Shown here piece by piece: positions 1 through 28,082 of a DNA stretch of 28,082 bases (position 1 is its first letter; each line of letters opens with the position of its first letter). The DNA lies in the IMG/VR virus record IMGVR_UViG_3300031237_000030, positions 1 to 28,082 of that record, one strand, 5' to 3'. This DNA comes from a virus. The notes under the pieces were generated by a model. The model was not told where the DNA came from, made no database searches, and was given only the letters and a program-made list of their open reading frames with translations. The position numbers were made by a program, and so were the translations under genes.

Positions 1-568
1 GCAGAGGCGGCTTTACGTGATGCGCATATGGCGTGGAAGTCTTAAAAGCGCCTTCCTGTCGGCGTTGCGCCCAATAAGCAGCGATCTTTGCTTTCGTTTC
101 CTCTGAGCGTTTCGTTACCCGGCTAGAATTTGCCATCCTCTTTCTTGTTTCGGCGGATTTTGCTTTACCAGTATGAAAGTCCGACGCCGCCTTGCGTGTA
201 TTCGGATGGCATGTCTTGCCTCTATGCTTGGAGGCGCTTCGTTCGATTGATTCGGCGCTGTGCTTCGCTCCAAACGGCCCCTCGCCACCTTCGCTCAAGT
301 TATAGCCGTGCGGCGCTCTAGTTTGAAATTGATCTATCAGTGTTGGTTCGACCGCGCACAAGTCAGCCCACGATCTCGCCTCACAAATAACTTGGATGAT
401 GAATTGATCGGCACCATGCTTAGCTATAGCCCGATTTACCAATCCCACGTTTGGACGTTTCCGGGCACTGTATAAATGCTCGTTCCAACGTTGCCGCACT
501 CCACGCGACGTAATGCCAACGTAGTTGTGTCCGGTAACAAGGCAGGTTATCAAGTAGGCTTGAAACAT
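1..568 (-). CDS. GIY-YIG homing endonuclease with NUMOD3-like tail (partial, runs off window)
   Basis: The frame stays open to base 1, so the C-terminus is missing; at least 189 residues are present. The N-terminus is a GIY-YIG nuclease domain: YLI at residues 5-7, YVG at 16-18, the conserved Arg27 and His31 in RQRWNEH, the metal-binding Glu74 and the YNLSEGG motif at 89-95. From about residue 97 there are three short basic repeats of the type 'KHSxESxER / KSxETRKR / RSEETKAK', which match the NUMOD3 DNA-binding modules of phage homing endonucleases such as the Seg/I-TevI group. These enzymes cut intron-less or intron-containing alleles and spread their own gene. The start ATG at 568 puts the domain right at the N-terminus and has a weak GGA 7 nt upstream; ATG at 580 is an alternative. 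It overlaps the methyltransferase stop by 19 nt and so is probably co-transcribed and coupled. It looks free-standing, because no intron is visible. Confidence 0.85.
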   Translation of the reverse strand, partial: MFQAYLITCLVTGHNYVGITSRGVRQRWNEHLYSARKRPNVGLVNRAIAKHGADQFIIQVICEARSWADLCAVEPTLIDQFQTRAPHGYNLSEGGEGPFGAKHSAESIERSASKHRGKTCHPNTRKAASDFHTGKAKSAETRKRMANSSRVTKRSEETKAKIAAYWAQRRQEGAFKTSTPYAHHVKPPL

Positions 569-1200
569 TTGGCGATCCATGTTGAAAGTTCGATGGGTAT
601 TTTAGCAACCTTTGCCGACCATTCGCGCCGCTCTTTACTATGAGACGATGATGAACGACCGTTTCCGCCATTTTTGTAGAACCACGATCTACCGCTCCCT
701 TCACCTTTGCGAACGCCGTGATCAAACGGCATAAGCGCCGGTACATCACCCCATAGCATGTATGGCCCGTAATTCCAGCGCGCGCGACCTACCCACTTCT
801 GCGCGCCGCGGACGTTCTCGACCACCATTGGGATATGTCTCCCGGCCGCTTCGCTGGCTTCGCGTTGAATGCGGAAACATGCGTCGAACAGTGAATTATC
901 CGGCGGTGGCAATGCCTTGGCGCGGCTCCACGGCATCGCGCGGTAGCTGTACGCCTGGCATGGAGGGCTTGCGACTATAAGCGCGGCGTCCTTGAATTGC
1001 GAGCCGTGTAGAGTCAGCACGTCTTGCAAAACGAGTTGCGCCGGATATTCCGCATCGCCGTACTGATGGAGTTCGATATCAAACCCAATCACGTCGAAAC
1101 CTTCGGCAAGCAGACCATCGGTCCAGCCACCTAAACCGCAAAATAGATCAATCGCCAGTGGTTTTTCGCAGAAATCCATTTGTTTTTTTAAGGCAAGCAT
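550..1200 (-). CDS. Short phage C5-cytosine DNA methyltransferase
   Basis: This is a 216-residue Dcm-type enzyme that transfers a methyl group from S-adenosylmethionine to carbon 5 of cytosine. Motif I (SAM binding) is DLFCGLGG at residues 18-25. Motif IV, with the catalytic cysteine, is PPC at 79-81 (Cys81). Motif VI is ENV at 128-130. The C-terminal AKIPIELSTWIAK (about 199-211) resembles motif X, which packs against motif I. The protein is about half the length of a bacterial restriction-linked enzyme and has almost no target-recognition domain, a pattern common in phage orphan methyltransferases. No cognate restriction gene is present. Its likely role is protection from host restriction or marking of phage DNA; this is inference. 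The start ATG at 1200 overlaps the upstream gene by 53 nt; ATG at 1179 is possible but has no ribosome site. Confidence 0.88.
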   Translation of the reverse strand: MLALKKQMDFCEKPLAIDLFCGLGGWTDGLLAEGFDVIGFDIELHQYGDAEYPAQLVLQDVLTLHGSQFKDAALIVASPPCQAYSYRAMPWSRAKALPPPDNSLFDACFRIQREASEAAGRHIPMVVENVRGAQKWVGRARWNYGPYMLWGDVPALMPFDHGVRKGEGSGRSWFYKNGGNGRSSSSHSKERREWSAKVAKIPIELSTWIAKCFKPT

Positions 1201-1612
1201 CTCGATAAGCCTTCGACCCCACCGTTCTCATCTTGCCGTATTCAGTTATGGTGATTTCAAAGAATGCTCGATCTTCTCCGCTCCAGAAAATGTTTTCTTC
1301 CTTAGCGGCGAGGATAAGTCGCCGATCCGGCTCGGAGAGATGCAGAAATTTACGAAGCAGATACCGTACACGGTTGTGATAAGGACATATCCATCGGCCG
1401 GCGCTGATTCTGTAAGGTCGTTCGTCCTCCTTGGGCGGTTCTACGATATTCATCCACCACGCCGCTATTGATTCCAGTGGTTGGGGTATGCAGCTCGGCA
1501 GGCGACTGTGCTTGGTAAACTCGGCGATGACGGCATTTAACTCATCCTCAACGAGCTGCGGACGATCTGCTATGGGAGTCTCTGGTTCCGATTTCGTGAT
1601 CTTCCTAGCCAT
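1148..1612 (-). CDS. Hypothetical phage protein, basic C-terminus
   Basis: I do not recognise this 154-residue protein. It is soluble with no membrane segment. Its middle holds a WICPYHNRVRYLLRKF segment (roughly residues 75-95) and it has many Arg/Lys residues near the C-terminus, which would fit a nucleic-acid-linked role, but no catalytic motif is visible. The start at 1612 is chosen because a GGTGGA ribosome site lies just upstream and because ATG overlaps the stop of the ribbon-helix-helix gene by 8 nt, a usual sign of translational coupling. A longer in-frame start at 1654 would overlap that gene much more. Its position between a regulator/replication-type protein and a methyltransferase suggests an early accessory function. 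Confidence 0.6.
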   Translation of the reverse strand: MARKITKSEPETPIADRPQLVEDELNAVIAEFTKHSRLPSCIPQPLESIAAWWMNIVEPPKEDERPYRISAGRWICPYHNRVRYLLRKFLHLSEPDRRLILAAKEENIFWSGEDRAFFEITITEYGKMRTVGSKAYRDACLKKTNGFLRKTTGD

Positions 1613-2063
1613 ATCGTCCACCGTTCTGTTCACGGGCCATCCACCGTCCCACAAAGGCGTGCATGCCGCGCGCGGTTTTACGACGTGAAGGGTTGTCGAT
1701 ACACCATTGCCGTATTTCTTTCAATGTTAGGTGGACATCTACCCCAGGGTAAGTGGATTCCCATTCCGAAACTTTGGTTTTCATGATTGGGAAATCATGG
1801 CCGTTTAATCCGTCTCGACGCCCTATTGCCGGTATCCATATTTCGACTTCCGCTGGATCAATAGCACGTGGCTCCTCACCTGGCTGGGTTTTGACGGATA
1901 CTGGCTTCTCTCGTTCATGCTGGGAGCGCCCGCAATAATCGAGAATCATTACATCAACCATATTGGCAATGCTGCGGTGTTCACGTATGGCGGCGGCTCG
2001 CAGGGCATCTTTCAGGCTTGGTCTGATACGAAAACTAAGCGTTGTGGTCTTGGCTTTGGCCAT
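1605..2063 (-). CDS. Ribbon-helix-helix DNA-binding protein fused to phage replication-protein C-terminal module
   Basis: 152 residues in two parts. Residues about 7-45 (TTTLSFRIRPSLKDALRAAA and following helices) look like an Arc/MetJ-type ribbon-helix-helix fold: one beta strand then two helices, binding DNA as a dimer. Residues about 95-146 carry the pattern EW-x3-YPGVDV-x-L-x3-R-x-W-x3-NPSRRKT-x2-G-x3-F-x2-RW-x-R-x-Q. I know this as the C-terminal tail of many phage replisome-organiser/replication initiator proteins, where it follows a winged-helix domain. Here the usual N-terminal domain is replaced by an RHH fold. Start ATG at 2063 has GAGGAA 5 nt upstream. First gene of its transcript, with a TATAAT box at about 2117-2122 on the minus strand and an inverted repeat spanning the promoter and the ribosome site, which suggests autoregulation. 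Confidence 0.72.
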   Translation of the reverse strand: MAKAKTTTLSFRIRPSLKDALRAAAIREHRSIANMVDVMILDYCGRSQHEREKPVSVKTQPGEEPRAIDPAEVEIWIPAIGRRDGLNGHDFPIMKTKVSEWESTYPGVDVHLTLKEIRQWCIDNPSRRKTARGMHAFVGRWMAREQNGGRYG

Positions 2064-2070
2064 TGGGTTC

Positions 2071-2158
2071 CTCGTTCGCTAGTTCTGCGCATGTACTGCA
2101 AAGGTATGTCAATATATTATAATGTCCATCATAATCCAATGGGCAACAAGCGAACGAG
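2071..2158. repeat. Inverted repeat flanking the leftward RHH-gene promoter
   Basis: CTCGTTCGCTAGTT at 2071-2084 and AACAAGCGAACGAG at 2145-2158 form a 14-bp inverted repeat with one mismatch, separated by 60 bp. On the minus strand one arm lies upstream of the TATAAT box near the -35 zone. The other arm includes part of the ribosome site of the ribbon-helix-helix gene. This is the geometry of two operator half-sites that could be bridged by a dimeric or tetrameric repressor. Which protein binds is unknown. Confidence 0.55.
2111..2147 (-). promoter_or_regulatory. Putative leftward sigma-70 promoter for the RHH operon
   Basis: On the minus strand a perfect TATAAT (2122 down to 2117) is preceded, 19 nt upstream, by TTGCCC as a weak -35. 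The predicted start is about 2110, giving a 5' leader of about 45 nt before the ATG at 2063. The spacing is longer than ideal, so the -35 assignment is uncertain; the -10 is strong. Confidence 0.4.
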
Positions 2159-2315
2159 AAGTCGTATATACCCCTTTGTTAATATCTACTAGACAAGCCC
2201 TTAAAATACTGTATATTTATTCCTCAGTGAGGGCGTTCTATTGCCTAGTGTTGTTTGTGCCCCTGGTTTTATCCTCAAGTCCGAAAAAAGAACCGGAGAA
2301 AAAGCAACAAGCCCC

Positions 2316-2342
2316 CCCTACCCCCCCGTTAGGAGGGTAGGG
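2316..2342. other. C/G-tract hairpin, possible weak leftward terminator
   Basis: CCCTACCC (2316-2323) pairs with GGGTAGGG (2335-2342) around an 11-nt loop. On the minus strand it sits downstream of the TrfB-like gene and is followed by a T-rich run (TTGTTGCTTTTT) after a few bases, so it could weaken leftward read-through. The minus strand also has two G7 runs split by TA. No function is proven. Confidence 0.3.
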
Positions 2343-2448
2343 CCAGACGAGCTGGGAAGAAGCCTGAAAAGAGGGAAGAAAAAAGTGCCCCCTGCCGTTC
2401 GATGCGCGACTTCAGTCCGCCTAGGGCGGAGAGGCGCCGGCTTGTAGG

Positions 2449-2477
2449 TTGACAGGAGGTTCTGTAGCTGGTATGGT
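2449..2477 (+). promoter_or_regulatory. Strong sigma-70 promoter of the small RNA unit
   Basis: TTGACA (2449-2454) is a perfect -35. After exactly 17 bases comes TATGGT (2472-2477), preceded by TG one base upstream, giving an extended -10. The predicted start is about 2484. It faces right, against the direction of the neighbouring genes. Confidence 0.65.
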
Positions 2478-2483
2478 TAGCTC

Positions 2484-2558
2484 AGTACCTGACTTTATAC
2501 CTGACTGTTAAGGTACACCAAGCCCACGATCGCCGCAAGGCCTCGTGGGTTTGTTTTT
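2484..2558 (+). ncRNA. Candidate ~75-nt regulatory RNA, antisense to the trfB-like 3' end
   Basis: A self-contained transcription unit: a near-consensus promoter ends at 2477 and an intrinsic terminator ends at 2558, with no open reading frame between. The RNA would start almost directly in a hairpin, GTACCT (2485-2490) with AGGTAC (2511-2516), whose loop carries a repeated ACCTGACT motif, and end in the terminator hairpin. It is transcribed opposite to the leftward genes, and its 3' end touches the stop codon of the TrfB-like gene (2557-2559). It would therefore pair perfectly with any leftward transcript running past that gene. This suggests a cis-antisense or trans-acting regulator. The structure is seen; the function is inferred. 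Confidence 0.5.
2523..2558 (+). terminator. Rho-independent terminator of the small RNA
   Basis: The perfect 7-bp stem CCCACGA (2523-2529) / TCGTGGG (2543-2549), with a 13-nt loop, is followed by the T-rich tract TTTGTTTTT (2550-2558). The T-tract is only on the plus-strand side, so it stops rightward transcription. Confidence 0.75.
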
Positions 2559-2754
2559 AAGGCCGCCCGCATCCTTTGCAGATCGGCCGTCTAAGTTTAG
2601 CCAATGCCCTAGATATCGTAGACGCCGCGAGCCCCATATCCCGAGCGACGAAATATCCGGACTGACCCAACACGAGTACGCGCCGGCACGCCTCAACCGA
2701 TAGGCCGGTGAGGCGATGGGCTTTGACGAGGGCTGAGAATTGGGAGTGGGTCAC
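2557..2754 (-). CDS. TrfB/KorA-like helix-turn-helix transcriptional repressor
   Basis: A 65-residue protein matching the TrfB-related family of IncP plasmid KorA repressors: an N-terminal 'xxSQFxAL...RLTGLSVEACRRVLVLGQSGYFVARDMGLAASTISRAL' pattern with the recognition helix at about residues 42-54 (LAASTISRALAKL). Family members bind 12-bp palindromes and repress plasmid maintenance genes. The short tail has CKGCG, a possible partial metal site absent from KorA. The start is GTG at 2754, forming a GTGA overlap with the stop of the upstream gene, so the two are translationally coupled. Likely a repressor of the early operon or of the nearby RHH promoter; the target is inferred. KorA-type proteins in a phage next to a parS site are unusual. 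Confidence 0.7.
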   Translation of the reverse strand: MTHSQFSALVKAHRLTGLSVEACRRVLVLGQSGYFVARDMGLAASTISRALAKLRRPICKGCGRP

Positions 2755-3116
2755 GCGATCCGTAGATTAGCCAGCACGGCGCGCGCCCGATTGCAGGCCT
2801 CGGTCATACCGTATGCGTCAGCCGCGTCCCGGTCATAGCAACCATCGAATGCCAGGAGCATTGCGCTAAGGGCGTCCGCCAAGGCGTCACAAGCCAGAAT
2901 GCGCCGCGATATGCCGAGCCCGACTTTACGTATGCCGTCAGCCGATACGATTGATAGCTCGCGCATATCCGCGCTGTGTATGAGTTTGAGGTCGTTCACG
3001 GACTCGACGAATTCGGTTTCTATGTACATTTTCCAAAGTGTGTCTCCGGTGATTTTTCTTTTATGCTGACATGCTTGGTGGAAGCTGCCGTCGATTTTGT
3101 TTCGGTATAATTTCAT
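2751..3116 (-). CDS. Hypothetical early phage protein
   Basis: 121 residues, no recognised family. The N-terminal third is basic and polar (MKLYRNKIDGSFH). The C-terminal half (about residues 65-118) is helical and Ala/Leu-rich with no membrane-length segment. Start ATG at 3116 has CAGGAG 9 nt upstream. It overlaps the TrfB-like gene by 4 nt (GTGA), so the pair is made together; it might modulate that repressor, but nothing in its sequence proves it. Confidence 0.6.
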   Translation of the reverse strand: MKLYRNKIDGSFHQACQHKRKITGDTLWKMYIETEFVESVNDLKLIHSADMRELSIVSADGIRKVGLGISRRILACDALADALSAMLLAFDGCYDRDAADAYGMTEACNRARAVLANLRIA

Positions 3117-3141
3117 TGTCTGTGCTCCTGTGTTTGGGTTT

Positions 3142-3182
3142 GCCTGCTCCCGACTACCGCCCCGTGGGGAGCGGCAGGCGGC
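3142..3182. other. GC-rich intercistronic hairpin
   Basis: Between two leftward genes GCCTG-CTCCC pairs with GGGAG and, after a small bulge, CAGGC. There is no T-tract on either side, so it is more likely an mRNA-processing or stability element than a terminator. Confidence 0.35.
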
Positions 3183-3192
3183 AGCCTAGCAG

Positions 3193-3639
3193 CTACAACC
3201 AGACATGTTTAAGCGCATACCCCCCATTGCTGTCGGGCTCGCCGTTACGGGTGCCGTGTGGTGTTTTCGTCCCGTCAGGCCATAATTCCAAGCCTAGGCT
3301 ATAGACAACAGAAAAGCCCATGTCCATCCCGCACCCGCCGACCTTTAACGCGCCGCGGTCCGTTGTCGGGTAGTCGAGTAAGTTTGCAACATCATTGGAT
3401 ATACAGCGCATCCCGTCGATATAAAAATCTATCTGCCGCGACATTCCCGAGCGCGAAACGTTACGCAAAATGCAATAGACGGTATCGCCCGGTGCGAGAA
3501 GGCCCAGCAGATTTTTGCGCGACTGCTCCTTTAGTTTGCGTCGCCCCTCGGCCGATGACAGGCGCTTAGCGCCGTGGAATAACTCCGGGCTGTCCGCTTT
3601 GATCACTAAACCGTTTTCGAGCTCTACGTAGTTTTTCAT
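3193..3639 (-). CDS. Conserved phage protein with 'RNVSRSGMSR' motif
   Basis: 148 residues. It carries the pattern YCILRNVSRSGMSRQIDFYI (about residues 55-74) and KVGGCGMDMGFSVVYSLG (about 100-117). These two blocks recur together in many unrelated phage and prophage early-region proteins of unknown function. The Gly/Cys-rich GGCGMDMG may form a turn or ligand site. No catalytic assignment is justified. Start ATG at 3639 has GGAGG 9 nt upstream. It lies in the leftward early block beside regulators, and homologues I recall are also in early accessory regions. Confidence 0.68.
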   Translation of the reverse strand: MKNYVELENGLVIKADSPELFHGAKRLSSAEGRRKLKEQSRKNLLGLLAPGDTVYCILRNVSRSGMSRQIDFYIDGMRCISNDVANLLDYPTTDRGALKVGGCGMDMGFSVVYSLGLELWPDGTKTPHGTRNGEPDSNGGYALKHVWL

Positions 3640-3702
3640 GGGTCGGAACCTCCGATTAAGGCCGCGTCACACAGAGCCCGGCGCGGATGGGCTAATGCTT
3701 GA

Positions 3703-3757
3703 TGGAGCGCCCCGGAATCGAACCGGTCTAATTACCTGTCACCTGACAGAGCGCCCC
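3703..3757 (-). ncRNA. tRNA-like element lacking an anticodon arm (55 nt)
   Basis: On the minus strand GGGGCGC (3757-3751) pairs over 7 bp, one G-T wobble, with GCGCTCC (3710-3704), followed by an unpaired A, like a tRNA acceptor stem plus discriminator. Next to it is a canonical T-arm: 4-bp CCGG stem and the loop TTCGATT with T54, T55, C56 and A58 in place. Between them only 23 nt remain, holding one 5-bp hairpin CTGTC-AGGT-GACAG, so there is no room for both D and anticodon arms. No CCA is encoded. It could be a tRNA mimic, a degenerate tRNA, or a phage attachment site copied from a host tRNA 3' end. Confidence 0.5.
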
Positions 3758-3807
3758 GTAAGACACCCGCCACGTCGCCCGCTGTAGCAGACGATGGGAC
3801 CGGGGCC

Positions 3808-3996
3808 CTAGTCTTCCACCCCGCAGGCTTTCAAAAACCGGGCGCGGTCAAAGCGGGGGTTTTGTGAGGCGAGATAGTTGGCGCAAGCCGTTGCAATTTG
3901 ATAGTGCGTGCTTGCCGATGTCGCCGATCCGCGCCGCGCCTCTTGCCCTGACCTAATAGCCGCCGCGATCGCTTCATAGTGCTTTTTAGTCATCAT
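3808..3996 (-). CDS. Small conserved phage protein
   Basis: 62 residues: an N-terminal MTKKHYEAIAAAI helix, a polar linker, then a second helix and the block YLASQNPRFDRARFLKACGV. This 'NPRFDRxRFLxACG' ending is familiar from very small early proteins of many phages of Proteobacteria, but the function is unknown. Start ATG at 3996 has GGAG 10 nt upstream; the next codon is also ATG (3993), which may be used instead. Confidence 0.68.
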   Translation of the reverse strand: MMTKKHYEAIAAAIRSGQEARRGSATSASTHYQIATACANYLASQNPRFDRARFLKACGVED

Positions 3997-4066
3997 GGCT
4001 ATCTAACTCCAAGGTTATGTAGCTCGTGCCTCTTAGCGCGGGCACCTGTCAGGGATGCGAAATTGC

Positions 4067-4270
4067 TCATTTGTATTCCTCTGCCAATTGAGCCAATTGC
4101 GCCTCGTGCGCGGTGACGTGGGCGGCGAGATCGATCCCGTGCCTGGCGGCCATTTCGTAGCCCACGTCAATGGCCAGCGCGCGTTCCTCGTTGGTGATGG
4201 GGTGATCGCTCTGCCCGACGGTGCGGTAATCGGTCAGTCCTGCAATTTGGGCGGCAATTTTTGTGTTCAT
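4067..4270 (-). CDS. Hypothetical small early protein
   Basis: 67 residues, acidic and helical, not recognised. It starts 3 nt after the stop of the upstream small gene, with no clear ribosome site of its own, so it probably depends on translational coupling. The C-terminal half is Ala/His/Glu-rich (AAHVTAHEAQLAQLAEEYK) and could form a short coiled coil. It is the second gene of the leftward operon. Confidence 0.55.
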   Translation of the reverse strand: MNTKIAAQIAGLTDYRTVGQSDHPITNEERALAIDVGYEMAARHGIDLAAHVTAHEAQLAQLAEEYK

Positions 4271-4273
4271 GGG

Positions 4274-4459
4274 CTATACATCATGTTTGATGGAGAGTTT
4301 GACAGCGTCCCATTCGTAGAAAAACTCGCCGATGTCCGAACCGGGGAACTCGGTGTCATACAGGTTTTTCATGCTCCCGTAGCGGGCGACGAGTTCGTCG
4401 AGGTTAATCTGGGTACGCATTCCTGCCGTCAGTTCTGCGAATTTGGCGCGGACGTTCAT
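4274..4459 (-). CDS. Hypothetical small early protein, first gene of leftward operon
   Basis: 61 residues with no recognised family. The N-terminus is basic (MNVRAKFAEL) and the C-terminus aromatic/acidic (GEFFYEWDAVKLSI). The start ATG at 4459 is chosen over an upstream in-frame GTG (4474) because a strong GAGGAG lies 7-8 nt before it. The leader carries two hairpins, one ending directly at the ribosome site. As the promoter-proximal gene of the block it would be the earliest leftward product. Confidence 0.6.
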   Translation of the reverse strand: MNVRAKFAELTAGMRTQINLDELVARYGSMKNLYDTEFPGSDIGEFFYEWDAVKLSIKHDV

Positions 4460-4471
4460 TTTTGAACTCCT

Positions 4472-4512
4472 CACCAGGCTACCGGCTGGTGTCGGTGTAG
4501 CTGAATGCTACA
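4472..4512 (-). promoter_or_regulatory. Two-hairpin leader of the leftward operon
   Basis: CACCAG (4472-4477) pairs with CTGGTG (4486-4491), and TGTAGC (4496-4501) pairs with GCTACA (4507-4512) around a 5-nt loop. In the leftward mRNA the two hairpins sit in tandem just 5' of the ribosome site of the first gene. They could stabilise the message or regulate translation. There is no T-tract, so they are not a classical terminator. Confidence 0.4.
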
Positions 4513-4515
4513 AAC

Positions 4516-4548
4516 ACAGTATTTCACAGTGCATGTGTTGATGCAACC
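4516..4548 (-). promoter_or_regulatory. Putative leftward early promoter
   Basis: On the minus strand TTGCAT and AATACT are separated by 17 nt (about 4545 down to 4517). The -35 matches only TTG and the -10 matches four of six. The placement, upstream of the leftward leader and inside the divergent intergenic region, is right for an early promoter. The match is weak, so this is tentative. Confidence 0.3.
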
Positions 4549-4595
4549 AGTATATGCTACCGTTCGTCGGATAGTTGCGCCATTATGTGCAAAGT

Positions 4596-4611
4596 GGTTT
4601 CACGTGGAACT
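4596..4611. promoter_or_regulatory. parS-like ParB binding site
   Basis: The core GTTTCACGTGGAAC (4597-4610) equals the inner 14 bases of chromosomal-type parS (TGTTTCACGTGGAACA); only the two outermost bases differ (G and T here). parS is bound by ParB/Spo0J, which loads onto DNA as a CTP-dependent clamp and drives partition with ParA. A random 14-base match in 28 kb is very unlikely. No parA or parB gene is in the window, so the site would have to use host or distant phage ParB. It lies between the leftward early operon and the TerS-like gene. Confidence 0.6.
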
Positions 4612-4620
4612 ACGACACAT

Positions 4621-4636
4621 GTTAGTGAGTACTAAC
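4621..4636. repeat. Inverted repeat upstream of the TerS-like gene
   Basis: GTTAGT-GAGT-ACTAAC is a perfect 6-bp inverted repeat 27 bp before the TerS-like start codon. It could be an operator for one of the early regulators or a packaging-protein site; nothing decides between these. Confidence 0.35.
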
Positions 4637-4662
4637 TATCAAAGGATAACTATTTCAGTTTT

Positions 4663-5076
4663 ATGAAGTTAAACCAATTGATAGAGCAGGAACCGCAGAA
4701 AGAGCCGCCAAAACGCAGCGGTCGAGGAGTCGGCGGCGGAGCCCCGCTCGGGAACAATAATGGCGGCAAAGGGCGCGAGTGGTTCGCTGCGGTTTCGTGG
4801 GCGCTACGAGAATATGAGTCGAATTCCGTAAAGCGCGGTCTGGCGCTGCGCCACATTGCGTTGAGGCTGGTAGAGGACGCGCTGGAGGGCAAGCCAGAGG
4901 CGTGGCGCGAGATCAGCGAGCGCCTAGACGGCAAAGTCTCGGCAGGTGCCGGCGATGGAGTGGTATTGCACGTCCTCGTGCGGCGTGACTGTGGTGTCCC
5001 CGAGCTGGTTGCGCCGCCGATCGATGCCGAGTCTGCACTGGTTGGTCCAGCAGCGATCGATCGTAGTGAGCCATAG
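4663..5076 (+). CDS. Probable terminase small subunit / TerS-like DNA-binding protein
   Basis: 137 residues. The N-terminus is basic and Gly/Asn-rich (RSGRGVGGGAPLGNNNGGKG, about residues 18-37), followed by a helical segment REWFAAVSWALREYE and the block RLVEDALEGKPEAWREISERLDGK (about 67-91). This 'G.P.GN.N..KGR.W..A...AL' start plus 'EG...A..EI.ERLDGK' ending is typical of small proteins encoded near terminase genes of phages. They are often annotated as small terminase, which recognises the packaging site and hands DNA to the large subunit. The C-terminal 45 residues are unlike anything I know. The start has only AAGGA 17 nt upstream. It is separated from TerL by about 1.6 kb, which is unusual. 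Confidence 0.55.
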   Translation: MKLNQLIEQEPQKEPPKRSGRGVGGGAPLGNNNGGKGREWFAAVSWALREYESNSVKRGLALRHIALRLVEDALEGKPEAWREISERLDGKVSAGAGDGVVLHVLVRRDCGVPELVAPPIDAESALVGPAAIDRSEP

Positions 5077-5410
5077 CATGGCATCGTGCTATACTGTACC
5101 AATATGATCAATGGGTTACGATGGCATTTAACATAATAGCTATTATGCGCATAGCGGGTAGCAGGGGACTGTGGCGCTAGCCGCTCTAGGATGCCCTGAG
5201 TGGCGACCACTGTGGTATGGCTGCCCACACCGGCACTATTGGACACAACAGACCCCGGGCGGCTTTGCGGCAGGCGGGGGGTGGCATTTGGGGAACCCCC
5301 ACGCCTAGCAACTCACCCGCCCACTTCCCAATTATGGTGAGCACTACCAGATAGGTAGCCGTCAAACACCGGCTAGTCGGTGTTAGGATTTATACTTCTC
5401 GTGTATTAAC
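5077..5410. other. Gene-poor intergenic region with palindromes and hairpins
   Basis: I see no convincing gene here. The region holds an extended -10 box TGC-TATACT (5087-5095) without a good -35, a perfect 16-bp palindrome CATAATAGCTATTATG (5132-5147), a strong GC hairpin GGCGGGGGGT/ACCCCCACGCC (5273-5305), a 7-bp hairpin AACACCG/CGGTGTT (5365-5384) and the first member of a direct-repeat family. A 45-codon GTG frame (5171-5308) was considered and rejected. Confidence 0.5.
5132..5147. repeat. Perfect 16-bp palindrome, operator candidate
   Basis: CATAATAGCTATTATG reads the same on both strands. It lies about 30 bp downstream of the start predicted from the extended -10 box at 5087-5095, a position where a bound repressor would block transcription. 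Confidence 0.4.
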
Positions 5411-5586
5411 ATGACGCCCAAAGCCAGAGCAGGTAACACCCGCCGTTGTTCGCGATGGCGCAAGAATCACTCGGATAAGTATCGATCCTACATGCGTGAG
5501 TACATGAGACGTACACGACGCTATCCGTCAAAACCTGGCTAAGATACCGCTCGTGTATTAACATAAGCTGTCAAACCACGGTTAAG
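5361..5586 (+). repeat. Family of short direct repeats bracketing a small gene
   Basis: Two motifs recur. Motif A, CTCGTGTATTAACAT, is identical at 5398-5412 and 5550-5564, and the four bases ATAC precede both copies at the same distance. Motif B, GTCAAA-x4-GG-(C/T)TA, occurs at 5361-5376, 5527-5543 and 5570-5586. The A copies end at the start codon of the 43-residue gene and 36 bp before the Tat-like gene. They may be phage-specific promoters, protein-binding sites or remnants of duplicated gene-plus-leader units. Confidence 0.5.
5411..5542 (+). CDS. Very small basic protein
   Basis: 43 residues, about one third Arg or Lys. The core RWRKNHSDKYRSYMREYMRRTRRYPS is an amphipathic basic helix of the 'NPEKYREYMREYMRR' kind seen in many tiny phage and metagenomic proteins, sometimes next to HNH nucleases. 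It probably binds nucleic acid. There is no clear ribosome site; the ATG overlaps the end of a repeat (CTCGTGTATTAACAT). The start and the coding status are moderately supported by codon-length periodic Arg/Lys content and by the recognised motif. Confidence 0.5.
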   Translation: MTPKARAGNTRRCSRWRKNHSDKYRSYMREYMRRTRRYPSKPG

Positions 5587-5600
5587 ATGACGAGACCAGC

Positions 5601-5840
5601 ATGAACCGACGCGGATTTTTGAAGTTCCTAATAGCGGCACCGGTCTCAAGAGCACTTCCGTGGATGGGAATTGCAAGTGTTATAAAACCAATTATGCCGG
5701 GATTGTCGTACGACATTGGTTACACGTATTCTGAATTGATAAGGGTGACTTTACGAAAACACAGGACAGATATCGTGGCGAATCTATCCGCACGTAATGT
5801 CATATGGAATTACCTGACGAAGTCGGAGCGCAGGCAATGA
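5601..5840 (+). CDS. Tat-like signal fused to a mimic of the capsid protein N-terminal arm
   Basis: 79 residues. Residues 1-8 are MNRRGFLK, a near match to the twin-arginine export motif (S/T)RRxFLK, followed by a moderately hydrophobic stretch (FLIAAPVSRALPWMGIASVI). Residues 42-74 align without gaps to residues 7-39 of this phage's own major capsid protein (gene at 17010): 16 of 33 positions are identical, including ELxxxT, RKHR and NLSxRN, and most others are conservative. The DNA copies are clearly diverged, so this is not a recent duplication. It could be an exported or membrane-tethered decoy that binds capsid or scaffold, or a vestigial capsid fragment; no function is known to me. Its stop overlaps the next start (ATGA). 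Confidence 0.65.
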   Translation: MNRRGFLKFLIAAPVSRALPWMGIASVIKPIMPGLSYDIGYTYSELIRVTLRKHRTDIVANLSARNVIWNYLTKSERRQ

Positions 5841-5992
5841 AAACGACCCGCTATTTAAAGGCTGTTTGGCCAGTCGTTTACAGCAGACCTTGCGGGTTCC
5901 GACAACCGTTTCCGTTCAAGGGCTGGACGCCATTGGGGTATGAGTGGGTTTGGTCAAAACGATACTGGCGATATGTGTCGGGCCTATCGTGA
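5837..5992 (+). CDS. Hypothetical small Trp/Tyr-rich protein
   Basis: 51 residues, unusually aromatic (six Trp, six Tyr) and basic, not recognised. Start ATG at 5837 overlaps the stop of the Tat/capsid-mimic gene by 4 nt, with GGAG 8 nt upstream, so the two are co-translated. The WVWSKRYWRYV ending could sit at a membrane surface, but there is no membrane-length segment. Confidence 0.5.
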   Translation: MKTTRYLKAVWPVVYSRPCGFRQPFPFKGWTPLGYEWVWSKRYWRYVSGLS

Positions 5993-5999
5993 TCACCTC

Positions 6000-6332
6000 A
6001 TGACAGAATCCGAAGCGGATGAGCTTATACGTGCCCTGACTACGCCTGGGAGCCGTATCCGGTTGTATATGGATAAAAGCATTTCTATCGCCGTTGGTTC
6101 AATGGATGAAGCCGATCTTGTCCCTTTAAAAATGGAGATTATCCCTTTGACATACCCAACTCAGGAACCTAACATGCCCGCCGACAGGCTGGTATTAAAA
6201 GAAGAAGTGATTACGCCTGAGATGGAGCTGGCGGGGTATCAGGCGTATCTCGATTGGTCTGGCCCTGATTGGCAGACGCCAACAGAGCTTGTGCGAGCAG
6301 TTTACGTCGCGATGCGCGCTGCCTGTAAGTAG
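6000..6332 (+). CDS. Hypothetical phage protein
   Basis: 110 residues from ATG at 6000 (MTESEADELIRAL), 7 nt after the previous stop. An in-frame ATG further upstream (5940) overlaps the preceding gene and is less likely. The C-terminus EVITPEMELAGYQAYLDWSG...ELVRAVYVAMRAA resembles short phage proteins that end in 'VxxIYxAMxAA', function unknown. No domain is recognised. Confidence 0.55.
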   Translation: MTESEADELIRALTTPGSRIRLYMDKSISIAVGSMDEADLVPLKMEIIPLTYPTQEPNMPADRLVLKEEVITPEMELAGYQAYLDWSGPDWQTPTELVRAVYVAMRAACK

Positions 6333-6343
6333 CGTAAGAGAGA

Positions 6344-6474
6344 CCCGGCGGCTTTCACCGCCGGGGCAGTTCAGCTATAGGAAGAGCATGAACAGAAGAA
6401 GGATGAACCCCTTAATCTGTTTGTAGCTCAGCTTTATTCAACGCTGGCGTGCACGCCAACTGGTGAAAGTTGGC
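6344..6474 (+). other. Leader-like non-coding segment with three palindromes and a tiny ORF
   Basis: CCCGGCGG/CCGCCGGG hairpin (6344-6365, no T-tract); a 12-codon frame MNRRRMNPLICL (6388-6426) with AGGAAG upstream; the perfect 14-bp palindrome TGGCGTGCACGCCA (6445-6458); and the overlapping hairpin GCCAACT/AGTTGGC (6455-6474). The last two share bases and so would exclude each other. The arrangement resembles a leader that controls the gene starting at 6507. Confidence 0.35.
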
Positions 6475-6506
6475 ATTTATAAACCCCAGGACAAAGGAGA
6501 ACTGCC

Positions 6507-6692
6507 ATAGCTTATCCCGGTGAACAAACCCACGTTGACTATCTGGAGTATGTTCAGAGACACGCCATGGGCGAAGAACAGGGACCGCGATTGACGAAAG
6601 AGGAATGGGTAGCTAAAAAGACGGTCAATCCAAAATCGGTTAACCCACAGGCTATCCCGGCTGTGGTTGATGCGTTGATGAGGAAGAAGTGA
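6507..6692 (+). CDS. Hypothetical protein with apparent AUA start
   Basis: 61 residues (AYPGEQTHVDYLEYVQRHAMGEE... ending DALMRKK), not recognised. The frame has no ATG, GTG or TTG between the preceding stop and the first conserved-looking residues, but an AAGGAG ribosome site stands exactly 7 nt before an ATA codon at 6507. Either AUA is the true start, or this is a mutated/misread ATG. The first internal ATG (6568) has no comparable ribosome site. It ends 8 nt before the start of the large terminase. Confidence 0.45.
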   Translation: MAYPGEQTHVDYLEYVQRHAMGEEQGPRLTKEEWVAKKTVNPKSVNPQAIPAVVDALMRKK

Positions 6693-6700
6693 GGTGACGT

Positions 6701-8146
6701 ATTCTCCCGCTGCCGTTCAATTGGAAGCCTAGGCCGTATCAGTACCCGCTATGGAAGTACCTCACGAATGGCGGTAAACGGGCAGTCGTAAACTGGCACA
6801 GGCGAAGCGGAAAGGACGAGGTTTTTTTACATCACACCGCCTGTGCGGCTCATGAACGAGTCGGCAACTACTGGTACATGCTCCCTGAGTACGCTCAGGC
6901 GAGAAAGTCCATGTGGGATGCGGTTAACCCTCACTCGGGGAAACGCCGGATAGACGAAACCTTTCCGTTCGAGTTGAGAGCGACCACTCGCGATCACGAA
7001 ATGATGATCGTGTTTCGTAATGGTTCTACTTTCCAGCTCGTGGGAAGCGATAACTTCAACAGTTTGATCGGCAGTCCTCCCGTTGGGTTGATTTTCTCGG
7101 AATACGCGGTTTCCAATCCTCAAGCCTGGGGGTATCTGAGGCCCATTTTGCTGGAGAATGGAGGATGGGCTGGGTTTAATTCCACACCCCGCGGGAATAA
7201 CCACTTCAGGAACATTTGCAAGTACGCGGAAAAAGCACCGGGGTGGTTTTTTCAAAAACTCACTGCTGATGATACGAAGATTTTTACTCCGGAGCAGTTG
7301 GCGGAGGAATTGGCGGAGCTTCAAGCCCTTCACGGTGACGATTACGGAAAAAGTCTTTGGTTACAGGAGTACTACGGCAGTTTCGATGCGGCGATTCCGG
7401 GATCGATCTGGGGCGACTGCTTGGACAAGGCCCAAAACGCTGGTCGTATTTGCGAGGTTCCGCACGATCCTAGCTTCCCGGTACATACCGCTTGGGATCT
7501 TGGTCATACTGACGCTTCAGCGATCTGGTTCTACCAGATGGCAGGACAGTCAATTGATGTGATCAATTACTATGAGTCGAATTTTAAGGACATACAGTTT
7601 TACTGCGATGTACTTCGGGGGAAACCAAGTCCGGAGGATTCGACTGATCTCCGTGTCCTCAAGGAACGAACGGGGAAGTACAAGTACGGAACGCATTGGC
7701 TGCCTCACGACGCGAGAGCCAGGATATTGGCGGCGGGCGGTAAGTCGATTCAACAGCAGATGATCGACCAAAACGTGGGTCGGATCGTCATTGCGAAGAA
7801 GCTTGACCACGTTGACGGGATTCAGGCGGCGAGAGCTACGTTTCCTTACTGTCGTTTCGATAAGGTGAATTGTGAGTATGGCCTGGAAGTTCTCAGACAC
7901 TATCACTACGAATGGAACGCAGAGGATAAGATTTTCAGCAGTAACCCGGATCATAATTGGGCCTCCCACGGTTCGTCAGCCTTCCGGACTCTTTCCTTAT
8001 CCTGGAAGCGTCCTAAAGAGAAATGCCCGGAGGCTCCGATTATGGAGCGAATCATGAGCGCTTCCGTGAACAACCAGACCTTCGGCCAATTGAAGGACAA
8101 ACACTTGAGAAAAATGAAATCAATGCGGGAACTGAGGATCGATTAA
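6701..8146 (+). CDS. terL: Terminase large subunit (ATPase-nuclease DNA-packaging motor)
   Basis: 481 residues counted from an ATT codon at 6701. The protein drives ATP-powered packaging into the prohead and cuts the concatemer. Seen: an N-terminal LPLPFNWKPRPYQYPLWKYL; Walker A-like HRRSGKD at 33-39; Walker B GLIFSEY at 129-135 (Glu134); coupling motif STPRG at 161-165; then the RNase H-like nuclease with WDLGHTDAS (Asp266) and WLPHDAR (Asp337). A third acidic residue would normally follow in HGADAFR; here the text is HGSSAFR, with Asp417 a few residues earlier. The start is ATT because GAGG lies 6 nt before it and family members begin a few residues ahead of LPxxWxPRxYQ; the first ATG (6878) would delete Walker A. 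Confidence 0.92.
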   Translation: MLPLPFNWKPRPYQYPLWKYLTNGGKRAVVNWHRRSGKDEVFLHHTACAAHERVGNYWYMLPEYAQARKSMWDAVNPHSGKRRIDETFPFELRATTRDHEMMIVFRNGSTFQLVGSDNFNSLIGSPPVGLIFSEYAVSNPQAWGYLRPILLENGGWAGFNSTPRGNNHFRNICKYAEKAPGWFFQKLTADDTKIFTPEQLAEELAELQALHGDDYGKSLWLQEYYGSFDAAIPGSIWGDCLDKAQNAGRICEVPHDPSFPVHTAWDLGHTDASAIWFYQMAGQSIDVINYYESNFKDIQFYCDVLRGKPSPEDSTDLRVLKERTGKYKYGTHWLPHDARARILAAGGKSIQQQMIDQNVGRIVIAKKLDHVDGIQAARATFPYCRFDKVNCEYGLEVLRHYHYEWNAEDKIFSSNPDHNWASHGSSAFRTLSLSWKRPKEKCPEAPIMERIMSASVNNQTFGQLKDKHLRKMKSMRELRID

Positions 8147-8586
8147 TGCTGCCTTTCATGTATGACGCACAGGATAAGATGCTCTATCGAGTCGCTTCGG
8201 TTTTGGTGAATGGTACGACTATTTTTACGATAACCGGCGGGCCGATCCAGATTCTTGCGCTCGGGTGTGTATGTATAACCGCTAATGACGCGACGGCGTC
8301 TACTTTGCAATACAGCGCCGATGGTACCGATGGGGCCGCAACGACTATCACGGGAGCGTCGGCGTCATTGGCTGCTGCCGCCGCTGGAACGATCGTCGCA
8401 GCAGTTCCCGGGACTCTCGCGACCGCGCCGGCGTTGTATGCTAACGGTGTTGGGTTAGCCGGTACCGTCGGCATCATCGTGCCCGCCGGGATCATAACGA
8501 CCGTCGTTGGGGTCGGTTCGACGACGGGGACGTGGAGGCATTTCATCCGTTACATGCCGTTAGCGCCAGGGGTTACGGTTGTCTAA
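8146..8586 (+). CDS. Phage structural protein, unknown role (between terminase and portal)
   Basis: 146 residues. After MLPFMYDAQDKMLYRVASV comes a long Ala/Thr/Val/Gly-rich segment of beta character and an ending TGTWRHFIRYMPLAPGVTVV, typical of small virion proteins. ATG at 8146 overlaps the TerL stop by one base (TAATG) with GAGG 8-9 nt upstream. Its position and composition suggest a minor head or decoration protein; no family is recognised. Confidence 0.6.
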   Translation: MLPFMYDAQDKMLYRVASVLVNGTTIFTITGGPIQILALGCVCITANDATASTLQYSADGTDGAATTITGASASLAAAAAGTIVAAVPGTLATAPALYANGVGLAGTVGIIVPAGIITTVVGVGSTTGTWRHFIRYMPLAPGVTVV

Positions 8587-10916
8587 TGGCGGGCAAAAAA
8601 TCGGCCGACGACCTGGTTAAAAAACCCGCGGAAGTCGTTACCTATTGGCTCGATGAAATATCGGCCTCGAAGAAAAGGGAAAAAGACTGGCGTAAAGATG
8701 GGCAGAGGATTTATGAAATATACGGTGGAGAAAAATCAGCCACTACGCCGTTCAACATCCTCTATTCGAACACCGAGACGCTTTTACCGGCCCTCTATTC
8801 GGCGGTACCAAGACCCATCGTTCAACGGCGTTTCAAGGACGATGACCCTCTCGGCAAACAAGCCGCGATGGCGGGGCAACGGGTCTTAGAATTCCTGCTT
8901 GATACGAATGTTGAAGGCTATGAAACGTTCGACGAGGCAATGCAGGCGGCGGTCCTCGATGCCCTTCTACCGGGACGTGGCGTCACTTGCATCAAATACG
9001 ACGCCGAGACCGGAGTATTGCCAAGCTCGGACGACTCGGACGAAGACGATAAAAAAACCGATGACGACAAAGCCACGCCGTATAAAATCTCCGAGTTAGC
9101 TTGTACCGACTCGAAGTTGTGGAACCGGGTTTTCTATGGATACGCCAAAAAATGGTCCAAAGTCCCTTGGATAGCGTATGAAGAACACCTGGACAAAAAA
9201 GAGGCGACACGGCTGTTCGGCGAAGAGATATCCGGGAAAATCGTCTATACGACTAGCGATGACGACTCGGACGAATACGATAAAAAAACCGGTGATGATA
9301 AAAACCAGGGGGATAGAAAGACCGCTCTCGTCTATCAGATATGGGATAAGGATGACGGAAGGAAGATCAGATATATAAGTCCGGCATATCTCGACGGGTA
9401 CTTGAAGGTCGATGATGACCCGTTGGAGCTGACGGGATTTTTCAATCAACCGAAACCGCTGTCGTTCCTCAAGAAGAACGATATCGCTCCGGTCGCGATT
9501 TACAACCTATATGAAAATCAGGCGAAGGAGCTGAATCAGCTTACGTTGCGCATCAGCAGGATCGTGAAAGCGATCAAGGCGAGGGGTGTTTATGACGCGG
9601 AGCTGGGCGATGATATAGCGAAACTCTTCGAAGCAGACGATAACGAGATGCTGCCGGCTGATAAGTCATCGTCTCTCGCTGCGGAGAAGGGGTTGCAAAA
9701 CGCAATCTGGTTCGCGCCGGTTGAAGTTTTGATGACGGTCCTGGAACGCCTATATCAAGCGAGAGAAAATTGTAAGAAGGTCATTTATGAAATTACCGGG
9801 ATCGCCGACATCATGCGCGGCGCGAGTCTCGCCTCGGAGACGCTCGGTGCCCAGAAAATAAAAGAGTCTTGGGGTACGCTGCGCCTCAAACGTCTGCAAA
9901 AAGAAGTCCAGCGTTACGCCCGCGATATACTCCGCATGAAATTGGAAATCGCCGCGACGAAGTTCAGCGAAGAAACGTGGGCGAAGATGACGGGGCTGCC
10001 TTTCGTAACGACTCAACAACGTCAGCAATTAGAGTCTATCGCGCAAGCGGCCCAAGCCTCGGGACAACCGCTGGACCCACAAACTCAAGCTCAGCTTTCC
10101 GCACCGGTGTGGGGCCAAGTGCTGGAGATGTTGAGGGACGACACTCAAAGGTCTTACCGGATCGACATCGAAACGAATTCGACCGTCGAACCCGAAGCGG
10201 TAGAGGACCAAAAGAACATCTCGGACTTATTGACAGCCTTGGGTCAATTCTTGAATGGCGTAGGGCCGTTGGTGGCGAAGGGCGTAATGCCGTTCCAGGT
10301 CGCGCAGTCGATGTTGCTGACGATTACCCGACGGTTCAGGTTCGGTCCCGAGATCGAAGATCAGATCAAACAAATGCAGCCTCCCAAGCCAGAGGACAAC
10401 GGGGAGGCGGCTAAATCCGCCCAGAAAGACGTTCAAGTCCTCCAGGACAAGATGGCGATGCAAGCCCAGCTTACCCAAGTCCAGCAAAAGCTACAGACGA
10501 CGGAAGCGGAGAAGAATCTTATCGAACGTCAAACCGCACTCGATGTCAGAGAAATAAAGTTGAACGCGGAAGAACAGGTTTTCGAGTTGAAGAAATCGTT
10601 AGCCGAAAAAGAAATAGCGGTAAAAGTAAAGGGCGAACACGAAAAACTTGATTTTAAATCCAAAATCGAAACGATTAAGAAATCTAAAGAGGACACCTTG
10701 AACAGCAAAGACATAGCGGCCATGCAAAAAATGGTTCAGCAATTGACCGACATGAACAAGCAGATGATTACGGTTGTGTCTCAACAGGCTGCGGAAAGCA
10801 AAGAAGCCGTGAATTCGATCATAAAAGCCGTAATTGCTCCACGCCGGAAAAAGGCCATACGTGATAACAACGGTCGTATAGCGGAAACAGTGGAAACCAT
10901 CGAAACCATAAACTAA
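8586..10916 (+). CDS. Portal protein (P22-like)
   Basis: 776 residues, starting at ATG 8586 which overlaps the previous stop (TAATG). The portal is the dodecameric ring at one capsid vertex through which DNA enters and leaves. The N-terminus (WLDEISASKKREKDWRKDGQRIYEIYGG, then FNILYSNTETLLPALYSAVPRPIVQRRF) is the characteristic start of P22-type portals, and the length is close to P22 gp1 (725). The central region has VIYEITGIADIMRGAS-x-ASETLGAQKIKESWG, another hallmark. The C-terminal ~160 residues are Gln/Glu/Lys-rich and predicted coiled coil, suiting the portal barrel. Odd: two nearly identical acidic inserts (SDDSDEDDKKTDDDK-like) about 77 residues apart. Confidence 0.9.
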   Translation: MAGKKSADDLVKKPAEVVTYWLDEISASKKREKDWRKDGQRIYEIYGGEKSATTPFNILYSNTETLLPALYSAVPRPIVQRRFKDDDPLGKQAAMAGQRVLEFLLDTNVEGYETFDEAMQAAVLDALLPGRGVTCIKYDAETGVLPSSDDSDEDDKKTDDDKATPYKISELACTDSKLWNRVFYGYAKKWSKVPWIAYEEHLDKKEATRLFGEEISGKIVYTTSDDDSDEYDKKTGDDKNQGDRKTALVYQIWDKDDGRKIRYISPAYLDGYLKVDDDPLELTGFFNQPKPLSFLKKNDIAPVAIYNLYENQAKELNQLTLRISRIVKAIKARGVYDAELGDDIAKLFEADDNEMLPADKSSSLAAEKGLQNAIWFAPVEVLMTVLERLYQARENCKKVIYEITGIADIMRGASLASETLGAQKIKESWGTLRLKRLQKEVQRYARDILRMKLEIAATKFSEETWAKMTGLPFVTTQQRQQLESIAQAAQASGQPLDPQTQAQLSAPVWGQVLEMLRDDTQRSYRIDIETNSTVEPEAVEDQKNISDLLTALGQFLNGVGPLVAKGVMPFQVAQSMLLTITRRFRFGPEIEDQIKQMQPPKPEDNGEAAKSAQKDVQVLQDKMAMQAQLTQVQQKLQTTEAEKNLIERQTALDVREIKLNAEEQVFELKKSLAEKEIAVKVKGEHEKLDFKSKIETIKKSKEDTLNSKDIAAMQKMVQQLTDMNKQMITVVSQQAAESKEAVNSIIKAVIAPRRKKAIRDNNGRIAETVETIETIN
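9031..9302 (+). repeat. Duplicated acidic insert inside the portal gene
   Basis: 9031-9071 and 9262-9302 match at 37 of 41 bases, including an A7 tract, and encode DDSDEDDKKTDDDK and DDSDEYDKKTGDDK. They flank a segment homologous to normal portal sequence (about 9072-9261), which suggests that a short element was copied into two surface loops. Confidence 0.6.
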
Positions 10917-10943
10917 TCATCGTCCACCATATTCTGGAAACTC

Positions 10944-12386
10944 ATGGGAAAAATCATCAGATACTCGGTCATACTGGCGGCCCTCATTTTTTATCCTGCT
11001 ATATTGTTAGCAGACGAATGGCGCGTCATATGCCCGAGTAACAACCCGAGTTGCACTATGCGCAACTCCCTTCAAATCCCGGTAAAACCAGGGACTGTCG
11101 CTAAATCTGGCCCGGTCTATCAAAGCAAGACCGGAAAATTGAAATATTGCCCGGTCACGGTATCGAATGCGCAGGGTACTGTGGACGTGCCGGTCGAGTG
11201 TGCGCTGTTCGTGTCGCCTACAGTATCTTCCGCGCCGGTGTCTGCGCCATCACCGACGGGCACGCAGACACCGGAGTCGATCCAGGCAAGCAAGAGCGTG
11301 TTGATCCCACACATCGATACCAGAGCTGGCTCTGCATACGTCATCACCGGCCAGCGCGTGCGCTTCTTCGCGCCGAACGGCGGTGGTTCGGCGTGCTCGA
11401 TTCCGAATCCGTGCAGCCCGGCGCAACTGATTGTCGATTCACAATCGGGCGACTTGGATATTTTCCGCGGCGGGACGTACGACAAGAACTACACGCCGGG
11501 CTGGGCAAACGCCAACATCTGTCTCGGTAGCGCGCAGTCTGGTATTGCACTGGTCGCGATGCCTGGCGAAGTAGCGAAGTTCGTAAGACCCGGCCCTGAT
11601 ACCCACAATATCTGCCTCGCTAGGGGGAGTTCTCGTGCGGTTGATCCACAGAACGCGGCCCATAACGTTACGATCGCCGGATTTGCCCTCCAGGGCGGTT
11701 CTGGGGCCATAGACGGGCAGTATGGGTCTGGTGCTGAGAAAAGCGGTGCTAGGGGCGCTAGGATCGTGCGCAACGATATAACGGCTGACTATACGGGTAA
11801 TACTATGTCGGCGGTCATTACGATCGGTGGGAACGGCTGGAGTGTCATTGACAACGATCTACATGACTTCGGTACGACTCCCCCGATCAACAACAACCAC
11901 GCCATTTACGTCGCCGTAGGCTCAAGTGACGTTGAGATAGCCTACAATCGACTGAAACGGCTGCGGCTGGGGCATCAAATCCAGGTGCATACGGACGGTG
12001 GATTTAGGCAAGGTTGGGTGTGGAGTAACGTCAATATCCACCACAACACGCTTGACGGCGAGGTCGTTAACGGGACTCGTGTAGGGGACGCGAGAGGAAT
12101 CACCGTCAGCGATGTCGCGGACGCCTCCACTGTGCGCATTACTAACAACGTCCTCCGCAACCTTGGGCAGAACTTCTGCGGCGCATGTGTGTATCACGGC
12201 AACGTCGAGTATCTGGACAATGTGTTTTTGAACATCAACGGCCCTGGCATCCTGGTCACCAACCAGGGCGGCGGCGTGCGTAAGGTTACGGCGCTGCGTA
12301 ACACATTCACCGGTGTCAGTGGCGGGAATTACAAGTTCGAGTCGTACAACGGCGCCGATCTCAGTCTCGAACTTACGCACGATTAA
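10944..12386 (+). CDS. Secreted right-handed parallel beta-helix protein (pectate-lyase-like)
   Basis: 480 residues. Residues 1-24 are a Sec signal peptide (MGKIIRYSVILAALIFYPAILLA, cleavage after LLA before DEW). A Cys-containing N-terminal region (25-90) and a Pro/Ser/Thr linker (SSAPVSAPSPTGTQTPES, about 94-111) lead to a beta-helix from about 150 to 470, with repeated short strands 'NVTIAGFAL..', 'GARIVRNDIT', 'GWSVIDNDLHDF', 'DVEIAYNRLKRL', 'NVNIHHNTLDG', 'VRITNNVLRNL', 'VEYLDNVFLNI' and 'VTALRNTFTGV'. The fold is shared by polysaccharide lyases and phage tailspikes. A signal peptide is unexpected for a virion protein made in the cytoplasm, so it may act in the host periplasm or outside. 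Rightward, between portal and fibre genes; start ATG with weak GGAA. Confidence 0.72.
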   Translation: MGKIIRYSVILAALIFYPAILLADEWRVICPSNNPSCTMRNSLQIPVKPGTVAKSGPVYQSKTGKLKYCPVTVSNAQGTVDVPVECALFVSPTVSSAPVSAPSPTGTQTPESIQASKSVLIPHIDTRAGSAYVITGQRVRFFAPNGGGSACSIPNPCSPAQLIVDSQSGDLDIFRGGTYDKNYTPGWANANICLGSAQSGIALVAMPGEVAKFVRPGPDTHNICLARGSSRAVDPQNAAHNVTIAGFALQGGSGAIDGQYGSGAEKSGARGARIVRNDITADYTGNTMSAVITIGGNGWSVIDNDLHDFGTTPPINNNHAIYVAVGSSDVEIAYNRLKRLRLGHQIQVHTDGGFRQGWVWSNVNIHHNTLDGEVVNGTRVGDARGITVSDVADASTVRITNNVLRNLGQNFCGACVYHGNVEYLDNVFLNINGPGILVTNQGGGVRKVTALRNTFTGVSGGNYKFESYNGADLSLELTHD

Positions 12387-13103
12387 ATGGCCATCGCTCG
12401 TGTCGCGGTAGGAACGTTAGCGACTGCGACATCCGGGAATATGGTTCCGGGTCTTCCGGCGGGATGGCAGGCTGATGACATTCATTATCTGGCTTGTATC
12501 TCCGAAAACGGGGATTCGTTCACCGCGACTGGGTGGTCTCATGTCGCTGGGTCTCCGCTGAACAATGCGACGCTGAACACGTCTCTGTCGGTCCTATGGC
12601 GTAGAGCGGTAGCCGGAGATACAGCGCCTACGGTCGGGACAGCAACCGGTGGGTCCGCGTGCAGGATAACAGGCTATAGCGGTTGTATTACGACGGGGAC
12701 ACCGCATGATACCCCAACGACGAACACCGGGACGACGTTGACGGCAACTTGGCTGAGTCTTGATCCCAGTGACACCGCGGCGATGGTCATTGCATTCTTG
12801 GGGATCGAGTCGCAATTTAGTTCCGCGACGGTCTCGGGGTATTCTGGGACTAACCCCACGTTCTCGGAGGCGTTCGACAGCGAGAACACGGCGGGGTCTA
12901 ATTGGGTGACGGTAGCCGTCGCCGATGGAACGAACGACGGAGCGGCAACTGGAGATAGGACGGCGACTATCGCAGCGACTACCACGGCGTTTTGGTGCGC
13001 GCTCATGTTGTCGTTGATCCCGGCCGCGGGAGCTGCGGCTGGGCAGCCTTACGTAAAGCGGATTGGCGGGATTCCTGGAATGGGTAATAGGAGGATTTGG
13101 TGA
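12387..13103 (+). CDS. Virion-associated protein, beta-rich, unknown
   Basis: 238 residues, Thr/Ala/Ser/Gly-rich with repeated short beta segments (SLSVLWRRAVAGDTAPTVG, DTAAMVIAFLGIE, NWVTVAVADGTNDGAATGDRTATIAATTTAFWCALMLSLIP). The pattern resembles a jelly-roll decoration or fibre-linked protein found in phage structural modules. The C-terminus GQPYVKRIGGIPGMGNRRIW is basic with a terminal aromatic residue, as in proteins that dock on the capsid. ATG directly follows the beta-helix stop codon. The exact role is not known. Confidence 0.6.
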   Translation: MAIARVAVGTLATATSGNMVPGLPAGWQADDIHYLACISENGDSFTATGWSHVAGSPLNNATLNTSLSVLWRRAVAGDTAPTVGTATGGSACRITGYSGCITTGTPHDTPTTNTGTTLTATWLSLDPSDTAAMVIAFLGIESQFSSATVSGYSGTNPTFSEAFDSENTAGSNWVTVAVADGTNDGAATGDRTATIAATTTAFWCALMLSLIPAAGAAAGQPYVKRIGGIPGMGNRRIW

Positions 13104-13465
13104 TTACGTTAACGACTGCGACGCAGATTAATTCGGTATTGGGTGGTAACGCCCCCATAGACTACAACAAATTGGTTATCTCCCCGTTCACGATGGATGC
13201 CGTGAACCAAACGGTGGACGCGAGAGTCAGACTTACCTCAACGACGGTTCCGACGATGCAACCGATCAACGGAACATTGCGGATATCAGTTCCGTTGTCG
13301 GAGTTGATCATTGAAGTCCAGCAGTTGGATTTCTACCGGCGTATCGTTTTGAGCGGTGCGCAAAATACCGCGATCCTGAATCAGATCGAAGCAGCGCAGG
13401 CCCAGATTGAAAACGGTCTTGTTACTCTTGCCGTCGTCTCGGGTACCAGGACCGCGGGCGCCTAA
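13100..13465 (+). CDS. Small structural protein, unknown
   Basis: 121 residues (ITLTTATQINSVLGGNAPIDYNKLVISPFTMD...). The GTG start at 13100 forms a GTGA overlap with the previous stop, with AGGAGG 5 nt upstream; an in-frame TTG one codon earlier is too close to the ribosome site. Beta-rich with a C-terminal helix (QNTAILNQIEAAQAQIENGLVTLAVV). Position suggests a partner of the flanking head or fibre proteins. Confidence 0.6.
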   Translation: MITLTTATQINSVLGGNAPIDYNKLVISPFTMDAVNQTVDARVRLTSTTVPTMQPINGTLRISVPLSELIIEVQQLDFYRRIVLSGAQNTAILNQIEAAQAQIENGLVTLAVVSGTRTAGA

Positions 13466-15082
13466 ATGGCCGCGAGCGCCAACGACGCGCATCCTTACCC
13501 GATATACAACGCCAGGTATCGGGTGGTTTTCCCGATACTGGATGCCGACGGGGATTTGGTGACCGGAGCGGCTAGTCTGGATTCGGAAGCCTCTCAGGAT
13601 ACCGGGACGTTCGCGGATTGTACGAACGAGGCTACGGAGATAGCGACAAGTTCCGGAATGTATTTTTTGGACCTTATTTCCACGGAGTTAGATACAAAGT
13701 CAACGGCGGTCATCGTCAAGACCGCGACGGCTGGGGCCAAGACTACCGCGCTGGTCTTGTATCCGACCAGACTCCCCGTTATCCGAACCGGCACGGCGCA
13801 GGCGGGAGCCGCGTCTACCGTGACGCTCGATTCGGGCGCGAGCGCGACCGATGATTTTTATAACGGATGTTTCGTCAACATTACCAATAACAGCCCTGCA
13901 AATGCACTGGGTCAGGCCCGAAGGATCATTGATTACGTCGGATCGACGAAGGTCGCAACGGTAGAAGGTACCTGGGGGACTAACCCGAGTTCCGCCAGTA
14001 CGTTCGAGATTCTGTTGAGTCCAGAAGCTAACAGCTCGGTGGCTCTCGCGGGTACACCGCACGTCGATCCGGCAACTGTGGGACGGTTTAACGTCAATGC
14101 GACACATGTTGCAGGGACTGTTCAGACCGCCGGCGACATTATTGGAGATACGAACGATATCCAAGCCAGGCTGCCGGCGGCTTTGGTTAGTGGACGGATG
14201 GATTCTAGCGTCGGGGCGATGGCGGCCAACACCTTGACGGCTACCGCGATAGCAGCAGATGCGATCACAGACGCCAAGGTATCTTCAGACGTGACTATCG
14301 CGAGTGTGACAGGTTCGGTCGGATCGGTGACCGGAAACGTAGGCGGTAATGTCGTCGGTAGTGTCGCTAGTGTAACCGCCGGCGTGACTCTCGCGGCTTC
14401 TGCGGTACAAGCAATCTGGGACGCGCTGACATCAGCCCTTACGACCGTCGGGAGTATAGGCAAACTGCTGGTCGATAACGTCAACGCAACCATAGGATCA
14501 CGTCTTGCCACTGCTGGTTATACCGCTCCGCCAAGCACGGTGAGCATTGCTGATGCCGTATGGGATGAGGAAATAACCGTAGGTCATACCGTCGCCGATT
14601 CTGCCGGTGCAAAACTTAATGCGGCGGGTGGTGCCGCAGACCCATGGGCCACGGCGTTACCGGGAGCCTATGGGGCGGGGACGGCTGGCAAGATCGTGGG
14701 CGACAACGTAAATGCCACCATATCCAGCCGAGCGACGCAGACATCGGTCGATGCTATCGACGACTTTGTCGATACCGAAGTCGCTGCGATCAAAGCCAAG
14801 ACAGACAATCTGCCAGCGGCCCCCGCGGCCGTCGGGGATATCCCGACTACATCGTCTATTACAACAGCAGTATTGACGACGGCAATGACGGAATCGTATG
14901 CGGCTGACGGCGTAGCTCCTACATTGGCACAGTCCTTATTTATGTTGTTAGGAAAAAACTACGAATTCGCAATTGCCGGCGATACGTTGACGGTTAAGAA
15001 ATTAGACGGTTCTACATCGGCAATGACATTCACGCTAGCGCCTGCCGGCGGCCCCTATACGAGTATCACTCGCGCTTCGTAA
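13466..15082 (+). CDS. Putative head/tail fibre protein with repetitive core
   Basis: 538 residues. The N-terminal ~190 residues look like a beta-sandwich attachment region (YRVVFPILDADGDLVTGAASLDSEASQDTG...). The middle is a low-complexity repeat, TGSVGSVTGNVGGNVVGSVASVTAG (about 275-310), as in elongated phage fibre shafts. It is followed by two related blocks with IVGDNVNATISSR / LLVDNVNATIGSR. The tail ALPGAYGAGTAGK and ending TESYAADGVAPTLAQSLFMLLGKNYEFAIAGDTLTVKKLDGST recur in many uncultured phage fibre proteins. It starts immediately after the previous stop. Likely a head fibre or side fibre; the host receptor is unknown. Confidence 0.62.
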   Translation: MAASANDAHPYPIYNARYRVVFPILDADGDLVTGAASLDSEASQDTGTFADCTNEATEIATSSGMYFLDLISTELDTKSTAVIVKTATAGAKTTALVLYPTRLPVIRTGTAQAGAASTVTLDSGASATDDFYNGCFVNITNNSPANALGQARRIIDYVGSTKVATVEGTWGTNPSSASTFEILLSPEANSSVALAGTPHVDPATVGRFNVNATHVAGTVQTAGDIIGDTNDIQARLPAALVSGRMDSSVGAMAANTLTATAIAADAITDAKVSSDVTIASVTGSVGSVTGNVGGNVVGSVASVTAGVTLAASAVQAIWDALTSALTTVGSIGKLLVDNVNATIGSRLATAGYTAPPSTVSIADAVWDEEITVGHTVADSAGAKLNAAGGAADPWATALPGAYGAGTAGKIVGDNVNATISSRATQTSVDAIDDFVDTEVAAIKAKTDNLPAAPAAVGDIPTTSSITTAVLTTAMTESYAADGVAPTLAQSLFMLLGKNYEFAIAGDTLTVKKLDGSTSAMTFTLAPAGGPYTSITRAS

Positions 15083-15088
15083 TCTTAA

Positions 15089-15547
15089 ATGGCCGTTCAG
15101 GATATCGTACTGGCCGGGTTTGGATCGACCGGGACGGTTTCGCTCGTCGTCACGAGTGGGTATGAGAGTGGTGTTGCGGTAATTCCGTCGGCCGTCGCAA
15201 TCCCATCGGGTGGGGCTGGGTATCCGGTCTACTGGCAAGGTAAACGCCGTAAAGCAAAACTCAAAGAACGACCTAACGAACATCTCCGGTACATCCTCGA
15301 CAAAGTAGTTTCTGAGTATTACCGAGAGATAGTCGCATCAGACGTTCCTCTGGCGATAAAGCGCGAAGCGGCCGCGGTCGTTAGGCCGTTTGTCGATAGA
15401 AAAACTCAAGGCATACCGAATCCAGGGGTCGTCGATTGGGCGGCGTTACAACGCGATGCCGGCAGCGTCGGAACGATTTTGCAAATATGGCACGAGGAAA
15501 TTCAAGATGAAATCGACCGCGAAGACGAAGAATTCATGATGAGCTGA
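15089..15547 (+). CDS. Hypothetical phage protein with two-part structure
   Basis: 152 residues. The first ~50 residues are beta-rich and hydrophobic (IVLAGFGSTGTVSLVVTSGYESGVAV...YPVYWQGKRRK), and the rest is helical and charged (RPNEHLRYILDKVVSEYYREIVASDVPLAIKREAAAVV), ending acidic (EEIQDEIDREDEEFMMS). This two-part design appears in small phage proteins encoded next to fibre or scaffold genes. There is no strong ribosome site; it starts 6 nt after the previous stop. Confidence 0.58.
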   Translation: MAVQDIVLAGFGSTGTVSLVVTSGYESGVAVIPSAVAIPSGGAGYPVYWQGKRRKAKLKERPNEHLRYILDKVVSEYYREIVASDVPLAIKREAAAVVRPFVDRKTQGIPNPGVVDWAALQRDAGSVGTILQIWHEEIQDEIDREDEEFMMS

Positions 15548-15548
15548 C

Positions 15549-15998
15549 ATGCCTCTATATGAATTTCGATGTGAGTGTGGCGCTGAATTCGAACGCTATT
15601 TACCCGTCTCAGGTTATGACACCCCACAAGAATGCCAGTGTGGTGCAAAAGCCCGCAGGATTATTTCAATCCCAACGCTAGTCGTAGTGTCGCCTGATAT
15701 CAACTACGACTCGCCGATTGATGGCAGACCTATTACGAGCATGGCCGCGCGACGGGAAGACTTGGCGCGTTCGAACTGTACTCCTTACGACCCGGACATC
15801 AAACAGGACTATCACAGACGGATAGAACAAAGCGAGCGCGCGCTTGAAAAAGCGGTGGATGAAACCGTTGATCGGGAACTCTCCAATATGCCGGCGCGGA
15901 AGCGCGAGAAGCTGGAAGCAGAATTGAACGCCGGACTAACGGCGGAACCCGTTCGATCGACTGCGGCTGCAAAACCCATTGTTAAACAGGTGAGATAA
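15549..15998 (+). CDS. FmdB-type zinc-ribbon phage protein
   Basis: 149 residues. The first ~40 residues are a zinc ribbon of the FmdB/CxxC family: MPLYEFRCECGAEFERYLPV and QECQCGAKARRII, with paired Cys motifs CEC and CQC (Cys-x-Cys spacing instead of the usual CxxC) that could still bind zinc. The rest is helical and charged (YHRRIEQSERALEKAVDETVDRELSNMPARKREKLEAELNAG), possibly coiled coil. Such proteins often lie just before scaffold genes in podovirus-like modules. Starts 1 nt after the previous stop. Its role is unknown, perhaps in assembly. Confidence 0.72.
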   Translation: MPLYEFRCECGAEFERYLPVSGYDTPQECQCGAKARRIISIPTLVVVSPDINYDSPIDGRPITSMAARREDLARSNCTPYDPDIKQDYHRRIEQSERALEKAVDETVDRELSNMPARKREKLEAELNAGLTAEPVRSTAAAKPIVKQVR

Positions 15999-16991
15999 AT
16001 GGCTGACGAAACGTTGGATATCGATAAGGCAGTTTCCGAAATCGCGACTGGATTGGACCTTGGTCAGAAAGATACTGAAGTCGATCGTCAGGAAGAAACC
16101 GACGATACGGATGCGGCCGATGGTCGTCAAACCACGGTTGTTGGCGATGATACCTCCGACAACCCCGCTGTAACCGATCCCAATCAAGTGGAGACACCCA
16201 TCCGCGCTGTGCCGAAATCATGGCCGAAGGAAATGCACGAGCATTGGGCCAAGACTGATCCGAAGGTCCAGGAATACTGGGAGACGCGAGAAAAGCAAAT
16301 GCTTGACGGCCTTGAACAGTATAAAGGCGATGCCGGGTTTGGGAAACAGTTACGCGACGTGGTCACACCGTATAACGCGATGCTACAAGCCCAAGGGGTG
16401 GACGCTCCGAAGGCCGTTCAATTCCTGTTGAACGCTCACTATCAACTCACCAATTCTCAACCGGCGGAAAGAACCGCGCACTTTGTAAGACTGGCGAAGC
16501 AGTACGGCATAGACCTCTCGACGGTCAAGACCGACGAGACATCGGCCGATCCGAAAGTCAAAGCGCTGGAAGACCGGGTAAACCAGTTACACAACACTTT
16601 AACGACACGCGAGCAAGCGGCTCTGACAGAGGCTAAAGCTCGCGTAGCGAAAGACGTAGAGGCGTTCGCGTCCGATCCTTCACATCCGTACTTCGATGAG
16701 GTGGCCGACGACATCGTTGCCATGCTCAATGCTGGGTTTGAATTGAAAGATGCGTACGAAAAAGCGGTATGGGCCAACCCTGTAACACGCCAAAAGGAAA
16801 TGGTTCGGATTCAAACCGAAAACGAAACCAAGCTCCGGGAAAAGGCGAAGGCTGAAGCCGATAAAGCTAAGAAAGCATCAAGCAGTAACGTCAGAAGTCG
16901 CGACACCCAAAAGGCTCCGACAGAACCGAAGGGATCGATGGAAGACACGATGAGAGAAACGTTGCGGGAAATCAATTCCCGCGCCCATTGA
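15999..16991 (+). CDS. Capsid scaffolding / head assembly protein
   Basis: 330 residues, strongly acidic at the N-terminus (about residues 20-65) and helical throughout, with a Lys/Ala-rich C-terminus (EKAKAEADKAKKASSSNVRSRD, about 283-304). The block AVPKSWPKEMHEHWAKTDPKVQEYWETREKQM and the downstream QFLLNAHYQLTNSQPAERTAHFVRLAKQYGIDL match scaffolding proteins encoded directly upstream of the major capsid gene in podoviruses. It would template prohead assembly and then leave. It starts one base after the stop of the zinc-ribbon gene; the capsid gene follows after 18 nt with a strong ribosome site. Confidence 0.75.
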   Translation: MADETLDIDKAVSEIATGLDLGQKDTEVDRQEETDDTDAADGRQTTVVGDDTSDNPAVTDPNQVETPIRAVPKSWPKEMHEHWAKTDPKVQEYWETREKQMLDGLEQYKGDAGFGKQLRDVVTPYNAMLQAQGVDAPKAVQFLLNAHYQLTNSQPAERTAHFVRLAKQYGIDLSTVKTDETSADPKVKALEDRVNQLHNTLTTREQAALTEAKARVAKDVEAFASDPSHPYFDEVADDIVAMLNAGFELKDAYEKAVWANPVTRQKEMVRIQTENETKLREKAKAEADKAKKASSSNVRSRDTQKAPTEPKGSMEDTMRETLREINSRAH

Positions 16992-17009
16992 ACTCAAAAG
17001 GAGACCTAA

Positions 17010-17972
17010 ATGGCCTCGCCTAACAGTACTTTTACGGAACTGGTTACGACCACGTTCCGGAAACACCGGGGGGAGATCAAAGACAACCTCTCCAACCGAA
17101 ACGCATTTTTAAAATATGTAATGAAACGCGGCAACAAACGGACGGAGGACGGAGGTCTAACGATCGCAACACCTCTCGACTATGCCGCTAACTCGACCTA
17201 TCAGCGTTATTCAGACTGGGATGTACTTAATATCTCCGCCTCGGATGTCATTTCGTCGGCGGAATACCAGTGGCGCCAGGTATCGATTAGCGTTGTGGCA
17301 TCCGGCCGGGAACTACGCATCAACTCCGGTGATTCCCGCATCATTAATCTTGCCAAAGCCAGGATCAAGAACGCTATCAGGACATTCAACAACAACTTTT
17401 CATCCGATCTATATTCCTCGGGTGCTCTGACGAACCAGATTAACGGTTTACAGGCGATCATCGCCGATCTTGGTACTGGGACGGTAGGCGGTATCGATTC
17501 AGCCGCCTTCCCGTTCTGGCAGAATACCGTGATCGATGCGTCTGTCCTGTCGGTAACGCCGTCAGCGACTACCATCGAAAACGGTCTGATGCTGCCGGCA
17601 TGGTTGGCAACTGACCGCGGTCCGGATGACCAGGTGGACCTGATTGTCGCATCCAACGACTATTACACCTTCTTCGAAGGTTCCCAAGTCTCTTTGAAGC
17701 GCTACAACGACACTCAGAAAGCCGATGCTGGATTCGTCACGCTGAAGTACAAGAATGCTGATGTGATCTACGATGGCAATTCCGGCATTCCATCCTCGCG
17801 CATGTACGGTATCAACTCCAACTACTTCGAGTTGGTAGTCCACCAGGACGCGGATTTGGAGGTCATGGAAGAAATGCGCCCGATCAATCAAGACGGCGAA
17901 GTGATTCCGATTCTGTGGATGGGGAACGTCGTTTGTTCCAACCGCAAACAGCAATTCGTCATCTTGCCGTAG
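17010..17972 (+). CDS. Major capsid protein
   Basis: 320 residues, the main shell protein. The N-terminal arm (TELVTTTFRKHRGEIKDNLSNRNAFLKYV, residues 9-37) and the following LTIATPLDYAANSTYQRYSDWDVLNI, VSISVVASGRELRINSGDSRIINLAKARIKNAIRTFNNNFSSDLYSSG are features of the capsid family found with this portal/terminase type. The C-terminus (HQDADLEVMEEMRPINQDGEVIPILWMGNVVCSNRKQQFVILP) is also typical. AAGGAG stands 7-8 nt before the start. It forms a two-gene block with the next protein, closed by a terminator, so high expression is expected. Its N-terminal arm is echoed in the small gene at 5601. Confidence 0.85.
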   Translation: MASPNSTFTELVTTTFRKHRGEIKDNLSNRNAFLKYVMKRGNKRTEDGGLTIATPLDYAANSTYQRYSDWDVLNISASDVISSAEYQWRQVSISVVASGRELRINSGDSRIINLAKARIKNAIRTFNNNFSSDLYSSGALTNQINGLQAIIADLGTGTVGGIDSAAFPFWQNTVIDASVLSVTPSATTIENGLMLPAWLATDRGPDDQVDLIVASNDYYTFFEGSQVSLKRYNDTQKADAGFVTLKYKNADVIYDGNSGIPSSRMYGINSNYFELVVHQDADLEVMEEMRPINQDGEVIPILWMGNVVCSNRKQQFVILP

Positions 17973-17981
17973 GAGAAAAAC

Positions 17982-18698
17982 ATGTTCGCACCTATCAGTT
18001 TCGCGGGTCCAACGCCTTTCAATGATTGGTTTGTACCCGATACTACCCAACGTCATCCACTCGGCTATCAAGTCGAGGCGGTTGATCCGTTTTGGGGTTA
18101 TGGAGTTTTTCAGTATATCAAGTCTAATGACGCCATTCTAAAAGGAAGTTTGGTGACCGTCGGTACGCCGAATACGTTTTTGGGAACGTTAATGCCCAAT
18201 ACGGCGAATCTCGGTCAACCGTTTGGTGTCGCCATGGCGCCGATTCCATCCGGTAGTTTCGGTTGGATCACATTAGTTGGATCGGCGGTCTATAAAACCA
18301 ATGCCACTGTCGCGGCAGATGCGGCTATCGGTATTGGTGCTGCGGGTATCGCCGGTACTAACTCCGCCGGTAAGCAATTGCTGAATGTCCATAATGTAAA
18401 ATCAGCGACGGCGACGGCGACGGTAACGGCTGTAACGACTAACGGCACTGGAGTACTCACTACGGGAGGCTATGACGGGTTCTTTATCGGTATGGCCCTC
18501 TCCGGAACTGGTATCCCGGCTGCGACAGTCGTTGCGAAGTTAGACCCCGATGGTAGGACCATTTATACGGGTTCTGCTATTGGAACGTTGGGAGACAAAA
18601 ACTCAACGGCGAGCGGTTCTATTACCTTGACCGGCACATATACCGGTTTTGGTTTAGGCTATATCCAATATCCGTTCGGTCAGGGTGCAATAACTTAA
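17982..18698 (+). CDS. Probable head decoration (cement) protein
   Basis: 238 residues, beta-rich, with an N-terminal HPLGYQVEAVDPFWGYGVFQYIKSN-D-AILKGSLV region and a Gly/Thr/Ala-rich remainder (SATATATVTAVTTNGTGVLTTGGYDGFFIGMALSGTGIP) ending in GFGLGYIQYPFGQGAIT. The family, as I recall, sits directly downstream of the capsid gene and is found on the head surface. AGGAG lies 7 nt upstream of the ATG and the gap from the capsid gene is 9 nt. A strong terminator follows. Confidence 0.68.
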   Translation: MFAPISFAGPTPFNDWFVPDTTQRHPLGYQVEAVDPFWGYGVFQYIKSNDAILKGSLVTVGTPNTFLGTLMPNTANLGQPFGVAMAPIPSGSFGWITLVGSAVYKTNATVAADAAIGIGAAGIAGTNSAGKQLLNVHNVKSATATATVTAVTTNGTGVLTTGGYDGFFIGMALSGTGIPAATVVAKLDPDGRTIYTGSAIGTLGDKNSTASGSITLTGTYTGFGLGYIQYPFGQGAIT

Positions 18699-18716
18699 GC
18701 AGGTTTTTAACCCAAG

Positions 18717-18747
18717 ACGGGGAGCCTACAGCTCCCCGTTTTCTTTT
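18717..18747 (+). terminator. Intrinsic terminator after the capsid/decoration genes
   Basis: Perfect 9-bp stem ACGGGGAGC/GCTCCCCGT with a 5-nt loop, followed by TTTCTTTT. The T-tract runs straight into the GGAGG ribosome site of the next gene (18748-18752). Likely partial, because the tail genes downstream need transcription and no new promoter is obvious. Confidence 0.88.
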
Positions 18748-18757
18748 GGAGGTTCGA

Positions 18758-19474
18758 ATGAGTGCTATTGCCCAGGTTATCGAAAGAAAGGACCGTCCCG
18801 CTCATGTGCGATTCAAACGAGTGGCGTTCGAGGATAAGGCGGCAACATTACAAGCGGGTCGATGGGTTGGTAAGGATGTCGATATAGTCATGATCACACC
18901 TCCTTATTCGAAAGACATTATCGAAATGAAAGTCACTCAGTGGCTCTCGAACATGAAGCAGGACGTTCAAAATGGGAGATTGTCCCCCGAATGGGCGGAA
19001 CAATATGAAAAGGATTACGAGCGTTGGAAGAACGGTCAAGAAATTCCATTGCATGGAACCCCGATCAAAGGCTGGGGGTTGATCTCGCCGGCACAACAAG
19101 AGTTATTGCTGAAATTGAATATATTGACCGTCGAAGACTTGGCAGGCATCAATGACGAGGGAATCCGTCATATCGGTATGGGCTCCATGGATTTGAAAAA
19201 CAAAGCGACCGCTTGGTTATCTCAAATGGTAGACAAAGGACCGTTGACTGTGGAAATTGCCGCCTTGAAAGCCGAAAACTCTGAACAGAAAGTCAAAATC
19301 GAAACGTTGATGTCTCAAGTCGAAAAAATGAATTCGCAACTGACGGCCATTAGCCGTCAAGACCGGATTGAACCGATAAAGGATGAGATCGGCGCTGATG
19401 ATATTGAAAGTCAAAATCAGGCCGTCGAACCGGTAAAACGCGGACCAGGACGTCCCCGTAAAGAACAACAATGA
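18758..19474 (+). CDS. Conserved podovirus protein with AT-hook-like C-terminus
   Basis: 238 residues. ATG at 18758 with GGAGG 5 nt upstream. The block WAEQYEKDYERWKNGQEIPLHGTPIKGWGLISPAQQELLLKLNILTVEDLAGINDEGIRHIGMGS (about 95-150) is characteristic of a protein encoded between head-decoration and adaptor genes in many podoviruses. Residues 167-205 (ALKAENSEQKVKIETLMSQVEKMNSQLTAI) are a predicted coiled coil. The tail RGPGRPRKEQQ is a GRP AT-hook, which binds the minor groove of AT-rich DNA. The role is not established; perhaps a packaged DNA-associated or assembly factor. The next gene overlaps by 4 nt. Confidence 0.7.
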   Translation: MSAIAQVIERKDRPAHVRFKRVAFEDKAATLQAGRWVGKDVDIVMITPPYSKDIIEMKVTQWLSNMKQDVQNGRLSPEWAEQYEKDYERWKNGQEIPLHGTPIKGWGLISPAQQELLLKLNILTVEDLAGINDEGIRHIGMGSMDLKNKATAWLSQMVDKGPLTVEIAALKAENSEQKVKIETLMSQVEKMNSQLTAISRQDRIEPIKDEIGADDIESQNQAVEPVKRGPGRPRKEQQ

Positions 19475-20187
19475 CGGTACTTAGCACCGTTATATCGTTC
19501 TGCGAACGCACCGGGCTTCCCGCACCTGCATCGGTGATGGGGACTACGGACCCAAAAGTAAAACAGATTCGCGCTATCCTGGAGGAAGAGGGAAACGACT
19601 TATCGAACCGCGGATCGTGGCAAGGCATCACATTCGAGGCGTCGCATACATCGCTCGCCGCAGAAGACCAAGGGGCTATTTCCTCGATCGCCAGCAATGG
19701 TTTCAGATACATCAAAAACGAAACAATCTGGGACAGGACCGATCAACTGCCGATCTTAGGTCCACTCAGCAGCACCGAATGGCAAGCGATGAAGGCCGTC
19801 GTGACGACCGGACCGCGATATCGTTTCCGCATTCGGGGAGGAAGATTGTTAGTTAATCCGGTTCCGACCGCCGGGCATAGTTGGAAATTCGAATATGTAA
19901 GCCAGAACTGGATACTGGGAGCTGATACGACTACGTACAAGCAATATTTTACGCTTGATACAGATACTATCTTATTACCAGAAACGCTGATCCTTATGGG
20001 ACTGCGTTGGAGATACAAAAAGGAAAAAGGGTTCGATTACGCTGAAGACTTCCGGACGTATGAGAATCAAGTAAAAGACGCGCTTGGACGAGATGGTGGG
20101 AAAGCCAGATTAAATATGGATGGGATGGATTATAGGGAACCACGACCAGGAATTTTCGTTCCGCAAGGAAACTGGCCTCTCCCATAA
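19471..20187 (+). CDS. Head-tail adaptor / neck protein (P22 gp4-like position)
   Basis: 238 residues. The pattern CERTGLPAPASVMGTTDPKVKQIRAILEEEGNDLSNRGSWQGI, then ETIWDRTDQLPILGPLSSTEWQAMKAVVTTGPRYRFRIRGGRLLVNPVPTAGHSWKFEYVSQNW, and the later LPETLILMGLRWRYKKEKGFDYAEDFRTYENQV, is a very common podovirus family encoded just before the gp10-like protein. It is thought to extend the portal and connect to tail components. It overlaps the previous gene by 4 nt (ATGA), so translation is coupled. Confidence 0.75.
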   Translation: MTVLSTVISFCERTGLPAPASVMGTTDPKVKQIRAILEEEGNDLSNRGSWQGITFEASHTSLAAEDQGAISSIASNGFRYIKNETIWDRTDQLPILGPLSSTEWQAMKAVVTTGPRYRFRIRGGRLLVNPVPTAGHSWKFEYVSQNWILGADTTTYKQYFTLDTDTILLPETLILMGLRWRYKKEKGFDYAEDFRTYENQVKDALGRDGGKARLNMDGMDYREPRPGIFVPQGNWPLP

Positions 20188-20190
20188 GTC

Positions 20191-21765
20191 ATGCGTATAC
20201 CGATACACGCCAAATCTCAAAAACAACAACAAACATCGGTAATACAATCCTATCCGTCTCCGGTAGGTGGATGGAACGCTCGCGATGCGTTGGCGGCAAT
20301 GAAGATCGTTGACGCTATCGTGCTCAATAATTGGTTTCCGAGGACATCTTACTGCGAGATTCGCGGAGGTTTTTCCACCCATGCCACCGGCATGACCGGG
20401 AATGGAAAGACAATAGCGGTTTACAACAGCCTATCCGGCACGAGCAAGATGTTCGCGCTAACGTCAAGTGGAACGTATGATGTGTCGAGTGCAGGCGCGG
20501 TAGGTGCATCGGTTGCGTCACGCACGAACGGAAAACATCAGTGGGTTAATTTTGGTGATGGGACCAGTAATTATTTGATACTCGTCAACGGGGTGGATAA
20601 ACCACTTTATTACGACGGGACGACATGGGTAGCGGTAGACAATGTTTCCAGTCCTGCGTTAACCGGATTGACGACAACCGACATAATCGGAGTGTTTATA
20701 TCGAAAGGCAGATTATTCTTCATCCAGAAGAACAGCCTTTCATTCTGGTATCTTGCCGCTGGGGCTGCCGGCGGCGCTTTGACCGAATTCGACCTATCCG
20801 GAGTAGCCAAGAAAGGCGGGTTCTTGATGGCGGGTGGGACATGGACGGTCGATGGCGGTGATGGACCGGATGATCGTGTGGTGTTCGTCACCTCCGAAGG
20901 CGAGATTATTATCTATGCGGGTACCAACCCGAGCGTCGCGACATCCTGGCAACTCGTGGGTATTTTTGAAATGGGCAAGCCATTGGGTAGGCGCTGTATT
21001 ACAAAGTATGGTGGTGATCTGGTCATCCTTACCCAGAATGGAGCCATTCCAATGGCCTCAGCCATACAGAGCAACGTGAGAGGCGGAGAACCTTATAGTA
21101 AGTTTGCACTTTCGTTCAAAATTGAAAATGCTTTCAACGAATCCTCTAGGTCATACGGCTCGAACTTTGGATGGGTACCTATTGTATTTCCAGCCCAGTC
21201 AGCCTTATTGGTAAATGTACCGATCGCCGAAGACGGGGAACATCAACAGTACGTAATGAACACGATCACAAAATCATGGTGCCGATTCACCGATTGGGAT
21301 GCGGAAGACTTCGTAGTATTCAATAACGAATTGTATTTCGTCAGGAGTACGACAGTATTCAAAGCCTGGACCGGACAAATGGATGGCGTAGACAATGTCG
21401 AGGCTTACGGCAAGCAAGCGTTTTCTTACTTCAACTCCCCGGGGGAATTGAAACACTTCATATTGTTTCGCCCGGTATTATCGGTAAACGGAAACGTGAA
21501 TTTTCTGACCGACATAGATGTTGACTTCCAGGACAAAGAAATAACCGGCACCGCGAATTATTCCGTCACGCCAGGCGCTACCTGGGACGTGAGCAACTGG
21601 GACGAGGCTTTCTGGTCAGCGGGTCTTGAAGTCGTAAAGGAATGGACATCACCGGAATCTTATCCGGGATACTGCGGCTCTGGGAAGGTAAAAATAGCGA
21701 CCAATTCGTTGACGGTGCAATGGATTGCCTCCGATATGGTTTATGCGAAAGGCGGTGGTTTGTGA
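20191..21765 (+). CDS. Packaged-DNA stabilisation / tail hub protein (P22 gp10-like)
   Basis: 524 residues. The N-terminus carries YPSPVGGWNARDALAAMKIVDAIVLNNWFPRTSYCEIRGGFSTHATGM, typical of gp10-like 'stabilisation' proteins, followed by about 300 residues of short beta segments ('YDGTTWVAVDN', 'SFWYLAAGAAGG', 'DDRVVFVTSEGEIIIYAG', 'GDLVILTQNGAIPM') resembling a beta-propeller. The C-terminal part (FRPVLSVNGNVNFLTDIDVDFQDKEI...WTSPESYPGYCGSGKV) is also family-like. In P22 it plugs the portal after packaging and binds the tail needle. Start 3 nt after the adaptor gene; the next gene overlaps with GTGA. Confidence 0.76.
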   Translation: MRIPIHAKSQKQQQTSVIQSYPSPVGGWNARDALAAMKIVDAIVLNNWFPRTSYCEIRGGFSTHATGMTGNGKTIAVYNSLSGTSKMFALTSSGTYDVSSAGAVGASVASRTNGKHQWVNFGDGTSNYLILVNGVDKPLYYDGTTWVAVDNVSSPALTGLTTTDIIGVFISKGRLFFIQKNSLSFWYLAAGAAGGALTEFDLSGVAKKGGFLMAGGTWTVDGGDGPDDRVVFVTSEGEIIIYAGTNPSVATSWQLVGIFEMGKPLGRRCITKYGGDLVILTQNGAIPMASAIQSNVRGGEPYSKFALSFKIENAFNESSRSYGSNFGWVPIVFPAQSALLVNVPIAEDGEHQQYVMNTITKSWCRFTDWDAEDFVVFNNELYFVRSTTVFKAWTGQMDGVDNVEAYGKQAFSYFNSPGELKHFILFRPVLSVNGNVNFLTDIDVDFQDKEITGTANYSVTPGATWDVSNWDEAFWSAGLEVVKEWTSPESYPGYCGSGKVKIATNSLTVQWIASDMVYAKGGGL

Positions 21766-22265
21766 CGATTACATTCGCTATCGAACCGTTGGCTAAATGT
21801 TGGAACGAAATGATCGTCTTAGCGGCGGATCACTGGAAAGAAACCGAAGGCTGCCGCCATGGGCAACCATTTTCTCCTTCGTTTGATCGGTACAACACCT
21901 ACGACGTAGCAGGATGGTTTTTAATGTTCACCGCGAGAGACGGAGAAAAGATGGTTGGTTATGCCGGAATGTATCTAACCCCGAGCATGCACACCCAGCA
22001 AACGATCGCGACCGAGGACATATTTTTTCTTCTGCCTGAATATAGAAAAGGGCGAAATGCGCTCGCATTTCTCAAATTCGTAGAGGCTGAATGTAAAGCC
22101 CGTGGAGCGGTTGAAATCTGTTTGTTAGCCGAACTAACGAATGGAGTTGGGAAGATTCTTGAATACATGGGATATGAAATGACGAGTAAGCAATACACTA
22201 AGAATATAAACGGTGCCGACAGCGCATCCATTCGATCTATCGGAACGGAGAAATACTATGCGTAG
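21762..22265 (+). CDS. GNAT-family acetyltransferase
   Basis: 167 residues. The GTG start at 21762 overlaps the preceding stop (GTGA). The central part has the GNAT layout: beta strand MVGYAGMYLTPS, then TEDIFFLLPEYRKGRNALAFLKFVEAECKARGAVEICLLAE, where LPEYRKGRNALAF is the acetyl-CoA pyrophosphate-binding motif A (usual Q/RxxGxG/A replaced by RKGRNA), and the later GKILEYMGYEM forms the final strand region. Substrate unknown; homologues sit at this same place in many podoviruses and may modify a virion or host protein. Moderately certain of fold, not of activity. Confidence 0.72.
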   Translation: MTITFAIEPLAKCWNEMIVLAADHWKETEGCRHGQPFSPSFDRYNTYDVAGWFLMFTARDGEKMVGYAGMYLTPSMHTQQTIATEDIFFLLPEYRKGRNALAFLKFVEAECKARGAVEICLLAELTNGVGKILEYMGYEMTSKQYTKNINGADSASIRSIGTEKYYA

Positions 22266-23286
22266 CAGTCCGCCGCCACCTCCTGATTTAGCCGGTGCCG
22301 CCGCCGCGCAAGGCGCGGCTAACAGAGAGGCGGCTATTACCAGTTCTCGTCTCAATAATCCGAACGTAAACAATCCATACGGATCACAGACGTGGCAAGA
22401 GGGTGCAAATCCAGATGATCGCCCGACACTGACTCAAATCCTTAGCCCTGAGCAACAGGCCCTTTACGAACAATCGGTAAAGACGAAAGGTTTGCTCGGA
22501 GGTTTAGGGGAGCAGGGGGCGACCGCTCTACAGGGCATTGTCGGTAAGCAACTTGATTTCTCCGGCGCTCCGCAAGTCGGTGGCTACGACCAGACACGCC
22601 AAAAAGTCATTGATGCGATGATGGGCCGCACGAATGAGGATTATTCAAAGCAAACAGACCAGGCGAATTCCGACCTCATAGCGGCAGGCATAAGGCCCGG
22701 CACGAAAGCGTACGCTGATCGCATGCAGATGATCGAAAGGTCTCGTAACGATGCGAGACAGCAGGCAGAAATTGCCGGCGGTAACGCGGCATCTCAAGCC
22801 TTCAATACCGATTCTCAACGTCGGAAAGATGCCATCGCCGAAATTCTGTCACAACGCGGAGTTCCGTTAAACGAGATCACGGCGTTGATGAGCGGGTCTC
22901 AAGTCAGTAATCCATTCGCGGTTCCTGGTGCTTCACAAGGCGTGAATATCGCACCGGCTCCAACATATGGGGCGGCCAGAGATATGGGCGGATACCAGTC
23001 CGATATATACAATGCCGATGTCGGTGCGCAAAACGCCAGATTGCAAGGGCTGTTCGGTCTCGGATCATCCGCAGCCGTTCCACTTATGTTTGCCGCTTCG
23101 GATCGACGGCTGAAGTCGAATATCGTCCGTATTGGTACGCATCCGCTCGGAATCGGTATCTACGAGTACGATATTTTCGGGTATCGAGACGTGGGCGTAA
23201 TGGCGGACGAACTCGCCGCTGTAATGCCAGAGGCGGTTGTCGTTCTTCCTAATGGTTATTTAATGGTGAATTATGCCAGCTTCTGA
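22258..23286 (+). CDS. Internal virion-type protein with C-terminal S74 chaperone-like domain
   Basis: 342 residues. ATG at 22258 overlaps the acetyltransferase stop by 8 nt with GGAG 7 nt upstream. The N-terminus is Pro-rich (MRSSPPPPPDLAGAAAAQGAANREAA), followed by a Gln/Asn/Ala-rich helical body (YGSQTWQEG...ILSPEQQALYEQSVKTKGLLGGLGEQGATAL...IRPGTKAYADRMQMIERSRNDARQQAEI). The last ~60 residues, SDRRLKSNIVRIGTHPLGIGIYEYDI...VGVMADELAAVMPEAV...GYLMVNY, match the intramolecular chaperone/peptidase S74 fold, with Ser and Lys of SDRRLK in the expected places but without the long helical tail of classical members. Likely packaged and ejected into the host. Confidence 0.68.
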   Translation: MRSSPPPPPDLAGAAAAQGAANREAAITSSRLNNPNVNNPYGSQTWQEGANPDDRPTLTQILSPEQQALYEQSVKTKGLLGGLGEQGATALQGIVGKQLDFSGAPQVGGYDQTRQKVIDAMMGRTNEDYSKQTDQANSDLIAAGIRPGTKAYADRMQMIERSRNDARQQAEIAGGNAASQAFNTDSQRRKDAIAEILSQRGVPLNEITALMSGSQVSNPFAVPGASQGVNIAPAPTYGAARDMGGYQSDIYNADVGAQNARLQGLFGLGSSAAVPLMFAASDRRLKSNIVRIGTHPLGIGIYEYDIFGYRDVGVMADELAAVMPEAVVVLPNGYLMVNYASF

Positions 23287-24502
23287 TCCCTACGGCTTGG
23301 TTTCAAGCGGCCTCCCTCCAGAGATTGCCGCCGAAGCAATGGGCCTCAAAAGCCGTGAGGCCATCATGCAGGCGTTACTGGCGCAGTCTCAACAGCCCAT
23401 CGAGCAACAGCAGGTAAAAGGCCGGTTTTCCGTGCCCATCAATCCTTTGCAAGGCATTGCGAAAGTCGCACAAGCCTATGTTGGAGCACGGGGGTTGCAG
23501 GACACCAATAAGGCATATGGTGATCTCAGTTCTAAGTACCAAAAAGGCGTCGCCGATGCGATGAAGGGATACGAGCAGACTAAAACGGGAACGCCGGCGA
23601 CTCCGTTCATCGATGAAGGCGCGCAGGCGTTCGACCTGCCACAGCCTTCCGGACTCATTGAAAAGACCGCCGTCCCAGGCGATCCGAGAAAGGCGATAGC
23701 GGACGCAATGATGAATCCATATCTCCAAAATAGCCCGCTTGTCAGTGCCGATATGAAACAGGAGGAAGCGGAAAAAACGCTGCGAGTAAATAAGCAACTC
23801 ACTGCTGAAGAGAAACTCGTGGCGGACCAGCGCCATGCCGATTTGATGCGCGAGTTGAAGAGCACACCGGCGCCAAGCACAACCGACATCGTCGATCCAG
23901 ATAATCCTAAACGTATGTTAAAAATCGATGCCCGCATTTATAAGGGCGGATCGCTTGGTTCACCGGGAGTTATCGGGATTGCCGGGAAAGAGCCAGGTGA
24001 AGTTAAGAGACAGGGAGACGTTGAGAAAGGAAAGACCGAGTTGGCGGCATCGTTGGACGCTCTATCGTCCTATTACGATAATCTGGAAAAACAAGGAGCG
24101 GTTATCGATCCAAAACAGTCTACTTTAAAAAATATCTGGGAACGTGCAGCCACTACCGGGGTAGGGCAATCTATCGCTGGGTTCGCAGGTACTAAAGCAC
24201 AAACTGAAAGAGATAAAATAAACCAAGCCAGAGCATCGATCATGGCTGGGATGAAACAAGCCACGGGGATGAGCGCACAAGCGTTGAATTCCAACGCGGA
24301 ACTTATGTTCTATTTACAGATGGCAACCGATCCATCGAAGAGTATACGCGCTAATCGTGCGGCGCTGGCGCACCTCGATAGAAGATTCAATCTCGGCCTT
24401 AATTTACCGGGAGACCCTGATGAAGAAAAAAGGTTATCCAACACAGCGCCTGTGAAGTCCGCATCCAAAGAAAGCGGGTGGTCTATCAAACCTATACCCT
24501 GA
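23273..24502 (+). CDS. Putative internal virion (ejection) protein
   Basis: 409 residues, overlapping the previous gene by 14 nt. Mostly helical and Gln/Ala/Lys-rich; the C-terminal block AGMKQATGMSAQALNSNAELMFYLQMATDPSKSIRANRAALAHLDRRFNLGL (about 320-380) recurs in podovirus ejection-module proteins. The N-terminal MPASDPYGLVSSGLPPEIAAEAMGLKSREAIMQALLAQSQQPI is also typical of this family. Such proteins leave the capsid ahead of DNA and form a channel through the cell envelope. No enzymatic motif is visible. Confidence 0.65.
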   Translation: MPASDPYGLVSSGLPPEIAAEAMGLKSREAIMQALLAQSQQPIEQQQVKGRFSVPINPLQGIAKVAQAYVGARGLQDTNKAYGDLSSKYQKGVADAMKGYEQTKTGTPATPFIDEGAQAFDLPQPSGLIEKTAVPGDPRKAIADAMMNPYLQNSPLVSADMKQEEAEKTLRVNKQLTAEEKLVADQRHADLMRELKSTPAPSTTDIVDPDNPKRMLKIDARIYKGGSLGSPGVIGIAGKEPGEVKRQGDVEKGKTELAASLDALSSYYDNLEKQGAVIDPKQSTLKNIWERAATTGVGQSIAGFAGTKAQTERDKINQARASIMAGMKQATGMSAQALNSNAELMFYLQMATDPSKSIRANRAALAHLDRRFNLGLNLPGDPDEEKRLSNTAPVKSASKESGWSIKPIP

Positions 24503-25947
24503 TGCCTAAATTCGAGATCACTTCACCGGAAGGCAAGCGGTTTGAAATCACCGCGCCCGAAGGTGCAACGCAAGACGACGTTTTGGCCTATGCGAAAACG
24601 CAATTCAGCGGACAACCTGCGGCGGCCACCTCGGACATGCCCGAAAAGGGCTATGTTGATCGTAGAATCGACGCTGTTAAGAATGCTGCATCCCAGGCGA
24701 TCAATCCTGATTTTTGGAAAGGCGTTGGGCGTGATCTCGCCAATTTCCCGCCGATTACGCCTGAGACGAAGAAACAGATTCAGGGAGTCGCTGAGGAAGC
24801 CGCTTTTAGCGCTTTGCCGATCACGCGAGTTCCGAAATTAGAACGATCCGTCATTGTTGAGCCAATCAAGAAGGTAGCTAGCGCTTTGGGACGAGGCATT
24901 AGAGATACGACAGATTTGATTCTTCCCGGCGGAGAAAAGCGCATAGCAGAGCGGTATATTGATAAAATCGTCGGTGAAAATGGTAGACAATCTGTTATCG
25001 ATGCGCTTTCACAGGTAACAGAAAAAGTTAAGGGTAGTCAACCGACGGCTGCGCAAGTTGTTTCTCATCTCCCTGCCGGTTCACCCATTGTAGCTCATCA
25101 AAAGATCGTATCGGAGACACCTGGCGGGATATCGGCAAAGTTTGGGCAACGAAAGTTGGATCAAGCAGCAGCGGTCGATGCCGCGAAAGCTGATCGTAAT
25201 GCAATGACAGCACCGATGAGAGAGGCGGCGTTGGCGAAAGCCAATGAAGTCGGTGGTGTTGATGCCGTCTCTATATTTAAACAAATAACTGCGCTTCAGT
25301 CTCAACCGGGTCTTAGGGCGTCGGACTTAGTTAAAAAAACACTAGACACCATCAAGGAAAAAATCTCGTCTCTCACAAATGATGCCGGGAAGATCAATGC
25401 CGATGATCTATATACGGTCAGAAAAGAAATCGGGAATGTCATTGCTGCGCACTCCAAGGAAACCGCCAACTTCGACAAAAAATTATCCGCAGGTTTGCGC
25501 CGCGACATCCAAGTTGGTATCGATGATGCAATCGAGGCGGCTGGCGGTACAGGGTGGAAGGATTATCTGGCTATTTACGCAAATAAGTCGAAGGCGATTG
25601 CAGATGAATTGCTAAGGCAAAAAATGGAATATAAGCCAATTCAGAGAACAGCACTACAAGGTGGAATTAATGTTGCTGAGGAATCTAGTGCCCGTTTACC
25701 TAATCTTCTATCTCGCCCCGCTATGTTACTGAACTATGTTAGGCGTGGTCTTGGTGCCGGTATCGAACCAAAAGTGGATGCTATCTTAGCTGAACGGTAT
25801 TTGAACCCGGCTGAAATGGCAAAGCGCATGAGAAGGGTTGTGCCAAACGAACGAAATGCAACTATAGAAGCGATTAGGCAAAGAACGCGCAGAAACAATT
25901 TAGTTGGGCGTGGGGCTGTAGCTGCAACAGCTCAGGGAGAGGACTAG
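24502..25947 (+). CDS. Putative DNA-ejection / internal virion protein
   Basis: 481 residues. ATG at 24502 shares one base with the previous stop (TGATG). The N-terminal ~36 residues (MPKFEITSPEGKRFEITAPEGATQDDVLAYAKTQF) are a short domain found at the start of many phage ejection proteins and phage-linked lytic transglycosylases. The rest is helical, Ala/Lys/Glu-rich, with DNDxxK-type charged stretches and a basic C-terminal ~50 residues (AKRMRRVVPNERNATIEAIRQRTRRNNLVGR) that could contact DNA. There is no lytic transglycosylase motif. With the two upstream genes it forms a three-gene ejection set. Confidence 0.66.
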   Translation: MPKFEITSPEGKRFEITAPEGATQDDVLAYAKTQFSGQPAAATSDMPEKGYVDRRIDAVKNAASQAINPDFWKGVGRDLANFPPITPETKKQIQGVAEEAAFSALPITRVPKLERSVIVEPIKKVASALGRGIRDTTDLILPGGEKRIAERYIDKIVGENGRQSVIDALSQVTEKVKGSQPTAAQVVSHLPAGSPIVAHQKIVSETPGGISAKFGQRKLDQAAAVDAAKADRNAMTAPMREAALAKANEVGGVDAVSIFKQITALQSQPGLRASDLVKKTLDTIKEKISSLTNDAGKINADDLYTVRKEIGNVIAAHSKETANFDKKLSAGLRRDIQVGIDDAIEAAGGTGWKDYLAIYANKSKAIADELLRQKMEYKPIQRTALQGGINVAEESSARLPNLLSRPAMLLNYVRRGLGAGIEPKVDAILAERYLNPAEMAKRMRRVVPNERNATIEAIRQRTRRNNLVGRGAVAATAQGED

Positions 25948-25998
25948 TGCCTTATTCGTCCATTCCAATGATTTATGCCATATCCATGGAGGTGGCAA

Positions 25999-27279
25999 TT
26001 GCCTTTTAACGGTTCCGGCGCCTATAGTGCTCCCGCGGCTTCATTCCCCGCTTTCGTGTCAACACTGATAGAAAGCGCGAAGTTCAATTCTGTCATCAAC
26101 GATATCGCGTCAGCTCTTTCTACCTGTATTACCAAAGACGGCCAAACGACTGTCACCGCTAATATCCCTTTCGGGGGTAACAAGTTGACCGGTGTCGGTG
26201 CAGCGACTTCCAGGACTGACGCGGCGACCTTGGCGTCTATTCAAGACGGAACCGGTATACACGTCGGGACCGTGGGCGGTACGGCGGACGCAATCACATT
26301 GACGCCTTCGCCGGCGATCACAGCTTATGCAACCGGACAACGGTTTTCATTCATTGCCTCCGGCGCTAATACGGGGGCCGTCACCGTAGCTATTTCAGGG
26401 TTGGTCGCCAAGAGCGTCACCCGGAATGGCACGACGGCGTTGATCGCGAACCAGATACCGTCGGGTGCTTTAGTGCAAATCATATACGATGGCACTCGGT
26501 TCCAATTGCAGAGCGTTGCACCTTTACCGCTGACGACATCTGATTATGCCGACGACTCCGTTACCTACGCGAAGATTCAAAACGTCACGACGACGGATAG
26601 AGTGCTTGGGCGCTCCAGTGCCGGAGCCGGCGATATTGAAGAAATTGTCTGTACGCTCTTCGCGAGAACATTTCTGGATGACGCCAATGCACAGAATGTA
26701 CGCAACACGCTCGGCTCCGGCACTACCGGTGATGCCCTGTTCCTATCGGCAACGGCTGCGGCGGCACGGTCAATACTCGGCGTCGATCCGGGGTTTGCAT
26801 TGCTCATTGCGGAGACGACGGCAACTTCAATCCCTCAATTGGATATTGATATGTCGGGATATACGGCCTACCGGACAAAAGTATTGGTCATACACCATGC
26901 CAATCCCGCCAGTGCATTTCCATTCTCGGCGAGGATATCCACCGATGGCGGAGCATCGTTTATCAGCACGAACACATATGGAAACGTGGGGAACGCAATC
27001 GTAGACAGAGTTACTCTTACTGGCGATGTAAACGTGGGAACCGATTCCGCCAACGGCCTATCAGCCACGATCGAGCTTTGGGACACGATTAATACGGTTC
27101 ATAAGAAAATATTTCATTTTGAAACCGGATTCCAAGACAGCACTGGAGCGATTAAATTCGCCAATAACGGTTCCCATGAAACCGGGATATCCGCTTATAA
27201 CGCGATCCGGTTATTTTTCGATAGCGGCAATATCGATACGATTACCTATTCGCTTTATGGACGATCGAACGGACCATAA
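25999..27279 (+). CDS. Tail fibre protein, TTG start
   Basis: 426 residues. The start is TTG at 25999, since GGAGG lies exactly 6 nt upstream and family members begin with an 'xPFNGSGxYSxP' sequence; an in-frame ATG at 25975 has no ribosome site. N-terminal residues 1-60 (PFNGSGAYSAPAASFPAFVSTLIESAKFNSVINDIASALSTCITKDGQTTVTANIPFGGNKLTGV) are the podovirus fibre attachment pattern, then a Thr/Ala-rich shaft and a C-terminal globular region (IDMSGYTAYRTKVLVIHHANP...FDSGNIDTITYSLYGRSNGP) common to phage fibres. It likely binds the host surface. Last gene of the rightward operon and convergent with the lipoprotein gene. Confidence 0.8.
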   Translation: MPFNGSGAYSAPAASFPAFVSTLIESAKFNSVINDIASALSTCITKDGQTTVTANIPFGGNKLTGVGAATSRTDAATLASIQDGTGIHVGTVGGTADAITLTPSPAITAYATGQRFSFIASGANTGAVTVAISGLVAKSVTRNGTTALIANQIPSGALVQIIYDGTRFQLQSVAPLPLTTSDYADDSVTYAKIQNVTTTDRVLGRSSAGAGDIEEIVCTLFARTFLDDANAQNVRNTLGSGTTGDALFLSATAAAARSILGVDPGFALLIAETTATSIPQLDIDMSGYTAYRTKVLVIHHANPASAFPFSARISTDGGASFISTNTYGNVGNAIVDRVTLTGDVNVGTDSANGLSATIELWDTINTVHKKIFHFETGFQDSTGAIKFANNGSHETGISAYNAIRLFFDSGNIDTITYSLYGRSNGP

Positions 27280-27319
27280 TACCGGTCATGGTATCTGAAT
27301 AGCCGTCAATCAACGGCTA
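27279..27319. other. Hairpins in the convergent junction
   Basis: ATACC (27279-27283) / GGTAT (27290-27294), then TAGCCGT (27300-27306) / ACGGCTA (27313-27319), the latter with a 6-nt loop that contains the lipoprotein stop codon (27310-27312). There are no T-tracts, so these are at best weak, bidirectional stop signals between two converging genes. Confidence 0.4.
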
Positions 27320-27993
27320 ATACCAGCGTCGGCAAGTATAAAATTCATAGACCATTCGGAAATGGAATGTCCCGGATTGGTCAAGTCTGTCACGTAAAAG
27401 TAACCGACATCACCGACGATGTTGCTCCAACAGCACGGGTCGTCTTTGATATAGATGTGTATCAACCGTGATCCCGCGATGCTGTAAAGCTGCCGATAGT
27501 CGAACTGTAACTGCTCCCAATCTCTCCCGACTTGCGGGATATCGAGCGGGGCATCGCCGGCGACCGAATAGCCTTTGACGATTCGTTCCGACATGGACGT
27601 GACGACTGTGGTAGTCCAACCCCCTCCGGAGAGGCCGGCCATATATATGGGCAGGTCTCCCGGCAATGCGTCTATCAGTTGCAGTACGGGTGCGAAGAAC
27701 GTCTCAATAGGCAGACCTTCTGCGTTGTTCGCCGAGTGCTCGGGCATTTCAAACCCGTACACGATGTAACCGGCATCCCGAAATCGCCTGGCGACTGGTA
27801 CGAGGTCAGCAGGCCCAGGGGAGTCGAAGCGCGTATGACCCTGGTGAAGGATAAACACGCCTATCGGTTGTTGTTCCGGTTCCCAAACTCCGATAAGTCC
27901 GCCGCGGAGCGGTAATGGATCGGATGAATATTGTCCACAGCCATAGAGCAAGAGTACTGTGAACAACAGAGAGGTATACTTGCTGGTAACCAT
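27310..27993 (-). CDS. Lipoprotein with alpha/beta-hydrolase (serine esterase-like) fold
   Basis: 227 residues from ATG at 27993, with AAGGAG 7 nt upstream; a longer in-frame start at 28050 would bury the signal peptide. Residues 1-19 are a lipoprotein signal (MVTSKYTSLLFTVLLLYGC, lipid Cys19, with an unusual Tyr two before Cys). The fold signature is present: HQGH at 50-53 (oxyanion-hole area), nucleophile elbow GLSGG with Ser122, candidate Asp184/185 in YIKDDPCCW and His209 in NPGHS, in the right order for a catalytic triad. Probably a membrane-anchored esterase or acyl hydrolase, substrate unknown. It is monocistronic and opposite to the tail operon, a typical cargo gene (moron), perhaps altering the host envelope. 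Confidence 0.75.
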   Translation of the reverse strand: MVTSKYTSLLFTVLLLYGCGQYSSDPLPLRGGLIGVWEPEQQPIGVFILHQGHTRFDSPGPADLVPVARRFRDAGYIVYGFEMPEHSANNAEGLPIETFFAPVLQLIDALPGDLPIYMAGLSGGGWTTTVVTSMSERIVKGYSVAGDAPLDIPQVGRDWEQLQFDYRQLYSIAGSRLIHIYIKDDPCCWSNIVGDVGYFYVTDLTNPGHSISEWSMNFILADAGISR

Positions 27994-28067
27994 GATCTGA
28001 CTCCTTACCGAGTTAGTTTGTGGCCAGGGGGCGGTGTGGCTCATATCCATACCGTTCCCGTCCTTTG

Positions 28068-28076
28068 ATTATAGCA
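28068..28076 (-). promoter_or_regulatory. Extended -10 promoter of the lipoprotein gene
   Basis: On the minus strand TGC-TATAAT (28076 down to 28068) is a perfect extended -10. The -35 falls beyond the window. Predicted start is about 28061, giving a leader of roughly 70 nt before the ATG at 27993. The gene would thus be transcribed by host RNA polymerase independently of the late operon. Confidence 0.6.
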
Positions 28077-28082
28077 TGGGTT

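Follow-up and report, generated by a model that had tools for sequence, protein, structure and literature searches.

The window and its chimeric gene

The window, by which we mean the whole 28,082-base virus record that was analysed, carries the structural module of an Mx8-like podophage, with terminase, portal, major capsid protein (MCP) and tail genes. At positions 5601–5840 of the plus strand lies a 79-residue ORF starting with MNRRGFLK, exactly as the initial annotation had described it, which consists of a twin-arginine-type (RR) leader, a linker and a copy of the capsid arm. Downstream, on the same strand, are the large terminase gene (6702–8146), recognized from its relatives in L086 and L087 by gene order and sequence, the portal gene (8532–10916; phrog_12082, E 3e-150) and an MCP gene of the podophage (Mx8-like) family (17010–17972; NF033394, E 1.3e-85; phrog_9953, E 2.8e-74). 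The PHROG match of the terminase was phrog_2472, a family without a named function; its frame is open from about 6702, upstream of the first ATG (6878), with a non-canonical start codon and the motif HRRSGKDE in that upstream part. Between the chimera and the terminase, a tiny ORF (6388–6426, plus strand; MNRRRMNPLICL) follows a GGAAGAG site and is perhaps a truncated second RR leader. The region in front of the chimera (5077–5600), between leftward and rightward genes, is gene-poor and contains repeats such as TCGTGTATTAACAT, and L086 has a comparable stretch ahead of its terminase region.

The leader consists of the twin-arginine-type motif near the N-terminus (MNRRGFLK, 5601–5624) and of residues 9–31 (5625–5693), which are moderately hydrophobic (Kyte–Doolittle 1.35 over 17 residues). 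An AxA cleavage site and an uninterrupted hydrophobic region were looked for in the ORF and were absent, Arg17 lying inside the region, and the match to the Pfam family TAT_signal (PF10518) reached 14.1 bits (E 0.047), below the cut-off of 22.7. For these three reasons the leader is described fairly as only 'Tat-like', the RR motif that had been pointed out being real. The stop codon of the chimera (5838–5840) overlaps the start of the next ORF (5837–5992, plus strand) in an ATGA, supporting a real, translationally coupled gene; no clear Shine–Dalgarno site was found in front of the chimera.

Residues 42–74 of the ORF (5724–5822) align with residues 7–39 of the MCP (17028–17126) without gaps and with 16 of 33 positions identical, as had been claimed (pairwise BLASTP E 1e-8). 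The Smith–Waterman score of the pair was 81, while the best of 5000 shuffles, the check that the initial annotation had named, reached 50 and the second-best of the 190 window ORFs scored 34 against the MCP. A profile built from 59 distinct MCP arms likewise retrieved the ORF among about 20,000 ORFs (E 1e-7), and the match is not due to chance. NCBIfam and PHROG profiles gave no match to the ORF, and a complete HK97-fold MCP (NF033394/phrog_9953) was ruled out, the copy covering residues 7–39 of 320. In a structure prediction of low confidence (mean pLDDT 52), the source segment of the MCP falls on helices 8–20 and 27–40.

Identity between the two arms amounts to 23, 23 and 10 of 33 at codon positions 1, 2 and 3, indicating that the likeness has been kept at the protein level while the DNA diverged. 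This agrees with the earlier proposal of a mimic kept for some time, and we read the window arm as an old copy of the MCP arm whose protein sequence has been retained. A recent partial tandem duplication of the MCP was rejected on the basis of the third codon positions (10 of 33 identical) and of the distance of 11.4 kb between copy and MCP, and misassembly on the basis of the diverged DNA, the recurrence described below and the coupling to the next ORF.

To place the gene in its own group, we retrieved 80 MCP relatives (71–84% identity) and searched 42 of their whole records with the window ORF, whose sole match in them was the MCP itself. The chimera was also absent from the terminase relatives L086 and L087; searches with the ORF gave a single locus among viral contigs, with only the leader in common, and no relative among genome contigs or isolate phages. 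When the chimera arm was compared with the 59 MCP arms, the phage's own arm ranked only 28th. Together these results indicate that the chimera is uncommon in the window's group, and its arm does not follow that of the phage's own MCP, a relation that the initial annotation had proposed to test. The absence of similar genes from close relatives had been named there as refuting the proposal, and is in our view outweighed by the recurrence of the same architecture in many unrelated phages. In one Mx8-like relative, a 59-residue ORF that follows the MCP gene (L056:12208–12385) and ends in 'LSALIRFNFHKNRKAIAANIMNTNVILRSIA' may be a leaderless capsid-arm copy, its likeness to the arm being equalled in 3 of 5000 shuffles.

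Recurrence of leader–head-protein chimeras in unrelated phages

We scanned IMG/VR for MNRRGFLK and for AGGA, which resembles a ribosome-binding site, followed by MNRRxF[LF]K. These scans yielded well over 100 short ORFs, whose C-termini often resembled pieces of other capsid proteins. For a survey of 53 whole or near-whole contigs, the RR-leader ORFs were compared from residue 27 onward with all ORFs of at least 150 residues. At E≤1e-3, 16 of 49 RR-leader ORFs (44 contigs) matched a protein of their own contig, as compared with 0.45 expected from foreign contigs; the survey counts are lower bounds, the relaxed detection of RR ORFs having missed both G078 and the window. About one-third of the surveyed contigs had been selected after the ORF was read. 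The remaining 33 ORFs, from contigs selected before reading, gave seven own-contig matches: four to head proteins (G089, G062, G063 and G110), one to a tail-spike-like protein, one to an unknown protein and one within a paralogous pair. Fisher's test for this second batch gave 1.7e-7, and 8e-6 with the three head-protein matches that are left without G063, which had been spotted by eye beforehand.

As a control we took 1515 small ORFs without an RR leader from these contigs; 22 had an own-contig match, and the only one of these to a listed head protein was the G078 chimera, which the leader filter had missed. In the reverse search, each head protein was compared with the ORFs of at least 40 residues of its own contig (E<0.05), and in 15 of 17 contigs, among them the window, the RR-leader ORF was the sole non-self match, the other two giving none; these contigs had been picked for having a match, so that the search shows specificity, not frequency. 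In tblastn searches, three chimera tails matched annotated capsid proteins of isolate phages. As judged from these sequences, the architecture of leader plus capsid copy is present in many unrelated phages, which goes beyond what the initial annotation had claimed.

Several further ORFs were noted during the survey. L176, on an 8-kb contig without a recognized MCP gene, resembles the arm by eye and gave E 0.04 in a two-sequence search, which is suggestive only. RR-leader ORFs with tail-spike- or tail-fibre-like tails were seen in L171, L181, L188, L242 and L143/L159, those of L143 and L188 being judged by eye; a tail-related piece was confirmed against the own contig only for G134 (L242). A cultured phage, Tunturiibacter phage Tunturi_3, encodes an RR-leader protein of 170 residues with an unknown tail (L379; gp49, 42137–42649, minus strand). 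Two RR-leader ORFs with different tails occur in one phage at L317 (1747–2133 and 2135–2434), L119, L269/L271 (G078) and G140, the two ORFs of G140 being paralogues.

Copied segments, leaders and constraint

The copied protein is mostly an MCP, from at least six families, and sometimes a portal protein or head–tail adaptor. Profiles assigned the major head protein sources to phrog_1357 (three), 264 (two), 14242, 283 and 4523/371 (two), and that of G057 weakly to 1328/9953; further sources were a P22 coat protein (PF11651, E 1.6e-51), a P22-like portal (PF16510, E 4e-5) and a head–tail adaptor (phrog_332). The P22-type chimera itself matches positions 3–54 of PF11651, below the family cut-off. 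Most MCP copies are N-terminal (residues 7–39 in the window, 8–67 in G057, 8–62 in G078, 10–63 in G089, 1–67 in G065 and 28–71 in G068), those of G045 and G047 correspond to the first part of the MCP domain, and internal or C-terminal copies were found in G055, G062, G063 and G044. The RR-leader ORF of G060 (L289:15405–15803) apparently carries two MCP segments in swapped order (~115–135, then ~4–38). Directly behind the chimera with the P22 arm, a Radical-SAM-like protein (L317:2444–3385; phrog_13987, weak) has an N-terminus resembling another segment of the same coat protein, with 1 of 5000 shuffles scoring as well.

A linker of the IFLPPxGGW or LLWVPGxKxIFLP type recurs between leader and copy. 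Against TAT_signal, the leader of L126 scored above the cut-off (25.1), those of L222, L174 and L092 scored 21.7, 20.0 and 19.5, respectively, and that of L383 gave no match; the leaders of the window, L174 and L383 are short or lack AxA.

In G065, G078, G045, G047, G060, G063, G087 and G088 the chimera overlaps or abuts its neighbours, through an ATGA or by a few bases. The branch with a phrog_14242-type arm comprises 12 contigs, and in four of these, L382, L383, L387 and L388, the chimera overlaps the same upstream cold-shock-like gene. Within it, L387 and L391 differ by dN 0.14 and dS 0.66 (dN/dS ~0.21), while other pairs show dN of 0.26–0.51 with synonymous sites near or at saturation. In a tree of this branch the chimera arms group apart from the MCP arms with weak support (77/21), suggesting that one lineage has been kept and the arm not copied anew each time. 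Over 15 chimera–source pairs (668 aligned codons), identity was 55, 68 and 33% at codon positions 1, 2 and 3. The sequences directly show this architecture, the way it recurs, a specificity for head proteins and constraint at the protein level.

Proposed function and relation to known systems

From these features we infer targeting to the membrane, binding, and whatever effect there may be on assembly. The RR-type leader is predicted to direct the small protein to the inner membrane, and the copied segment is predicted still to bind the normal partner of the arm, be it scaffold, a neighbouring capsid subunit or the portal. Such partners are known: the P22 scaffold binds the N-arm of the MCP (D14, E15 and E18; PMC9965877), that of SPP1 is bound by the N-terminal helix of the MCP (PMC6813328), and prohead assembly in T4 begins from the portal at the inner membrane (PMC9958956). 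A membrane-going leader joined to a scaffold- or capsid-binding arm would most simply make a membrane-held bait for head-assembly parts, a reading that we favour tentatively, at somewhat under an even chance. The held chimera would either dock or nucleate the phage's own proheads or withdraw head parts from competing phages; exclusion suits the chimeras that lie away from head genes, and docking those in the head module, the window included. The copies are not always of the N-arm (middle or C-terminal in G055, G062 and G063), so that one binding mechanism may not suit all. Against the bait, a copy exported by Tat would, if not anchored, end up in the periplasm and apart from assembly; the short or AxA-less leaders of several members and the lack of the gene in the 42 records of the window's clade also argue against it. 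For a broader proposal we consider the case to be evenly balanced: tailed phages that are unrelated would, on repeated occasions, have made and retained genes in which a twin-arginine-type leader precedes a piece of the phage's own capsid or portal protein, an undescribed class that would control head assembly, their own or a rival's, at the inner membrane.

An exported or anchored arm copy might instead keep related phages or satellites in the same cell from assembling their heads, which we think rather unlikely. Several chimeras are found apart from the head genes and on the opposite strand, as expected of early expression, one of them (G065) beside a gene read from its sequence as RecB/Cas4-like; the L383/L387/L382/L388 operon stands behind the cold-shock-like gene, and the copies have diverged from the phage's own MCP. 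Other chimeras, however, sit inside the head module, and the copies are still enough like the own MCP that self-inhibition would need to be avoided. The improbable reading as a decoy or trigger for capsid-sensing host defence, in the manner of CapRel, a TIR system or Lit, draws on established capsid-sensing immunity (PMC9712102, PMC11312562) and on the many MCP places from which the segments come, which would suit many sensors, but the known sensors are cytoplasmic, whereas the RR leader points to the membrane, and portal and adaptor copies suit this reading less well.

Neutral debris, in which a leader gene captures gene pieces without function, is disfavoured, and we rate it a shade lower than the decoy. 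The segments are varied, the window copy is unique in its clade and a few RR-leader ORFs carry tail-related-looking pieces (G134; L143 and L188 by eye), as debris might, yet codon positions 1 and 2 are kept while position 3 is randomized, dN/dS is about 0.2, the operon is conserved in four contigs with ATGA coupling among the class, and the bias towards head proteins is strong. The least probable reading, in our judgement, is a sensor that would link the timing of lysis, or events at the membrane, to the making of heads, in which the arm would meet capsid or scaffold and free a membrane function of the leader; the leader-plus-arm architecture and the position of some chimeras, that of the window for one, where the late module begins would fit it, but a holin-like or lysis context is not established.

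If the membrane-held bait or a related action is true, phages repeatedly make separate membrane-directed proteins from pieces of their own heads, and how head assembly comes into contact with the membrane, and why, is an old question that could be tested with very small genes. The chimeras would also offer peptides of natural origin and matched sequence, which may inhibit or steer assembly by binding scaffold or capsid, as well as a lead to the function of short RR-leader ORFs annotated as hypothetical. They seem to form a kind of phage gene not described before, probably acting on shell assembly at the cell membrane: in agreement with the initial annotation, we found no description of leader–capsid chimeras in the open-licence literature, a body that leaves out most subscription papers and bioRxiv preprints.

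Of the known systems, Tat signal peptides (PF10518) and the uncleaved RR signal anchors among them share with the chimeras the RRxFLK motif and, behind it, a stretch of modest hydrophobicity. The chimeras differ in their passenger, a fragment of capsid or portal some 20–75 residues long, and in often having no AxA; the window leader scores below the Pfam cut-off. The membrane-bound prohead initiation of T4 by gp20/gp40 likewise ties head assembly to the inner membrane, but uses the whole portal and a chaperone, without a leader fused to a capsid fragment (PMC9958956). CpmA and CpmB of SaPIs are likewise small proteins that act on phage head assembly; these are satellite genes competing with the helper's scaffold (PMC5644958), whereas the chimera is encoded by the phage itself and joins a leader to a capsid or portal copy. 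In the T4 Gol peptide/Lit and CapRel (PMC9712102) systems, a short capsid stretch or capsid protein likewise has a biological effect of its own, but those triggers belong to the MCP, while the chimera is a separate, leader-bearing gene. The parts, RR leaders and MCP arms, are known; what is new, as far as we have found, is that they are combined, that the combination recurs across capsid families and that it is specific for head proteins.
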